Shown: positions 1-64,000 of the stretch, piece by piece
Position numbering within the stretch: position 1 is the stretch's first letter
Layout: each line of letters starts with the position of its first letter
Source: an uncultured Alphaproteobacteria bacterium
GTDB lineage: Bacteria > Pseudomonadota > Alphaproteobacteria > JAPOUT01 > G958296285
Direction of reading: 5' to 3'
DNA length: 64,000 nt
Assembly: GCA_958296285.1 (NCBI GenBank)
Contig: OY282459.1
Coordinates: forward strand, 1,408,762-1,472,761
Made by a program: the position numbers and the translations under genes
Notes under the pieces: model-generated
What the model was told of the DNA's origin: nothing
The model's input: only the letters and a program-made list of their open reading frames with translations
Database searches by the model: none

Positions 1-2
1 AT

Positions 3-680
3 TCCCGCGCCGGCAAATACGCTTCCAGCGCCGAGCGCGCGGTCGGCATGGGCTTGGATGCGGACGCGCTTCTTGTCGTCATAGACGCGGCGCGGAAAAA
101 CGCCCCCGCCGACAAGCCTTTGGAAGAGGCGCTTCGCGCGGCGTCTCTGCCCGTTCTGATCGTCCTGAATAAGATTGACCTTGTGCCGAGACAATCGCTT
201 TTGGCGATGGCGGCGCGGTGGTCGTCATGCGTCATGGGGTCGGGAGGCGCGCTTTTCATGCTCTCGGCGAAGACAGGGGACGGAGTCGGCGATCTCTTGG
301 CGCATCTGTCGGCGCTGAAGAGCAGGGGCGCTTCTCTCGCCATGGAAGAGGAAATGCCGCGCGAGGCGCTCGCCGCCGAGATCACGCGCGAGAAACTTTA
401 TCTTCGCCTCCATGACGAAATCCCTTATCAAACCGTCGTTGAGACCGATCTTTGGGAAGAGCGCCCTGACGGAAGCCTCGCTCTCAAACAGACCATTCGG
501 CTGCGCCGCGAAAGCCATAAAATTTTGGCGATCGGGAAAGGCGGCAGAACGCTCCGCGCCATCGGCGAAGCGGCGCGGGCGGAGATGCGGGAACTTTTCG
601 CCCGCCCTGTTCATCTCAATCTGACTGTGCGCGTCCGAAAGAAGCGCGGAGCGAATACGCCGCATGGAATGGCGCGATAG
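3..680 (+). CDS. era: GTPase Era, 3' part (5' end outside window)
   Basis: Era is a GTPase that binds 16S rRNA and helps mature the 30S subunit. The reading frame is open from base 3, so the gene starts before the window. About 225 residues are visible, and the G1-G3 motifs are lost. The G4 motif is seen as LNKIDLV. The C-terminal KH RNA-binding domain is clear, with the stretch KILAIGKGGRTLRAIGEAAR. The stop overlaps the recO start by 17 nt; era-recO adjacency is common in Proteobacteria. Identification is secure; the start cannot be judged. Confidence 0.93.
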   Translation, partial: SRAGKYASSAERAVGMGLDADALLVVIDAARKNAPADKPLEEALRAASLPVLIVLNKIDLVPRQSLLAMAARWSSCVMGSGGALFMLSAKTGDGVGDLLAHLSALKSRGASLAMEEEMPREALAAEITREKLYLRLHDEIPYQTVVETDLWEERPDGSLALKQTIRLRRESHKILAIGKGGRTLRAIGEAARAEMRELFARPVHLNLTVRVRKKRGANTPHGMAR

Positions 681-1296
681 CGGCTATGTTTTGTCGGCGC
701 GGCGGCATGGCGAAAGCCATGCCGTTCTGACGCTCCTGACCGAGCGCCATGGACGCCATGCGGGCTGGGTTCGCGGCGCGACCGCCAAGAGAATGCGCGG
801 CGTTTTGGAGCGAGGCAATCGCGTCTCGGTTCTCTGGAAGGCGCGGCTGGAAGAGCATTTGGGCTTGTATATGGTGGAGATGGAGGAAGCCCATGCGGCG
901 CGTCTGATGGACAATGCGCTGGCTTTGTTGGCGCTGGATTGTCTGGCGGCGCTTGCCGGCGCTCTCCCTGATCGCGCCGCTTCGCCAAGCCTTTTTCAGA
1001 GTTTCGGCGAGAGTTTAAGTCGCCTCGCTTCGCCAATGAGCGCCGCCGCGGCGCTGGTCTCCTTTGAGAATACGCTGCTCCGCGAACTGGGCTACGGCGT
1101 CCCGCCCGAAACCGCCGCGGCGAGAATCATCCATGACGGAAGCCGCGAGGACGATATGCGGAAGAGTCTCGCCGCTTTGGACGCTCTCGGCAGCCGCCTT
1201 CTCGCCGATGTCTATGCGCCTTATGGCAGGACGCTCCCGCCTGCGCGCCTTCGTCTTGTTGAGAAATTCAGAAGCGCAGACTCGTCTCGCCTTTGA
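664..1296 (+). CDS. recO: DNA repair protein RecO
   Basis: RecO acts with RecF and RecR to load RecA on SSB-coated gaps. The 210-residue protein begins MEWRDSGYVLSARRHGESHA, the usual RecO OB-fold opening, followed by WVRGATAKRMRGVLERGN. The helical middle and end fit the family. The zinc-finger cysteines found in some RecO proteins are not evident, which is normal for this group. The length is slightly short compared with about 240 residues. It is translationally coupled to era. Its 3' end overlaps a convergent reading frame by 29 nt. Confidence 0.92.
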   Translation: MEWRDSGYVLSARRHGESHAVLTLLTERHGRHAGWVRGATAKRMRGVLERGNRVSVLWKARLEEHLGLYMVEMEEAHAARLMDNALALLALDCLAALAGALPDRAASPSLFQSFGESLSRLASPMSAAAALVSFENTLLRELGYGVPPETAAARIIHDGSREDDMRKSLAALDALGSRLLADVYAPYGRTLPPARLRLVEKFRSADSSRL

Positions 1297-1723
1297 CGCT
1301 CCAAAAGCGCAGTTGAAGCGAATAGGTTTCGCCTCGTTTGACCCTTTCATTCCGGACGAGAATCTCGGTTTTCTCGGACTCTTTCGCGTAAGGCTCAAGC
1401 GCGCGAGTCCGCGAGACTCGCGGGCAGGATTTTTCCCCGCCGCTCGCTTCTATCAGCCGTCCTGCCGCGGAGAGGATCAGCCATTCCACGAGACAGTCGG
1501 ACTCCGCCCGCAAGACCCGTCTGCGCGAAGACGGATTCCGCAATTCCACCATCAGAGGAATCGCGGTTCTGTCGCTGCCGAGAGCGAGAGCGATTCTTTC
1601 CGGCGCGCGGATATGAATCTCTATCGGCGCGGGAGGCAGAAGCCGCTCGCCGAGCAGCGCCGCGCCGCCGATCAGCGCGATCATCAGAAGCGTGGAGGCG
1701 AGAAGGGGATGCAGGCGCGGCAT
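1268..1723 (-). CDS. small exported or membrane-anchored protein of unknown function
   Basis: I do not recognise this 151-residue protein. The chosen ATG lies just after the dctM stop, giving an N-terminal hydrophobic segment (LLASTLLMIALIGGAALLG) that looks like a signal anchor or signal peptide. A soluble domain of about 120 residues follows, likely periplasmic and beta-rich. It is the last gene of the TRAP transporter operon, so a role linked to transport or the envelope is possible, but this is inference from position only. Its end overlaps recO by 29 nt on the opposite strand. Confidence 0.6.
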   Translation of the reverse strand: MPRLHPLLASTLLMIALIGGAALLGERLLPPAPIEIHIRAPERIALALGSDRTAIPLMVELRNPSSRRRVLRAESDCLVEWLILSAAGRLIEASGGEKSCPRVSRTRALEPYAKESEKTEILVRNERVKRGETYSLQLRFWSVKGETSLRF

Positions 1724-1727
1724 TATG

Positions 1728-3296
1728 TCAGCGCATCTCTTTGAGGAAATCGGGGAGGAAGGTCGCCGTCTCAGGAAAGAGTCCGACAAGAATCAGCGCC
1801 AAAATCTGCAGTCCGACAAAGGGCATGACGCCGCGATAGATCGTGGAGGTGGAAATTTCGGGCGGCGCGACTCCCCGAAGATAAAAAAGCGCGAAGCCGA
1901 AGGGCGGCGTCAGAAAGGAGGTCTGAAGGTTGATCGCCATCATCACGCCCAGCCAAATCGGATGGATGTCCATCGCCAGCAGAATCGGCGCGACGACAGG
2001 CACGACAATAAAGGTGATCTCCAAGAAATCCAGAACGAAGCCCAGCAGAAACATCGCGAGCATCACCGCGAGGAAGGCGGTCACGGTTCCGCCCGGCAAA
2101 TCGGCGAGGAGATCGCGCGCCATCTCGTCTCCCCCTAGCCCGCGAAAAACGAGGCTGAAGAGAGTCGCCGCGAGCAGAATGCCGAAGACCATCGCCGTGA
2201 TGCGTCCTGTGGAGTCTAAAATTCCACGCAAGAGTCTCGCGCGATGCAGGAGATAAAGCGAAGCGGCGAGGCAGAGGATAAAGAGCAGCGCCGCCAGGAT
2301 TGTCAAAAAGGACAGAAAAGCGGGGAAAAAGGGCTGCGCGAAAAAATCCAGCTGCGGCTCAAAAAAAATCTTCGCCGTCAGGAGAAAAAGGAGGAGGAGA
2401 GCGCTCGCATAGGCGAGCGCGGCGCCGTCTTTCTGTCGGGAGACAGCGATCAGAAGCGCGCCGCCGGCGCCGAGACTCGCCGCTTCGGTCGGGGTCGCCA
2501 CGCCCAGAAGAATAGACCCCAGCACCGACAGAATCAGCAGAATCGGCGTGATGAAAACGCGGATGAGATGTCCAAGCGCGAGAGGTTTCTTTTCGGCGGA
2601 AGAGTCTTTTGGCGGCGGCGCGGCAGACGGATTCATCAAGGCGAAGCCCAGCTGGTAGAACATATAGAGCGCCGAGATCAAAAACCCCGGCAGCAGCGCT
2701 CCGGCGAAAAGATCGCCGACAGAAAGCGTGTCCAGCGCGAAAACGCCCTTCTCTATCTGAACGTTCTGATAGGCGCTGGAGAGAACCTCCGCCAAGAGAA
2801 TCAGCATGATGGAGGGCGGAATGATGATGCCCAATGTTCCCGCCGAGGCGATGGAGCCTGAAGCGAGAGCGGGATCGTAATCGCGCTTGAGCATGATTGG
2901 GAGGCATAAGAGGCCGAGCGTCACAACTGTCGCGCCGACAATCCCCGTGGAAGCGGCGAGAAGCGTGCTGACGAGAGTCGCCGAGAGCGCAAGCCCTCCG
3001 GGCAGTCCGCGAAAGAGTCTCGTCATGGCGTCCAAGAGGTCTTCGGCGATTTTGGAGCGCTCTAATATCAGACCCATCAGGATGAAGAGCGGGACAACGA
3101 TCAGCGTTTCATTGGTCAGGATTCCAAAAATGCGCTGCGGCAGGAGGTTTAAAAGTCCGAGATCCAGAGCGCCGAGCGCCGACGCCCCGAGCGCGAAAAG
3201 GAGCGCCGTCCCGGCTAGCGTGAAGGCGGCGGGGAAGCCCGCCAACAGCAGCAGGCAGACGGAGAGAAACATCAAAAGGGCGGCATATCCCCCCAT
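1728..3296 (-). CDS. dctM: TRAP transporter large permease (DctM family)
   Basis: This is the ion-coupled large membrane subunit of a tripartite ATP-independent periplasmic transporter. The 522-residue protein is almost entirely hydrophobic, with about 12-14 membrane segments. It contains the family-typical stretches LIVVPLFILMGLILERS, GTLGIIIPPSIMLILLAEV and GVATPTEAASLGAGGALL. A hydrophobic insertion of roughly 100 residues near the middle makes it longer than classic DctM (about 425) and fits the larger-M-subunit subgroup. The start at 3296 is preferred over an upstream one because it follows dctQ closely and removes a proline-rich, basic lead. Confidence 0.92.
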   Translation of the reverse strand: MGGYAALLMFLSVCLLLLAGFPAAFTLAGTALLFALGASALGALDLGLLNLLPQRIFGILTNETLIVVPLFILMGLILERSKIAEDLLDAMTRLFRGLPGGLALSATLVSTLLAASTGIVGATVVTLGLLCLPIMLKRDYDPALASGSIASAGTLGIIIPPSIMLILLAEVLSSAYQNVQIEKGVFALDTLSVGDLFAGALLPGFLISALYMFYQLGFALMNPSAAPPPKDSSAEKKPLALGHLIRVFITPILLILSVLGSILLGVATPTEAASLGAGGALLIAVSRQKDGAALAYASALLLLFLLTAKIFFEPQLDFFAQPFFPAFLSFLTILAALLFILCLAASLYLLHRARLLRGILDSTGRITAMVFGILLAATLFSLVFRGLGGDEMARDLLADLPGGTVTAFLAVMLAMFLLGFVLDFLEITFIVVPVVAPILLAMDIHPIWLGVMMAINLQTSFLTPPFGFALFYLRGVAPPEISTSTIYRGVMPFVGLQILALILVGLFPETATFLPDFLKEMR

Positions 3297-3303
3297 CAGA
3301 CGC

Positions 3304-3846
3304 TCAAGGATTCTCGCGCGGAGCAGGAGCGGGGGCGGGGGCGGGCGAGAGCGAAATCGCGGCGCGCGCCGCCATAGCAATTCCCTGCGCCCCCAGAAGA
3401 ATTCCAGCGATCGGGATCAGCGTCTTGAGGAGATAGACCGCTTGGATTCCGCTTGCCTCACGAGAGCCTTCCCCGATCTGCCATGAGAAGGCGACATAGG
3501 GAAGAGACGTCCAAACGATCAGAAGACAGAAGGGCGTCAGGAAGAAGATCGCCCCCAAACCATTGACGAGCGCCTTCCGTTTGGCGCCGGCTTCGCGATA
3601 GAAAATGTCTATGCGGACATGGGCGTCATGGAGAAGCGCGTAGCCCAGCAGCAGCCCGATATAGGCGGCGTGCATATAAAGAATGGATTCCTGCAGCCAA
3701 AGCGACCCTTCCGAAAAAATAAAGAGAAGCCCGACAATCGCGATTTGCGTCAGCATCATGGCGAGGACGATCCAAATCGCCGCCTGCCCGACCGCGCGGC
3801 TGACGGCGTCAAGCGTCTCTGCCAAACGGAGAAGATTATCGCGCAT
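3304..3846 (-). CDS. dctQ: TRAP transporter small permease (DctQ family)
   Basis: This is the small four-helix membrane subunit that links the substrate-binding protein to DctM. The 180-residue protein has four hydrophobic segments and the family feature YALLHDAHVRIDIFY after helix 2. The C-terminus carries an Ala-Pro repeat tail (PAPAPAPAP). Its start overlaps the dctP end by 11 nt and its stop is 7 nt before the dctM start, so the three genes form one operon. Confidence 0.92.
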   Translation of the reverse strand: MRDNLLRLAETLDAVSRAVGQAAIWIVLAMMLTQIAIVGLLFIFSEGSLWLQESILYMHAAYIGLLLGYALLHDAHVRIDIFYREAGAKRKALVNGLGAIFFLTPFCLLIVWTSLPYVAFSWQIGEGSREASGIQAVYLLKTLIPIAGILLGAQGIAMAARAAISLSPAPAPAPAPRENP

Positions 3847-4909
3847 TCATGATGCTCTGCTCGGCGTGGCGCATCCATTCTCGCGCGCGCGCGAGTTCTG
3901 TTTTGTAGGAGGCGTGGATTTCGCCGAATTCTTCGTTCTTGACGGCGGCTTCTTTGACGACTTCCGCGGCGCTTGTCCGAAAGGCGGAGAGAATCTCATC
4001 GGGGAAGGCGAGAAAGCGGACATCATGGCGCTCGCGCAGCGTTTTCATGGCGAGAGCGTTGTAATGGGTGAACTCGGCATAGCTGGCGACATGCTCGGCG
4101 GCGCAGGCGGCTTCTATGATCGCCTGCCATGAAGGCGGAAGGCTCTGCCAAACATCCAAATTGACTCCGAGCGCGAGCGCCGCCCCCGGCTCATGAAAGC
4201 CCGGACTGTAGCAATGGCGGGCGATTCTGTGAAAGCCAAAGGCGAGATCGTTCCATGGCCCGATCCATTCGGCGGCGTCCACTTTTCCGCTTTGGAGACT
4301 GGGAAAGATTTCGCCGCCCGGAAGAGTCACCGGAGACGCCCCCAAACGCCGATAGACTTCGCCGCCTAGACCCGGAATGCGAATCTTTAAACCCCTCAAA
4401 TCGCGGAGGCTTGTCAGCTCGTTTCGGAACCATCCGCCCATTTGGGTTCCGGTGTTGGCGACAATATGGGGCTTGATATTGAAGCGCGCCGAGAGTTTGT
4501 CCCAAAGCGCCTGCCCGCCGCCATGCCGTATCCATCCCGCATGCTCAATCGCGGTCATGCCGAAGGGGAGGGCCGTGAAAAAGACGAAGGCGGGCGACTT
4601 CCCCTGCCAATAATATTCCGCGCCGTGATAGATGTCCGCCGCGCCTGACGAGACCGCGTCAAAGGCTTGGAAGGCGGGGACAAGCTCGCCCGCCGCGAAA
4701 ACATTAATTTTCAACGCGCCGTCTGTCGCTTTTTCCACGCGGCGCGCGAAGCGCTCGGAGGAGGTTCCGAGCCCGGGGAAGTTTTTCGGCCAAGTCGTGA
4801 CCATGCGAAGTTCGCGCTTCTTGTGAGTCGCGGCGGATGCGCGCGCCGTCATCAGCGCCGCGCCGCCGAGCGCCGCCGAGATCCCCGCGACAAAATTTCG
4901 CCTCTTCAT
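3836..4909 (-). CDS. dctP: TRAP substrate-binding protein, TakP-like (DctP family)
   Basis: This is a periplasmic solute receptor of 357 residues. The N-terminus MKRRNFVAGISAALGG carries a twin-arginine-like motif, then an Ala-rich stretch ending near ARASA, so it is probably exported. The core has GELVPAFQAFDAVSSGAADI, NTGTQMGGWFRNEL, LPGGEIFPSLQSGKVDAAEW and the Trp-rich segments typical of Rhodobacter TakP, which binds 2-oxo acids. From this I infer a 2-oxoacid or related carboxylate ligand. The start was chosen at MKRR; an in-frame start 27 nt upstream exists. Confidence 0.9.
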   Translation of the reverse strand: MKRRNFVAGISAALGGAALMTARASAATHKKRELRMVTTWPKNFPGLGTSSERFARRVEKATDGALKINVFAAGELVPAFQAFDAVSSGAADIYHGAEYYWQGKSPAFVFFTALPFGMTAIEHAGWIRHGGGQALWDKLSARFNIKPHIVANTGTQMGGWFRNELTSLRDLRGLKIRIPGLGGEVYRRLGASPVTLPGGEIFPSLQSGKVDAAEWIGPWNDLAFGFHRIARHCYSPGFHEPGAALALGVNLDVWQSLPPSWQAIIEAACAAEHVASYAEFTHYNALAMKTLRERHDVRFLAFPDEILSAFRTSAAEVVKEAAVKNEEFGEIHASYKTELARAREWMRHAEQSIMNAR

Positions 4910-4954
4910 GGCAGAGCCTCCCCATGTCTTGGACAAGCCAGTATAGGCGCATCG

Positions 4955-6802
4955 CTAGAAGCCATAATAGCGGGGAATGAGAAAAATATAGACAAGCCAC
5001 AGAAGAGGGATCAGCGGCCCGCCGGCTTTGAGATAATCGCGGAATCGGTATCGGCCCGGCCCCATGACGAGGAGATTCGCCTGATGCCCTATCGGCGTGG
5101 CGAATGAGCAATTGGCGGCGAGAATCACAGTCACAATGAAGGCTTCGGGATGAACGCCCAATTCAAAAGCCGCGCTGACAGCGACAGGCGTGAAAAGAAC
5201 GGCGGCGGCGGCATTGCTCAAAACGTTTGTGATGATGGCGATGATCAAGAAAAGCGCGCTGAGAATGATCGCAGGCTCGGCGTCAGGGGTCGCGCCAACG
5301 ACAGCGCGCGCCAAAAAGTTCGCGCCGCCCGAGACGTCCAGCGCGGCGGAGAGGCTGAGCGCGCTCGCCACAAGCAGAATGATCCGGCGATCAATGGAGC
5401 GCGCCGCCTGCCGAATGTTCAGAATGCCCGAGGCGATCATCGCCGTCGCGCCCAACAGGGTCGCCGTCACGAGCGGCAGAAGATTGGCGGCGACAGCCAA
5501 GATTGTCGCCGCGAAAATGAGCGCGGCTTTCAGAGCGCCTTCGGGTTTTGTCGCCGGCGCCGACCATTCCAACGGGAGGAGGTCGTGGGTTTGCCCGAGT
5601 TTTCTAGCCTCGGCGCGAGGGCCTAGGAGCAGGAGGACGTCTCCCGCCTCCAAACGGATATTATGCATTTGGCTTCGGATCATTCGGCTTTGGCGGCGGA
5701 TTCCCATCGCGATGAAGCCCGTTTCGGATCGGAAGACCAATTGCGAGAGGCTTCTGCCGATCATTCGGGATCCTGGGGCGACAATCGCTTCGGTGATGGC
5801 GAGTTCTTCGGCGGCGTTTTCGTTCTGCTCCGCCTTGCTGATTCCGAAGAGGTCGCGTCCGGATTGGAGGTCTGTCGTCAGAGTCTGCCGCGAGGCGGAT
5901 ACGATCAGCGTATCGCCCGCCCTGAGGGCGATGTCCTCAAAGGGCGGGAGGAGGGCTTCTTCGCCGCGCTTGACCATAAGCGGCGACATGTCGTGGATAG
6001 CGGGGAAGAGTCCGGCGATGGCGCGGGCGTGGATCAATCCGTGTCCCGGCGTGATTTCAATGAAGGAGACATATTGCCGTCCGCCGCCCGATCTCTGTCG
6101 CTTGGTTTCGGCAAAGTCTTCGCTGTCTTTGGGCAGGAGATAGGGCATGACGATCATGACATAGAGGAGTCCTGGGATGGCGAGCATCAGGGCGGGGATT
6201 GTCGGCGTGAAGAAAAGGATGCTGTCGGCGCCTGCTTCCACGGCGCTTTGGGCGGCGAGGAGATTCGTGGAGGAGCCGATGAGGGTCGTCATTCCGCCGA
6301 GGATGCAGGCGAAACTGAGAGGCATCATGGTTTTTTGGGGGGCGGAGAGATTTTGTCTTGCGAGAGCCGCGAGGATTGGGATGAAGGTGACGGTCACCGG
6401 CGTATTGTTGAGGAAGGCGCTGATGGCGAAGACGAGGATCAGAGTGATGATGAGAGCGAGGAGGGCGTGGATTCGTCCGATTTTGGCGAGGATTCTGGCC
6501 GGTCTCTCCAGCGCTTCGGATTGGAAGAGTCCTTGTCCGATGACGAGGAGCGCGAGGATAGAGATGAGGGCGGGGTTCGCGAAGCCCGCGAGGAGGAAGG
6601 CGGCGCTGGGGTGATGGTTCTCGCCTTCGCCTGAGAGCGGGAATGAGTGGAAAAAGATGATGAGCCAGACGATCGCGCTGAGGGCGGTCAGTTCCAGAGG
6701 CATCCGCTCAATCATAAAGAGGGTTATGGCGATAAGGATTGTGGCGAAGACGATCCACATTTGCCATGGATATTGGGCGGCGATATTGAGGATATTTTCC
6801 AT
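4955..6802 (-). CDS. SLC13/DASS-family permease with two RCK_C (TrkA-C) domains
   Basis: This is a 615-residue inner-membrane carrier of the divalent anion:sodium symporter family, which moves sulfate, dicarboxylates or related anions. Hydrophobic blocks lie at both ends. The middle (about residues 215-400) is soluble and contains two TrkA-C-like repeats (MVKRGEEALLPPFEDIALRAGDTLIV and SRMIRSQMHNIRLEAGDVLLLLG regions). SLC13 signatures include ISAFLNNTPVTVTFIPIL and SFACILGGMTTLIGSSTNLL, and near the end NCSFATPIGHQANLLVMGPG. It is monocistronic and faces away from the CRISPR locus. The substrate cannot be told from sequence. Confidence 0.9.
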   Translation of the reverse strand: MENILNIAAQYPWQMWIVFATILIAITLFMIERMPLELTALSAIVWLIIFFHSFPLSGEGENHHPSAAFLLAGFANPALISILALLVIGQGLFQSEALERPARILAKIGRIHALLALIITLILVFAISAFLNNTPVTVTFIPILAALARQNLSAPQKTMMPLSFACILGGMTTLIGSSTNLLAAQSAVEAGADSILFFTPTIPALMLAIPGLLYVMIVMPYLLPKDSEDFAETKRQRSGGGRQYVSFIEITPGHGLIHARAIAGLFPAIHDMSPLMVKRGEEALLPPFEDIALRAGDTLIVSASRQTLTTDLQSGRDLFGISKAEQNENAAEELAITEAIVAPGSRMIGRSLSQLVFRSETGFIAMGIRRQSRMIRSQMHNIRLEAGDVLLLLGPRAEARKLGQTHDLLPLEWSAPATKPEGALKAALIFAATILAVAANLLPLVTATLLGATAMIASGILNIRQAARSIDRRIILLVASALSLSAALDVSGGANFLARAVVGATPDAEPAIILSALFLIIAIITNVLSNAAAAVLFTPVAVSAAFELGVHPEAFIVTVILAANCSFATPIGHQANLLVMGPGRYRFRDYLKAGGPLIPLLWLVYIFLIPRYYGF

Positions 6803-6849
6803 GATTTGAGGATAGGGCGCTTGGCGGGAGCGGTCTAGGCGTGATTCTT

Positions 6850-6872
6850 GGCGTGATTCTTGAATCCACGCC
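6850..6872. promoter_or_regulatory. near-perfect palindrome and 12-bp tandem repeat upstream of the nuclease
   Basis: GGCGTGATTCTT occurs twice in direct tandem at 6838-6849 and 6850-6861. The second copy is the left arm of an inverted repeat: GGCGTGATTC, loop TT, GAATCCACGCC, with one extra C in the right arm. The palindrome covers the proposed -35 element, so it could be an operator. It could equally be a remnant of the hairpin at an IS200/IS605-type element end. Function is inferred only from position and symmetry. Confidence 0.45.
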
Positions 6873-6889
6873 CCTGCTTATGCTATGAT
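6860..6889 (+). promoter_or_regulatory. putative sigma-70-type promoter of the TnpB-like nuclease
   Basis: TTGAAT (6860-6865) and TATGAT (6884-6889) are separated by 18 nt, giving a plausible -35/-10 pair. They lie about 30 nt before the ATG at 6920. The upstream in-frame TTG at 6860 falls inside the -35 box, which argues that it is not the start codon. Confidence 0.45.
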
Positions 6890-6919
6890 AATGACCCCAA
6901 TTTTGATTCGGATTGTCTC

Positions 6920-8113
6920 ATGGAATTGACTAACAAAAGGCGACTCTATCCGACAAAGGCGCAGGAGCGCGCCTTATTCTCCCATGCGGATCATTCCAAG
7001 CATCTATGGAATGAATTTGTGATGGAAGGAACGGAACGCTATCAGGTGGGCAAGGGGTTTTTCAATGATGCGGAGATGAATTCTCGCCTGACGGAACTGC
7101 GAGCCGACCACGCTTATTACGCGGAAATGCCAATCAAAGCGCAGCGCGGGGTCATCGCCAAACTCTATCGCGCCCTCACGCATCCCAAGAACCGCCTTCC
7201 TTGCGTGAAGGATAAAAAAGACCGCTCCTGCTCTATCATCTATAGGGAGTTTGGGAAATGGAATGGCAAGACTGTCCGCCTTCCGAAAGTCGGAAAGGTG
7301 AGGTGGCGGGGGCGCGAACTGCCTGCCAAACTTGCGAGCGAGATCAAAGTCTTTCGCGCCAAGAATGGCAATTGGTATGGCTGCGTTTCTTATAAAATCC
7401 CAGAGACGAAGCCCAACGCATCAGGCGAGATTGTCGGCGTGGATCTGAACGCCGACTGTCTCGCGCTTTCCAATGGCAAGAAGCACCTCGTCTCACAGAT
7501 GAAGAATCTTTGTTGGCTTGTCAGCAAGCGCAATCGCATTCTCGCTCGGCGCGAGAAGGGGAGCGGGCGTTGGCGGAAGATGCGCCGCCTCATAGCGCGG
7601 ACGCATGACAGAATCGCGCGCAAGAGAGACGCTTTCCTTCATCAAACCGCAGGCAAAATTCTCGCGGTCGCGGACGGTGTTTGCATTGAGAATTTGATGG
7701 TGAAGAATCAGACTCGCAAAGGCAAAGGCAGCCGAAAGCGAGGAATGAATCGCGTGATTCTGAACGCCGCTTTTGGCAAAACGCGAAGGCTTTTGGAATA
7801 TAAAGCCAAGATCGCGGGCGTGCCTGTTTTCGTGGCGGACACCTTCTTTCCGTCAAGCAAGATTTGCTTTCATTGCGGAAAGAAAAATCCGAATCTTGGA
7901 GCGGAGAAACGTTGGACGTGTCCTCATTGTCATAGGACTCTTGATCGCGATTTCAACGCCGCTCTAAATCTCGCTCGTGAAGGGGCGAGGATTGCGTCTG
8001 GGTTGGGCGCGAAAGGCGCGTGGAGCGCGTGTAAGTCGGCGGCGAGCCTAAACCTCGCTGTCGCGGTGCGTGATGAAGCGCGAAGTATTCTGACTCCTCA
8101 GGGGGTTGTGTGA
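6920..8113 (+). CDS. compact TnpB-like RuvC nuclease, candidate miniature Cas12 (type V-U-like) effector
   Basis: This 397-residue protein belongs to the TnpB/Cas12 superfamily of RNA-guided nucleases. The N-terminus has the OrfB opening RLYPTKAQERAL (residues 8-19). RuvC-I is IVGVDLNAD (Asp175), RuvC-II is CIENLM (Glu257), and RuvC-III is LDRDFNAALNL (Asp342/Asp344). A four-cysteine zinc finger lies between them (Cys316, Cys319, Cys334, Cys337). All catalytic and zinc positions are intact, so it looks functional. It is far smaller than Cas12a/b and near the lower limit of Cas12f. No tnpA, cas1 or cas2 is adjacent. A CRISPR array starts 5 nt after the stop, on the same strand. The last 46 residues lie beyond RuvC-III, and their codons include an anti-repeat. 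A plain IS605 tnpB is the alternative, but the array argues against it. Confidence 0.88.
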   Translation: MELTNKRRLYPTKAQERALFSHADHSKHLWNEFVMEGTERYQVGKGFFNDAEMNSRLTELRADHAYYAEMPIKAQRGVIAKLYRALTHPKNRLPCVKDKKDRSCSIIYREFGKWNGKTVRLPKVGKVRWRGRELPAKLASEIKVFRAKNGNWYGCVSYKIPETKPNASGEIVGVDLNADCLALSNGKKHLVSQMKNLCWLVSKRNRILARREKGSGRWRKMRRLIARTHDRIARKRDAFLHQTAGKILAVADGVCIENLMVKNQTRKGKGSRKRGMNRVILNAAFGKTRRLLEYKAKIAGVPVFVADTFFPSSKICFHCGKKNPNLGAEKRWTCPHCHRTLDRDFNAALNLAREGARIASGLGAKGAWSACKSAASLNLAVAVRDEARSILTPQGVV

Positions 8114-8118
8114 AGTCG
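8030..8118 (+). ncRNA. putative guide-RNA scaffold (tracrRNA / omega-RNA-like) within the 3' end of the nuclease gene
   Basis: Bases 8090-8104 (CTGACTCCTCAGGGG, codons 391-395) are complementary to CCCCTGTGGAGTCAG inside every intact repeat. 14 of 15 pairs are Watson-Crick, with one T-T mismatch. In a read-through transcript this strand would fold back onto repeat 1 (8127-8141) with a 22-nt loop. For later repeats it could act in trans as a tracrRNA. Upstream, GCGAG (8042-8046) pairs with CTCGC (8054-8058). AAGTCGGC occurs at 8033-8040 and again at 8113-8120, running into repeat 1. TnpB omega-RNAs are known to overlap the tnpB 3' end in the same way. The exact RNA ends are unknown. Confidence 0.6.
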
Positions 8119-8616
8119 GCTTTCGTCCCCTGTGGAGTCAGCGATACGAATCCCCATGAAGTCTATGCATTGGACAAAGCGGCAGCTTTCGTCCCCTGTG
8201 GAGTCAGCGATACGAATCCCAGACCTAGAATCCCAAAGGAAGTGAAAGAGGCTTTCGTCCCCTGTGGAGTCAGCGATACGAATCCCAACGCAGATTGGCT
8301 CAATCGCGGGCTTGAGGCTTTCGTCCCCTGTGGAGTCAGCGATACGAATCCCTAGAAGCGCCGAAGATCGTCAGAGATTCCGGCTTTCGTCCCCTGTGGA
8401 GTCAGCGATACGAATCCCCAAGACACGCGAGCAGCATCGCCGAACAAAGCTTTCGTCCCCTGTGGAGTCAGCGATACGAATCCCGTCGGATAATAGAGGA
8501 ACGCCGATTGTTGAGCTTTCGTCCCCTGTGGAGTCAGCGATACGAATCCCGTCAATGACCGTGTGCGCCGCGACCATCTCGCTTTCGCCCCCTGTGGAGT
8601 CAGCGATAGGAATTCC
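8119..8616 (+). CRISPR. CRISPR array: eight 36-bp repeats, seven 30-bp spacers
   Basis: Repeats start at 8119, 8185, 8251, 8317, 8383, 8449, 8515 and 8581, an exact 66-bp period. The repeat begins GCTTTCGTCCCC and ends GATACGAATCCC. Repeats 1-7 are identical. Repeat 8 has three changes (T to C at 8588, C to G at 8609, C to T at 8614), marking the old, distal end. All seven spacers are exactly 30 bp and unrelated to each other. By eye no spacer matches elsewhere in the window. The anti-repeat match to the 5' half of the repeat supports transcription in the same direction as the nuclease, with guide 3' of repeat as in type V. No leader is present: only 5 nt separate the array from the stop codon. 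Confidence 0.96.
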
Positions 8617-8719
8617 TTCTCTCGCAGGGTCTAGCGCCTGTCGGAAAAGCGCCCTATAAGACCAAAGAGATCCCACGCCAAAAGCGCGAACCCCCGAAAA
8701 GGGCAGCAGGAGAGGCAAT

Positions 8720-9211
8720 GTGCCGTTTGACGAAAGAACTTTCCGCGACGCCCTAGGACATTTCCCAACAGGAGTCGCCATCATCACCGCCATGCGCGAA
8801 AATGACGAAGCGATCGGCATGACGGCGAACTCCTTCACTTCAGTCTCGCTGTCGCCGCCTCTAATCTTATGGTGCCTCGGCGAGGATTCCGAAAATTACG
8901 ATTTTTTCCGAAAATCGCCGATCTTCGGCGTCAATATCCTGACCCGCGCGCAGCAGGCGCTCTCCGAGCGATGCGCCGTCCCCGGACAGCACGCGCTGAC
9001 AGAAAAGGAAGTCTTTGCCTTCGCCTTCCCGCATCATAAAAAGACGCATCGCGTTCCGTTTTTATCGCATTCGGCGGCGTCCTTCGCCTGCTCGCGCGAG
9101 GAGGCTTGGGAAGCGGGGGATCATGTCGTGATGATGGGGCGCGTCCACGCTTTTGAACTGCGCGGCGGACAGCCGCTCCTTTTTCATCGGGGGGCGTATC
9201 ATGAACTCTGA
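8720..9211 (+). CDS. flavin reductase-like (FMN-binding) protein
   Basis: This 163-residue protein belongs to the flavin reductase family that supplies reduced FMN to two-component monooxygenases. Typical elements are FRDALGHFPTGVAIITA at the start, GMTANSFTSVSLSPPLILWCL, FGVNILT, and the final GDHVVMMGRVHAFE followed by LLFHRGAYHEL. The start is a GTG preceded by an AGGAGAGG ribosome-binding site. No oxygenase partner is adjacent. exbB follows 12 nt later, so transcription may continue into it. Confidence 0.87.
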   Translation: MPFDERTFRDALGHFPTGVAIITAMRENDEAIGMTANSFTSVSLSPPLILWCLGEDSENYDFFRKSPIFGVNILTRAQQALSERCAVPGQHALTEKEVFAFAFPHHKKTHRVPFLSHSAASFACSREEAWEAGDHVVMMGRVHAFELRGGQPLLFHRGAYHEL

Positions 9212-9223
9212 GGCGAGTCGGCA

Positions 9224-9754
9224 ATGAATCTGGCGTCCTTTTTGGATAGAGGCGGCGCGGTCATTTACGCGCTGCTGATTTTCTCGGTGATCGCCCTGGC
9301 GGTGATCATGCTCAAGACATGGCAATTGTGGCGGGCGCGTTTTTCTGACGAGAATCCGGCAGCGCGGCTGGGAGCGGCGCTCGCCGAGGCGCGCGAGAGA
9401 GGCGTCATCGGCGAGGCGCTGGAGACCGTCGCCCAAATCCACGCCGAGAGAGAAATGGCGCGTCTCCAAAGCGGAATGCGATGGCTGGAAGCCACCGCCG
9501 CCCTTTCCCCTCTTTTGGGCTTGCTGGGGACGGTGACAGGCATGATCCGCGCCTTCCGAGATTTGGAAGAGGCGGGCGCGACAAGCGATCCGGCGCTTCT
9601 TTCGGGAGGCATATGGGAGGCGCTTCTGACGACCGCCGCCGGTTTGATCATCGCCGTTCCTGTCTTGGCGGCGCTCGCGCTGTTTGAGAGCGTCATCGCC
9701 GGTCTGCGACAGGATATGCGGGAGAGGGCGCTCCGCGCTCTTCAGGACGAATGA
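9224..9754 (+). CDS. exbB: MotA/TolQ/ExbB-family proton channel subunit
   Basis: This inner-membrane protein is part of a proton-motive-force transducer (ExbBD/TolQR class). The 176-residue sequence has an N-terminal membrane helix (ALLIFSVIALAVIML). A helical cytoplasmic region follows, then two further helices with the signatures TAALSPLLGLLGTVTGMI and GIWEALLTTAAGLIIAVPVLAAL. Its stop overlaps the next start (ATGA), and two ExbD-type genes follow. ExbB and TolQ are hard to separate by eye. The absence of tolA, tolB or pal favours ExbB. Confidence 0.85.
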   Translation: MNLASFLDRGGAVIYALLIFSVIALAVIMLKTWQLWRARFSDENPAARLGAALAEARERGVIGEALETVAQIHAEREMARLQSGMRWLEATAALSPLLGLLGTVTGMIRAFRDLEEAGATSDPALLSGGIWEALLTTAAGLIIAVPVLAALALFESVIAGLRQDMRERALRALQDE

Positions 9755-10155
9755 GGCAGGGCGAGCAGGCGCGCGCCCTCTCACGTCTCGCGGCGACAGG
9801 GCTGATGCCTCTGGCGGATGTGGTGTTCCTGCTGGTGATTTTTTTCATGCTGGCGACCTCTTTCACCGACAAGCGCTTCGCCCAGCTGAGCCTCGCGCCT
9901 TCGCGCGACTCCTCCGCTTTGGAGGAAGCGCTGACGGTTCGCCTTGTCGGAAAGGGGATTTTTGTCTTGGCGGGGGCGGAGATGGATGCGGCGGCGCTTA
10001 AAAACGCGCTCCGCTCTCAAACGGAAGAGGTCAGGAAATCGGGTCTTCGGATCGTCATCGGCGAAGAGGCTGTCGCGCAGGATCTCGCCGACATGGTTTT
10101 TATCGCGCAGGGGGCGGGGTTCTCGGCGATCACGACTGAGGCGTCCGAGCGATGA
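9751..10155 (+). CDS. exbD: ExbD/TolR-family protein, first copy
   Basis: This 134-residue protein has the ExbD architecture: a short cytoplasmic N-terminus, one membrane helix with the protonatable Asp (MPLADVVFLLVIFFML), and a periplasmic domain ending in a DLADMVFIAQGAGF segment. It partners ExbB in energising outer-membrane transport. It overlaps exbB and the second exbD by 4 nt each, so all three are probably co-translated. Confidence 0.84.
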   Translation: MRQGEQARALSRLAATGLMPLADVVFLLVIFFMLATSFTDKRFAQLSLAPSRDSSALEEALTVRLVGKGIFVLAGAEMDAAALKNALRSQTEEVRKSGLRIVIGEEAVAQDLADMVFIAQGAGFSAITTEASER

Positions 10156-10565
10156 AAGATTGGCTTCCGGAGCCGCGGCGGGGCGTTTTTCCGAATATCG
10201 CGCTGCCGCTTGTGAATTTGGTGTTTTTGCTGTTGGGGTTTTTTATTCTCGCCGGACGGATAGAGCCTCCGCCCCAAGCGCCGCTTGATCTGATCAGAGG
10301 CGAGGGACGGAGAAGCGCCGAAACCGAGCATTTTTCGCTGACAAAGGAAGGCGCTCTCTATTATCAAGGGCGCGCCGTCTCGTTAGAGGAGGCGGCAAGT
10401 CTATGGGCCGCGCGACAAAACCCCTCCGCGTCAAGAGGCTCCGCCCCCGCCGCCCCCATCATCGCCGCGGACGCGGACGCGCCGGCCAGAGACCTCGCCA
10501 AACTCCTCAATCTTCTGTCGGAAACGGACGCGGTTTCGGCGATTCTTCTGCTGCGGGCGCGATGA
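10152..10565 (+). CDS. ExbD/TolR-family protein, divergent second copy
   Basis: This is a second, diverged ExbD-like protein of 137 residues. It has one N-terminal membrane helix (ALPLVNLVFLLLGFFILAG) and a periplasmic domain. The helix has Asn (VNLVF) where the first copy has Asp (ADVVF), so the proton-carrying acid may be missing. Tandem exbD1-exbD2 pairs exist in several Proteobacteria, but here no tonB or TonB-dependent receptor follows. The 3' end overlaps a convergent gene by 59 nt. Confidence 0.72.
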   Translation: MKDWLPEPRRGVFPNIALPLVNLVFLLLGFFILAGRIEPPPQAPLDLIRGEGRRSAETEHFSLTKEGALYYQGRAVSLEEAASLWAARQNPSASRGSAPAAPIIAADADAPARDLAKLLNLLSETDAVSAILLLRAR

Positions 10566-10947
10566 ATTGGTGAAAATAGAGAAAATAGACCGTCCCGCTC
10601 CACATGAGAATATAGAGAACTCCGAACCCGGCGATGAAAAACTCCCTCGTATATTCGGGAAGCCGCATGACGCCGATCTTCGATTCATGCGTTTCGGGAA
10701 AAAGCGCGAGAATCTCCGCCGTATAAACGCCGATGACCGACATATCCATGAAACTTTTGCCTGCCGCCAGCAGCATCGTCAGCGTGTAGAGACCCAAAAG
10801 AGCGTGGCGGATGGCGAGATCGCGGATGCCTTTCAGATAGTAAATGGCGACCACGATCGCGATCTGCAGCCCTGCCATGACGCTCAACATCTCCACGACA
10901 GAGTCGCTGCGGAGGCTTATCAGATATTCCAGCTCAAAGCGCGTCAT
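10507..10947 (-). CDS. small integral membrane protein, unknown
   Basis: I do not recognise this 146-residue protein. It has four hydrophobic segments (MLSVMAGLQIAIVVAIYYL, ALLGLYTLTMLLAAG, a weaker VYTAEILALF, and FFIAGFGVLYILMWSGTVYF) and a charged, proline-rich tail. It begins 5 nt after the hemB stop, so it is probably cotranscribed with hemB. Its 3' end overlaps the second exbD on the opposite strand. A function tied to heme synthesis is possible from position, but nothing in the sequence shows it. Confidence 0.6.
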   Translation of the reverse strand: MTRFELEYLISLRSDSVVEMLSVMAGLQIAIVVAIYYLKGIRDLAIRHALLGLYTLTMLLAAGKSFMDMSVIGVYTAEILALFPETHESKIGVMRLPEYTREFFIAGFGVLYILMWSGTVYFLYFHQFIAPAAEESPKPRPFPTED

Positions 10948-10951
10948 CGCT

Positions 10952-11944
10952 TTATGAATCCTGCAGGAGTTTCGCGGCTTCCAGCGCGAAATAGGTCAGG
11001 ATTCCGTCCGCGCCGGCGCGCTTGAAGGCGAGGAGGCTCTCCATCATCGCTTCGTCATGGGAGAGAAAACCCTTTTGGCTCGCGGCGACAAGCATCGCAT
11101 ATTCCCCCGAAACCTGATAGGCGAAGGTCGGCATTTGGAAGACCTCTTTGACGCGGCGAAGCACGTCAAGATAGGGGAGGCCGGGCTTCACCATGACCAT
11201 ATCCGCCCCTTCTTCAATATCCATCGCCACTTCGCGCAGAGCTTCGTTGGAGTTGGCGGGATTCATCTGGTAGGTTCTTTTGTCGCCCTTGAGCAAATCT
11301 TTCGCGCCGACCGCTTCGCGGAAAGGTCCGTAGAAGGCGGAGGCGTATTTCGCCGCGTAGGACATGATCAGCGCGTTTTTATGCCCTTCTTTTTCCAAAA
11401 TCCTTCGGATTCGTCCGATCCGTCCGTCCATCATGTCGGAGGGGGCGAGGATGTCGCAGCCCGCCTCAATTTGCGTCAGCGCTTGGGCGATCAGAATCTT
11501 GATCGTTTCGTCATTGAGGATTTCGCCGCGCTCCATAATGCCGTCATGTCCGTGATCCGTGTAGGGATCTAGGGCGACATCGCAGAGGATCCCGATTTCG
11601 GCGCCGCCTCTTTTGATGGCGCGGATGGCGCGGCAGACGAGATTGTTGGGGTTCAGAGCTTCCGATCCTTCCGAGTCGCGCTTTTCGGAAGGCGTGTTGG
11701 GGAAGAGGGCAATGACGGGAATTCCGAGTTCGGCGGCGCGGACAGCGGCGTCCGCGGCGTCTTCTATCGTCAGGCGCTCTATGCCGGGCATGGAAGCGAT
11801 TGTCTCGCGCGTCTCATTTTCTGTCAGGAAGATGGGCCAAATGAGATCATCGCTCGTCAGATGGGCTTCGGCGGTCAATCGCCGCGCCCAAGGATTTTGT
11901 CTCAAGCGCCGCATTCGCGTTTTTGGGAATCGTCCGCCCGCCAT
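10952..11944 (-). CDS. hemB: delta-aminolevulinic acid dehydratase (porphobilinogen synthase)
   Basis: The enzyme condenses two 5-aminolevulinate molecules to porphobilinogen in heme synthesis. The 330-residue protein shows the active-site lysine regions ALIMSYAAKYASAFYGPFRE and MVMVKPGLPYLDVL. The metal-site segment reads LCDVALDPYTDHGHDG, with Asp and Ala where zinc enzymes carry three cysteines. This is the Mg-dependent form known in Bradyrhizobium and Pseudomonas. The gene is divergent from hemA with a 68-nt gap, placing two consecutive pathway steps under one control region. Confidence 0.96.
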   Translation of the reverse strand: MAGGRFPKTRMRRLRQNPWARRLTAEAHLTSDDLIWPIFLTENETRETIASMPGIERLTIEDAADAAVRAAELGIPVIALFPNTPSEKRDSEGSEALNPNNLVCRAIRAIKRGGAEIGILCDVALDPYTDHGHDGIMERGEILNDETIKILIAQALTQIEAGCDILAPSDMMDGRIGRIRRILEKEGHKNALIMSYAAKYASAFYGPFREAVGAKDLLKGDKRTYQMNPANSNEALREVAMDIEEGADMVMVKPGLPYLDVLRRVKEVFQMPTFAYQVSGEYAMLVAASQKGFLSHDEAMMESLLAFKRAGADGILTYFALEAAKLLQDS

Positions 11945-12012
11945 GGATTTTTCTCCCTCGCTCCTCTCTGATATAGGATAGACTCGCGTCTCATTCTACG
12001 GCAAAAGACGTC

Positions 12013-13209
12013 ATGGATTACGACGGGCTGTTGAGAAAAACCATCGCCGATCTTCATCAGGAAGGGCGGTATCGGGTTTTCGCGGACATCACGCGGCGGC
12101 GAGGCTCTTTTCCGCGAGGAGTTTTGCGGCGGGGGCGTCAGGATTCCGGTCGGGAGGTCACGGTGTGGTGCTCCAACGACTATCTCTGCATGGGCGAGCA
12201 TCCGAAGGTTCTCTCCGCCATGCGGGACGCGATAGACGCCGCAGGATCGGGATCGGGCGGCACGCGCAACATTTCCGGCACGAATCATTATCATATTGCT
12301 TTGGAAGAGGCTCTCGCCGATTTGCATGGCAAGGAGGCGGCGCTTCTTTTCACATCCGGCTATACGGCGAATGAGGCGACATTGAGCGTTCTCCAAAATC
12401 TCTTGCCGAACTGTCTTATTTTTTCGGACGCTCTGAACCACGCCTCCATGATTGAAGGCATTCGCCATGGCGGACGGAAAAAACATATATGGCGGCACAA
12501 TGACACGGCGCATTTGCGAGAATTGCTGGAAGCCTCGCCTGTCGGCGTTCCGAAACTGATCGCCTTTGAATCGGTCTATTCCATGGACGGCGATTTCGCC
12601 CCAATCGCCGAGATTTGCGCCCTCGCCAAGACGCATCAGGCTCTGACCTATTTGGACGAGGTTCATGCGGTGGGTCTCTACGGGTCGCGCGGCGGCGGCT
12701 TGGCGGAGCAGGACGGCGTGATGGGCGAGGTGGATATTGTTCAAGGAACTTTGGCGAAAGCTTTTGGCGCGCAAGGAGGCTATATCGCCTCTTCCGCGAC
12801 TCTGGTGGATGCGATTCGCTCATACGCGCCGGGCTTCATTTTCACGACGGCGCTGCCGCCGGCGATCGCGGCGGCGGCGTTGGCGGCGATTGCCCATCTG
12901 AAGACGAGCGCGGCGGAGCGCGAGGCTCTTCATCGCGGAGCGGAGCGCCTGCGCGAGAAATTGCGCGCCGCCTCGCTGCCTGTGATGGAGTCGGCGAGTC
13001 ATATTGTTCCCGTGCATGTCGGCGATCCCGCCCGATGCAAAGCGATCAGCGATCGCCTGATGGAAGAGCATGGGATTTATGTCCAGCCGATCAACTATCC
13101 GACTGTGCCGCGCGGGACAGAACGTCTGCGCTTCACCCCGTCTCCAAAGCACAGCGAAGCGGCGATGGACGATCTGGTGAAAGCGCTCAAAGCGGTTTGG
13201 CAGGGCTAA
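12013..13209 (+). CDS. hemA: 5-aminolevulinate synthase (C4 pathway)
   Basis: This PLP enzyme joins glycine and succinyl-CoA to 5-aminolevulinate, the alphaproteobacterial route into heme. The 398-residue sequence has [17 protein letters not shown] in the glycine-rich substrate region, [12 protein letters not shown] for PLP binding, and the Schiff-base lysine in [15 protein letters not shown]. The C-terminus has [20 protein letters not shown], diagnostic of ALA synthase over related alpha-oxoamine synthases. It is divergent from hemB, the next enzyme in the pathway. Confidence 0.96.
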
Positions 13210-13293
13210 GACCGAAAGCGCCCCGCCAAACCTTGACCGCGCGCGCGCGCGCCACTAGAACAAACGCATGGAGCAGAAAGGGGTCTCGGATAA

Positions 13294-15066
13294 ATGAGCA
13301 GCCCGCAAAAAACAATGACCGGCGCGGAAATCGTTTTGCAAGCGCTTGTGGATCAAAAAGTGGAAGTCGTGTTCGGCTATCCGGGCGGCGCAGTTTTGCC
13401 AATCTATGACGCTCTTTTCTCGCGCAAGGACATCCGCCATATTTTGGTGCGCCACGAGCAGGGCGGCGCGCATGCCGCCGAAGGCTACGCGCGGACAACG
13501 GGAAAGCCCGGCGTTCTGATCGTGACGTCAGGCCCCGGCGCCACCAACGCCGTCACCGGTCTCGCGGACGCGCTGATGGATTCCATTCCTCTCATCTGCA
13601 TATCAGGGCAGGTGGCGACTCATCTGATTGGCAATGACGCCTTTCAGGAGGCGGACACAGTCGGCATCACGCGCTCCTGCACGAAGCACAATTGGCTCGT
13701 CAAATCCACCGAGGATCTCGCCCGCACAATGCATGAGGCTTTTTACGTGGCGACCCATGGCCGCCCGGGCCCTGTCGTCATTGACATTCCGAAGGACGTC
13801 CAAATCGCCTCCGCGCCTTATCAGAGTCCGAATCGCATCGGGCATCGGAGCTACAAGCCGCAAGTCAAGGGCGATATGGAGAAAATACGGGACGCCGTTC
13901 TGCAAGCGGCGAAAGCCGAGAAGCCTATCATTTATAGCGGGGGCGGGGTGATCAATTCAGGACCTGAAGCCTCGCATCTCTTGCGGGATTTGGTTCGTCT
14001 GACAGGCTTTCCGATCACCTCCACGCTGATGGGGCTGGGCGCTTATCCCGCCTCCGGCGAGCATTGGCTCGGCATGCTGGGAATGCACGGCGCTTATGAA
14101 GCGAATATGGCGATGCATGAGTGCGACTTCATGCTCTGTGTCGGCGCGCGATTTGACGATCGCGTGACAGGCAGGCTGGACGCTTTCTCGCCTGATTCCT
14201 ATAAAGTCCATGTGGATATAGATTCCTCATCCATCAACAAGAACATTCTGGTGGATAAGGCGATTGTCGGCGACTGCGCCCATGTCTTGGAAGACATGAT
14301 CCGCATCTGGAAAACCCACGCGCACAAAACCAACAGCGCCGCCCTTCAGAAATGGCGCGCGCGGATCGCCCAATGGAAAAAGCGCGACTGCTTCGCCTAT
14401 AAGCAGAAAGGCGGCGGCGCGGCTATCAAGCCGCAGCACGCGATCAAGCGTCTTTACGAACTGACGAAAGATCGGGACGCCTATATCACGACCGAAGTCG
14501 GACAGCATCAGATGTGGGCGGCGCAATATTATCGCTTTGAGGAGCCTTATCGCTGGATGACGTCAGGCGGTCTTGGGACGATGGGCTACGGCTTGCCTGC
14601 GGCGATTGGCGTTCAGGTCGCGCGACCGAAGGGACTCGTCATAGACATCGCCGGCGAGGCTTCGGTGATGATGACGATCCAAGAACTTTCCACGGCGGTT
14701 CAGCATAAATTGCCGATCAAACTCTTCATCATCAACAATCGCTGGATGGGAATGGTTCGGCAGTGGCAGGAATTGATGCATGGCGAGCGCTATTCCCATT
14801 CCTATTCGGACGCGCTTCCGGACTTCGCGAAACTCGCCGAGTCTTTCGGCTGCAAAGGTCTCCGCGCCGAGAAGCCCGCCGAGCTGGACGCCAAAATCCA
14901 AGAGATGATAGACACCGACGGGCCTGTCGTTTTGGAATGTCTGGTGGAGCAGACCGAGAATTGCTATCCGATGATTCCGTCCGGCGCGGCGCATAATGAG
15001 ATTCTCCTCGGGCCCGAAGATGAGGACGCCGTCTCGCCTTCCGAGCAAGGCAAGGCGATGGTCTGA
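13294..15066 (+). CDS. ilvB: acetolactate synthase large (catalytic) subunit
   Basis: This ThDP-dependent enzyme catalyses the first common step of valine, leucine and isoleucine synthesis. The 590-residue protein has three domains. The ThDP glutamate region is GYPGGAVLPIYDAL, followed by RHEQGGAHAAEGYAR; a central FAD-type domain follows, and the Mg-ThDP motif is GEASVMMTIQELSTAV with NNRWMGMVRQWQEL. The motif has GEAS where GDGS/GDAS is commoner. Its stop overlaps the ilvH start (TGATG), and ilvC follows, giving an ilvBHC operon. An 84-nt upstream gap holds a CG alternating run (near 13240-13250) and nothing else clear. Confidence 0.96.
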   Translation: MSSPQKTMTGAEIVLQALVDQKVEVVFGYPGGAVLPIYDALFSRKDIRHILVRHEQGGAHAAEGYARTTGKPGVLIVTSGPGATNAVTGLADALMDSIPLICISGQVATHLIGNDAFQEADTVGITRSCTKHNWLVKSTEDLARTMHEAFYVATHGRPGPVVIDIPKDVQIASAPYQSPNRIGHRSYKPQVKGDMEKIRDAVLQAAKAEKPIIYSGGGVINSGPEASHLLRDLVRLTGFPITSTLMGLGAYPASGEHWLGMLGMHGAYEANMAMHECDFMLCVGARFDDRVTGRLDAFSPDSYKVHVDIDSSSINKNILVDKAIVGDCAHVLEDMIRIWKTHAHKTNSAALQKWRARIAQWKKRDCFAYKQKGGGAAIKPQHAIKRLYELTKDRDAYITTEVGQHQMWAAQYYRFEEPYRWMTSGGLGTMGYGLPAAIGVQVARPKGLVIDIAGEASVMMTIQELSTAVQHKLPIKLFIINNRWMGMVRQWQELMHGERYSHSYSDALPDFAKLAESFGCKGLRAEKPAELDAKIQEMIDTDGPVVLECLVEQTENCYPMIPSGAAHNEILLGPEDEDAVSPSEQGKAMV

Positions 15067-15590
15067 TGGCAATGCTTGTCGTGAAAGAGGGGAAGGCGTT
15101 TCCGCACACTGTGTCGGTTTTGGTGGATAACGATCCGGGCGTCTTGGCGCGGGTGATCGGACTGTTTTCAGGGCGCGGCTACAATATTGAGAGTCTGACG
15201 GTCTCGGAGGTGGATGAGGAGGCGCATCTTTCCCGAATCACGATCGTCACGAGCGGGACTCTTCAGGTGATTGAGCAGATTAAAGCGCAGCTGGAGCGTC
15301 TTATTCCTGTGCATCGCGTGGCGGATTTGACGCTGGAAGGTCCTTCGGTGGAGCGCGAGCTGGCGCTCGTCAAAGTGGCGGGGACGGGCGAGAAAAGGCT
15401 GGAGGCGATGCGCCTCGCCGATATTTTCCGCGCGCGCGTCTTGGACGCGACTCCCGAATCCTTCGTCTTTGAACTGACAGGGACGTCCGACAAAATTGGC
15501 GCTTTCGTATCGCTGATGCGCCGCGTGGGTCTTGTGGAGATCGCCTGCACCGGGGTTGCCGCCATCAAGCGCGGGCCTGAGGCTCTTTAA
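15066..15590 (+). CDS. ilvH: acetolactate synthase small (regulatory) subunit
   Basis: This is the regulatory subunit that activates the large subunit and gives valine feedback inhibition. The 174-residue protein has an N-terminal ACT domain (VSVLVDNDPGVLARVIGLFS, RGYNIESLTVSEVDEEAHLS) and a C-terminal ALS-SS domain (ELALVKVAG onward, then RADI-like and FELTGTSDKIGAFVSLM). It is coupled to ilvB by a 1-nt overlap of stop and start. Length and domains are standard. Confidence 0.96.
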   Translation: MAMLVVKEGKAFPHTVSVLVDNDPGVLARVIGLFSGRGYNIESLTVSEVDEEAHLSRITIVTSGTLQVIEQIKAQLERLIPVHRVADLTLEGPSVERELALVKVAGTGEKRLEAMRLADIFRARVLDATPESFVFELTGTSDKIGAFVSLMRRVGLVEIACTGVAAIKRGPEAL

Positions 15591-15629
15591 TCTTCAATCT
15601 TCAATCTTGAGAGAAATCGGGGGCGGATG

Positions 15630-16661
15630 ATGAAAGTCTATTACGATAAAGACGCCGATATGGCGAAAATCACCGGCAAGAGCATCGCGATCGCCGGCTA
15701 TGGCAGTCAGGGACACGCCCATGCTCTGAATCTGCGCGATTCGGGCGTCAAAGACATCACGATCGGCTTGCGCGAAAACTCCGCTTCGGCGAAAAAAGCG
15801 AAAGGCGATGGCTTCCCTGTGCTTTCTGTCGGGGAGGCGGCGGCGCGCGCCGACATTCTGATGGTCGTCACGCCGGATGAGATTCAGCCGGCGCTTTATC
15901 AGGCGGAGATTCGGGATCGTCTGAAGAAGGGCGCGGCGATGTTTTTCGCGCATGGTTTGAGCATCCACTTCAAACTGATCGCGCCGCGCGAGGATTTGGA
16001 TGTCGTGATGGTCGCGCCAAAGGGACCGGGCCATACTGTGCGGAGCGAATATCAGGCGTCTGGCGGCGTGCCGTGTCTTTTGGCGATTCATCAGGATGCG
16101 AGCGGCGAGGCGAAATCTTTAGGCTTGGCATATGCGTCAGGCTTGGGAGGCGGGCGCGCCGGCATTTTGGAGACCACGTTCCGCGATGAATGCGAGACCG
16201 ATTTGTTTGGCGAGCAGGCGATCCTATGCGGCGGCGTCAATGCTCTCGTTCATGCGGCTTATGAGACTCTCGTGGAGGCGGGCTATCCGCCTGAAATGGC
16301 GTATTTTGAGTGCCTGCATGAACTGAAACTGATCGTGGATCTGATCTATGAGGGCGGCTTGTCCAACATGCTCTATTCGGTTTCCAACACGGCGGAATAT
16401 GGGGCTTATGTCAGCGGGCCGAAAGTCGTGGATGAGGCGACACGCAAGCGGATGAAGGAGATCCTCGCCAACATCCAGAGCGGCAACTTCGCCAAGGAAT
16501 GGATGCGCGAGAATACCGATCGCAATCAGAAGCGTCAGGAGAACTTTTTGGCGATGCGCGCCAAAAATGAAGCGCATCCTATAGAGGCGGTCGGCGTGAA
16601 ATTGCGGGAGATGATGCCATGGATCGCGCGGCGGCGTCTTGTGGATAGGGAGAAAAATTAG
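15630..16661 (+). CDS. ilvC: ketol-acid reductoisomerase (NADP+)
   Basis: This enzyme converts acetolactate to dihydroxy-isovalerate using NADPH and Mg2+. The 343-residue protein is the short class I form. It has [17 protein letters not shown] for NADPH binding, DEIQPALY and [17 protein letters not shown] for metal binding, and the [17 protein letters not shown] segment. Two ATGs lie in tandem (15627, 15630). The second gives the usual MKVYYDKD start. The 36-nt gap after ilvH contains a short tandem repeat of TCTTCAA. Confidence 0.96.
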
Positions 16662-16722
16662 CCCTAAGTCGGAGAATCATGCTATAGGCGATCTGACCGC
16701 AGGTCAAAGCCATGAGGACAAA

Positions 16723-18045
16723 GTGAAAGTGAGCGAAACCGCGTCAGCCTCTTTGAGCGAGAAAGATGATGAGTTTTTCTTGGCGAGTCTCGCGCAGCGA
16801 GACCGCGAACTCCACGACGCCCTGCGGAAGGAACTGTCTCGGCAGCAGCGGCATTTGGAGCTGATCGCGTCTGAGAACATTGTCTCTTCGGCGGTTCTTG
16901 AGGCGCAAGGCTCGGTTCTGACAAACAAATATGCCGAAGGATATCCCGCGCGCCGATATTATGGCGGCTGCGAATATGTGGATATTGCCGAGACGCTGGC
17001 GATAGAGCGGGCGAAAGAACTGTTCGGATGCGGCTTTGTCAATGTTCAGCCCCATTCGGGATCGCAGGCGAATTTGGGCGCGATGGCGGCGCTCATTCAA
17101 CCGGGCGATGCCGTGATGGGGATGAGTTTGGATTCGGGAGGGCATTTGAGCCATGGCGCGGCGCCAAACCTTTCCGGCAAATGGTTCCGCGCCGCGCATT
17201 ACGGCGTCCGCCGACAGGATCATCGGATAGATATGGACGAAGTTCTGGCTCTCGCCAAAAAGCATAAGCCGAAACTGATAATCGCCGGCGGCTCCGCCTA
17301 TCCAAGGCGGATAGATTTCGCGGCGTTCCGCGAAGTCGCCGATTCTGTCGGAGCCTATTTGCTGGTGGATATGGCGCATTTCGCCGGCTTGGTGGCGGGA
17401 GGCGTTTTTCCGGATCCTCTGCCGCACGCCCATATCGTCACAACGACAACCCATAAGACTCTGCGCGGGCCGCGGGGCGGGATGATTCTGACCAACGATC
17501 CCGAAATTGGCAGGAAAATCAACTCGGCGGTCTTCCCCGGTCTTCAAGGCGGACCTCTGATGCACGTGATCGCCGCGAAAGCGGCGGCTTTGGGCGAGGC
17601 GTTAAAGCCGTCTTTTCGGTCTTATGCCCGCGCGATAGTCGCCAACGCGAAGGCTTTGGGCGAGGCGCTGATGGCTGAAGGGTTTGACGTCATTTCGGGC
17701 GGCACGGATTCGCATCTTGTCCTTTTGGATTTGCGTCCGAAAAACCTTACCGGCGACATCGCCGAAAAGACCCTAGGGCGCGCGAACATCACGACAAACA
17801 AGAATGGGATTCCGTTTGATCCGCAGCCTCCGCGAATCACATCGGGCTTGCGTCTTGGCTCGCCAGCCTGCACGACGCGAGGCTTCGGAGTCGCCGAATT
17901 CGCCGAAACGGGAAAACTGATCGGCGAAGTTTTGGACGGGCTCGCCCTTCATGCTGACGACAACAGCGCGGCGGAATCCTCTGTCCGCGAGCGCGTTTTG
18001 GCGCTCTGCGCGCGCTTTCCGATCTATACAGCCCTGCGAGGCTGA
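16723..18045 (+). CDS. glyA: serine hydroxymethyltransferase
   Basis: This PLP enzyme interconverts serine and glycine, charging tetrahydrofolate with a one-carbon unit. Signatures include [53 protein letters not shown] and the lysine motif [16 protein letters not shown] take the GTG at 16723 (440 residues) because GAGGAC lies 7 nt before it and the family starts there. A longer frame from 16639 would overlap ilvC. It heads the alphaproteobacterial glyA-nrdR-rib cluster. Confidence 0.95.
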
Positions 18046-18066
18046 GGGCGGCGGGCGGCTTGATCC

Positions 18067-18537
18067 ATGCGCTGTCCTTATTGCGGACATGACGACACGC
18101 AGGTCAAGGATTCGCGCCCCAGCGAAGACAAGACGACTATTCGGCGGCGGCGATTTTGTCCTGTCTGCAATGGCCGCTTCACCACTTTTGAGCGCGTGCA
18201 GATGCGCGAACTCACGGTCGTCAAAAGAAACGGACGCCGCGCCCCCTTTGATCGCGACAAGATGGCGCGCTCCATTCAGGTGGCTCTTCGCAAGCGCCCC
18301 GTGGATCCTGACCGCGTTGAGCAGATGATCAACGGAATCGTCCGCCGTTTGGAGGGCATGGGCGAAAGCGATGTCCCGGCGCAGCTGATTGGGCAGATCG
18401 TCATGGACGCGCTTCGCAATTTGGACGATATCGCTTATATTCGCTTCGCTTCGGTCTATAAGAATTTCCGCGAGGCGAAGGATTTTGAAACCGCTGTGGA
18501 TGAGTTGAACGATCCCAAGCCGTCATCAAAGAGCTGA
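18067..18537 (+). CDS. nrdR: transcriptional repressor NrdR
   Basis: NrdR represses ribonucleotide reductase genes in response to ATP/dATP. The 156-residue protein has an N-terminal zinc ribbon ([20 protein letters not shown], then [13 protein letters not shown]) and an ATP-cone domain ([20 protein letters not shown]). Length and motifs are standard. The gene lies 21 nt after glyA and 7 nt before ribD, its usual alphaproteobacterial position. Confidence 0.96.
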
Positions 18538-18544
18538 GATTTTC

Positions 18545-19660
18545 ATGCGCGGCGCGCTTGCGGTGGCGGCGCGCGGCTTGGGGCGAGTCTCGCCGTCTCC
18601 CGCGGTGGGATGCGTTCTTGTCGCCGGCGAAGGGGACGCGGCGCGGATTGTCGGGCGGGGCTGGACGGGGCGCGGCGGCGCGCCCCATGCCGAAACCGAA
18701 GCGCTCAGCCACGCGAGGGCGGCGGGCGAAAACCCTCGCGGCGCGACAATTTACGTGACGCTTGAGCCATGCGCGCATCACGGCAAAACGCCCCCCTGCG
18801 CCAACGCTCTGATAGAGAGCGGAGTCGCGCGGGTCGTTGGCGCGATGGAGGATCCCGATCCCCGCGTTCAAGGCAGGGGCTTCGCGCGTTTGCGCGAGGC
18901 GGGGATTGGCGTGGAGATCGGGCTTTTGGCGGAGGAGGCGGCGCGTCTCAATGCCGGGTTTCTGACGCGGCTTCGTCATAGCCGCCCGCTGATCACGCTG
19001 AAAATGGCGACAGGGCTGGACGGCAGAATCGCGCCGCGCGAAGGGGAGCGCGCCAAGATGAGCGGCGAGGATTCGCATAGATGGGCGCATCGCCTGCGGA
19101 GCGATCATGACGCGATTCTTGTCGGCGCGCGGACGGCTCTGATTGACGATCCTGATCTGACCTCCCGTCTCGCGGGGCTGGAGGACGATTCGCCTCTGCG
19201 CCTTGTCGCGGACAGCCGTCTTTCTCTGCCTTTGACATCGGCGCTTGCGCGGAGCGCGAAAGATGGCCCGCCGCTTTGTCTTCTGTGCCTTCCTGAGGCG
19301 GATCGCGCGCGCCGCGCGGCTTTGCGGGATTGCGGCGTCAGGATTCTGGACGTTCCGCCTGACGAGAAGGGCGTGATGGATATGCGGGCGGCGGCGAAGG
19401 CTTTGGCGGCAGAGGGAATCACGCGCCTTCTTCTTGAGGGCGGAGGCCGTTTGGCGGCGTCTTTTTTGTCGGCGGATTTGGTGGATCGGCTCGTTTGGTT
19501 TCACGGCGCGGCAATCACTGGGGGGGACGGCGTGTCTTCCGTGGCGTTTTTGGAGGAGTCTGTGCCGCGCTCGCGGCTGCGTGTCGTTTCGCGGCTGGCG
19601 GTCGGGGAAGACGTCATGCTGGAAGCTGATATAATCAAGGAGGCGTCTCAGGCAGGGTAA
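18545..19660 (+). CDS. ribD: bifunctional pyrimidine deaminase/reductase of riboflavin synthesis
   Basis: RibD deaminates and then reduces the pyrimidine intermediate after the GTP cyclohydrolase step. The 371-residue protein has an N-terminal CDA-fold deaminase with the zinc motifs GAPHAETEAL and YVTLEPCAHHGKTPPCANAL. A C-terminal NADPH reductase follows (LKMATGLDGRIA, HDAILVGARTALIDDP, LLLEGGGRLAASFL). The start 8 nt after nrdR leaves a slightly short N-terminus (most homologues have about 5-8 more residues), so a non-ATG start overlapping nrdR cannot be ruled out. Confidence 0.94.
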   Translation: MRGALAVAARGLGRVSPSPAVGCVLVAGEGDAARIVGRGWTGRGGAPHAETEALSHARAAGENPRGATIYVTLEPCAHHGKTPPCANALIESGVARVVGAMEDPDPRVQGRGFARLREAGIGVEIGLLAEEAARLNAGFLTRLRHSRPLITLKMATGLDGRIAPREGERAKMSGEDSHRWAHRLRSDHDAILVGARTALIDDPDLTSRLAGLEDDSPLRLVADSRLSLPLTSALARSAKDGPPLCLLCLPEADRARRAALRDCGVRILDVPPDEKGVMDMRAAAKALAAEGITRLLLEGGGRLAASFLSADLVDRLVWFHGAAITGGDGVSSVAFLEESVPRSRLRVVSRLAVGEDVMLEADIIKEASQAG

Positions 19661-19664
19661 GCGG

Positions 19665-20282
19665 ATGTATACGGGATTGATCAGCGAAGTTGGCAGCGTT
19701 CTGGCGATAGAGAAGAGCGCGTCTCTGGCGCGAATTAAGATCGGCGCGTCTTTCGCGGAGCCAATCGCGATCGGCGCTTCGGTCGCCTGCTCCGGCCCCT
19801 GCATGACGGTCACGGAAAAGGGCGCCTCTCCGACCCCATGGTTCGCGGTGGAAGCGTCTCCCGAAACCCTTGCCCGCGCCAATATCGGCGATTGGGAGGA
19901 AGGCTCGCCTGTCAATCTTGAGCGCCCGCTCCGCGCCGAAGACGAGCTCGGCGGGCATTTCGTGACGGGTCATATAGACGGCACCTGCCTTGTCCGCGCC
20001 ATCACGCGAGAAGGCGAGAGCCATCGCGTTTATTTGGAAGCGCCGGAAGACTCTATGCGCTTCATCGCGCCGAAAGGCTCGGTCGCCCTGGACGGCATCT
20101 CGCTGACGGTCAATGGCGCGGATGGCAAGCATTTTGACGTTCTGGTGATTCCGCACACATTCCGCCACACAAGCTGGTATAATCTGAAGCAAGGGGCGCG
20201 AGTCAATCTTGAGGTGGATTTGCTGGCGCGCCATCTGGATCGCCTCCTGCAAGCCCAAACCCAAGCCCGAGACGCGCCATGA
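19665..20282 (+). CDS. ribE: riboflavin synthase alpha subunit
   Basis: This enzyme dismutates two 6,7-dimethyl-8-ribityllumazine molecules to riboflavin. The 205-residue protein begins MYTGLISEVGSVLAIEK, the family start, and shows the duplicated lumazine-binding halves. GASVACSGPCMTVTEKG lies in half one, and PKGSVALDGISLTVNG with FRHTSWYNLKQGARVNLEVD in half two. HVTGHIDG-type sequence (FVTGHIDGTC) joins them. It follows ribD by 4 nt and overlaps ribBA by 4 nt. Confidence 0.95.
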   Translation: MYTGLISEVGSVLAIEKSASLARIKIGASFAEPIAIGASVACSGPCMTVTEKGASPTPWFAVEASPETLARANIGDWEEGSPVNLERPLRAEDELGGHFVTGHIDGTCLVRAITREGESHRVYLEAPEDSMRFIAPKGSVALDGISLTVNGADGKHFDVLVIPHTFRHTSWYNLKQGARVNLEVDLLARHLDRLLQAQTQARDAP

Positions 20283-21409
20283 ACGATCCAATACCCATCC
20301 GCCGCTACAGCAAAGAGGATTACGACTTCCTCTCTCCAACCGAAGAGCTGATAGACGATGCGAGAAACGGTCGCATGTTCATTCTCGTGGATTCGGAAGA
20401 TCGCGAGAATGAAGGCGATCTGATCATTCCGGCGAGCAAGGCGACTCCGGACATCATCAATTTCATGGCGACCCATGCGCGGGGGCTGATCTGCCTGTCG
20501 CTGACTCAGGAGCGCGTGGATGAGTTGGGCTTGCAATTGCTGCCGCCGCGGAATCATCGGCGCTTTGGGACGGCTTTCACAGTGTCCATTGAGGCGCGGG
20601 AGGGCGTGACGACAGGCATATCGGCGCATGATCGCGCGCGCACCATCGCCGTGGCGATTGATCCTTCCAAACATGCCGGCGATATCGCGACTCCCGGCCA
20701 TGTTTTTCCTGTGGTTTCGCGGGAGGGCGGCGTTCTGACAAGGGCCGGGCATACCGAAGCGGTCATAGACATCGCGCGTCTCGCCGGTCTTTATCCCGCC
20801 GCCGTCATTTGCGAGATCATGAAAGAAGACGGCACGATGGCGCGTCTTCCCGATCTGATCGCCTTCGCGCAGAAACATCGGTTTAAGATTGGGGCAATTT
20901 CCGATCTGATCGCCTATCGCCGCCGCCACGACAAACTGATACGCCGCGCCGATGAAGGCGTTTTGGAAAGCGAATATGGCGGCGCGTTTCGCTCCATTCT
21001 CTATGAGAGCCTGCTAGACCACACGCGCCACGCGGCTTACGTCAAAGGCGATATTTCAGGAGACGCGCCGGTCTTGACGCGGATGCATGTCGCCAATATC
21101 GCCGAGGACATGCTTGGCGAGACGGGCGGACGTCATCGCATTTTGCGCGAATCCATGAGACTCATCGCCGAGGAAGGGCGCGGCGTTCTCGTCCTTCTTC
21201 ACCCGGACGAAGCCGCCCATATAGAGCATGACAAGAGCGATCACGAAGGCCCGCTCGTGGAATATGGCTCCGGGGCGCAGATTCTTTTGGATTTGGGCAT
21301 ATCCAAGATGATTCTGCTCACCGACTCCTCTTTCACGCTGGTCGGCTTGGGCGGCTATGGTTTGGAGATCGCCGGGCAGAGACCCATTGTGGGCGGGCGA
21401 GCCAAATAG
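20279..21409 (+). CDS. ribBA: 3,4-dihydroxy-2-butanone 4-phosphate synthase with degenerate GTP cyclohydrolase II domain
   Basis: The N-terminal half (residues to about 205) is a complete RibB domain, with VDSEDRENEGDLIIPA, ARGLICLSLT and TRAGHTEAVIDIARLAGLYP. It makes the four-carbon unit of lumazine. The C-terminal half aligns in outline with GTP cyclohydrolase II (DKSDHEGPLVEYGSGAQIL, LGGYGLEI) but lacks the zinc cysteines of the GDVFGSxRCDCG motif; TRMHVANIAEDMLG stands there instead. I infer that only RibB activity remains, as described for RibBX-type proteins. The cell then needs GTP cyclohydrolase II from elsewhere. Confidence 0.92.
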   Translation: MNDPIPIRRYSKEDYDFLSPTEELIDDARNGRMFILVDSEDRENEGDLIIPASKATPDIINFMATHARGLICLSLTQERVDELGLQLLPPRNHRRFGTAFTVSIEAREGVTTGISAHDRARTIAVAIDPSKHAGDIATPGHVFPVVSREGGVLTRAGHTEAVIDIARLAGLYPAAVICEIMKEDGTMARLPDLIAFAQKHRFKIGAISDLIAYRRRHDKLIRRADEGVLESEYGGAFRSILYESLLDHTRHAAYVKGDISGDAPVLTRMHVANIAEDMLGETGGRHRILRESMRLIAEEGRGVLVLLHPDEAAHIEHDKSDHEGPLVEYGSGAQILLDLGISKMILLTDSSFTLVGLGGYGLEIAGQRPIVGGRAK

Positions 21410-21853
21410 GTGTCCCATCGTCTTTTGCTGGCGGAGTCGCCCTATTATCCCGACATATCCGCCGCGCTCCGTGAAGGCGCTGTCGCGGAAATTGAGAAGC
21501 GCGGCGCTCTGTGGGATTTTGTGGAGGTTTCCGGAGCGCTGGAGATTCCAATTCTCATTCGCCGCCTTCATGAGCGCGACAAAAATCGCTATGACGCTTT
21601 TGTCGCGCTGGGCTGCGTCATACGCGGCGAGACTTCGCATTATGAGATTGTCTCTCAAGAATCGGCGAGAGGCTTGATGGATTTGTCCATCCGCTATGGA
21701 CTCGTCATTGGGAACGGGATTCTGACCTGCGACAGGAAGGATCAAGCCGCCGCCCGCGCCGATCCGAAGGGCGGCGATAAGGGAGGCTGGGCGGCGCGCG
21801 CGGCTCTGGAGATGCTGGACGCCGTCTCGCGCATTCGCGAAGGATCGCCGTGA
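21410..21853 (+). CDS. ribH: 6,7-dimethyl-8-ribityllumazine synthase
   Basis: This enzyme joins the pyrimidine and four-carbon units to give lumazine. The 147-residue protein shows VSGALEIPIL near the substrate site, VALGCVIRGETSHYEIVSQESA and IGNGILTCDRKDQAAARA. The GTG start comes directly after the ribBA stop with no gap. It overlaps nusB by 4 nt (GTGA). Such tight packing suggests one polycistronic message from ribD to thiL. Confidence 0.95.
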   Translation: MSHRLLLAESPYYPDISAALREGAVAEIEKRGALWDFVEVSGALEIPILIRRLHERDKNRYDAFVALGCVIRGETSHYEIVSQESARGLMDLSIRYGLVIGNGILTCDRKDQAAARADPKGGDKGGWAARAALEMLDAVSRIREGSP

Positions 21854-22314
21854 AGCAGGAGAAGCCGAATCTTGACGATCGCGCCTCTCGTCTGCGCGTG
21901 GCGCGTTTGGCGCTGGTGCAGGCGATCTACCAAAACGCTCTCGCCCCTCTGCCCGATGAGGCGCTGCTGCGCCAGTTTCAGGAGAGTCGCGCATTTCAAG
22001 AACAGATGGAAGTTCCGAAGCAAGTTTGGGATCATTTTGAGAGGGTTCTGACAGGCGTTTTGCGGGATCAATCCTTTTTGGATGATTTTCTTTCGCGGCA
22101 TTTTCCTCCGCGCTGGACTCTCTCGCGCATGGACAAGACTCTTCATGCGATTTTGCTCGCCGCCTCCTATGAGCTTCTTCGCTGCGAGGATGTTCCGGTG
22201 AAAGCGGCAATCAATGAATATGTGGGAATCACGCACGCTTTTTATAACGCGCCTGTTCCCGGCTTTGTGAATGGCGTTTTGGACTCTCTCTCGCGCGACG
22301 GTCGGCGTGGCTAG
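21850..22314 (+). CDS. nusB: transcription antitermination factor NusB
   Basis: NusB binds boxA RNA with NusE (S10) and supports rRNA antitermination. The 154-residue all-helical protein has RLRVARLALVQAIYQ near the N-terminus, DKTLHAILLAASYELL and the C-terminal VKAAINEYVGITHAF and FVNGVLDSLSRD. The start is GTG within the ribH stop. The ribH-nusB-thiL order is conserved across Proteobacteria. Confidence 0.95.
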   Translation: MKQEKPNLDDRASRLRVARLALVQAIYQNALAPLPDEALLRQFQESRAFQEQMEVPKQVWDHFERVLTGVLRDQSFLDDFLSRHFPPRWTLSRMDKTLHAILLAASYELLRCEDVPVKAAINEYVGITHAFYNAPVPGFVNGVLDSLSRDGRRG

Positions 22315-23308
22315 AGAGACTGAGGAATTCGCCTTTATCAGAGAGGTTTTGGCGCCCTTGTCGCGGGGAATGAAGGGCGCGGGCAATCTTTCCGATGACG
22401 CCGCGCTTTTGCCGCCGCCGCCTGCGGGGTCGGTTTATGTCGTCAGCGCCGATTCTTACGCGGAAGGCGTTCATTTTCTCAAAGACGATCCGCCGCATTT
22501 GGTGGGCGGGAAAATTCTTTTGGCGGCGCTTTCTGATTTGGCGGCGATGGGGGCGGAGCCTCGCGCCTGGCTTTTTTTGGCGGCGTGGGGGCGGGGCTGG
22601 ACGGTTGAAAAGAGGCGCGCCTGCGCGCAGGGCCTGGCGGAGGCGCAAAAGACGCATCGCCTGTCGCTGATTGGCGGCGATACGATCGCGGTTTCGGGCG
22701 GCGCGGTTTTCGGAATCACGGTCTTTGGGACAGCGAAGCACGGCAGGATTCTCTCGCGCGGCGCGATGCGCGAAGGAGACGCGCTCTACGCCACAGGCTC
22801 TCTGGGAGACGCGGCTTTGGGTCTTCATTTTCTCCGCGAGAATCGGGACGAGATCCCCGCCTGCCGCAAAGAGCCTCTTATCGCGCGCTATCGCCTGCCC
22901 TGCCCTCGGATCGCGATGGGGTTGGCGGCGGCGGGCTTCGCCCATGCCGCGATAGATCTGTCGGACGGACTCCTCGCCGATTTGGAGCGTCTCTGCCGCG
23001 CCTCCGGGGTGGGGGCGGAGATTTTCGCCGATTCGCTTCCGCTTTCTGACGCCGCCCGCGCCGTCATGCCTGTTAAAAGACTGAAACGCCTCGCGCTCAA
23101 CGCCGGCGACGATTACGAACTGCTGATCAGCGCGCCCGAAAAGCGTCAAAGATCACTAATGAAGGCGGCGCGGCAGACGAACACGCCTCTCGTCAAGATT
23201 GGGCGCGCGCTTTCCAAAAGCGAATCCTCCTCCCTTTCCCCGGCGGCGATAGATTCGGACGGCAAGCCCGTCCGCCCCCTTTCGGAGGGCTTTTCGCACC
23301 GCCTCTGA
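22307..23308 (+). CDS. thiL: thiamine-monophosphate kinase
   Basis: ThiL phosphorylates thiamine monophosphate to the active diphosphate. It belongs to the PurM/AIR-synthetase fold. The sequence has the N-terminal FAFIREVLAPL and DDAALLPPP motifs, ALSDLAAMGAEPRAWL, SLIGGDTIAV and AIDLSDGLLADLERL. I prefer the GTG at 22307 (333 residues, VARETEEFAFI), which overlaps nusB by 8 nt. An ATG at 22271 would add 12 residues not seen in the family. Confidence 0.93.
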   Translation: MARETEEFAFIREVLAPLSRGMKGAGNLSDDAALLPPPPAGSVYVVSADSYAEGVHFLKDDPPHLVGGKILLAALSDLAAMGAEPRAWLFLAAWGRGWTVEKRRACAQGLAEAQKTHRLSLIGGDTIAVSGGAVFGITVFGTAKHGRILSRGAMREGDALYATGSLGDAALGLHFLRENRDEIPACRKEPLIARYRLPCPRIAMGLAAAGFAHAAIDLSDGLLADLERLCRASGVGAEIFADSLPLSDAARAVMPVKRLKRLALNAGDDYELLISAPEKRQRSLMKAARQTNTPLVKIGRALSKSESSSLSPAAIDSDGKPVRPLSEGFSHRL

Positions 23309-23389
23309 TCCCCATCGCAACAAACTCTTTGCGCTTTGCCTTGCGATATGGCAGTCTCGCCGCTCTAGAGTCATGCGAGATATGGGGGG

Positions 23390-25522
23390 ATGAATATGGG
23401 CGCCGGACTCGCCATCGCGCTTTCGCTTCTTTGCGGCATCGCCGCCGCCGCTTACGGCATTTTCTTGGGATCAACGATTCTGAAAGCCGATCCCGGCAGC
23501 GAGAAAATGCAAGAGGTCGCCGCCGCGATTCAGCAGGGCGCGAATTCTTATCTCAAACGGCAATATAGAACTGTCGCGATGGTCGGGGGCGTGATTTTTC
23601 TCTTCGTATGGATCGCGCTGGGCGGCTGGGCGGCTTTCGCCTTTCTGATCGGCGCCAGCCTGTCGGGCGCGACAGGCTATATCGGGATGCATGTGTCGGT
23701 TCGCGCGAATGTTCGCACGGCGCAAGCGGCTTCGCGGAGTCTTGCCGACGGTCTCTCCATGGCGTTTCGGGCGGGCGCGGTGACGGGCTTGCTGGTGGCT
23801 GGCTTGGCGCTGACGGCGATCGCCGCCTATTACGCGCTTCTCGTTTATATTGCCGGCTATGAGCCATTCTCGCGGGGCGTGGTCAATCCCTTGATCGCTC
23901 TGGGCTTTGGGGCGTCTCTGATTTCTATTTTCGCCCGTCTGGGCGGAGGCATTTTCACGAAGGGCGCGGATGTCGGCGGCGATTTGGTCGGCAAGATAGA
24001 AGAGGACATTCCAGAGGACGATCCTAGAAATCCAGCGACAATCGCAGACGCCGTCGGCGACAATGTCGGCGATTGCGCCGGCATGGCGGCGGATCTTTTT
24101 GAGACTTATATCGTCACTATGGTGGCGACTATGATTTTGGCGGCGGTTTTCTTCTCCGCCGAGAATGCACCCATGATGATGGCTTATCCTCTGGCATTGG
24201 GCGCGGCGTGTCTTTTGATGTCCATCGTTGGGATATTTTTCGTCCGCCTTGGCGCGTCTGGAAACATTATGGGCGCTCTTTATAAGGGTTTGGGCGCGAC
24301 ATTGCTTTTATCCCTTCCGCTGATCCTCTTCATCACGTGGCTGATGCCCGGTCTGACCGATTATTACGCCGCGGGCGGGGCGCGCTTCGCCGGCGGCGAT
24401 CTTTTTTGGTGCGCGGCTACAGGGCTTGTCGTGACGGCTCTGATCGTCTTAAGCACCGAATATTACACGGGCGTGGGCTACCGCCCCGTTCAGAATATCG
24501 CCGAGGCTTCCAAAACAGGCCATGCCACAAACATCATTCAGGGATTGGCGGTTTCTATGGAATCAACCGCCGCGCCCGCGCTGGTGATCGCTTTTGGCAT
24601 TTTGATCGCTTACAGTCTTGCCGGGCTTTTCGGAATCGCCATCGCCGTGACGGCGATGCTCGCCCTGGCGGGCATGATTGTGGCGCTGGATTCTTTTGGC
24701 CCCGTGACGGACAATGCCGGCGGAATCGCGGCGATGGCGGACATGCCCTCCAGCGTCCGCGACACGACAGACGCCCTGGACGCTGTCGGCAATACGACAA
24801 AAGCCGTCACGAAAGGCTATGCGATTGGCTCGGCGGGTTTGGGGGCGCTTGTTCTTTTCGCCGCTTACACGCAGGATCTGGCTTATTTTTCCACCCGCGC
24901 GGAGGTTTATACGTGGTTTCGCGGCGCGCGCGTGGTGGATTTTGATTTGTCGAGTCCCTATGTCGTGATTGGTCTTTTCATTGGGGGTCTTCTGCCCTTT
25001 CTTTTCGGCTCTATGGGGATGAAGGCGGTCGGCCGCGCGAGCGGCGCGATTGTGGAAGAGGTTCGGCGGCAGTTTCGCAACCGAAGAATCATGGAGGGGA
25101 CAGCGAAGCCCGACTATTCTCAAGCCGTGGATTTGTTGACTCGCGCGGCGATACGTCAAATGGTGGTTCCGGCGCTTTTGCCTGTTTTGTCGCCAATCGT
25201 TCTTTTTGGCGTGATTTTGCTTTTCTCCGGAAAGTCGGCGGCGCTTTCGGCTTTAGGAGCGATGCTGATGGGGGTGATTGTGACAGGGTTGTTTCTGGCG
25301 ATCGCCATGACGGCGGGCGGCGGTGCGTGGGACAACGCCAAGAAATATATAGAGGACGGCAATCTTGGCGGAAAAGGCTCGGAAGCGCATAAAGCGGCTG
25401 TCACAGGCGACACGGTGGGCGATCCTTATAAGGATACGAGCGGCCCCGCCGTCAATCCGATGATCAAAATCACGAATATTGTCGCGCTTCTTCTGATAGC
25501 GACTCTTGCCTATTGGGGCTAA
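23390..25522 (+). CDS. hppA: membrane-bound proton-translocating pyrophosphatase, K+-independent type
   Basis: This integral membrane enzyme couples pyrophosphate hydrolysis to proton export or storage. The 710-residue protein has about 15-16 membrane segments. It carries the pyrophosphate-binding loops [20 protein letters not shown] and [17 protein letters not shown], and the C-terminal [20 protein letters not shown]. The motif [16 protein letters not shown] has Lys where K+-dependent enzymes have Ala, so it should be the K+-independent H+ pump. It fits an energy-saving aquatic lifestyle. It ends convergent with bamE, overlapping by 4 nt. Confidence 0.96.
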
Positions 25523-25986
25523 TTGCCTTCGCTCGGAGGCAGTCCGCCGACTCCGCCCGGCAGAACCCGTCCGATATTGTTGATGATGCGATCCAGCCAA
25601 TGCTGCGAGCCTTGTATGATTTCGGGGGTTTCGGCGCTGGCGAAGCGGATCCGTTTTCGGTCTTTTCTGCTGAGTCGCTTGATATTGGAGACCCGTCCGC
25701 TCTGGTCAAAGGAGAAAACGGTCACTTGTCGCGCCGTTTCTTTAGGGGCGAGGAAAAATCGCGTTTCCACCCGCCGCCACATATAGAGCCAGAGATTGCC
25801 CTTTTGCAGAGACACAACGCCCGGCGAGCCGAGCAAACGGAAGACGTCTTCGCGCGAGGATACGCCGATCACGACTTTGTCCAGCTGGGTTTTTGAGATT
25901 CTATGCCCCTGCTCCGAGACGAGAGTCGCGCATCCCGGAAGAAGCGCGAGGGCGAGGAGGCTTGGAATCAGAAGGCGCGTTCTCAT
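25519..25986 (-). CDS. bamE: outer-membrane assembly lipoprotein BamE (SmpA/OmlA)
   Basis: BamE is an accessory lipoprotein of the BAM outer-membrane barrel assembly complex. The ATG at 25986 gives a lipoprotein signal ([21 protein letters not shown]) with a lipobox Cys. A BamE fold of about 80 residues follows ([43 protein letters not shown]). A C-terminal extension ends [18 protein letters not shown]. An in-frame start at 26022 would put extra residues before the signal and is less likely. Confidence 0.88.
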
Positions 25987-26134
25987 AGATCGGATTCTTA
26001 TTAGAGCGGAATTGTCTCTCATTGATAGTCTTGGAGCGTTTGGGACGCAAGAGCCATTGGACGTTAAAGCGGGAGAAGTTGACGCGGGCGCGAAATATCC
26101 CCATCATCGCGCCGAGAAAACGGAGGAGGGGCAT

Positions 26135-27292
26135 ATGCTTCTGAATGGCATTCGGGTTGTGGAATTGGCGACCTATATGGCGGCGCCGTCAGCGGCGGCG
26201 CTGATGGCGGAATGGGGCGCCGATGTCATCAAAATTGAGCCGCCGGAAGGCTGTCCGATCAGGCAGTTTTTCCAAACTTCGGGCAGTCTCAACGAGTTTC
26301 CGGACAATCCGGTCTTTGACTTGGACAATCGGGGCAAGAAGAGCATCGCCTTGGATATGAAAAAGGCGGAGGATGTCGCGTCTCTGAAACTTCTGCTGAA
26401 AGAGGCGGACGTCTTCGTCAACAATCTCCGCGCCTCCACGCTGAAATCACGCGGATTGGACTACGCTTCCATCAAAAAAGACTTCCCCCAACTCATCTAT
26501 GCAAGTCTGACGGGATACGGCTTGACAGGCCCAGACGCCGACCTCCCAGGCTTTGACGTCAGCGGCTTCTTCGCGCGAACAGGCATGACCAGCCTCACCG
26601 GGCGCAAAGGCGAAGACCCGACTCCGCCGCGCATCGCCGTCGGCGATCACATCACGGGCGTCAGCCTGACGGCGGGAATCCTCGCCGCGCTGCTGCGCCG
26701 TCAGCGCGAAGGCGCGGGCTGTCTGGTGGAGGCGTCCCTCCTCCGCGCCGGGATATACGCGCTCGGCTCCGACATGGCGATCCAAATGGCTTACGGACGA
26801 GTCGCCTCCACAAAAACGCGAAAAGAATCGCGCCTCCCGGAAAACAATTATTTCCGCGCCAAAGACAAAAAATGGCTCGTCATCGTCCCCCGACCGGCAG
26901 GATCAGACTGGGGGACGATCTGCCGCGTCATCGGGCGCGCCGATCTCGCCGACAATCCCGACTATCAAAGCCGCCGCGCCCGAATGCTGGACGCCGAAAA
27001 ACTCGTCTCTTTGCTGGACGAAGCCTTCGCGCGGCGCGATCGCGATGAATGGGGCGCGATTCTTGACAAAGCCGGCATCGTTTGGGCCCCTGTGCTGACG
27101 CCCGCCGAAGTTGTCGCCGATCCGCAGACAAAAGCGTCAGGCGCGATGATCAAGCGCGAAGGAATCAATGGCGCGTATCCGGGCCCCGCCGCGCCTGTCG
27201 CCTTTCCGGATCTTAACCTGCCGATCCCCGCCCCCGCCCCCGAACTCAACGCCGACAGCCATATTCTCCAAAAACTCAAAAAGAAAGTCTAA
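26135..27292 (+). CDS. class III CoA-transferase (CaiB/BaiF family)
   Basis: Members of this family move CoA between acyl groups in carnitine, formate/oxalate, racemase and aromatic pathways. The 385-residue protein starts MLLNGIRVVELATYMAAPSA after a strong GGAGGAGGGG site. It contains WGADVIKIEPPEG, FDLDNRGKKSIALDMK, the catalytic Asp region LPGFDVSGFFARTGMTSLTG and GDHITGVSLTAGILAALLRR. An MFS carrier follows 5 nt later, so uptake and activation of an acid may be linked. The substrate is unknown. The 148-nt upstream gap shows no clear promoter. Confidence 0.9.
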   Translation: MLLNGIRVVELATYMAAPSAAALMAEWGADVIKIEPPEGCPIRQFFQTSGSLNEFPDNPVFDLDNRGKKSIALDMKKAEDVASLKLLLKEADVFVNNLRASTLKSRGLDYASIKKDFPQLIYASLTGYGLTGPDADLPGFDVSGFFARTGMTSLTGRKGEDPTPPRIAVGDHITGVSLTAGILAALLRRQREGAGCLVEASLLRAGIYALGSDMAIQMAYGRVASTKTRKESRLPENNYFRAKDKKWLVIVPRPAGSDWGTICRVIGRADLADNPDYQSRRARMLDAEKLVSLLDEAFARRDRDEWGAILDKAGIVWAPVLTPAEVVADPQTKASGAMIKREGINGAYPGPAAPVAFPDLNLPIPAPAPELNADSHILQKLKKKV

Positions 27293-27297
27293 CGCCC

Positions 27298-28659
27298 ATG
27301 TCTCAAATCGCAGCGCCGAGAAGCGAAACCACGCGCGGCAATGCCGCCTATGCTTGGTATGTCGTGGGCTTGCTCGTCCTAGCATACACCTTCTCCTTCA
27401 TAGACAGACAGATTCTGACGCTTCTCGTGGAGCCGATGAAGGAAGATCTCAAAATCAGCGACACCAAGATGAGCCTCCTCTATGGAATCGCTTTCGGAAT
27501 CTTCTACACCTTCATGGGTCTTCCAATCGGACGTCTCGTGGATACGAAAAATCGCGTGGCGATCATCTCGGTCGGCGTTTTTCTCTGGAGTCTGATGACG
27601 GCGCTTTGCGGCATCGCGCGGAATTACTGGCAGCTCTTCGCCTATCGGATGGGGGTCGGCGTTGGGGAGGCGGCGCTGACGCCCGCCGCCTATTCCATCA
27701 TCTCCGACTATTTCAAGCCTGAGCGATTGGGCTTCGCGCTTGGGATATACAGCGTGGGAATTTATGTCGGGGCCGGCTTGGCGCTCATCATAGGCGGAAT
27801 CGCGGTGGAAATCGCGACATCCATGGCGCCGCCCGTTCTTCCCTTTTTCGGCGAGATTTATGACTGGCAGCTCGTCTTTCTGATGGTCGGGCTTCCTGGG
27901 ATTCCTCTCGCCCTCTGGGTCTGGACGCTCCGCGAGCCGAAACGGAGCGGCGTCAGCGAGGCGGATTTGGAAAACGCTGTCCCATGGAGCGAACTCTACG
28001 CCTATATGAAAGCCAATCGCAGAACGCTCATCTGTCATCACATGAGCTACGCGATGGTCGCGACAATGGCTTATGGCGCCGGCGCGTGGATTCCCTCTTT
28101 CTACATCCGAACTTACGGATGGACGGCGGGCGAAGCGGGCGTCATTTATGGGATTGTCGTTCTGATTTGCGGCTCTCTGGGGGTAGCGTCCGGCGGATGG
28201 ATCGGCGACTGGCTCACGGCGAAGGGCTACCGAGACGGCAAAATGCGCGTTCATCTGATATGCCCGCTCGCCTCCATTCCTTTCGCGATCGCCGCGCCTC
28301 TGATGCCCGATCCGTGGCTCGCGACTCTTTTCCTGATTCCATCAACCTTGACAGCGACCCTCTTGACGGGGAACGCCGCCGCCGGCTTGCAGGACATCAT
28401 GCCGAACCGAATGCGCGGCATCGCTTCGGCGGTTTTGCTTTTTGTCGTCAATATCTTTGGGCTGGGGCTTGGCTCCACGCTGATCGCGCTCTGCACCGAT
28501 TATGTTTTTGGCGATGCCGCGATGCTGCGCTATTCGCTCGTCATTGTTCCGACAATCATTCTGACGCTCGCCTGCTTTTTCGCTGTCGCCGGCTTCAAGC
28601 CCTACCGCGAAAGCCGCGATTATTATGAAAAATGGATTTCTTTGCGCGGAGCCTCCTAA
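27298..28659 (+). CDS. major facilitator superfamily transporter
   Basis: This is a 453-residue carrier with 12 predicted membrane segments. It has the MFS loop GLPIGRLVDTKNRVAIISVG between helices 2 and 3 and a helix 1 motif TFSFIDRQILTLLVEPMKEDL of the spinster-like or hexuronate-type group. GYRDGKMRVH lies near the second-half loop. Its start is 5 nt after the CoA-transferase stop, pointing to cotranscription and perhaps uptake of that enzyme's acid substrate. Its end overlaps the next gene by 28 nt. Confidence 0.9.
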   Translation: MSQIAAPRSETTRGNAAYAWYVVGLLVLAYTFSFIDRQILTLLVEPMKEDLKISDTKMSLLYGIAFGIFYTFMGLPIGRLVDTKNRVAIISVGVFLWSLMTALCGIARNYWQLFAYRMGVGVGEAALTPAAYSIISDYFKPERLGFALGIYSVGIYVGAGLALIIGGIAVEIATSMAPPVLPFFGEIYDWQLVFLMVGLPGIPLALWVWTLREPKRSGVSEADLENAVPWSELYAYMKANRRTLICHHMSYAMVATMAYGAGAWIPSFYIRTYGWTAGEAGVIYGIVVLICGSLGVASGGWIGDWLTAKGYRDGKMRVHLICPLASIPFAIAAPLMPDPWLATLFLIPSTLTATLLTGNAAAGLQDIMPNRMRGIASAVLLFVVNIFGLGLGSTLIALCTDYVFGDAAMLRYSLVIVPTIILTLACFFAVAGFKPYRESRDYYEKWISLRGAS

Positions 28660-29453
28660 TTTTCATTTCTCGCGCCGCGATTCCTTTTCTTCTCTGCGCC
28701 TTTTGCCTTTTGACGAACCCGGCGGCCTGTTTCGCCGGCGCGTGGCTTCCAGCGCCGGGCGAAGGGCAGATCATCGCGCGCAGCCATTACAGCCGCGCCG
28801 CCGCCCGCTTCAACGAAAGGGGGATGTTGAGGCGCTTCGGCTCTTTCACGAGACAATCGCAGGATATCTATATGGAGCTCGGTCTGTCGCGGAGTCTCGC
28901 CCTTCTCGGCTCAGTTTGGATTTCTTCGGAAAGGGAGCGCGTCAACGGGGTTCTGGAGCGGGAGCGAATCTGGCTCTTGGGAACGGCGCTTCGCGGGAAA
29001 GTCTTTCGGAAGGAGTCTTGGGCCTCTTCTTGGGAGATCGGACTGGGCTACGCCGAGACCCAAATCCGACCGCAGCGCATCACCGATAGCGGAATAACGG
29101 CGCGTTTCGCTTTCTCGCTGGGACGAGGCGGCTTCCTTTTTGGCCTTCCGACTTTCTGGGAAAGCGCGGCGCATTACGCCATAGACGAACGCGATCGGCA
29201 TTTTGACCGCGTCTCCATCACGCAGACTGCCGGCATATCGCCTCTCGCCTCTCTCCAATTGGTCATGCAGTTTCTCTTTGGGCAGGAGACCGATGCGACA
29301 ACGCGCCCGATCACGTCTCATGTCATGCAGATTTTCGGCATTTATGACATCACGCCCCGCTTTGCCTTTCAGCTGGGCGGCGTCTTCACGGTGGATGGCG
29401 AGAATGTGGAAGAGGAGGCGGGAGGCTTCGCCGGCTTCATCCTGCGCTATTAA
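28632..29453 (+). CDS. predicted outer-membrane beta-barrel protein, unknown
   Basis: I do not recognise a named family. The 273-residue protein has a signal peptide (FLLCAFCLLTNPAACFAGAW). A mature region follows with alternating hydrophobic and polar residues, and the final residues (GFAGFILRY) match the aromatic end of outer-membrane barrels. It overlaps the MFS gene by 28 nt and is likely cotranscribed with it, so it may be the matching outer-membrane pore. That link is inferred from position. It converges on thrS with a 4-nt overlap. Confidence 0.65.
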   Translation: MDFFARSLLIFISRAAIPFLLCAFCLLTNPAACFAGAWLPAPGEGQIIARSHYSRAAARFNERGMLRRFGSFTRQSQDIYMELGLSRSLALLGSVWISSERERVNGVLERERIWLLGTALRGKVFRKESWASSWEIGLGYAETQIRPQRITDSGITARFAFSLGRGGFLFGLPTFWESAAHYAIDERDRHFDRVSITQTAGISPLASLQLVMQFLFGQETDATTRPITSHVMQIFGIYDITPRFAFQLGGVFTVDGENVEEEAGGFAGFILRY

Positions 29454-31375
29454 CGGAGATCGGGACGCCTCGCCAATTCCGACAAATGCGCGATGGCGTC
29501 ATGGAGGGAGAGGATTTTCTGTCCCTTCTTGTCTTCTCCGAGAGGGCGCAGAGCGATCTGCCCCGATTCTTCCTCGCGCGCGCCGACCGCGATCAGAAAG
29601 GGAATTTTGGAAAGAGAATGGTCGCGGACTTTGTAGGAAATTTTTTCCGATCTCAGATCGGTCTCCACGCGGAGCCCCGCCTTTCGCATCGCCTTTTGGA
29701 CAGCGGCGGCGTAAGAATCCTGCGCGTTGGTGATGGGGGCGACAACCGCCTGCACCGGCGCCAGCCATAAAGGGAGGCGTCCTGCGTAATGCTCAATCAG
29801 GATGGCGAGGAAGCGCTCCAGCGATCCAGAGAGCGCGCGGTGAATCATGACCGGCGCGCGCTTCCGCCCCTGCCTGTCAATATAGGACGCGCCAAGACGC
29901 TCAGGCAGATTGAAATCCAGCTGGACTGTGCCGCATTGCCAATCGCGTCCGATGGCGTCTCGGAGGACGAATTCCAGTTTTGGTCCGTAGAAAGCGCCTT
30001 CGCCGGGATTAGGCTCGCAATCCAATTTGGCGGCTTCGGCGGCTTCGGCGAGGGCTTTTTCGGCTTTGTCCCAAATCTGGTCGGAGCCGATGCGGGTTTC
30101 CGGTCTGTCGGCGAGTTTGACGCGAATCTTCTCCATGCCGAAAGCGCGGGTGATGTCCATGATCAGTTTCGTGACCGCCACGCATTCGGACGTAATCTGC
30201 TCTTCGGCGCAGAAAATATGAGCGTCGTCCTGCGTGAAATGGCGGGCGCGGAGAAGTCCCATCAGCGCGCCTGACGGCTCATAGCGATGAACCCTGCCGA
30301 ACTCGCTGAAGCGGAGCGGCAGATCGCGATAGCTCTTCATGCCCTGATTGAAAATCTGAACATGGCCCGGGCAATTCATCGGTTTGAGAGCGAAAAGACG
30401 CTCGTCCGGCGTCTCGCTGACATACATATGGGGCGCGAATTTTTCCCAATGGCCGGAGCGCTCCCACAAAGCGCGATCCAACAGATCGGGCGTGTTGATT
30501 TCCTGATAGCCCGCCTCGTCCTGCTTGTCGCGGAGGAAGTCGGAGACGAGTCGCATCAGCCGCCAGCCCTTCGGATGCCAAAAGACGCCGCCAGGGGCGG
30601 ATTCCTCAATGTGAAAGAGACCCATCGCGCGTCCCACTTTCCGATGATCGCGCTTCTCGGCTTCTTCCAGCATCAGGAGATAGTTTTTGAGGGATTTTTG
30701 ATCCGCCCAGCATGTTCCGTAAATTCGCTGCAGCATCGGATTTTTCGAATCGCCCCGCCAATAAGCGCCGGCGATTCGCATCAATTTGAACGCCTTGCCG
30801 AGTCTCCCGGTGGAGGGCAAATGCGGCCCGCGACAGAGATCGCGCCATTCGCCCTGACGATAAACCGTGATTGGCTCGCCTTCGGGAATGGCGGCGATGA
30901 TCTCGGCTTTATAGATTTCGCCCTTCTCGCGGAAAAATTGAATCGCCTCTTCGCGCTTCCAAACTTCGCGGGTGATCGTCTCGTCTCTCTCCACGATTTC
31001 CTTCATGCGCGCTTCTATTTTGGGGAGGTCTTCGGGACGGAACGATTCCTCGCGGGCGAAATCGTAATAGAAGCCGTTCTCAATGACCGGCCCTATCGTG
31101 ACTTGGGCGTCGGGGAAGAGTTCTTGGACGGCTTCCGCCATGACATGCGCCGCGTCATGGCGGAGAATATCCAGCCCTTCGGGGCTGTCGGCGGTGATGA
31201 TTTCGGCGCGGGCGTTCTGTGGGATTTCGGCGGAGAGGTCTCTCAATGCGCCGTTGATTTTGACGGCGACCGCGCGTTTGGCGAGCGATGATGAGAGGCT
31301 TCGCGCGAAAGCGAAGCCGTTGATGGATTCGTCAAAATGGCGGCTTTCGCCATCGGGGAGGATGATGTTGGTCAT
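29450..31375 (-). CDS. thrS: threonyl-tRNA synthetase
   Basis: This class II enzyme charges tRNA-Thr. The 641-residue protein has an N-terminal TGS domain (MTNIILPDGESRHFDESINGF region), an editing domain (HDAAHVMAEAVQELFPDAQV, with FYYDF), and a catalytic core with KPMNCPGHVQIF, RFSEFGRVHRYEPSGALMGL and RGFTQDDAH-like RARHFTQDDAHIFC. The C-terminal anticodon domain is PLWLAPVQAVVAPI onward. Length is normal. It ends convergent with the outer-membrane protein. Confidence 0.97.
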   Translation of the reverse strand: MTNIILPDGESRHFDESINGFAFARSLSSSLAKRAVAVKINGALRDLSAEIPQNARAEIITADSPEGLDILRHDAAHVMAEAVQELFPDAQVTIGPVIENGFYYDFAREESFRPEDLPKIEARMKEIVERDETITREVWKREEAIQFFREKGEIYKAEIIAAIPEGEPITVYRQGEWRDLCRGPHLPSTGRLGKAFKLMRIAGAYWRGDSKNPMLQRIYGTCWADQKSLKNYLLMLEEAEKRDHRKVGRAMGLFHIEESAPGGVFWHPKGWRLMRLVSDFLRDKQDEAGYQEINTPDLLDRALWERSGHWEKFAPHMYVSETPDERLFALKPMNCPGHVQIFNQGMKSYRDLPLRFSEFGRVHRYEPSGALMGLLRARHFTQDDAHIFCAEEQITSECVAVTKLIMDITRAFGMEKIRVKLADRPETRIGSDQIWDKAEKALAEAAEAAKLDCEPNPGEGAFYGPKLEFVLRDAIGRDWQCGTVQLDFNLPERLGASYIDRQGRKRAPVMIHRALSGSLERFLAILIEHYAGRLPLWLAPVQAVVAPITNAQDSYAAAVQKAMRKAGLRVETDLRSEKISYKVRDHSLSKIPFLIAVGAREEESGQIALRPLGEDKKGQKILSLHDAIAHLSELARRPDLR

Positions 31376-31383
31376 GGGAGGGA

Positions 31384-33687
31384 TTATTCTTGAGCGATCC
31401 GCCCTTTGCGATTCGCGGCGCGGGGCGCGGCTTCCATGACCTCAAAGGCGAGGGCTTCGCCGTCCGGGCGAACCGATATTTTGACCGTTCCGCCCTGTTT
31501 CAATTTCCCGAACAAAATATCCTCGGCAAGAGGCTTTTTGACATTCTCCTGAATGACTCGCGCGAGGGGTCTCGCGCCCATGCGGCGATCATATCCGCGC
31601 TCGGCGAGCCATGCGTTAGCCTCCTCTGTGAGCGAGAAGGTGATATGGCGCTCGGCGAGCTGCGCCTCCAATTCAAAGATGAACTTCTCCACGACTCTGC
31701 CAATATGCTCCGGCGACAAAGGCGCGAAGGAAATAATCGCGTCCAAACGGTTTCGGAATTCGGGCGTGAAACTTCGCTCAATCGCCTCCATATCCTCGCC
31801 CTGCCGCGCCTCGCGGGCGAAGCCAAGAGGCGCGCGCGCCAAAGCCTCGGCGCCGGCGTTGGTCGTCATAATGAGGATGACGTTGCTGAAATCGGTTTTG
31901 CGTCCGTTATGATCCGTCAGTTTTCCGTAATCCATGATTTGGAGAAGGATGTTGAAAATGTCGGGATGCGCCTTCTCTATTTCGTCCAAGAGGAGGACGG
32001 AATGGGGATTCTGATCCACGCCGTCCGTCAGAAGTCCGCCCTGGTCAAAGCCGACATATCCCGGCGGCGCGCCAATGAGACGCGAGACCGTATGGCGCTC
32101 CATATATTCGGACATGTCAAAACGGAGGATTTCCACGCCCATCGCGCTGGCGAGCTGCCGCGCGACTTCCGTCTTGCCGACGCCTGTTGGTCCCGAGAAG
32201 AGATAGGAGCCGACAGGCTTCCCGCCCTCGCGCAAGCCGGCGCGCGACATTCGGACAGCCGAGCAGAGCGCCTCTATCGCCTTGTCCTGCCCATAGACGA
32301 CTCGCTTGAGGGTCTGCGGCAGATCGCGCAGCCGCTCCTCATCGTCATGCGAGACGCTTTTCGGCGGCACTCTCGCCATAGAGGCGACAACGGCTTCAAT
32401 CTCTTTGACGCCGACGGTCTTTTTGTCGCCGGCTTCCAACTTTCGCGCCGCGCCGGCTTCGTCAATGACGTCTATGGCTTTGTCGGGCATTTTGCGATCG
32501 TGCATATGCCGCGCCGAGAGAGTCGCCGCGACCCGAAGCGCTGAGGCGGTGTAGCGCAGCCCATGAAATTTCTCAAAGTGCTTTTTCAAGCCTTTGAGAA
32601 TGCGGATCGTTTCGGCGAGTCCCGGCTCTTCCACGGCGATTTTTTGGAACCGTCTCGTGAGAGCGCGATCTTTTTCAAAATGCTGCCGATATTCTTTATA
32701 GGTTGTCGCGCCAATGCAGCGGAGCGATCCGTTTTGGAGAGACGGTTTGAGGAGGTTGGAGGCGTCCAGCGTTCCGCCTGACGCCGCGCCAGCGCCGATG
32801 ACCGTGTGGATTTCGTCAATGAAGAGGACGGCATGGGGTTTTCGCTCCAGCGCGGCGAGGACGGCTTTCAGACGCTTCTCAAAATCTCCGCGATAGCGCG
32901 TGCCTGCGAGGAGAGCGCCCATATCCAGCGCGTAGATGACGACCTCTTTCAAGACGGACGGCACTTCGCCGCGCGTGATGCGTCTTGCCAAACCTTCGGC
33001 GATGGCGGTTTTCCCAACGCCCGAATCGCCGACATAAAGGGGATTGTTCTTATTGCGCCGCGCGAGAATTCGGACCGTGCGCTGGATTTCGGCATCGCGC
33101 CCGACAAGCGGATCTATTCGCCCCTGCTCCGCCCTCTCATTGAGATTGACGCAGAAAGCGGCGAGCGCTTTATCCGATTGCTCTTGGCTCTTATCGGCGA
33201 CTTCCATCTCTTCGCCCGCGATAAGCTCATCGGCTTCCGATCTTTTGCTGACGCCGTGGCTGATATAGGAGACCGCGTCAAAGCGGTTCATATTCTGCTC
33301 GGCGAGAAAATGAACCGCATGGCTCTCATTTTCAGAGAAGAGGGCGACCAGCACATTCGCGCCTTTGATTTCCTCGCCTCCCGCGGAAACTTGGACATGG
33401 GCGATGGCGCGTTTCAACACCCTTTGGAAGCCGGAGGTGAGAATCGGCGGCTCGGTTTCGTCTTTCTCTTCGGCGAGAGAGTCGGCGAGTTCTTCAATAT
33501 GCGCCATGAGTTTTTCTTGGAGACGTTTTAGATCCACGCCGCAAGCGCGGAGGACTTCCGCCGCGCTTTCCTCTTCCACGAGGGAAAGAAGGAGATGCTC
33601 CAACGTGACATAAGCATGGCGGCGCTCATGGGCGAGCCGCATGGCTCGGTTCAGGGCGGTTTCCAAAGATTCTGACAGACGCGCCAT
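31384..33687 (-). CDS. clpA: ATP-dependent Clp protease ATP-binding subunit ClpA
   Basis: ClpA unfolds proteins for ClpP. The 767-residue protein has an N-terminal Clp repeat domain (LNRAMRLAHERRHAYVTLEH) that binds ClpS. It has two AAA+ modules, with Walker A GDSGVGKTAIAEGL and GPTGVGKTEVARQL and Walker B VLFIDEIHTVIGAG and VLLLDEIEKAHPDIF. The ATG at 33687 lies 5 nt after the clpS stop and gives the family start MARLSESLETAL. An upstream in-frame extension overlapping clpS is not supported. Confidence 0.97.
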   Translation of the reverse strand: MARLSESLETALNRAMRLAHERRHAYVTLEHLLLSLVEEESAAEVLRACGVDLKRLQEKLMAHIEELADSLAEEKDETEPPILTSGFQRVLKRAIAHVQVSAGGEEIKGANVLVALFSENESHAVHFLAEQNMNRFDAVSYISHGVSKRSEADELIAGEEMEVADKSQEQSDKALAAFCVNLNERAEQGRIDPLVGRDAEIQRTVRILARRNKNNPLYVGDSGVGKTAIAEGLARRITRGEVPSVLKEVVIYALDMGALLAGTRYRGDFEKRLKAVLAALERKPHAVLFIDEIHTVIGAGAASGGTLDASNLLKPSLQNGSLRCIGATTYKEYRQHFEKDRALTRRFQKIAVEEPGLAETIRILKGLKKHFEKFHGLRYTASALRVAATLSARHMHDRKMPDKAIDVIDEAGAARKLEAGDKKTVGVKEIEAVVASMARVPPKSVSHDDEERLRDLPQTLKRVVYGQDKAIEALCSAVRMSRAGLREGGKPVGSYLFSGPTGVGKTEVARQLASAMGVEILRFDMSEYMERHTVSRLIGAPPGYVGFDQGGLLTDGVDQNPHSVLLLDEIEKAHPDIFNILLQIMDYGKLTDHNGRKTDFSNVILIMTTNAGAEALARAPLGFAREARQGEDMEAIERSFTPEFRNRLDAIISFAPLSPEHIGRVVEKFIFELEAQLAERHITFSLTEEANAWLAERGYDRRMGARPLARVIQENVKKPLAEDILFGKLKQGGTVKISVRPDGEALAFEVMEAAPRAANRKGRIAQE

Positions 33688-33691
33688 TCGC

Positions 33692-34030
33692 TCAAGCCTT
33701 TTCCATTCGGCATTGAAGGGGATGCTCGTTCTCTTTCGCGCAGTCCATGACTTGGACGACCTTCGTTTCGGCGATGTCAAACGCATAGACTCCGCAAGTG
33801 CCGATTCCCTTTTGATGGACTTGAAGCATAAGGCGCGTGGCTTCTTCTCTGCCCTTGCCGAAGAATCGCTCTAAAATGAAGACGACGAATTCCATCGGCG
33901 TATAGTCGTCATTGAGGAGGAGAACGCGATAGAGCGATGGTTTTTTCGTCTTGGCGGCAGTTTTTTCCAAAACGTCCGGACGTCCGCCAATGACGGAACT
34001 TCCGATGGGAGCGTGAGATGCGTGAATCAT
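33692..34030 (-). CDS. clpS: ATP-dependent Clp protease adaptor ClpS
   Basis: ClpS delivers N-end-rule substrates to ClpA. The 112-residue protein has the core [20 protein letters not shown] and [19 protein letters not shown], the [20 protein letters not shown] strand region, and a disordered N-terminal extension. DDYTPMEFV holds the acidic pocket for N-terminal residues. It lies directly upstream of clpA in one unit. Confidence 0.96.
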
Positions 34031-34069
34031 GCGCGTGTCCTTATTTTTGGCGCCAGGGGCGAGGCTATC

Positions 34070-34588
34070 TTATCTTGAGACGTGTCGGAAGAGAATGTCT
34101 CGGGCTTCGTTGAGTCGGGCGGCGTCTTTATTGGATCCGCCTTTGTCGGGATGCATGTCGCGCATCAAGCGCTTATAGGCGGCGTTGATGTCTTCGCGCG
34201 AGGCGGTCGGCGATATTTTGAGAATGCGCCGCGCTTCCTCCAAAGTCATGGGCTGATTCTGCGACCGCGGCGCGTCATGCGTCCGATGCGTCCGCTCCGC
34301 CCGATCCGTCCGATCCGCCCGATGACTGCGATAGCTGCGATGACTGTATCGGGCGCGATCGCCGGGACGTTCAGACAACGGGGCAAACCAGATCACCGCG
34401 ATCGTGATCAGATAAAGAGGCAGCGCCGCTCCCCAAAATCCGCCCAGCACGGCAAGACAGGTCAGGGTTATGAAAAAAGGTCGGACTCCGATGACCAGAA
34501 ATCGCGCGACAGTTCTCGGGCTGCCCGTCATAAAGAAGACGAGCAGTCCCAACAGAGCCGCGATGCATCCTGCGATTATCCAAATCAT
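34070..34588 (-). CDS. membrane-anchored J-domain protein
   Basis: This 172-residue protein has two or three hydrophobic segments at the N-terminus (IIAGCIAALLGLLVFFM, FFITLTCLAVLGGFWGA, LYLITIAVIWF). A highly basic, low-complexity linker rich in Arg, His, Ser and Asp-Arg pairs follows (about residues 80-110). The C-terminal J-domain (MTLEEARRILKISPTASRED, then MRDMHPDKGGS) retains the HPD tripeptide that stimulates DnaK. The layout resembles TIM14-like J-proteins common in Alphaproteobacteria. It is divergent from lexA. Confidence 0.85.
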   Translation of the reverse strand: MIWIIAGCIAALLGLLVFFMTGSPRTVARFLVIGVRPFFITLTCLAVLGGFWGAALPLYLITIAVIWFAPLSERPGDRARYSHRSYRSHRADRTDRAERTHRTHDAPRSQNQPMTLEEARRILKISPTASREDINAAYKRLMRDMHPDKGGSNKDAARLNEARDILFRHVSR

Positions 34589-34653
34589 GGAAGCGCCTCA
34601 TTTTAACTTTCGCGCGCATTTTACGTCATCTTGGCGAAGGAAGCAAAAAGCGC

Positions 34654-34707
34654 TTGATTGTCGCCGCGAACTAAAGTAGAACATTCGCGTTTGTTGTCGC
34701 TTTGTTC
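34654..34707 (+). promoter_or_regulatory. lexA promoter with two SOS boxes
   Basis: TTGATT (34654-34659) and TAGAAC (34677-34682) are spaced by 17 nt. GAAC-N7-GAAC at 34668-34682 is an exact alphaproteobacterial LexA box and covers the -10. A second, imperfect box, GTTG-N7-GTTC, lies at 34693-34707. Autorepression of lexA is the expected role. Because the methyltransferase gene overlaps the lexA stop, it should share this control. Confidence 0.72.
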
Positions 34708-34772
34708 CTGATTCGGAGCGGCATCAGAACCAGACAAGCGCGGCGCGCGCGACACAAGCAATGGAGATAGCT

Positions 34773-35471
34773 ATGCTGACACCGAAACAAAGAGAGCTGC
34801 TTCTTTTAATTCACCAGCGCCTTCAAGAAGGGGGCGTGTCGCCGTCTTTTGAGGAAATGAAGACGTCTTTGGGTTTGCGTTCCAAATCCGGGATTCATCG
34901 TTTGATCCGCGCTCTTGAGGAGCGGGGTTTCTTGCGCCGTCTTCCGCATCGGGCGCGGGCTTTGGAGATTTTGCGTTTGCCGGATTCCTCCACGCCGTTT
35001 CCGCGATCGGGGAGCGAGAATTTCATTCCGAGCGTCATTAAGGGCGGTCGCGGAGTCGCGCTTCCTGAGTTGGATGACTCCGCGCCGGAGATGCTTCCGG
35101 TGGAGGTGATGGGGCGCATCGCGGCGGGAACGCCGATTGAAGCGCTTCAAGAGCCGACTCGTAAACTTTATCTTCCGCAAGAACTGTTTCGCGGCGGCGA
35201 GCATTTCGCTCTGGAGGTGGAAGGCGATTCTATGATTGACGCCGGCATTCTGAACGGAGACACTGTCCTAATACAAAAAACCGAAACGGCGATGAGCGGC
35301 GATATTGTTGTCGCTCTGGTTGACAATCACGAGGCGACATTGAAACGTCTTCGCAAGCGAGGCGGAATCGTGGCGCTGGAACCCGCCAATCGCGCTTATG
35401 AGCCGCAGATTGTCGCTCCAGAGAGGATGCAGATTCAAGGGAAAATGGTCGGACTCTTCCGTCAATATTGA
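34773..35471 (+). CDS. lexA: SOS repressor LexA
   Basis: LexA represses DNA-damage genes and cleaves itself when RecA is activated. The 232-residue protein starts [20 protein letters not shown], has the winged-helix recognition segment [20 protein letters not shown], an Ala-Gly cleavage site in [12 protein letters not shown], the catalytic Ser in [11 protein letters not shown] and Lys in [11 protein letters not shown]. An ATG at 34761 adds four residues; the second ATG gives the conserved start. The stop overlaps the next gene (TGATG). Confidence 0.97.
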
Positions 35472-36310
35472 TGCTGGATCAGTTCTACACGCGGAAAGAG
35501 GTCGCGCGAGACTGTCTGCGCGATTTCCGGCGCAAGACGGATTTTCTCGGAGGCGCGTCTTTCTTCGTAGAGCCGAGCGCCGGGGACGGGGCCTTTTACG
35601 ATCTTCTGCCCCACGGAAGGAAAATAGGCTTGGATATGGATCCGCGTCATGCCGATATTCTCCGCCGCGATTTTCTTCAATGGCGCGATCTTCTGCCCTG
35701 TCGGAGCGCGGATGCTGTCGTTGTCGGCAATCCGCCATTCGGAAAGCGCGGCGCGATGGCAGTGCGATTCTTTCAGAAAGCCGCCGAAATCGCCGACACG
35801 ATCGCTTTCATTGTGCCTGTGATTTTTCGCAAACATTTTATCCATAAACAACTGCCTAAAAGTTGGCGTTGGATTCATGCGAAACCTTTGGCGAGAGAGG
35901 CTTTCGTCCGTCCGAATGGAAAGGTCTATGCCGTCAATACGGAGTTTCAAATTTGGACGCGAACCCCAACGCGCCACAAAAATCGCAGACTCTTCGCGCC
36001 GCCGCCGATCAAACATGATGATTTTGACATGTGGCAATATAACAACACGCGGGAGGCTTTAAAGGTCTTTGACAATGATTTTGACTTCGCCGTTCCCTGT
36101 CAGGGGTGGCAGGACTATACGCGCCGCGAGACAGACGCCAAGCATTGCGAGAGGCGTAAACAGTGGATGCTGTTGAAACCAAAAACTGTCCGCGCCCGCG
36201 ATCTTCTTTATGAAGGGATTGATTACGAGCTTTTGGCGATCAAACACACGACAACGACCCCTGGCTTCCGCAAAGGCGATCTGATCGCCGAATATCAGAG
36301 GATCGCGTGA
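35471..36310 (+). CDS. putative DNA adenine-N6 methyltransferase
   Basis: This 279-residue SAM-dependent methyltransferase has motif I FVEPSAGDGAFYDLLP, an acidic turn GLDMDPRHADI and motif IV VVGNPPFGKRG, the NPP(F/Y) of amino-methyltransferases acting on adenine. No restriction enzyme is adjacent, so it would be an orphan enzyme. It could also modify RNA or protein. Its ATG overlaps the lexA stop, so translation is coupled and expression should rise with the SOS response. It converges with comEC with no gap. Confidence 0.75.
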   Translation: MLDQFYTRKEVARDCLRDFRRKTDFLGGASFFVEPSAGDGAFYDLLPHGRKIGLDMDPRHADILRRDFLQWRDLLPCRSADAVVVGNPPFGKRGAMAVRFFQKAAEIADTIAFIVPVIFRKHFIHKQLPKSWRWIHAKPLAREAFVRPNGKVYAVNTEFQIWTRTPTRHKNRRLFAPPPIKHDDFDMWQYNNTREALKVFDNDFDFAVPCQGWQDYTRRETDAKHCERRKQWMLLKPKTVRARDLLYEGIDYELLAIKHTTTTPGFRKGDLIAEYQRIA

Positions 36311-38401
36311 TTATCGCGCTGAGCCTTGTCTTCTGTTCCACAGGCGCTCTTTCTCGCGGGAGGGCGTGAAAGCGGCGTCCATCCCCGCTCCATGAAACCA
36401 AACGGAGTGCGCGCCGTGCTTCGCCAATCGGCGCCTGTCCAAAACAAGATCGGCATAGGGGCAGGAGAGCCTCTTCAAATAGCGCCGCGAGACCAAAACC
36501 CTCGCCCCTCGGCATAAAGCCTCTGATCCCTTCACCTGCTTGATCAGAAAAACGCGCGGCAGATGCGGCATCTGACTCACGCAGCCGATTTTGTCGCAGC
36601 GAAACCATCGGCGCGAGACGATCTCGGAAGGATCGCGGCGATCTCCGTCTCGGCGCAGCCAAACGGAAACCGCGTAGGAGGCGCTTCTCAATGGGGCGTA
36701 GAGAAGTCCGTCTGGAGCGCGCATCGCGATATTTCTTCCGTCCGCGCTGACGATCATGTCGGGGCGTTTTTCTCTTCCAAAGGCGGCGAGCGCGAGCGCC
36801 GCCGCGATTGCCGCGCAGCCCGCATAGCGCCATCGCTCGCGCCACAGGCAGAGCCATAAGCCCCCGAAAATCGCGAGCGGGAGAGTCGCGGCGGGAAAGA
36901 CGGGGAGCGCTGACGCTCTGCCGAGCGTCTCGGTTAGATTTTTCGCGATCCATAGGATCGCGCTTAGGGCTTCGCCCATCACGGCGAGCGGCAGCCCTTC
37001 CGCGCCAAGCGGCATCAGAACGAAGGCGAATGCCGCCGCCGGCATGACGAAAACCGTGAAGATGGGCAGCGCCCCCATATTCGCCGCGAAGGATGTCAGG
37101 AAGACCACGCGATGGAAATGATGCGCGGCGAACCATCCTGTCGCCGCCCATGCGGCAACGCTTGTCAGGAAAAGCGCCCCGACAGCCAGAAAAATCCGCC
37201 GCAATGGCAGAGGAAGCGCGCCGTCTTGGGAGAGTTGAAAGATTCCTCTATTTGATATCGCTTCAAAGGCGGCAACAATCGCGATGGTCGCCGCGAAGGA
37301 CATTTGGAAGCCCGGCGACAAGAGCGCTTCCGGCGAGAGCATCAGAATCGCGATCGCGGCGAGGGCGATATTTCGCATCGTGATGACGGCGCGTCCCATC
37401 AGGATTGCGAGGCAGGCGATCAGGAACATGATGAAGGCGCGCTGAGTCGCTATTCCCGCGCCGCTAAAGAGGAGGTAGAAGATCGCGCCGGCGAGCGCCG
37501 GATAGACCGCCCATTTCTTAATGCTGTGGGAGAGCGCGATTCTTGGAAAGAGCGCTAGAGCCGCGCGCGCGAAGAAAAAGATGGCGCCGGCGAAACATGC
37601 CATATGCAGTCCTGATATGGCGAGGATATGGGCTAGTCCTGAATCGCGGAGAAGGAGGGTTGTGTCGGCGGAGACGTAGGCGCGTTTTCCTGTCATCAGC
37701 GCTGAGGCGAGCGCGCCGGCTTCGCCGCCGATTGTTTGATAGACCTTTTTGGCGAGGGCGTTTCGGGCGCTGTCTATTTTATGGGCGAGGCTTTGGGGTT
37801 GCGGGGTGATGGCGGGTTTGTTTTTCGCCGCCCCGAATGCGCCGATTTGCTGAAACCAAGCGCTTCTGGCGGGGTTGTATCCGTTGGGTTCGGCGGGTCG
37901 TCCGGGCGGGAAGAGGATGGCTTTGACCGATATGTTGGATCCGGCGGTGATGGGGGTTTCGTATTGATTTGAGAGGTTGATGCGTATTGTTTTGGGGATT
38001 CTGTTTGGGGGGAGTTTATTGATGCTGTTGGGTTTGATGAGGATTCTTGCGGGTCGGTCTATTCCTGCGGGTTCGGTTTTGAGGATTGTTCCTTTTATTT
38101 GGGCGTTATAGAGGGTTTTATGGATGGTTGGGGCGGCGATGGCTTCGCTTTGTCGTTTGGCGTTGGCGAAGCCGATGGCGATGGAGGTTGTTGCGATAAG
38201 GATTGGGAGGAGCGGGGTTTGTTTGGCGATGAGGAGCATTGGGATTGTGATGAGGATTGGGAGGATTGTTGTGATGGTTGATGGTTCGTTGGGGAGCGTG
38301 AAATAGGCGTAGATTCCGAGTCCGAGGCATGGGGGGATCCAGAGGAAGAATCTGTTTTCTTCTTGGGCGAGGATTTTTTGGAGAGTTTGGATAGGTTTCA
38401 T
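36311..38401 (-). CDS. comEC: ComEC/Rec2-family DNA uptake channel
   Basis: ComEC carries transforming DNA across the inner membrane. The 696-residue protein has N-terminal membrane helices with a DUF4131 region (about residues 20-190), then the competence domain with ALMTGKRAYVS, LRDSGLAHILAISGLHMACF and GAGIATQRAFIMFLIACL. The C-terminal 170 residues are soluble and Cys-containing (FRCDKIGCVSQMP) and lack the HxHxDH motif of the metallo-lactamase tail of other ComEC proteins, a form common in Alphaproteobacteria. DprA, its partner in transformation, is encoded at 55.3 kb. The first 700 nt of the gene have extreme strand composition. Confidence 0.9.
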   Translation of the reverse strand: MKPIQTLQKILAQEENRFFLWIPPCLGLGIYAYFTLPNEPSTITTILPILITIPMLLIAKQTPLLPILIATTSIAIGFANAKRQSEAIAAPTIHKTLYNAQIKGTILKTEPAGIDRPARILIKPNSINKLPPNRIPKTIRINLSNQYETPITAGSNISVKAILFPPGRPAEPNGYNPARSAWFQQIGAFGAAKNKPAITPQPQSLAHKIDSARNALAKKVYQTIGGEAGALASALMTGKRAYVSADTTLLLRDSGLAHILAISGLHMACFAGAIFFFARAALALFPRIALSHSIKKWAVYPALAGAIFYLLFSGAGIATQRAFIMFLIACLAILMGRAVITMRNIALAAIAILMLSPEALLSPGFQMSFAATIAIVAAFEAISNRGIFQLSQDGALPLPLRRIFLAVGALFLTSVAAWAATGWFAAHHFHRVVFLTSFAANMGALPIFTVFVMPAAAFAFVLMPLGAEGLPLAVMGEALSAILWIAKNLTETLGRASALPVFPAATLPLAIFGGLWLCLWRERWRYAGCAAIAAALALAAFGREKRPDMIVSADGRNIAMRAPDGLLYAPLRSASYAVSVWLRRDGDRRDPSEIVSRRWFRCDKIGCVSQMPHLPRVFLIKQVKGSEALCRGARVLVSRRYLKRLSCPYADLVLDRRRLAKHGAHSVWFHGAGMDAAFTPSREKERLWNRRQGSAR

Positions 38402-38413
38402 GGGCTTATTAGA

Positions 38414-38745
38414 GCATAGAAGCTAGAGGTGAAGGGGGGTCAAGGGGGGCTTGCCCCCCTTGAAAAAACAAGCGGGCGAAGCCCGCTATAGTCGGCGGGC
38501 GTGGCGAAACGAAGCGGGCGAAGCGCGTCAGCGCAAGCCCGCGAGAAAGCCCGCCGACCCCCCTGCATCGCAAAAGCTCTTACGAGCAGGGGGCGCGTGG
38601 GTGGGTCGCATTTGCTCGCTTCGGCGTTGCCTCGCTTCGCAAATGCTCTTTTCCCACCCACCCACGCGTTTCGGGGGGGATTCCCCCCCGATCCCCCCCT
38701 TCTTCGCGGGGGGCTTCGCCCCCCACACCCCCCTCTTAAAACCCC
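38414..38745. repeat. composite G/C-run hairpin repeat, copy A
   Basis: This stretch fills most of the 440-nt gap between comEC and the P450 gene. It begins with GCATAGAAGCT and a perfect hairpin (arms CAAGGGGGGC and GCCCCCCTTG, 38441-38462). An inverted repeat follows, GTCGGCGGGC (38491-38500) with GCCCGCCGAC near 38550. Its left half (to about 38585) matches copy B at 45.4 kb. Its right half (GGGGGG-ATT-CCCCCC runs, 38670-38740) resembles the end of copy C at 46.7 kb in the same orientation. Short open frames inside it are artefacts. Confidence 0.75.
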
Positions 38746-38771
38746 TTCTTAAAAAGAGCAGATATCATCTC

Positions 38772-38800
38772 TTGCATCCAATAAACAAAAACCATAAGAT
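38772..38800 (+). promoter_or_regulatory. putative sigma-70-type promoter of the P450 gene
   Basis: TTGCAT (38772-38777) and TAAGAT (38795-38800) are separated by 17 nt of A-rich sequence. An AAGGA ribosome-binding site (38831-38835) lies 7 nt before the ATG. No operator symmetry was seen. Confidence 0.5.
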
Positions 38801-38842
38801 TCACCAAAATTCCGCGAAGCCCCGAAACACAAGGAAAAACCC

Positions 38843-40099
38843 ATGTCTCAAACCGCTATCAAAACCGAACCAAACCCCTACGGCGAAGCCGCCAATATCC
38901 CCCTGGAGAACATCAACATCGCCGACCCCAAACTCTTCCAGCAAAATAAAATCTGGGAATACTTCCTCCGACTCCGAAACGAAGAACCCGTCCACTATTG
39001 CAAAGACTCCGACTTCGGACCCTACTGGTCTATCACCCGATATCACGACATCATGGCCGTGGATACAAACCACCAACAATTCTCCTCCAGCTGGGAACAT
39101 GGCGGAATCACCCTCTTCGACCAACTGGACGACTTCCAACTCCCAATGTTCATCGCAATGGACCCCCCTAAACACACAGTCCAACGCAAAACCGTCCAAG
39201 GCATCGTGGAACCAGGAAACCTCAAAAACTGGGAAAACCTTATCCGAAAACGAACAGGAGACGTGCTGGACAGCCTCCCAAGAAACGAACCCTTTGACTG
39301 GGTGGATAAAGTCTCCATAGAACTCACAACCATGATGCTCGCAACCCTCTTTGACTTCCCATTCCACGACCGCCGAAAACTCACAAGATGGTCAGACGTC
39401 GCCACAGGCCGAAACAATAAAGATATCGTGGACAACGAAGAACAATGGCGATCCGAACTGCTGGAATGTCTGGAATATTTCACCAAGCTCTGGAACCAAC
39501 GGGTCAACGCCGAACCCGGAAACGACCTCATCTCTATGCTCGCCCACGGCCAAAATACGCGCAATATGAAACCCATGGAGTATCTCGGAAACCTCATCCT
39601 CCTCATCGTCGGCGGAAACGATACAACCCGAAACTCCATGACGGGCGGACTCTACGCGCTCAACCTCTTCGGCGGCGAGTATGACAAACTCCTCGAAAAA
39701 CCAGAACTCATCCCAAATATGGTCTCCGAGATCATCCGATGGCAGACGCCCCTCGCCTATATGCGCCGAACCGCCACCGATGACGTGGAAATCCACGGCA
39801 AACACATCAAAAAAGGCGATAAAGTCGCTATGTGGTACGTCTCCGGAAATCGCGATGACGAAATCTTCGAGAAACCCGACGATCTCTGGATAGACCGCCC
39901 TAACGCCAGACGACAAATGGCTTTCGGATTCGGAATCCATCGCTGTGTCGGAAACCGCCTCGCGGAAATGCAACTCCGAGTCCTCTGGGAAGAAATCGTC
40001 AAACGATTCCCCAAAATAGAGGTGCTGGAAGAGCCGTCTCGCACTTTCTCCGCCTTCGTCAAAGGCTACACCAAGATGATGACCCGAATCCCAAACTGA
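38843..40099 (+). CDS. cytochrome P450, CYP153-like (alkane / fatty acid hydroxylase family)
   Basis: This 418-residue soluble bacterial P450 has the I-helix motif IVGGNDTTRNSMTGG, the K-helix EIIRWQTPLAYMRR and the heme-ligand loop FGFGIHRCVGNRLAE, with the axial Cys at 368. The GGNDTTRNSM and RWQTPLAxMRRTA stretches closely match the CYP153 family of terminal alkane hydroxylases, so medium-chain hydrocarbons or fatty acids are likely substrates. No ferredoxin or ferredoxin reductase is adjacent. Its coding strand is rich in A and C, like its right-hand neighbours. Confidence 0.9.
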   Translation: MSQTAIKTEPNPYGEAANIPLENINIADPKLFQQNKIWEYFLRLRNEEPVHYCKDSDFGPYWSITRYHDIMAVDTNHQQFSSSWEHGGITLFDQLDDFQLPMFIAMDPPKHTVQRKTVQGIVEPGNLKNWENLIRKRTGDVLDSLPRNEPFDWVDKVSIELTTMMLATLFDFPFHDRRKLTRWSDVATGRNNKDIVDNEEQWRSELLECLEYFTKLWNQRVNAEPGNDLISMLAHGQNTRNMKPMEYLGNLILLIVGGNDTTRNSMTGGLYALNLFGGEYDKLLEKPELIPNMVSEIIRWQTPLAYMRRTATDDVEIHGKHIKKGDKVAMWYVSGNRDDEIFEKPDDLWIDRPNARRQMAFGFGIHRCVGNRLAEMQLRVLWEEIVKRFPKIEVLEEPSRTFSAFVKGYTKMMTRIPN

Positions 40100-40128
40100 C
40101 GGCAACGAAGCCCGCGACAAAATAGGAA

Positions 40129-40884
40129 ATGCCAAAACCCAAAAAGACAAAATCCGGCCCGAAAACCGGACCGTCTTGGAGGAAAATCGCGCTGTCCCGC
40201 TTGAAAACCGGACTGTCTTGGATGAAAGCCGCCCTGTCTTCAGTGAAAGCCGCTCTGTCTTGGACAGGCGCGAAAATCGCGGCAGGATTCGCCCGCGTCA
40301 AAAAATTCCTGATCGCGCGCCGCAACGCCATCAAAGACTTTTTCTCGGTCTTATGGGATCTGCCCTATTTTCCCGAATTGAGCCTCTTCACGCTCGCTTT
40401 GCGGCGGAATCTCATCGCCCTATGCGGCGTCATTCTGTTCCTGCTGCTCTTTGATATTGAGATCAATTTCCGAAATATCTCCGGTTTCAGAATCAAGGGA
40501 CTCGCCAAATATGAAACTTATATGGCGGCATTTGCCATCGTTTTTTATTTCTTTGTCCACTATTTCTACAGCCTTATCAGCGGGTTGCACAAGCAATGGC
40601 TCATCAATGAACTAGGTAAGACAAAGTTTTCTAGGCAAGAGGCGCAAGTCATAAGTGTTGAATCTCGTGCTGAACACTTTTTTGAAATCGGATTGCCTTC
40701 CATATCAGAACAGTCAAAACCTTCCGATGCAAAGCAAGAGATTGAGCAACATCTAATCAAGGCACAAGCGGCAAGGCGCGCGCAGAAAGCCGAATTTTGG
40801 CTTTTCAATAGAGACCTGCCGCTTCTATTGTCTGTCGGCGCGATGATCTGGCTCGGCGTGGAAATCTATCAGGGCTGGAGATAG
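40129..40884 (+). CDS. membrane protein of unknown function with repetitive basic N-terminus
   Basis: I do not recognise this 251-residue protein. Residues 1-55 are basic and built from short near-repeats (LKTGLSWMKAAL, VKAALSW), reflecting tandem repeats of about 21 nt at 40160-40260. Two membrane helices follow (LIALCGVILFLLLFDIEI and MAAFAIVFYFFVHYFYSL), then a charged helical stretch with Gln/Ala-rich sequence, then a third helix near the end (LPLLLSVGAMIWLGVEIY). DNA for residues 160-215 is richer in A+T than its surroundings. It ends 5 nt before serS. Confidence 0.6.
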   Translation: MPKPKKTKSGPKTGPSWRKIALSRLKTGLSWMKAALSSVKAALSWTGAKIAAGFARVKKFLIARRNAIKDFFSVLWDLPYFPELSLFTLALRRNLIALCGVILFLLLFDIEINFRNISGFRIKGLAKYETYMAAFAIVFYFFVHYFYSLISGLHKQWLINELGKTKFSRQEAQVISVESRAEHFFEIGLPSISEQSKPSDAKQEIEQHLIKAQAARRAQKAEFWLFNRDLPLLLSVGAMIWLGVEIYQGWR

Positions 40885-40889
40885 GAAAA

Positions 40890-42155
40890 ATGCTGGACAG
40901 ACGCTTCGTGCTGGAAAATCCAAAAATCATCCGCGAAAATCTGAAAAAGCGGAATGTCTCGCTGGATCTGGATAAACTCCTCGCCCTAGAAAAAGAACGC
41001 CGCCAATGCGACGCCCTCCTCCAAAACGCCAACGGACGCGCCAAAAAAATCGCCGCGGACGCCTCGCTCTCCAATGACGAAAAACGCGAAAAAGGACGCG
41101 AAGTCCGCCAAGAACGCGACCAACTCCGCGCGAAACACGCCGAAAAAACCAAGCAAGCCAACGAAATCCTCGCGCTCCTCCCTAACCTCACCCATCCAGA
41201 CGCCCCGATAGGCGCGGACGAAACCGCCAACCGCGAATGCGACCAATCCAAAATATCCCCCCCATCCTTCAACTTCCCCGTCCAAGATCACGTGGCGCTC
41301 GGCGAAGCGCTGGATATGATGGACTTTGAAAGCGCAAGCCGCGTCTCAGGACCAGGCTTCCTCTATCTCAAAAATGACGGCGTCAGGCTGGAACGCGCCC
41401 TAGAAACCTACGCGCTGGACATGGTCGCCAAAGAAGGCTTCTCAATCCACGCCCCCCCAGAAATGGTGCGCGGCGAAATTATGGCAGGCGCAGGATACGC
41501 CCCCCGCGCCAACGAATCCAACGCCTATGCGCTGGAAGGCGAAGATCTCCATCTCATCGCGACATCCGAAATCCCGCTCTGCGGAATCCATGCCAATACA
41601 ATCCTAGAAGAACGCGACCTGCCCATCAGAATGGCGGGAACGAGCCGATGCTTCCGATCAGAGCGCGCGGCGGGTCAAGCCTCGCGCGGACTCTTCCGAG
41701 TCCATCAATTCACCAAAGTGGAAATGGTCATCCTCTGCCGACCAAAACAAAGCCCCGCTATGCTTCAGGAACTGCTGCGGATAGAGCGCGCTATCTTTGA
41801 CGGGCTGGAAATCCCTTATCGCATCGTGGAAGTCGCCAGCGGAGACCTCGGCGCGCCCGCCTATCGCAAATACGATATGGAAGCCTGGATGCCAGCCCGA
41901 AACAACGGAACCTACGCCGAAGTCACCAGCGCCAGCGATTGCCAAGATTATCAGGCAAGGCGACTCGGAATCCGATATCGCGAAAACCCAAGCGCGAAAC
42001 CCATCTTCGCCCACACGCTCAACGGAACAGGACTCGCGCTCGGACGCGCTATGATCGCCATCATGGAAAACGGACAAAAAGCCGATGGAACTATCCAACT
42101 CCCCCCCATCCTCCATTCTTATATGGGCGCCGAGACGCTGCGGAAGCCTCGCTGA
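40890..42155 (+). CDS. serS: seryl-tRNA synthetase
   Basis: This class II synthetase charges tRNA-Ser. The 421-residue protein opens MLDRRFVLENPKIIRENLKK. It has the N-terminal tRNA-binding coiled-coil arm (about residues 30-105), motif 2 MAGTSRCFRSERAAGQASRG, FRVHQFTKVEMV, and motif 3 NGTGLALGRAMIAIMENGQ. All core motifs are intact. The previous gene ends 5 nt before the ATG. Confidence 0.97.
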   Translation: MLDRRFVLENPKIIRENLKKRNVSLDLDKLLALEKERRQCDALLQNANGRAKKIAADASLSNDEKREKGREVRQERDQLRAKHAEKTKQANEILALLPNLTHPDAPIGADETANRECDQSKISPPSFNFPVQDHVALGEALDMMDFESASRVSGPGFLYLKNDGVRLERALETYALDMVAKEGFSIHAPPEMVRGEIMAGAGYAPRANESNAYALEGEDLHLIATSEIPLCGIHANTILEERDLPIRMAGTSRCFRSERAAGQASRGLFRVHQFTKVEMVILCRPKQSPAMLQELLRIERAIFDGLEIPYRIVEVASGDLGAPAYRKYDMEAWMPARNNGTYAEVTSASDCQDYQARRLGIRYRENPSAKPIFAHTLNGTGLALGRAMIAIMENGQKADGTIQLPPILHSYMGAETLRKPR

Positions 42156-42197
42156 AGAGACGGAAAACCCCCGCCAATCTTGTGCTAATCTCTGAAA

Positions 42198-43511
42198 ATG
42201 TCCCAAAAACCGCCCGAAAACATCAAGCCCTTCCCCCCATCTTCATGGGAAGACTGGCAAAAGCGCATCAGCGCCAATCTCATAAGCGAAAAAGGCGAAA
42301 GCCTGACCAAACCCCTCTACGCAAAAAACAATGAGCCGCAAAATCCGCCCATCCCTAAAAATCGGGAATGGCGAATCCACCAACTCTACGCCCCCGACAC
42401 AATAGAGGAAGACGTCAAAAATGGCGCCGGCGCGATCCGCGTCAATCTGTCAAAAATGACAGACCTGCCGAAACCAAGACAATGCGCCCTCTCTATAGAC
42501 GACAACACCGCCCTCCTCGCTATGCCCCATAATATCCTCCCGCATTGGTCTCACGCGCCTGTCCATCTTGATATGGACATCACCCGCCCAAAAATGGACA
42601 GCAAACGCGCCGCCGAAATCGCCAAAACTATGAGCCAAGAAAAACGCGGAACAGCCCTCGCCGCCAATGGCGTTCTCTTTCATGAAGAGGGCGCGTCCCA
42701 CGCCGAAGAACTCGCGCGGGCGATCTTCTCGGCATGGCAGGCGCTCCAAGCCTGCGAAAAAGCCGGACTATCACGCCAAAACGCCGCTCAACAAATACGC
42801 TTCATCCTCGCCGCAGACGCCCAAATCTTCCTCACCATCGCCAAACTCCGAGCCTGCCGAATCCTCTGGGCGAATCTTGCCGGCGAAACCGCGCAAATTC
42901 ATGCCATGACGTCAAAACGGATGATGGCCGCAAAAAACCCTCTGACAAACGCGAACCGCGTGACCGCCGCCGTCTTCGCCGCCATCTGCGGCGGCGCGGA
43001 CGACATCACCGCCCGACCCTATCTCACGAAAGGCGCGGAAACCCTTCAAGCCGCGCGACTCGCCTTGAACACCCAACTCATCCTCAAAAAAGAAGCCCAC
43101 GCAGGACGAGTCGCCGATCCAGCGGCAGGCAGTTTCGCCGCCGAAGCCCTGACAAATGATCTGCGACAAGCCGCATGGAAAATCCTCGCCAAAATCGGCG
43201 GGAAAAACTTCGCCTCCCCTCTCCCCAATCTCTCAAAAAACGCCGCGACCCAAAAAAAAAACGCCGCCCCAAAAAACCCCCGAAGGAATCCTAATCAAAA
43301 ACCATTACGAGAAAAAAGACGCTTCTCATCTCAAAGCCGTCCATTCCTATCCCGGCTTCGCCCCCTTCCTGCGCGGACCCTATCCCTCCATGTATCTCGG
43401 AAGACCATGGACAATACGACAATATGCCGGATTCTCCACCGCCGAAGAAAGCAACGGCTTCTATCGCCGAAACCTCGCCGCAGGACAGATGGGACTCTCA
43501 GTCGCCTTTGA
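42198..43511 (+). CDS. mutA: methylmalonyl-CoA mutase small-subunit-like protein, lacking its own stop before mutB
   Basis: MutA is the non-catalytic partner of the B12-dependent mutase that turns methylmalonyl-CoA into succinyl-CoA. Homology runs from WRIHQLYAPDTIEEDVKNGA through RPYLTKGAETLQAARLALNT to VADPAAGSFAAEALTNDLRQ, about 345 residues. It is a shortened TIM-barrel subunit without the C-terminal cobalamin domain. Past about 43225 the frame only reads mutB sequence out of frame. An A10 run (43252-43261) lies at the junction. Removing one base there would fuse mutA to mutB as a 1,045-residue protein. Slippage, a true fusion and a sequencing error are all possible. Confidence 0.75.
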   Translation: MSQKPPENIKPFPPSSWEDWQKRISANLISEKGESLTKPLYAKNNEPQNPPIPKNREWRIHQLYAPDTIEEDVKNGAGAIRVNLSKMTDLPKPRQCALSIDDNTALLAMPHNILPHWSHAPVHLDMDITRPKMDSKRAAEIAKTMSQEKRGTALAANGVLFHEEGASHAEELARAIFSAWQALQACEKAGLSRQNAAQQIRFILAADAQIFLTIAKLRACRILWANLAGETAQIHAMTSKRMMAAKNPLTNANRVTAAVFAAICGGADDITARPYLTKGAETLQAARLALNTQLILKKEAHAGRVADPAAGSFAAEALTNDLRQAAWKILAKIGGKNFASPLPNLSKNAATQKKNAAPKNPRRNPNQKPLREKRRFSSQSRPFLSRLRPLPARTLSLHVSRKTMDNTTICRILHRRRKQRLLSPKPRRRTDGTLSRL

Positions 43512-45333
43512 CCTCCCAACCCATAGAGGATACGACTCCGATCATCCCAGAGTCGCCGGCGATGTCGGCATGGCAGGAGTCGCCATCGACTCTATCGCCG
43601 ATATGGAAATCCTCTTCCGCGATATCCCTTTGGACAAAATGAGCGTCTCTATGACAATGAACGGCGCTGTCCTGCCAATCATGGCGCTCTATATCGCCGC
43701 GGCGCGGCGGCAGGGCGTCTCCCCGGAAAAACTCACAGGCACAATCCAAAACGACATCCTCAAAGAATTCATGGTGCGGAATACCTATATCTATCCGCCT
43801 GCCCCTTCCATGCGAATCGTCTCCGATATTTTCGCCTACACCGCCAAGACCATGCCCAAATTCAACGCCATCTCCGTCTCGGGCTACCATATGCAGGAAG
43901 CAGGGGCGACGTGCGATCTGGAACTCGCCTACACAATCGCAGACGGAATCGCCTATCTCCGCGCCGGCTTGAAAGCAGGACTCGCCATAGACCAATTCGC
44001 TCCGCGAATCTCCTTCTTCTGGTGCATCGGCATGGACATCTTCATGGAAATCGCCAAACTCCGCGCCGCGCGTCTCTTATGGGCGGACATCATGCGATCC
44101 TTCGGCGCGAAAAACGAAAAATCCCTGATGCTCCGCGCCCATTGCCAAACATCAGGCTGGAGCCTCACAGCGCCTGCCCCTAGAAACAATATCGTCCGAA
44201 CCTGTCTGGAAGCGATGGCGGCAGCCTATGGCGGAACGCAGTCCCTCCACACCAACGCGCTGGACGAAGCCCTTGCCCTCCCAACCGATTTCAGCGCGCA
44301 TATCGCCCGCGAAACGCAACTCTTCCTCCAAAAAGAAACCGACCTATGCCAAACCATAGACCCATGGGGCGGAAGCTTCTATGTGGAGAAACTGACCGAG
44401 CAACTCGCAAAACAAGCGCGGGCGCATATTGACGAGGTGGAAGCGCTCGGCGGCATGGAAAAAGCCATCGCGCAAGGGCTGCCAAAACGGCGCATTGAAG
44501 AAGCATCAGCGAGAGCGCAGGCGCGAATAGATTCGGGAGAGCGCGCGATTGTCGGCGTCAATTGCCATAAAGACCCCAATGAGGACGAAATCCCGATCTT
44601 GAAAATTGAAACAAAAAAAGCGCTCGCGACACAGCGCGCGCGTCTGAAAAAACTCCGCGCGTCCCGAGACGAAACAGAATTTCAGACCGCGCTCAACGCC
44701 CTCCGAGATGGCGCGAAAACAGACCGCAATCTGCTGGAACTCTGCGTCAATGCGGCTATGGCTCATGCCACAGTCGGCGAAATGTCAGACGCGATGGAGG
44801 ACGTCTTCGGACGGCATGAGGCGAGGCTGGAGATGGTGCGCGGCGTCTATGCGTCTTCGTCAGACGCCGAAAAAAACGCCCTCGCCCGCGCGCGCCAAAA
44901 GGTCAAGGATTTTCGGCGCATGACAGGAAAAACGCCTCGCATCCTCATCGCCAAACTCGGGCAGGACGGGCATGATCGCGGGCAGAAAGTTGTCGCGACC
45001 GCCTATGCGGATGCGGGCTTTGATGTCGCGCTTGGAGGATTGTTTCGCACGCCTGAAGAAGTCGCGCGGCAGGCGATCAAAGAAGGCGTTCATATTGTCG
45101 GTGTCAGCTCGCTTGCGGGGGGACATGCTGAATTGATGCCAAAACTGATTTCGGAGTTGGACGAGGCAAGCGAGGGGCGCGTTTTGATCGCGCTTGGCGG
45201 GGTTGTTCCGCGGGAAGATTATGACGCTCTTCTCAAGGCGGGCGTGGATGTCATTTATCCTCCGGGGACTGTGATTGGGGAAGCCATTTGCGAAATGGTG
45301 GATAGGCTTCATGCGCGGCATAATATTCTTTGA
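43156..45333 (+). CDS. mutB: methylmalonyl-CoA mutase large (catalytic) subunit
   Basis: This is the adenosylcobalamin-dependent catalytic subunit. It has [46 protein letters not shown], the barrel motifs [20 protein letters not shown] and [12 protein letters not shown]-like [14 protein letters not shown], and the C-terminal B12 domain with DGHDRG and [12 protein letters not shown]. The only start codon before the homologous region is the ATG at 43156, which lies inside mutA coding sequence; the first 40 residues from it look like out-of-frame mutA. The true N-terminus may come from a mutA-mutB fusion. It belongs to propionyl-CoA or branched-chain degradation. Confidence 0.92.
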   Translation: [725 protein letters not shown]

Positions 45334-45414
45334 CTCCCGTTAAGGGGGGGCGGCGAGCCGCCGCGGGCATCTTTTGCATGGATAGGGGTTTGTTTTTGCC
45401 GCAGGGGAACTAGT

Positions 45415-45594
45415 GCATAGAAGCTTGAAGTGAAGGGGGGTCAAGGGGGGCTTGCCCCCCTTGAAAAAAGGGGGTTCGGGGGAAACCCCCGAATAGTCGG
45501 CGGGCGTGGCGAAACGAAGCCGAGCGTAGCGAGGCGAGAAAGCCCGCGAGAAAGCCCGCCGACCCCCTGCATCGCAAGAGCTCTTGTAAAGCAA
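45415..45594. repeat. G/C-run hairpin repeat, copy B (left arm around the DUF932-like gene)
   Basis: It starts GCATAGAAGCT like copy A and carries the same perfect hairpin (CAAGGGGGGC / GCCCCCCTTG, 45442-45463) plus a second hairpin (TTCGGGGG, AAA, CCCCCGAA). The core GTCGGCGGGC to GAGCTCTTG runs 45496-45586. The core is present in inverted orientation in copy C at 46623-46721. Together B and C bracket one gene. Upstream, 45334-45414 holds a small GGCGGC-GA-GCCGCC stem (45349-45362) that may be a weak terminator for mutB, and nothing else clear. Confidence 0.75.
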
Positions 45595-45602
45595 ATCCGC
45601 AG

Positions 45603-46559
45603 TTAACTGGGAAGAAGAAAGTCTCCAGCTCTTTCACGCATAAAGTTGGGTGTGCCGCACCATCCCTCAAACCCCCCGTTCATACGCTGTCCGCATGAAC
45701 TGCATTTTAGCCCCATCCATCTGTCAAACTCTTCAGGCATTGTGGCACAGCGATAGAAGAGATTAAAAACTCTGCGCGAGATTCGACGATGGCGATCAAA
45801 ATCAATCCTGTCGGCGTTCTCCTCTTCGTCCCTCAAATGTTGCGTGAATGCGTTATAGAGGTTATAAAGGTTGGAGTCAGCGTCTTCTGTGCGCCTAGGC
45901 TCACGCCAATTCATCAACATTCTATCGCCAATAGATCTGCTGATCATCCTCTCACGCATCATATTTCCAATGGCAACTTTGCCCTGTTCTCGCGTGATGG
46001 GTTGACTAGCCATCTCACCCAAAATATCCACGCTAGAAGATTTAAAGCTCTTAACAGCTCCAACAATTGACTCACCAATCGCTCTGATCGAGGCCTCGCC
46101 ATCATGCGATTCGTGATAATCGAATCTTGACTTTGCTACTATGCCATTTGTGCAAATCAAGCGGATCAACTCCACGAAAAAACTAGATTTGCCCTCGTCA
46201 TAGAAATTTCTAAGCAACAAGCGCAGTCCGACATGATCATTCACCTTCGGCGCACGGATTTTCACTCCCCGAAGGGTGTATTCAGCATGAAAACGAGCTC
46301 CATTTTCCGCGAGGAAGATTCTTTCTTTGTAAGCGCTATCCTTGATTCCTAGATTTTTGAATGCAGAATAGACAGAATCAACTAATGCTCTGTTGGAAAC
46401 CACAGGATTCCCATTCTCAACTGTGCCCAGAATCGAATCTTTGCCTTTTCTATCAGTGCGGTGCACAACCCACAAATCCGTTTCCCCTCCGTTAAGTTTG
46501 AGGGCACTCTTTTTCACATCAAAAAAGCAGTTGTTGGATGGCTCTTTCCAGTATTCCAC
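45603..46559 (-). CDS. DUF932-like plasmid/phage-type protein
   Basis: This 318-residue protein resembles the DUF932 family, often found on plasmids, phages and islands, whose role is unclear. The family-like core is ENGARFHAEYTLRG, then a region ending in LIRLICTNGIVAKSR and YHESHDGEAS. A C-terminal pair of Cys (CSSCGQ) and GWCGTP could be a zinc site. I chose the GTG at 46559 because AGGGAGG lies 5 nt before it; an in-frame TTG at 46580 is weaker. G+C is much lower than its neighbours (26 of 60 bases in 46141-46200). With inverted repeats on both sides, it looks horizontally acquired. Confidence 0.62.
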   Translation of the reverse strand: MEYWKEPSNNCFFDVKKSALKLNGGETDLWVVHRTDRKGKDSILGTVENGNPVVSNRALVDSVYSAFKNLGIKDSAYKERIFLAENGARFHAEYTLRGVKIRAPKVNDHVGLRLLLRNFYDEGKSSFFVELIRLICTNGIVAKSRFDYHESHDGEASIRAIGESIVGAVKSFKSSSVDILGEMASQPITREQGKVAIGNMMRERMISRSIGDRMLMNWREPRRTEDADSNLYNLYNAFTQHLRDEEENADRIDFDRHRRISRRVFNLFYRCATMPEEFDRWMGLKCSSCGQRMNGGFEGWCGTPNFMRERAGDFLLPS

Positions 46560-46616
46560 TGTTGCCTCCCTAGCGAACAAAACTGTTCCACTTATTGTTC
46601 TAATCTAGAGACTCTT

Positions 46617-46795
46617 CCCCGTCAAGAGAGCTCTCGCGTTGCAGGGAGGTCGGCGGGCTTTCTCGCGGGCTTGCCTCGCTATGCTCGGCTTCGCCCGCTT
46701 CGTTTCGCCACGCCCGCCGACCTTTTCGGGGGGGATTCCCCCCCGATCCCCCTCTTTTTTTGGGGGGCTAGCCCCCCAACCCCCCCTCACATGAG
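46617..46795. repeat. G/C-run hairpin repeat, copy C (right arm, inverted relative to B)
   Basis: The core at 46623-46721 is the reverse complement of copy B, with AAGAGAGCTCT, GTCGGCGGGC and the closing GCCCGCCGAC. It is followed by a G6-ATT-C6 hairpin and a perfect palindrome GGGGGGCTAGCCCCCC (46762-46777). The repeat ends next to the tesB stop and might also serve as its terminator. The inverted B and C copies bracket the DUF932-like gene in a unit of about 1.38 kb. Confidence 0.74.
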
Positions 46796-46799
46796 ACTC

Positions 46800-47675
46800 T
46801 CACCCCTTCCCACCACGCCGCCTGATAAGACGAGCCAAACCCTCCTGCGCCACAGACGCAACCAAACGACCACCCCGATCATAAATCGCCCCGCGATTGA
46901 AACCCCGCGAACCAAACGCGCTCGGACTATCCTGAACATACAAAAGCCAATCATCTGCCCTAAAAGAACGATGAAACCATAACGCATGATCCAAACTCGC
47001 CGTGTGCATCTCATCAGTGAACCAACTCAAACCATGCGGCATGAAACAACTATCCAACAACGACATGTCAGACGCATAAGCCAATACGCATAAGTGAATG
47101 TCCCGATCATCAGGCAAAACACCATCCGCCCGAAACCAAACATTCTGCGAAGCCGCGCACGGCTTCGGATCCAACATGTCAGGCGGACTAATCGGCCTGC
47201 TCTCAATCGGCCAAGGACGCCCAAACATCTCCCGAAATGCCTCAGGAATCTTATGCATCACCTCGCGGCGCAAAGCCTCCTCATTCGGAATGTCCTCAGG
47301 CCCAGGCACAGACGGCATCGCCGTCTGATGCGAAAAACCCTCCTCCTCTTTGTGAAAAGAAGCAAGCATGTGAAAAATCTCCTTCCCATCTTGAACCGCC
47401 ACAACACGCCGAGACGCGAAACTCTTCCCATCTCGACTCTGCGCCACGCGATAAAGAATCGGAAGCGCAGGATTCCCCGCTCGCAAAAAATAGGCATGCA
47501 GAGAATGACAGCCCCATTCCTCCACAGTCCGAGCCGCCGCAACCAACGCCTGCGCGACAACCTGTCCGCCAAAAACACGATTCCGAGCCTCATCAGGATT
47601 CAAACCCCGATAAAGATTGACGTCTATCTTCTCCAAATCAAGAAGCTTTAAAAGCTCGTCAAGCGGACGACCCAT
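46800..47675 (-). CDS. tesB: acyl-CoA thioesterase II
   Basis: TesB hydrolyses acyl-CoA to free acid and CoA using a double hot-dog fold. The 291-residue protein has LDLEKIDVNLYRGLNPDEAR, VFGGQVVAQALVAAARTV, SLHAYFLRAGNPALPILYRV and the C-terminal half SLDHALWFHRSFRADDWLLY with GAIYDRGGRLVASVAQEGL. The second hot-dog domain carries the catalytic Asp, Thr/Ser and Gln region. It stands alone between repeat C and a GST gene. Confidence 0.93.
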   Translation of the reverse strand: MGRPLDELLKLLDLEKIDVNLYRGLNPDEARNRVFGGQVVAQALVAAARTVEEWGCHSLHAYFLRAGNPALPILYRVAQSRDGKSFASRRVVAVQDGKEIFHMLASFHKEEEGFSHQTAMPSVPGPEDIPNEEALRREVMHKIPEAFREMFGRPWPIESRPISPPDMLDPKPCAASQNVWFRADGVLPDDRDIHLCVLAYASDMSLLDSCFMPHGLSWFTDEMHTASLDHALWFHRSFRADDWLLYVQDSPSAFGSRGFNRGAIYDRGGRLVASVAQEGLARLIRRRGGKG

Positions 47676-47740
47676 CGCTCTTCACCATCCCCCCAAAAAA
47701 CCAAAAAGGCAATATGCGGCGCGACCCACGAAACCGCAAC

Positions 47741-48448
47741 CTAACGCGCGCGCTGTCCAAACAGAATCTTCCGCGCCCGCTTCGCCTCAGCGCTGTCAGC
47801 AGGCGGAGTCTGCCGCAACTCCTCGCCAACCGCAAACCCCCGCTTCACCGCAGGCCTGTCCCCAACACGATCCAACCACAACTTCAAATGCGGAAAATCC
47901 TCAATCTCCTGCTCCATCCTCTTATGCGGCAGAACCCAGCCCCAACACGCCATATCCGCAATGGAATAGTCGCCAGCCAAAAAATCCCGATCCCCAAGAC
48001 GCTTCTCCATCACGCCAAAAAGTCTGTTCACCTCATCCACATAGCGCCGAGTCGCATAGTCGCTCTCGCCCTTCGCATAGCGAAGAAAATGATTCGCCTG
48101 ACCCGCCATCGGACCTAAACCCCCCATCTGCCAAAAAAGCCACTGATCCACCTCAACGCGATCACGCTCCGAACTCGGATAAAACTTCCCCATCTTGCGC
48201 CCCAAATATTGGAGAATCGCCCCCGATTCAAAAATGCTGATCGGCTGCCCGTCGGGGCCATCAAGATCCACAATCGCCGGCATCCTGTTGTTCGGCGCGA
48301 TCTTCAGAAAAGACTCCGCGAACTGCTCGCCCGCCCCAATATTCACAGCTTTTAAAATATAGGGAAGAGCGCACTCCTCCAGCATGATGGATACCTTCCA
48401 ACCATTCGGCGTGGGCCAGTAATAAAGCTCTATCGGCTTCCGCGCAGG
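47741..48448 (-). CDS. glutathione S-transferase family protein (Ure2/YfcG-like)
   Basis: This 235-residue protein has the N-terminal thioredoxin-fold GST domain (IELYYWPTPNGWKVSIMLEE, with NNRMPAIVD before the cis-Pro turn and GQPISIFESGAILQYLG). A C-terminal helical domain follows (FLAGDYSIADMACWGWVLPH). The pattern fits the Ure2-like/YfcG group of disulfide-bond reductases. I place the start at the ATG giving MPARKPIELYY; a longer frame from 48475 lacks support. Confidence 0.9.
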   Translation of the reverse strand, partial: PARKPIELYYWPTPNGWKVSIMLEECALPYILKAVNIGAGEQFAESFLKIAPNNRMPAIVDLDGPDGQPISIFESGAILQYLGRKMGKFYPSSERDRVEVDQWLFWQMGGLGPMAGQANHFLRYAKGESDYATRRYVDEVNRLFGVMEKRLGDRDFLAGDYSIADMACWGWVLPHKRMEQEIEDFPHLKLWLDRVGDRPAVKRGFAVGEELRQTPPADSAEAKRARKILFGQRAR

Positions 48449-48538
48449 CATAAGATGCTCAACCTCCCAAAACAACGTCAGGACAGAGTCTAGACGCTAA
48501 AGATAAAAGACGCAATCATCACACCCCGCGCGCGACCT

Positions 48539-50011
48539 CTAAAGATCAAGACTCCGCCGCAAAATCTCCTGCGCAAGCTGCGGATTCGCCTTGCCCGATG
48601 TCGCCTTCATCACCTCGCCAACAAACCAGCCCAGCATCTTCGGCTTCTCTTTCGCTCGCGCCGCTTTGTCAGGATTCTTCGCAAGAATATCCTTGACGAC
48701 TCGCTCTAACGCGGATGTGTCGGTGATTTGCTCCATGCCGGATTGCTTGACAAGATCCTCAGGATCGCCGCCCTCGCGGAAAATCCGCGCGAAGACCTCC
48801 TTCGCAATCTTCCCAGAGATCGTTCCCGCCGCGATCAGGTCTATCAACTTGCCCAGCTGATCGGGAGAGACGGGAGACGATTCTATCCCCAAACCCTCTT
48901 TGTTCAGAGCGCCGAAAAGATCGCCGAGAATCCAATTGGCAGCCCGCCGCGCATCTCGTCCAATGGCGGTTTTCTCAAAGAAGTCCCCGCGGGCAGGGTC
49001 TTCGCAGAGAATCGCCGCGTCTGTCGGCGAGAGACCATAATCTTTGACAAGGCGCGCTTTCTTCTGATCGGGCAGTTCGGGCAGGTCTTTCCTGATTTTC
49101 TCCACTTCCTCTTTCGTCAAGACGAGGGGCGGCAGATCGGGATCGGGGAAGTAGCGATAATCATGCGCGTCCTCTTTGGCGCGCATGGATCGGGTCTCGC
49201 CGTTGTTTTTCGGATCAAAGAGGCGCGTCTCTTGCCGGACTTCTCCGCCCTCTTCCAAGATTTTCATTTGGCGTCTCGCCTCATAAGCGATCGCCTGTCC
49301 GATGAAGCGGATGGAATTGACGTTTTTCACTTCAGCGCGCGTTCCGAGAGGATCGCCAGGACGCCTCAGCGAGATATTGACATCGGCGCGGAGCGATCCT
49401 TCCTCCATATTGCCATCGCAGACTTTGAGGCATCGGAGAATCGCGCGGAGTTTTCGCATATAGGCTTGGGCTTCTTGCGCCGAGCGCATGTCGGGCTTGG
49501 AGACAATCTCAATCAGCGCCACGCCGGCGCGATTCAAATCCACGAGGGTCGCGTCAGGGGCGATGTCGTGAATGCTCTTGCCGGCGTCCTGCTCCATATG
49601 GATGCGCTCAAGATCGGCATATTTGGTCTCGCCGCTCTCCAAATCCAACTGGACGCGCCCGCCTTTGGCAATCGGATTCGCATATTGCGAAATCTGATAG
49701 CCTTGCGGCAGATCGGGATAAAAATAATTCTTTCTGTCAAAAGTGGAGCGCAGTTGGATGTCCGCGTTCAAGCCGAGAGCGGCGCGGATCGCCTGCTCCA
49801 CGCAAAAACCGTTCAAGGTTGGGAGCATTCCCGGCATCGCGGCATCCACGAGGCTGACTTGACTGTTCGGTTCGGCGCCGAACGCGGTCGGCGCGGCGGA
49901 GAAGAGTTTCGCCTCCGACAAAAGCTGCGCATGGACTTCCATGCCGATGACGAGCTCCCATGCGCCCGTCTCGCCTTGAAGCAGATTCTCTTCAGACGGT
50001 TTGGGGTTCAT
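48539..50011 (-). CDS. gatB: Asp-tRNA(Asn)/Glu-tRNA(Gln) amidotransferase subunit B
   Basis: GatB activates misacylated Glu-tRNA-Gln or Asp-tRNA-Asn for amidation. The 490-residue protein has [59 protein letters not shown] and the tail domain with [12 protein letters not shown] and [20 protein letters not shown]. The ATG at 50011 is chosen; the upstream extension is not family-like. It overlaps the gatCA gene by 20 nt, so the complete GatCAB enzyme comes from one unit. Confidence 0.96.
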
Positions 50012-51854
50012 CGCTTGCTTTCTCCCACCATCTTGTCGGCGGCGTAAACGTTCCCGCCGCATTCTCAATGATTTGTCCTGCTTGAAAGAGTCTTTCTTCT
50101 TGAAAGGGCGGCGCGATCAGCTGAATCCCAAGCGGCATCCCTGCGTCATGTTCATGCATTCCTCCGCCTTTGACATTTTTTCCCACAGGCACAGAGATTG
50201 CCGGCAATCCGGCAAGATTGGCAGGCACTGTCATAATATCCTGCAGATAATTGTATAAAACATCCTCCCTGCCGCCTTCGTCCATATATTCACCAGACAG
50301 CATCGCTGATGAGGGCGTTGTCGGGCCAAGAAGAAGCTCCACTTTTTCAAAAGCTTTATTAAAATCCTCTATGAGTCGTTTGCGGACTTTCAGAGCTTGC
50401 AAATAATAGGCGTCATAATAGCCCGCCGACAAAACATAGGTCCCTATCAAGATTCGCCGCCTGACCTCTTCACCAAAAGCTCTGCGGCTTTTTTCATACA
50501 TCTCATCCACATCGGACGCCTCTTCCCGCAACCCATAGCGGACGCCATCATAGCGCGCGAGATTGGAAGAGGCTTCGGCAGGCGCGATAATGTAATAGGC
50601 AGGCAAGGCAAGCTCCACATGCGGCAGATCAATCTCTACAATCTCCGCGCCCGCGTCTCGCAGCCATTTTTTGCTCTCCTCCCAAAGGCGCATCATTTCA
50701 GACGCAGGCTGAATAAAAGGCTTGCCTGTATCATAGGCGGAGAAATTTATTGCCATCTTCTCAAAATTTTTAATGCTTCCAATTTTCAGACCTTTGATAT
50801 TTTTACCGATGAAATTCTCATAATTCGGGACGGGCTTATTAACACTCGTGGAGTCTTTCGGATCAAACCCAGCAATCACTCCCAAGAGAACCGCCGTGTC
50901 ACGGACATTCTTGGCGATGACCCCTGCCTGATCCAATGACGAAGCGAAGGCGATCATGCCATAGCGCGAGCATCTGCCATAGGTCGGCTTTATCCCGACT
51001 GTGCCTGTCCATGCGGCGGGCTGTCGGATAGAGCCGCCGGTGTCAGACGCCACAGCGCCCAAACACAGCCCTGCCGCCACAGAAGCGCTCGCGCCGCCCG
51101 AAGAGCCGCCAGGGGACATAACAGTGTATTTGCTATCTCCGTTCAACGGAGGAACCCATGGATTTGCCACATGCCCCCCAATCCCAAAAGTGCTCTTAGA
51201 TCCCATGGCGAACTCATCCATGTTGAGTTTCCCAATACAAAGAGCGCCCGCCTCCCATAAACGTCGAGTGACTTCCGATTCATAGGGCGGGACAAAATTC
51301 CCTAGCATTTTGCTCGCGGCGGTTGTGCGGATACCTCGTGTGCAGAAAAGGTCTTTGACGCCGATCGGAATTCCCTCCAACGGTCGCGCCTTTCCTTCTC
51401 GCAATCTTTTGTCGCTCTCTTCCGCCTGTTGAAGCGCGCGATCTCTTGTTGTTGTTATAAAGGCATTGAGATATGAGATGCCTTCCATATTCTGAAATGA
51501 ATTTTCGGCAAGATCTACCGCCGAAATATCTTTTTTTATCAAGCCATTCCGAGCTTCTACAACCTTCGGAACCACGAAAAAACCCTCGCGCTCGTCAGGC
51601 GCATTCTTCAGAATGTCGTCCTTGTCTGTCTTTTCGGCTTTATCTTCGCGGCGGCGGAGCTCCATGTCAAATACGCCCCCATACGAAGCCACGCCCTTAA
51701 CATTCACCTCTCGCACCTGCGCGACCCATTCACGAACCCGCTCCAACTCCTTCGCCAAATCAGAAAGCTCCCCTTCCGAAACCGCAATGCGCGCCAATCT
51801 CGCAATATGGCGAACATCCGCTTCGGTAATCTTTTTGTCTGACACGTCCGACAT
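49992..51854 (-). CDS. gatCA: fused GatC-GatA amidotransferase
   Basis: One 620-residue reading frame carries both subunits. Residues 1 to about 100 are GatC ([20 protein letters not shown], ending [12 protein letters not shown]). The rest is GatA, beginning [18 protein letters not shown] without a separate start or linker. The amidase triad is present: Lys in [14 protein letters not shown], cis-Ser in [17 protein letters not shown] and nucleophile Ser in [13 protein letters not shown]. The enzyme makes Gln-tRNA-Gln and/or Asn-tRNA-Asn with GatB. The GatA part has lower G+C and different codon use than its neighbours, suggesting replacement or transfer. It is divergent from ruvX, with only 15 nt between starts. 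Confidence 0.93.
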
Positions 51855-51869
51855 AGTATCCTTTTAACC

Positions 51870-52358
51870 ATGTTTACAGAAATCGGCAATCTCTCTCCTT
51901 TGATGAATCTCGCGGCCGACGCCCGAATCATCGGAATAGACACGGGCGCGAAAAATATCGGAATCGCCCTCTCCGATACGCGCCGAAAAACCGCATCCCC
52001 GCTCATCCAAATACGACATATCCGCCTCGCGGAAACGCTGAAAATAATCCGCAGCCTCGCCAAAGACCATGACGCGGCAGGCTTCGTCATCGGAATCCCC
52101 CTCCTGATGAACGGAAAAATAGGCGCGCGCGCCCAATCCGCAAAAGACTTCGCGCGAAACCTCCATCAAGCCACAAAACTCCCATGCGCCCTCTGGGACG
52201 AAAGACTCTCCAGCGCCGCCGTCAGCCGAACCCTCCGCGAAACAAAAACCCCCCTCCGCGCCAAACAACAAAAACAACACGCCCTCGCCGCGACATATAT
52301 CCTCCAAAACGCCCTCAATCGCCTTTCCAACCTTGCAACCGAAAACCAAATCCCCTAA
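51870..52358 (+). CDS. ruvX: RuvX/YqgF-family RNase H-fold nuclease
   Basis: YqgF has been linked to Holliday junction resolution and to 16S rRNA 5'-end processing. The 162-residue protein has IIGIDTGAKNIGIALSD (catalytic Asp), FVIGIPLLMNGKIGARAQSA and WDERLSSAAVSRTLRE. The usual GIDxG motif is intact. The first 17 residues are an extension before the fold. pyrB follows after 12 nt. Confidence 0.92.
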   Translation: MFTEIGNLSPLMNLAADARIIGIDTGAKNIGIALSDTRRKTASPLIQIRHIRLAETLKIIRSLAKDHDAAGFVIGIPLLMNGKIGARAQSAKDFARNLHQATKLPCALWDERLSSAAVSRTLRETKTPLRAKQQKQHALAATYILQNALNRLSNLATENQIP

Positions 52359-52370
52359 CCTCAACCTTTA

Positions 52371-53339
52371 ATGATAAACCCCAAACCAAAACAAAACTTC
52401 CACCACCGCCATCTCCTCTCTACTGAGAATCTGTCGGCGGAGGATATCCTCTTTCTCCTAAATCTCGCCGACCAATATGTCGCCTCAAACCGCCAAGCCA
52501 ATAAAAAACACAAAATCCTCAGAGGAAGAACGCAAATCAACCTCTTCTTTGAAACATCCACACGAACAAGCGCTTCCTTTGAACTCGCGGGAAAAAGACT
52601 CGGCGCGGACGTCATGAATATGCATTTCGCATCCCTCTCTATCAAAAAAGGCGAAACCCTCATAGATACCGCAATGACGCTCAACGCAATGCGCCCCGAT
52701 ATCCTCGTCATCCGACACAGCGAAGCCGGCGCAGTCGCCCTCCTCGCGGAAAAAGTCCAATGCTCCGTCATCAACGCAGGAGACGGAAGCCATGAGCATC
52801 CAACGCAAGCCCTCCTAGACGCCCTCACTATCAAAAGACGACTCGGAAAAATCAAAAACCTCACTATCGCCATCTGCGGCGATATCCTCCACAGCCGAGT
52901 CGCCCGATCCAATATCCACCTCCTAAACAAACTGGGCGCGAATGTCCGCCTCATCGCCCCTTCCACACTGCTGCCGCCATCTACGGAAATCTTCGGCGTG
53001 GAAGTCTTCCATCGCATGGAAGACGGGCTGCCGGGCGCCGATATCGTCATGATCCTCCGACTCCAGCGCGAGCGAATGCGCGGAACCTTCGTGCCGTCAG
53101 AGCGCGAATATTTCCATCTGATGGGGCTGACCGCCGAAACCCTCGCGCTCGCCCAAAAACGCGCCTTCGTCATGCACCCCGGACCCATGAACCGAGGCGT
53201 GGAAATAGACGGCGCGCTCGCCGACGACGTCACGAGAAGCCTCATCCACGACCAAGTGGAAATGGGAGTCGCCGTCAGAATGGCAGTCTTGGACGCCCTC
53301 TCCCAAAAGGCCACAGAAACGAAAAATCAATCAGCATGA
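52371..53339 (+). CDS. pyrB: aspartate carbamoyltransferase catalytic subunit
   Basis: This enzyme joins carbamoyl phosphate and aspartate in pyrimidine synthesis. The 322-residue protein has [20 protein letters not shown] for carbamoyl phosphate, [16 protein letters not shown] and the aspartate-binding RLQRERMRG loop, ending near [12 protein letters not shown]. All active-site motifs are intact. Its stop overlaps the start of a dihydroorotase homologue by 4 nt, so a PyrB-PyrC' complex is likely. Confidence 0.96.
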
Positions 53340-54631
53340 ATAAAATCGCAATCCAAAAAGCCCGACTCCTAGACCCCGAATCAGACATGGATGAAATCGG
53401 AGACGTGATCATAGAAAACGGTAAAATCGCCGCCATCGGAAAAAATCTCCTCCCCCCAAAAAACCCGCAAGAAACCCAAATCATAAAAGCAGAGGGCGAC
53501 CTCCTTATCCCCGCCCCAATGGATATGCAAGTCCATGTCGGAGAGCCGGGCGAAGAATATCGCGAAACCCTCCCAAGCCTCTCCAACGCCGCCATCGCAG
53601 GCGGAGTCGGCGATATGCTCCTCATGCCCGATACAAACCCCGCCATAGACGAGGCGGCGCTCGTGGATTTCCAACGCCAGCGCGGCGCGAAAGAAGATGC
53701 CCAAATCCATCTCTCAGGCGCGCTGACTAAAAACCTCAACGGAAAAAGACTCGCCGAAATGGCCCTGATGCAGAAAGCAGGCGCAGTCGCCTTCTGCGAC
53801 GCCGCCCGACCAATCCAAAACGCCCTCCTCATGCGACACGCCATGACTTACGCGAACGACATGAACGCCCTCGTCATGCACCAACCACAAAACGCAGACC
53901 TCGCCGCCAATGGCGTCATGCATGAAGGACGGCAATCATCCCGACTCGGACTCGCCGGAATCGTCTGGGCAGCCGAAACCGCAACCCTCGCGCGCGACAT
54001 CGCCCTCGCCGAAATCACCGGCGTGAAATACCACGCCCTCCAAATCTCAACCCGACACGCCATCCCGATCATCCGAAACGCCAAAAAAAGAGGACTCCGA
54101 GTCAGCTGCGGCGTCTCTATCCACCATCTTCTCTTCAATGAAGAATCTATCGGCCCTTACAAAACTTTTATGAAACTCATGCCGCCTCTCCGCGAGGAAG
54201 AGGATCGGAAAGCCCTCCTTGACGCCCTCTCGGACGGGCTGATTGATGTTCTTGTCTCCGGACATAATCCGCAAAATCAGGAGGCGAAGCGCCTGCCTTT
54301 CGCTCAAGCCGCTTTCGGATCGGTCGGAGTGGAAACGCTGATCCCCGCCGCGCTCTCCCTTCACGCCGAAGGCGCGCCGCTCAATCGCCTCATAGAATCT
54401 ATGACCGCCGCGCCAAGAAAACTCCTCAACCTGCCCCCAAAAACTCTCGCCATCGGAATGCCCGCCGATCTCACCCTCTGCCGTCTGAACGACCCTTGGA
54501 CGCTGGAGGCAAAAACCTTGCGATCCAAATCCCAAAATGCATCGCTGGACGAATATCCCCTCAAATCCTCCGTCCGACTCACCATCATCGGCGGAAAAAT
54601 ACGCTTTGAGGCAAAAAAACCCGACAAATGA
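53336..54631 (+). CDS. pyrC: dihydroorotase homologue lacking catalytic metal ligands (PyrC'/PyrX-like)
   Basis: This 431-residue protein is clearly in the dihydroorotase family ([39 protein letters not shown]). Key zinc and catalytic residues are altered. The HxH motif reads [11 protein letters not shown], with Gln for the first His. The HxxHxST region reads HALQIST. The TDHAPH motif reads SGHNPQ, losing the catalytic Asp. It is therefore probably inactive, like the PyrC' of Pseudomonas, which holds the aspartate carbamoyltransferase together. It overlaps pyrB by 4 nt, fitting this role. A working dihydroorotase should exist elsewhere in the genome. Confidence 0.9.
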
Positions 54632-54646
54632 CGCCCAAATGATAGA

Positions 54647-55282
54647 ATGACCATCATGCCCGATCCCATCAACTGGTCATTGGCAATCCCCTATTACGCC
54701 GCCGCGCTCGCCGGCGGATACGCGCTCGGCGCAATCCCTGTCTCTTTTATCCTCGCCAAAATCACAGGACATGGAGACCTCCGCCAAATCGGATCAGGAA
54801 ATGTCGGCGCGACAAACGCCCTCCGCGCAGGCGGCAAACTGATCGGAGCTTTCGCGCTCGCAGGCGATTTCGCCAAAGGATTCCTCGCAGCCCTCATCGG
54901 GAATCTCTGGGGGCCGGATATCGCCATCATCGCCGCCGCAGGCGCTTTCTTCGGACATCTCTTCCCAATCTGGCTCAAATTCCAAGGCGGAAAAGGCGTC
55001 GCCGTTTATATCGGAATCATCGCCGCCCTCTATCCCCCGCTCGCCCTCCTCTTCGCCGCAGTCTGGAGCGCCGCCGCCATCATCTCCCGATATTCCTCAG
55101 TCGCATCCCTCGCGGCAACCCTCGCAACCCCCGCCGCCGCCGCTTTCTGGAACCAATGGCAAATCGCCGAACTCACTTTCTTCTTAGCCTTATGGACATG
55201 GGCGAAACATGCAGGCAATATCCAACGACTCATGCGCGGAACAGAACCCAAAATACAACTCAAAAACCCAAACGCCCCATGA
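54647..55282 (+). CDS. plsY: glycerol-3-phosphate acyltransferase PlsY
   Basis: PlsY transfers the acyl group of acyl-phosphate to glycerol 3-phosphate at the inner membrane. The 211-residue protein has about five membrane segments and the three family motifs: GDLRQIGSGNVGATNALRAG, LKFQGGKGVAVYIG and, near the end, a weaker third motif around WAKHAGNIQRLMRGTEPKI. A second ATG nine bases in is equally possible. It overlaps dprA by 4 nt. Confidence 0.94.
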   Translation: MTIMPDPINWSLAIPYYAAALAGGYALGAIPVSFILAKITGHGDLRQIGSGNVGATNALRAGGKLIGAFALAGDFAKGFLAALIGNLWGPDIAIIAAAGAFFGHLFPIWLKFQGGKGVAVYIGIIAALYPPLALLFAAVWSAAAIISRYSSVASLAATLATPAAAAFWNQWQIAELTFFLALWTWAKHAGNIQRLMRGTEPKIQLKNPNAP

Positions 55283-56457
55283 ACAGCCTCTCCGAACTCT
55301 CCACAGATGAACGCATCGCGCGTCTGCGTCTTAGCCGAAGCCATATGGTCGGGCCTATCACCTTCCATGAACTCCTCGCCTATTTCGGAAGCGCCACGCT
55401 CGCGCTGGAAGCTATCCCTGAACTCGCAAGACGAGGCGGGCGATCCGGACGAATCCGAATCGCATCCAAAAGCGACGCAGTCAAAGAAATGGAAGGGCTG
55501 GAGAAACTCGGAGGGCGCATGATCTTCTGGGGCGAAGCCGAATATCCAACCCCCCTAGAAACCATAGACAGCGCCCCTCCTGTCCTCTCCGTCATCGGAC
55601 ACCCGCATATATTAGAAAAAAGCTGCGTCGCCATTGTCGGGACGCGGCGAGCCTCGGCTTCAGGACTCGCAATGGCGGAAAAAATGGCAAGAGAAATCGC
55701 TTTCGGCGATTGCGTGATCGTATCGGGACTCGCACTCGGAATAGACGGCGCAGCCCATCGCGCCGCCATCCAAAGCGGAACGGCAGCCGTCATCGCAGGC
55801 GGCGTGGATGTCCCATACCCCCCAGAACACCGCCAACTCTACCAGCAAATCGCCGAACAGGGATGTCTGTTGAGCGAAATGCCTTTCGGCGTCCCGCCTA
55901 AAATGGAGCATTTCCCACGCCGAAACCGAATCATTTCAGGATTGTCGCTCGCCACCGTCATCGTGGAAGCCCCTCTGCGATCCGGCGCCATGATCACCGC
56001 GCGCATGGCCGCAGAGCAGGGACGAATCGTCTGTGTCGTCCCCTCTTCGCCGATAGACCCCCGCGCCGAAGGAGGACTCGCCCTGCTCCGAGACAACGCG
56101 ACCCTCGTCAGAAACGGCGATGACGTGCTGGAAGAAATCGCGCGAATGCGCGAAGAGCCTCTGCGCGAACCCGTCATCCCTGCCGCCCCCTCAACCCCGC
56201 CCATGCCCGAAGCGCCGCAAACCGACAATCTCTCGGATAATGTCCGCGATAAAATTGTGAGCCTCCTCGGGCCTACCCCAACCACAACAGACGAACTGAT
56301 ACGACTCTCCGGCGAAGACGCCCATCATGTATCAGTCGTCCTGATGGAACTCGCCTGCGCGGGACGACTCCGCCGCGAGCCAGGACAAAAAGTCGCTCTC
56401 CTGCCGCAACCCCAACTCAACCAAAACCAAAATTCGGACGCCCATCACCATGAATAA
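55279..56457 (+). CDS. dprA: DNA-processing protein DprA (Smf)
   Basis: DprA protects incoming single-stranded DNA and loads RecA during transformation. The 392-residue protein has an N-terminal helical part, a Rossmann-like core (VAIVGTRRASASGLAMAEKM, SGLALGIDGAAHRAAI, AVIAGGVDVPYPPEH, FPRRNRIISGLSLATVIVEA) and a C-terminal winged helix (LGPTPTTTDELIRLSGEDAH). The ATG sits in the plsY stop. With comEC in the same window, it suggests the lineage keeps parts of a competence system. Confidence 0.95.
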   Translation: MNSLSELSTDERIARLRLSRSHMVGPITFHELLAYFGSATLALEAIPELARRGGRSGRIRIASKSDAVKEMEGLEKLGGRMIFWGEAEYPTPLETIDSAPPVLSVIGHPHILEKSCVAIVGTRRASASGLAMAEKMAREIAFGDCVIVSGLALGIDGAAHRAAIQSGTAAVIAGGVDVPYPPEHRQLYQQIAEQGCLLSEMPFGVPPKMEHFPRRNRIISGLSLATVIVEAPLRSGAMITARMAAEQGRIVCVVPSSPIDPRAEGGLALLRDNATLVRNGDDVLEEIARMREEPLREPVIPAAPSTPPMPEAPQTDNLSDNVRDKIVSLLGPTPTTTDELIRLSGEDAHHVSVVLMELACAGRLRREPGQKVALLPQPQLNQNQNSDAHHHE

Positions 56458-58993
56458 TGTCGTCATTGTCGAATCCCCCGCCAAGGCAGACACCATCAAA
56501 CGCTATCTCGGAAAGGGCTATGAAGTCCTCGCCTCCTATGGCCATGTCCGCGATCTCAAGCCAAAAGAAGGATCAGTCCGACCGGATGAGGATTTCGCCC
56601 TCTCCTGGTCTATCGTCCCCAGAGCCACGCAAAGACTGGAAAATATCGCCCGCGCTATCAAAGGCGCCGACAGACTCCTCCTCGCCACAGACCCCGATAG
56701 GGAAGGCGAAGCCATCGCATGGCATCTGTTGGAAACCCTCTCCGCGAAAAAAGGCGTCCTGGACGGCGTGGAAGTCGCGCGAATCGCCTTCAACGCCATC
56801 ACGAAAGAAGCCGTCGGCGAAGCCATCCGCAAACCTCGGCGCGTGGATCCCGATCTCGTGGATGCTTATCTCGCCAGACGCGCTCTGGATTATCTCGTCG
56901 GCTTCAACCTCTCCCCCGTCCTCTGGCGAAAACTGCCGGGATCACGATCCGCAGGACGAGTCCAATCCGTCGCGCTCCGACTCATCTGCGAACGCGAAAA
57001 TGAGCGCGAGAGCTTCAACCCGCAGGAATATTGGACAATCATCGCGCAACTCTCTTCCGAAAGCGCCAAAATCTCCACAGCGCTCGCCGAACTCCATGGC
57101 GAGAAAATAGAAAAATTCACGATCCAAAATGCCAAAGACGCCAACAAAGCGCGCCAAGCGATAGAGGCGCTCTCATGGAAAGTCCAAAAAATAGAAACAA
57201 AACAGATCAAAAGACGACCCGCGCCGCCCTTCACCACATCCACGCTCACCCAAGAGGCAATCCGAAAACTCGGCATGACCGCCAAAGAAACTATGCGCCT
57301 CGCCCAAAACCTCTATGAAGGCAAAAGCGATATGGGCGGACTTATCACCTATATGCGAACAGACGCCGTTCAGGTGAACCCCCAAAGTCTCAACGAAATC
57401 CGAAACGCCATCGGAAAATTCTTCGGCGAAACCTATCTGCCCCCAAAACCCTATCTCTATAAAAGCAAGGCGAAAAACGCCCAAGAAGCCCACGAAGCCA
57501 TCCGACCAACACAACTCTTCCGCCGTCCAGAACAGATGAAAGCGCAACTCTCCCCACAGGAACACAGACTCTACGCCCTCATCTGGAACAGAGCCATGGC
57601 AAGCCAAATGGAAGCCGCGACAGTGGAGCGCAGCGCCGTCTCCTTCGCCGATACCGCCGACAAAAAATGCATCCTCCGCGCCACAGGGCAAAAAATCCTC
57701 TTTGACGGATTCCTAAAACTCTATCGTGAAAGCGCCGATGCGCAAAAAGACGAGGACGCGCAAACCCTCCCCAACCTCAAGGAAGGACAAATCTTCCAAA
57801 CCGATAAAGTGGAAGAGCAGCAGCATTTCACGCAAGCGCCGCCACGATATACCGAAGCCTCGCTCGTGCGGCGCATGGAAGAAATCGGCATCGGAAGACC
57901 ATCAACCTACGCCCCCATACTCTCACTCCTGCGCGAAAGAGACTATGTCCTCATGGAAAAACGCCAATTCGTCCCCCATAGCCGAGGACGACTCGTGACA
58001 GCCTTCCTGGAAGAATTCTTCAGCAAATATATCAACTACGATTTCACCGCCAATATGGAAACAAGCCTGGATCACATCTCGGCAGGCGAGGAAAAATGGA
58101 AAGACGTCCTCGCCGAATTCTGGAAACTCTTCAACGAAACCGTCCAAGAAGCTAGCCAACTCCGAACATCCGCTATCCTGGATAAGCTGAACGAAATCCT
58201 CGCGCGCTACGTCTTCCCGCCGCGGGAACCAGGCAAAGACCCCAGAGACTGTCCTGATTGCGAAAAAGGACAACTCAGCATCAAAGTCGGACGCTTCGGA
58301 GCCTTTGTCGGATGCTCGCGATACCCCGATTGCCGACACACCAGACCTCTCACTATCGCGGAAAATGAAGGCAGTCTGGCAGGCGGCGCGAGAAGCCTCG
58401 GAAAAGACCCCGAAACAGGACGGGAAATCTTCGTCAAATCAGGACGCTTCGGCCCTTATGTGGAGCGCGCCGCCGAAAATGACGAAAAACCAAAACGCGC
58501 CCCCCTCCCAAAAGACAAAAGCCCAGACGATATGGAACTCGCAAGCGCAATCTCCCTCCTCGCGCTGCCGCGTCTTGTCGGAAAACATCCGGAAACAGGC
58601 GCCGATGTCATGGCGGGAGTCGGCAGATACGGACCTTATGTCTCGCATCAGAGAGTCTATGCTAGCATCGGAAAGGACGAAGACGTGCTGACTATCGGCT
58701 TGAATAGAGCCATCGCTCTCCTCGCCGAGAAAAAAGAGAAAAAACCAAAACGCGCCCCAATAGGAAAAATGCTCGGCAAACATCCCGATGATGACGAACC
58801 CGTCCTTTTTATAGAAAAAGGACGCTATGGACCCTATGTCAAACACGGGCGAACCAACGCGGGAATCGCCCAAAACCCGCCCGAAAATATGACGCTGGAA
58901 ATCGCCCTCTCGCTCCTCGCCGCGAGAACGAAAAAAACCGCCAAAGTCAAAACCGCGAAAACTCCCAAAAAATCAGCCCGAAAGAAAAAATGA
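56450..58993 (+). CDS. topA: DNA topoisomerase I
   Basis: This type IA topoisomerase relaxes negative supercoils. The 847-residue protein has the Toprim start VIVESPAKADTIKRYLGKGY, ATDPDREGEAIAWHL, and SAGRVQSVALRLICERE. The active-site Tyr lies in GGLITYMRTDAVQV, with GRPSTYAPILSLL after it. One Cys4 zinc ribbon remains (CPDCEKGQLSIKVGRFGAFVG and CSRYPDC). Three Cys-free GR(F/Y)GPYV repeats follow, as usual in Alphaproteobacteria. The end is Lys-rich. It overlaps dprA by 8 nt and rnr by 4 nt. Confidence 0.97.
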   Translation: MNNVVIVESPAKADTIKRYLGKGYEVLASYGHVRDLKPKEGSVRPDEDFALSWSIVPRATQRLENIARAIKGADRLLLATDPDREGEAIAWHLLETLSAKKGVLDGVEVARIAFNAITKEAVGEAIRKPRRVDPDLVDAYLARRALDYLVGFNLSPVLWRKLPGSRSAGRVQSVALRLICERENERESFNPQEYWTIIAQLSSESAKISTALAELHGEKIEKFTIQNAKDANKARQAIEALSWKVQKIETKQIKRRPAPPFTTSTLTQEAIRKLGMTAKETMRLAQNLYEGKSDMGGLITYMRTDAVQVNPQSLNEIRNAIGKFFGETYLPPKPYLYKSKAKNAQEAHEAIRPTQLFRRPEQMKAQLSPQEHRLYALIWNRAMASQMEAATVERSAVSFADTADKKCILRATGQKILFDGFLKLYRESADAQKDEDAQTLPNLKEGQIFQTDKVEEQQHFTQAPPRYTEASLVRRMEEIGIGRPSTYAPILSLLRERDYVLMEKRQFVPHSRGRLVTAFLEEFFSKYINYDFTANMETSLDHISAGEEKWKDVLAEFWKLFNETVQEASQLRTSAILDKLNEILARYVFPPREPGKDPRDCPDCEKGQLSIKVGRFGAFVGCSRYPDCRHTRPLTIAENEGSLAGGARSLGKDPETGREIFVKSGRFGPYVERAAENDEKPKRAPLPKDKSPDDMELASAISLLALPRLVGKHPETGADVMAGVGRYGPYVSHQRVYASIGKDEDVLTIGLNRAIALLAEKKEKKPKRAPIGKMLGKHPDDDEPVLFIEKGRYGPYVKHGRTNAGIAQNPPENMTLEIALSLLAARTKKTAKVKTAKTPKKSARKKK

Positions 58994-60924
58994 ACCCCAA
59001 AACAGAAAAACAATCCGTGGCGCTTCTGAAAGTGGAAGAATGTCTGGAAGACGGATCCCTCCTCGCGCGTCCGCAGGCGGGACGCGGGCGACCCAAAAAA
59101 GACCCCGTCCGAATCCTCCTCCCCAAAGACGATCTGTGGAGACGCGCTATGCCCGAACCGGGCGCCCGATTCTTGGCGCGAATGCGTCAAGTGGAAAAAA
59201 ACCGTCAGGAAAAACAGAACTCCTATCAAGTCTCCATCATTCGCCGATTCCGACCCGCTCGCGCGGAAAAAGAACCCTCTCTCTTCGCGGCTGTTCTTAT
59301 CCGCGAAGAAGGCGAAGTCAAACTGGCGCGCCCCAATAAAAACGAGCGCCGCGCATGGAGCATAAAAGGAAACGCCAATGGCGCGAAAATCGGCGATCTC
59401 GTCTTGGCAAGGCGGGACGGATATCAGGCGCGGATTGAAAAACGACTCGCCCACGCAAACGCCCCAGGAAAGTGGGGAGCCATCGCTATCCAAGAACATG
59501 GACTGCCGGAAACCTTCCCTCAAACCGCCCTCGCCGAACTCAAAAATACCGATAAAAATCCCCATCTCGCAGAACGCGAAGACCTCACCGATCTGAACTT
59601 CATCACGATAGACCCCGCTGACGCCCGCGATCATGACGACGCCGTCTATGCCCGCCCTGACGACAGTCCTGATAATCAAGATGGATGGCGAATTATCATC
59701 GCCATCGCGGATGTGGCGCATTATGTCCGCCCAGAAACCGCCCTGGATAAGGAGGCGAAACGCCGAGCTTCATCCGCATATCTCGCCGACAGAACCGTCC
59801 CTATGCTGCCCGATCTGCTGTCCCAAAATCTCTGCTCCCTCAAAGAAGGACAGGAAAGACCTTCCATCTGCGCCTCCCTTATCCTGACAAAACAAGGCGA
59901 GACAATCGCCGATCGCTGCTTCCGAGCCAAAATCAAAGTCCGCCGAAACTGGAACTATCTGGATTTCCAAAAAGCCCGCCAATCAGAAGAACATCGCGAT
60001 CTATGGGGCGCGCATCAGGCGCTGGAGCGCGAGAGAAATAAACGACAGCCCCTAGAAATCTCGCTCCCAGAGCAAAAAGTCGTCTTCGGAGAAAATGGCG
60101 CTTTCCATATCGCGCCGCAAAAAATCCTCGAATCGCACCGCCTCATTGAAAACTTCATGATCGCCGCCAATAGAGCCATCGCGCAAAAACTCCAAAACGC
60201 CAAAATAGAAGCCATATACCGCGCCCATGACGACCCCGCCCAAGATAAAAAAGATCTCTTCAAAACGTTCCTTTCCTCCTTTGTCCGAAACGCGCCTTCT
60301 CATATTAAAAACGCCGCCGATTTCAATAAAATCCTAGAGCGCGCTAAAGATTCGCATCAGAGAGAAATCCTATCCCTCGCGCTTCTTCGCGCCCAGGCGC
60401 AGGCGCATTACAGTCGCAAAAGAGCGAAACATTTCGGCTTGCAATGCGAACCCTATTTGCATTTCACATCGCCCATCAGGCGATACGCCGATCTGATCGC
60501 TCATCGCGCGCTTATCGCCCTCTTGAAACTCGGCGAAGAGGACGGAAAAATCTACCCGCCCGACTTCCTTGATGAAACCGCGCAGCATCTCTCAGAAAAA
60601 GAGCGGCAGCATCAACTCGCCGAATATGACACGCTGGACAGATACGCCGCCGCCGCGCTCCAAACCAAAATCGGAAAAATCTTCTCGGCATGGATCGTCG
60701 GAGCCACGCGGGCAGGACTCTTCCTCCGAGTCAAGCACGGGGCAGAAGGACTCCTGCCGCTCTCGCAACTGGGAGACGAGCGATTCCGATTCAACCCCAA
60801 AACACAAACGCTCCAAGGGCAGAGAAGCGGAAAAATCTATCGCGCCGGCGAAACCCTCCGCGCAAAACTGGAGGAAGCATCCCCTATCACAGGACGGCTG
60901 CGATTCGCCCTCGCCGCAAAATAA
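58990..60924 (+). CDS. rnr: ribonuclease R (RNB family exoribonuclease)
   Basis: This is a 3'-to-5' exoribonuclease that degrades structured RNA. The 644-residue protein has the catalytic RNB motif TIDPADARDHDDAVYA, the HYVRPETALDKEAKRRASSAY segment in shorter form, LHFTSPIRRYADLIAHR, and a C-terminal S1 domain (GKIFSAWIVGATRAGLFLRV). It is about 100 residues shorter than typical RNase R, mainly in the N-terminal helix-turn-helix and cold-shock part. topA-rnr is a conserved alphaproteobacterial pair. It converges on degP with a 6-nt gap. Confidence 0.94.
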   Translation: MNPKTEKQSVALLKVEECLEDGSLLARPQAGRGRPKKDPVRILLPKDDLWRRAMPEPGARFLARMRQVEKNRQEKQNSYQVSIIRRFRPARAEKEPSLFAAVLIREEGEVKLARPNKNERRAWSIKGNANGAKIGDLVLARRDGYQARIEKRLAHANAPGKWGAIAIQEHGLPETFPQTALAELKNTDKNPHLAEREDLTDLNFITIDPADARDHDDAVYARPDDSPDNQDGWRIIIAIADVAHYVRPETALDKEAKRRASSAYLADRTVPMLPDLLSQNLCSLKEGQERPSICASLILTKQGETIADRCFRAKIKVRRNWNYLDFQKARQSEEHRDLWGAHQALERERNKRQPLEISLPEQKVVFGENGAFHIAPQKILESHRLIENFMIAANRAIAQKLQNAKIEAIYRAHDDPAQDKKDLFKTFLSSFVRNAPSHIKNAADFNKILERAKDSHQREILSLALLRAQAQAHYSRKRAKHFGLQCEPYLHFTSPIRRYADLIAHRALIALLKLGEEDGKIYPPDFLDETAQHLSEKERQHQLAEYDTLDRYAAAALQTKIGKIFSAWIVGATRAGLFLRVKHGAEGLLPLSQLGDERFRFNPKTQTLQGQRSGKIYRAGETLRAKLEEASPITGRLRFALAAK

Positions 60925-60930
60925 CAAACC

Positions 60931-62358
60931 TCACTCGCTTGTCGGAAGAGCCAAAAACCGCTTGCCGCCTCTATCCCAAAGAAGAAGCAGAACCGTCTCC
61001 CGACCCTTCTTCTTCTCGGCTTTGAAAATATCCTCCACCTGCTTCGGATAACGAACATCCTTCCGCGCAAGCTGTAAAATCACATTGCCCGCCCGAATGC
61101 CCTTCTCCGCCGCCGCCGAACCAGATTGAACCTCCAATATCACAACGCCGCGGATATTGTCAGGAATGGCAAAACGCTTCCGCCAAGACGAAGACATCGC
61201 GCTCATCGCCAAACCATGCGCGCTGCCCCGAGTCGCCGAACCAGCAGGAGGAACCCCAGTTTTCTCCGCCAATGCCTGCTCGGCATCCTCCAAACGACCC
61301 AATCTAACCCGAAAATCCCGCTTCCGACCATCACGCACAACGCGAACCCGCGCGCGAGAGCCAATCTCCGCCTCGGCAACCATCCGAGGAAGATCCCGCA
61401 TCGTCTTCACAGCCTTCCCATTAAACTCCGTGATCAAATCGCCCGCTTGAAGACCCCCCTTCTCCGCAGGACTGCCCTCTATAACCTCGGCAATAAGAGC
61501 GCCGGACGCCTCGCCCAAATTCAAACTCTCCGCAATGTCCTCCGTCACAATCTGAATCTTCACGCCCAGCCAGCCCCGACGAGTCTCCCCATATTGCTGA
61601 AGCTGCGAAACAACACCCTGAACAGTCGCAGACGGAACGGCAAAACCAATCCCCACAGAACCGCCAGTCGGCGAAATGATCGCCGTGTTGACGCCTATCA
61701 CCTCGCCCTTAATGTTGAAAAGAGGACCGCCTGACGAACCGCGATTGATCGCCGCATCCGTCTGTATGTAAGCGTCATAGGGACCGCCAATGTTCCGATT
61801 GATCGCAGAAACAATCCCCGCAGTCACAGTCCCTCCAAAACCAAAAGGATTGCCAATCGCTATAACCCACTCGCCAACCTCTGTCGCCGAAGAATCCCCA
61901 AAAGATACCGCAGAAAGATCTTTCTCCGTCTTAACCCGAAGAAGCGCGATGTCCGTCTTCGCATCGCTCCCGACAACCTCCGCATCCAGCGAAGAGCCAT
62001 CCGATAAAACAGCCTTCACCGAAGTCGCGCCCTCAATGACATGATGATTCGTAACAATCAAACCATCCGAATCTATAATGAAGCCCGAACCCAGCGAGCG
62101 AGTCGGACGCTGAGGCTGCGGAAATTGACGACCAAAAAACTCCTCCAAAAAATCCCTCCCAAAAGGCTGCCGCCGAGCGTCCTTCACCGCCTGAGTCGTC
62201 GCAATGTTGACGACAGAGGGCGAAAGACGCTTCGTCAGAACCACAAAATCATCGCCGCTAGGAACGCGCGCCGCGCTCGGCAGAGAAAAAACGCAAACCG
62301 CCGCGAAACATAAAATAACGCGCGGAATCAAAAAACGAATCTCTTCTTCTTTTCGCAT
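60931..62358 (-). CDS. degP: Do/DegP-family periplasmic serine protease
   Basis: This periplasmic trypsin-like protease and chaperone removes misfolded envelope proteins. The 475-residue protein has a signal peptide (FLIPRVILCFAAVCVFSLPS), the His in TNHHVIEGA, the Asp in SDAKTDIALLRV and the Ser in NRGSSGGPLFN. Two PDZ domains follow (from GWLGVKIQIV and near VVILEVQSGSAAAEKG). It follows hflKC in the same direction by 14 nt, a common alphaproteobacterial envelope-quality operon. Confidence 0.95.
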   Translation of the reverse strand: MRKEEEIRFLIPRVILCFAAVCVFSLPSAARVPSGDDFVVLTKRLSPSVVNIATTQAVKDARRQPFGRDFLEEFFGRQFPQPQRPTRSLGSGFIIDSDGLIVTNHHVIEGATSVKAVLSDGSSLDAEVVGSDAKTDIALLRVKTEKDLSAVSFGDSSATEVGEWVIAIGNPFGFGGTVTAGIVSAINRNIGGPYDAYIQTDAAINRGSSGGPLFNIKGEVIGVNTAIISPTGGSVGIGFAVPSATVQGVVSQLQQYGETRRGWLGVKIQIVTEDIAESLNLGEASGALIAEVIEGSPAEKGGLQAGDLITEFNGKAVKTMRDLPRMVAEAEIGSRARVRVVRDGRKRDFRVRLGRLEDAEQALAEKTGVPPAGSATRGSAHGLAMSAMSSSWRKRFAIPDNIRGVVILEVQSGSAAAEKGIRAGNVILQLARKDVRYPKQVEDIFKAEKKKGRETVLLLLWDRGGKRFLALPTSE

Positions 62359-62372
62359 GAAATCTCTCTCCT

Positions 62373-63407
62373 CTATTTCTCGGCGCCGCTCTCGCCGCCA
62401 TCGCCGCCCGCGCCGACATCGATAAGAGCAGGAAGTTCAGGACATAAGGCTTTGCGCAAATCCTTCTCGCGAAACGGACGCCCCCCCTTCCGCGGAGCAG
62501 AAACCCCAGACGACGCCCGCTTGGATTTTCCATCAGGATCGCTGAAAAAACGGAAAAACTCCGTATCAGGCGACAGAACCAAAGAACTCTCTTTATCCTT
62601 AAAAGCGCGCTCATAGGACTGCATGGAGCGGTAAAAAGCGAAAAATTCAGGATCCTGTCCGAAAGCCCGCGCGAAAATGCGGTTGCGACAGCCCTCGCCC
62701 TGTCCGCGCAAAATCTCAGCATCCCGATAGGCTTGCGCCAAAATCACCGCAACGCTCTTCTCGGCCTCAGCCCGAATCTCGCGGGCATCCTGCTGACCAA
62801 TGGCGCGAATCTCCGCAGCCTCCTGCTCCCGCTCCGTCTGCATGCGCCGAAAAATCGCCTGACTGTTCGCCTGAGGCAAATCAGCACGCCGAATCCGAAC
62901 ATCCACAACCTCTATCCCAAAATCCTGAGCCTGACCATTCACAAGATCACGTATCTCCAGCATCAACTCGGCACGACGATCCCGAACAACCGCCTCAAAA
63001 GGCTGCTTCCCAAGAACAGAACGCATGCTGGAACTCAACAGCGCGCCAAGACGCGAAGACGCCGTCCGCGCATTGTTCAACGTGATGTAAAACGCAAGAG
63101 GCTCAAAAATGCGGTATTTTAAAAAAGCATCCACAACAAGACGCTTCTGATCAGACGCGATAACCTCCTCCGCAGGAAGATCCAAATCCAAAATGCGCCG
63201 ATCTATGAAAACAACATTCTGAATGAAAGGCAATTTGAAATGCAAGCCAGGAACATCTATCGCGCGCCGAGGATCCCCCAACTGCAACACAAGAGCGTAG
63301 CGAGTCTGATGAACGGAAAAAGCCGTCAAATACAAGGTCAGCGCGCCAAAACCAAGAACGAAAATAAGCGCCCATAAACTATAGCGCGGACCAGAGGCAG
63401 AACTCAT
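62373..63407 (-). CDS. hflC: HflC, SPFH-domain subunit of the HflKC complex
   Basis: HflC with HflK forms a membrane ring that modulates the FtsH protease. The 344-residue protein has an N-terminal membrane segment (LWALIFVLGFGALTLYLTAF), an SPFH/band-7 domain (PGLHFKLPFIQNVVFIDRRI, YRIFEPLAFYITLNN), then a coiled region rich in Glu/Arg (MQTEREQEAAEIRAIGQQDA). A basic, low-complexity extension of about 55 residues follows the conserved FYRSMQSYERAF part. It overlaps hflK by 4 nt. Confidence 0.95.
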   Translation of the reverse strand: MSSASGPRYSLWALIFVLGFGALTLYLTAFSVHQTRYALVLQLGDPRRAIDVPGLHFKLPFIQNVVFIDRRILDLDLPAEEVIASDQKRLVVDAFLKYRIFEPLAFYITLNNARTASSRLGALLSSSMRSVLGKQPFEAVVRDRRAELMLEIRDLVNGQAQDFGIEVVDVRIRRADLPQANSQAIFRRMQTEREQEAAEIRAIGQQDAREIRAEAEKSVAVILAQAYRDAEILRGQGEGCRNRIFARAFGQDPEFFAFYRSMQSYERAFKDKESSLVLSPDTEFFRFFSDPDGKSKRASSGVSAPRKGGRPFREKDLRKALCPELPALIDVGAGGDGGESGAEK

Positions 63408-64000
63408 TTCTGATCCCCTTTCTGAACACCCTTCCCCTTCCCTCCAATCTCATTCAGTGGAAGATAGGGAACAACGCCCGGAGCGCTCTCGGCATCTATG
63501 ATGACCTTGTTCGTTCCGCCTAAAACACGCTCCATCGTCTCTAAAAAAATGCGCTTGCGCGTAACATCGCTGGCGTTCCGATATTCATTATAAACCGCGA
63601 GAAAACGCTGCGCCTCGCCTTCCGACTCGGCAATGGTCTGCTCGCGATAAGCCTCCGCCTCGCGCCGCAACTTCTCCGCCTCGCCTCGCGCCTCAGGAAC
63701 AAGCTTGTTGCGATAGGCTTGAGCCTCATTCCGCGCGCGCTCCTGATCCGCCCGCGCCGCCTGAACATCACGAAACGCCCCAATCACCGCGCCAGGCGGA
63801 TCCACCTTCTGCATCTTAACCTGCGTGATCCGTATCCCCGCTTTATAAAAATCCAACGTCGCCTGCATCAAACGCTGAACATCCGCCTCTATCTGCTGCC
63901 GCTCCTCCGTCAGAATCGGCTGAATCTTGTTGCGTCCAATCGCCTCGCGCATCGTGCTTTCGGCAACCGCCTTCACCGTCCCAACAGGATTCTGAATGTT
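63404..64000 (-). CDS. hflK: HflK, C-terminal part (5' end outside window)
   Basis: This is the partner of HflC. 198 residues are visible and the frame stays open to the window edge, where NIQNPVGTVKAVAESTMREA still matches the SPFH domain, so the gene begins beyond 64000. Visible features are EERQQIEADVQRLMQATLDF, IRITQVKMQKVDPPGAVIGA and the coiled-coil arm DQERARNEAQAYRNKLVPEA. An in-frame GTG at 63976 is internal, not the start. Confidence 0.94.
   Translation of the reverse strand, partial: NIQNPVGTVKAVAESTMREAIGRNKIQPILTEERQQIEADVQRLMQATLDFYKAGIRITQVKMQKVDPPGAVIGAFRDVQAARADQERARNEAQAYRNKLVPEARGEAEKLRREAEAYREQTIAESEGEAQRFLAVYNEYRNASDVTRKRIFLETMERVLGGTNKVIIDAESAPGVVPYLPLNEIGGKGKGVQKGDQK

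Follow-up and report, generated by a model that had tools for sequence, protein, structure and literature searches.

We report a CRISPR array that starts 5 bp past the stop codon of a TnpB gene whose tail carries an anti-repeat, and we therefore interpret the locus as probably a miniature type V (V-U-like) CRISPR system derived from TnpB, in which the omegaRNA is split. It lies in a 64,000-nucleotide stretch of DNA (the window) from a single-contig alphaproteobacterial genome of 1.733 Mb that is 93.5% complete. The features that carry this interpretation are read in the sequence itself: the array, the effector with its motifs, the anti-repeat, a type II-C remnant elsewhere in the genome, and a second genome in which a TnpB gene and an array are arranged in the same way (Table 1 and below).

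Table 1. Features of the TnpB-array locus, in window coordinates
Feature	Position	Strand	Basis or remark
TnpB-family RNA-guided nuclease / miniature Cas12-like effector, 397 aa	6920..8113	+	NF040570, Pfam, phmmer, motifs
Predicted omegaRNA/tracrRNA scaffold overlapping the ORF 3' end	7989..8118	+	Fold z; geometry by analogy with ISDra2 omegaRNA (PMC10097598)
Anti-repeat in the final ORF codons, candidate terminal-stem 5' arm	8085..8105	+	20 bp with repeat 8126-8147
Spacer 1	8155..8184	+	No match in phages, plasmids, IMG/VR (20-nt seed)
Spacer 2	8221..8250	+	No match in phages, plasmids, IMG/VR (20-nt seed)
Spacer 3	8287..8316	+	No match in phages, plasmids, IMG/VR (20-nt seed)
Spacer 4	8353..8382	+	No match in phages, plasmids, IMG/VR (20-nt seed)
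Spacer 5	8419..8448	+	One IMG/VR contig, 20/20 then 2/10, judged chance
Spacer 6	8485..8514	+	No match in phages, plasmids, IMG/VR (20-nt seed)
Spacer 7	8551..8580	+	No match beyond chance in phages, plasmids
Degenerate terminal repeat	8581..8616	+	3 mismatches; marks the old end

The effector gene and its adjoining array

The protein encoded next to the array (417 aa if translation starts at the alternative upstream TTG at 6860) belongs to the guided_TnpB family: it scores 193.5 bits against the NF040570 model, above the curated cut-off of 100, retains the RuvC D/E/D residues (GVDLN, IENL, DRDFNAA) and carries a C4 (CxxC/CxxC) zinc finger (CFHC/CPHC), with Pfam matches to Cas12f1-like_TNB, OrfB_IS605 and HTH_OrfB. 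Among the best solved structures in a phmmer comparison is ISDra2 TnpB (8bf8), which resembles it in size (408 aa) and domains but is distant in sequence (E 2e-31); an AlphaFold model computed without an alignment reached a pLDDT of 34 and was unusable. Cas12f and Cas12u4 (subtypes V-F and V-U4) share the combination of RuvC and zinc finger, with PADLOC scores of 150 and 149 bits, respectively, but the TnpB model scores higher and the Cas12f2 and c2c8 models fall far under their cut-offs; with Cas12f2 at 60 bits against a cut-off of 450 and the PADLOC Cas12f matches mostly partial, the protein does not fall within subtype V-F. At E < 1e-5 the genome holds no other TnpB, and we found neither a transposase ORF beside the gene nor the multiple copies that would mark an IS200/IS605 or IS607 transposon, and no mobile-element genes flanking the locus. 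Searches of phages, plasmids and ~400 sampled genomes from each of the class and the phylum gave no relative exceeding ~31% identity along the protein, and a search for close relatives in the genome and viral collections returned only zinc-finger fragments.

The array itself (8119-8616, + strand) consists of eight 36-bp repeats (GCTTTCGTCCCCTGTGGAGTCAGCGATACGAATCCC; starts at 8119, 8185, 8251, 8317, 8383, 8449, 8515 and 8581) and seven 30-bp spacers with an exact 66-bp period. Repeats 1-7 are identical and the eighth is degenerate, which marks the gene-distal end as the old one and the gene-proximal end as the insertion (leader) side. Identical repeats, mutually unrelated spacers of constant length and a degenerate distal repeat are the hallmarks of a CRISPR array, and a 66-bp period sustained over eight copies is beyond chance. 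An earlier note on this DNA had located the seven 30-bp spacers, at coordinates that we confirm exactly, and had correctly recognized a CRISPR array, without mention of the adjoining TnpB gene or of the anti-repeat in its tail, the two features that identify the system. The repeat has no copy elsewhere in the genome and no match in IMG/VR. Because 66 bp correspond to 22 codons, spurious ORFs run through the array (8264-8659 on the + strand and 8371-8838 on the - strand), and gene callers may annotate false proteins across it. Every repeat also contains CCTGTGGAG (8129-8137 in the first), a string found in the tails, that is the omegaRNA region, of many ordinary tnpB genes; its presence here could be ancestry or chance.

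Searches for the origin of the spacers were negative. None of the seven has a match beyond chance among 50,697 phage and 72,556 plasmid records, and the 20-nt seeds of spacers 1-6 returned from IMG/VR only the contig matched by spacer 5, which we rejected as a protospacer as the match breaks after 20 nt; no protospacer from which a shared TAM or PAM might be read was thus found in the phages and plasmids or, for six spacers, in IMG/VR. The expectation of the earlier note that spacer origin could reveal whether phages, plasmids or transposons are targeted thus found no match to build on, and its observation of no evident self-match held, the best matches in the own genome (~18/19 nt, E ~0.3) being at chance level. 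A role in regulation or in competition between mobile elements, rather than in phage defence, would agree with the absence of phage matches, the small array and the lack of adaptation genes; yet the catalytic residues of the TnpB are intact and no spacer matches the own genome, so that no regulatory target is visible, and we regard such a role as very unlikely.

The gene tail, the repeat and a putative split omegaRNA

The anti-repeat (GTATTCTGACTCCTCAGGGGG) can pair with repeat bases 8-29 over 20 bp, in a hairpin with a z score of -3.8. Since a duplex-energy scan proved uninformative in GC-rich sequence, a pairing score was used instead: the anti-repeat scores 42, compared with 28 +/- 4 in shuffled upstream sequence (300 shuffles, maximum 43), and exceeds all 210 other window segments (maximum 40). 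This amounts to moderate significance, at about 1 in 100 to 1 in 300 and in one genome, for a candidate tracrRNA-type anti-repeat near the array. A search for a matching anti-repeat in the rest of the genome gave a 20/21 match at position 465,936, which lies inside an apparent protein-coding sequence and was judged to be chance, and Rfam returned no match. The region 7950-8184 folds with a z score of -3.6, and GGATT, which occurs once in the gene tail (7989-7993), might form a pseudoknot with the AATCC that every repeat carries at its guide-proximal end, a putative and weak assignment.

The resulting anatomy places the 5' arm of the stem in the gene tail, the stop codon in the loop, and the 3' arm plus seven guide-proximal bases (GAATCCC) in the repeat. 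Ordinary TnpBs (from Thermobispora, Alicyclobacillus and Rhizobium) show a strong hairpin at or just past the stop codon, followed after ~10 nt by the expected guide, and the terminal hairpin of the window locus has this same topology of a hairpin straddling or at the stop codon. The ISDra2 omegaRNA likewise overlaps the 3' end of its gene and presents a terminal stem, a few bases and then the guide; the window locus differs in that the 3' arm of this stem recurs, within the repeats of a CRISPR array. ISDra2 omegaRNA is a natural single guide, with crRNA-like and tracrRNA-like parts joined by a short loop, and tracrRNA/crRNA pairs have been proposed to arise by the splitting of such an RNA (PMC10097598).

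We therefore propose the following scheme, in which RNA processing, DNA cutting, the role in defence and the source of spacers are all inferred. Guides for the TnpB-sized effector would come from the array, with the omegaRNA scaffold still residing in the 3' end of the effector gene and the terminal stem split between the last codons and the repeat. From the gene tail through repeat 1 to spacer 1, the RNA would be a single uninterrupted omegaRNA; the crRNAs of the following repeats would base-pair with the gene tail in trans in a tracrRNA-like manner. The complex would cut DNA at spacer matches flanked by a short 5' motif (TAM). New spacers would have entered at the gene side, supplied in trans by a type II-C Cas1-Cas2.

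Alternatively, the array could be the orphan of another CRISPR system, such as one of a lost II-C Cas9, that sits by chance beside an ordinary tnpB and is not used by it. The genome does contain the remains of a type II module, and tnpB is a common gene, but the window repeat does not resemble the II-C repeat found in this genome, the array follows the stop codon almost immediately, the anti-repeat lies inside the tnpB tail, mobile tnpB copies are absent from the rest of the genome, and the same layout recurs with a different TnpB in a second genome, all of which makes a chance juxtaposition unlikely.

A second array-linked TnpB and the supply of spacers

The search for further cases covered 59 related genomes at E 1e-20, with one other protein passing. 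In G037, another alphaproteobacterium, a CRISPR array lies directly downstream of the TnpB gene (L014) and comprises seven repeats, six identical 36-bp copies (GTTCGTCCGCCCCCGGAAGCGGCGACTTGGGTGGAC) and a degenerate distal one, with a period of 66 and spacers of 30 bp, one of 31. The tnpB frame stays open into this array (L014:950-2664, - strand), and the protein could end in several SSAPGSGDLGG copies. About 33 other TnpB loci scanned in the same way have no array within 1.2-1.5 kb, and G143 holds four TnpB copies (L016, L017, L019 and L021) that have the same match score and cluster with IS607-type TnpBs. The window and G037 proteins are 26% identical; in the tree the latter joins a well-supported clade of transposon-type TnpBs (100/99) and the former forms a long lone branch. 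Common ancestry of the two array-linked TnpBs is not supported, though not firmly rejected (AU test, p 0.08; 0.34 without the phage row), so that independent capture is the favoured but unproven reading.

No significant anti-repeat was found in G037, where an 8-bp candidate is present. Despite the different clades of their TnpBs, the two arrays have GTCG|G in common where leader and repeat meet and TTCGTCC-CC...GGA...GCGA within the repeat (window 8114-8145; first repeat of L014, - strand), with a shuffle p of 0.02 in one of 12 tests. Spacer 3 of the G037 array agrees at 26/30 positions with a small gene of Rhizobium phage RHEph10, with the same amino acids (IILDADGK), and at 24/30 with a homologous phage gene (L078:601-632 and L079:601-628), this small gene being conserved in Rhizobium phages; with BLAST E values of 0.1-0.4, the match is only a weak lead to a target.

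The window genome retains a decayed II-C module (L012:6837-7856, G000:C1:1072836-1073855) with a truncated cas1, an intact cas2 and two 41-nt repeats with a period of 66, between ORFs resembling a GHKL-type ATPase and a DNA methyltransferase. Its Cas1 is a C-terminal type II fragment (TIGR03639, 137-277 of 278 positions), neither a complete Cas1 nor a Cas9 was found in the genome, and the cell thus lacks the complete Cas1-Cas2 expected for functional adaptive immunity. G037 carries an apparently intact II-C system, with Cas9, Cas1, Cas2 and a two-repeat array of period 66, as well as a system that we read from gene order as I-G-like, with a fused Cas4-Cas1 and an array period of 72-75. The G037 II-C array (L059:6509-6610) holds a single spacer and the TnpB array six. 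Both TnpB arrays share the II-C register of 66 bp and not the I-G one, from which we infer that II-C Cas1-Cas2 may have fed both in trans, on the strength of a correlation in two genomes; a period of 66 is common to II-C arrays, so the match may be coincidence, and the TnpB repeats show no similarity to the II-C repeats. The earlier note was right to take the constant 30-bp spacer as a sign of a measured acquisition step, and the II-C remnant and the G037 II-C array have the matching 66-bp period. The note was also right that all repeats but the last are identical, but its suggestion of a young array is not supported, nor is active acquisition, in a genome with a truncated Cas1 and no Cas9; because the II-C adaptation module is now broken in the host, the array is probably frozen rather than young.

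The spacers of a genuine TnpB-CRISPR system could also have been acquired elsewhere, the whole locus having come by horizontal transfer and never been extended in this host. The GC content of the locus (0.51-0.55, compared with 0.59-0.63 in the upstream genes) hints at a horizontal origin, and the lack of a complete cas1 and of closer relatives in the class points the same way, but the II-C remnant with its 66-bp register suggests local feeding and no mobile-element genes flank the locus; we hold arrival from elsewhere to be a distinct possibility, if not the favoured one. In an empty-site comparison with three genomes of the order, the neighbours of the locus were not conserved. Returning to local feeding by II-C, we offer a broader conjecture that as a whole seems to us doubtful: that two alphaproteobacterial TnpBs of different clades each turned the 3' end of an omegaRNA into a repeat, that II-C Cas1-Cas2 filled both arrays in trans, and that the gene tail and repeat 1 of the window locus, as a continuous omegaRNA, represent an extant intermediate between omegaRNA and tracrRNA/crRNA.

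Relation to known systems and significance

Subtype V-U loci are TnpB homologues of 400-600 aa beside arrays without adaptation modules (PMC6452270), and the window locus, with its TnpB-sized effector, adjoining array and no adjacent adaptation module, belongs to V-U by these features. It differs in the distance of the protein from any relative found and in an anti-repeat that lies in the last codons of the effector and is contiguous with repeat 1. Such captures are already known, with about 50 independent events inferred for TnpB (PMC12669027), and the one in the window may be among them. The idea of a split omegaRNA, as in the window locus, is reportedly also found in the work on TranC (transposon-CRISPR intermediates). 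LaTranC, from the PDB match list, matches the window protein only in the RuvC/zinc-finger part (E 2e-15) and differs in length, with chains of 478-575 residues.

The route from transposon nucleases to CRISPR effectors is an open question, and the window locus looks like a transposon nuclease on its way to a CRISPR immune system, with steps of that route legible in one place: a TnpB-sized enzyme, a scaffold RNA within the gene, a stem split between tail and repeat, and a lack of dedicated adaptation genes. For the spacers of early type V systems, the II-C modules that accompany both TnpB arrays point to a possible source, and G037, with its apparently intact II-C module, makes such II-C feeding directly testable.
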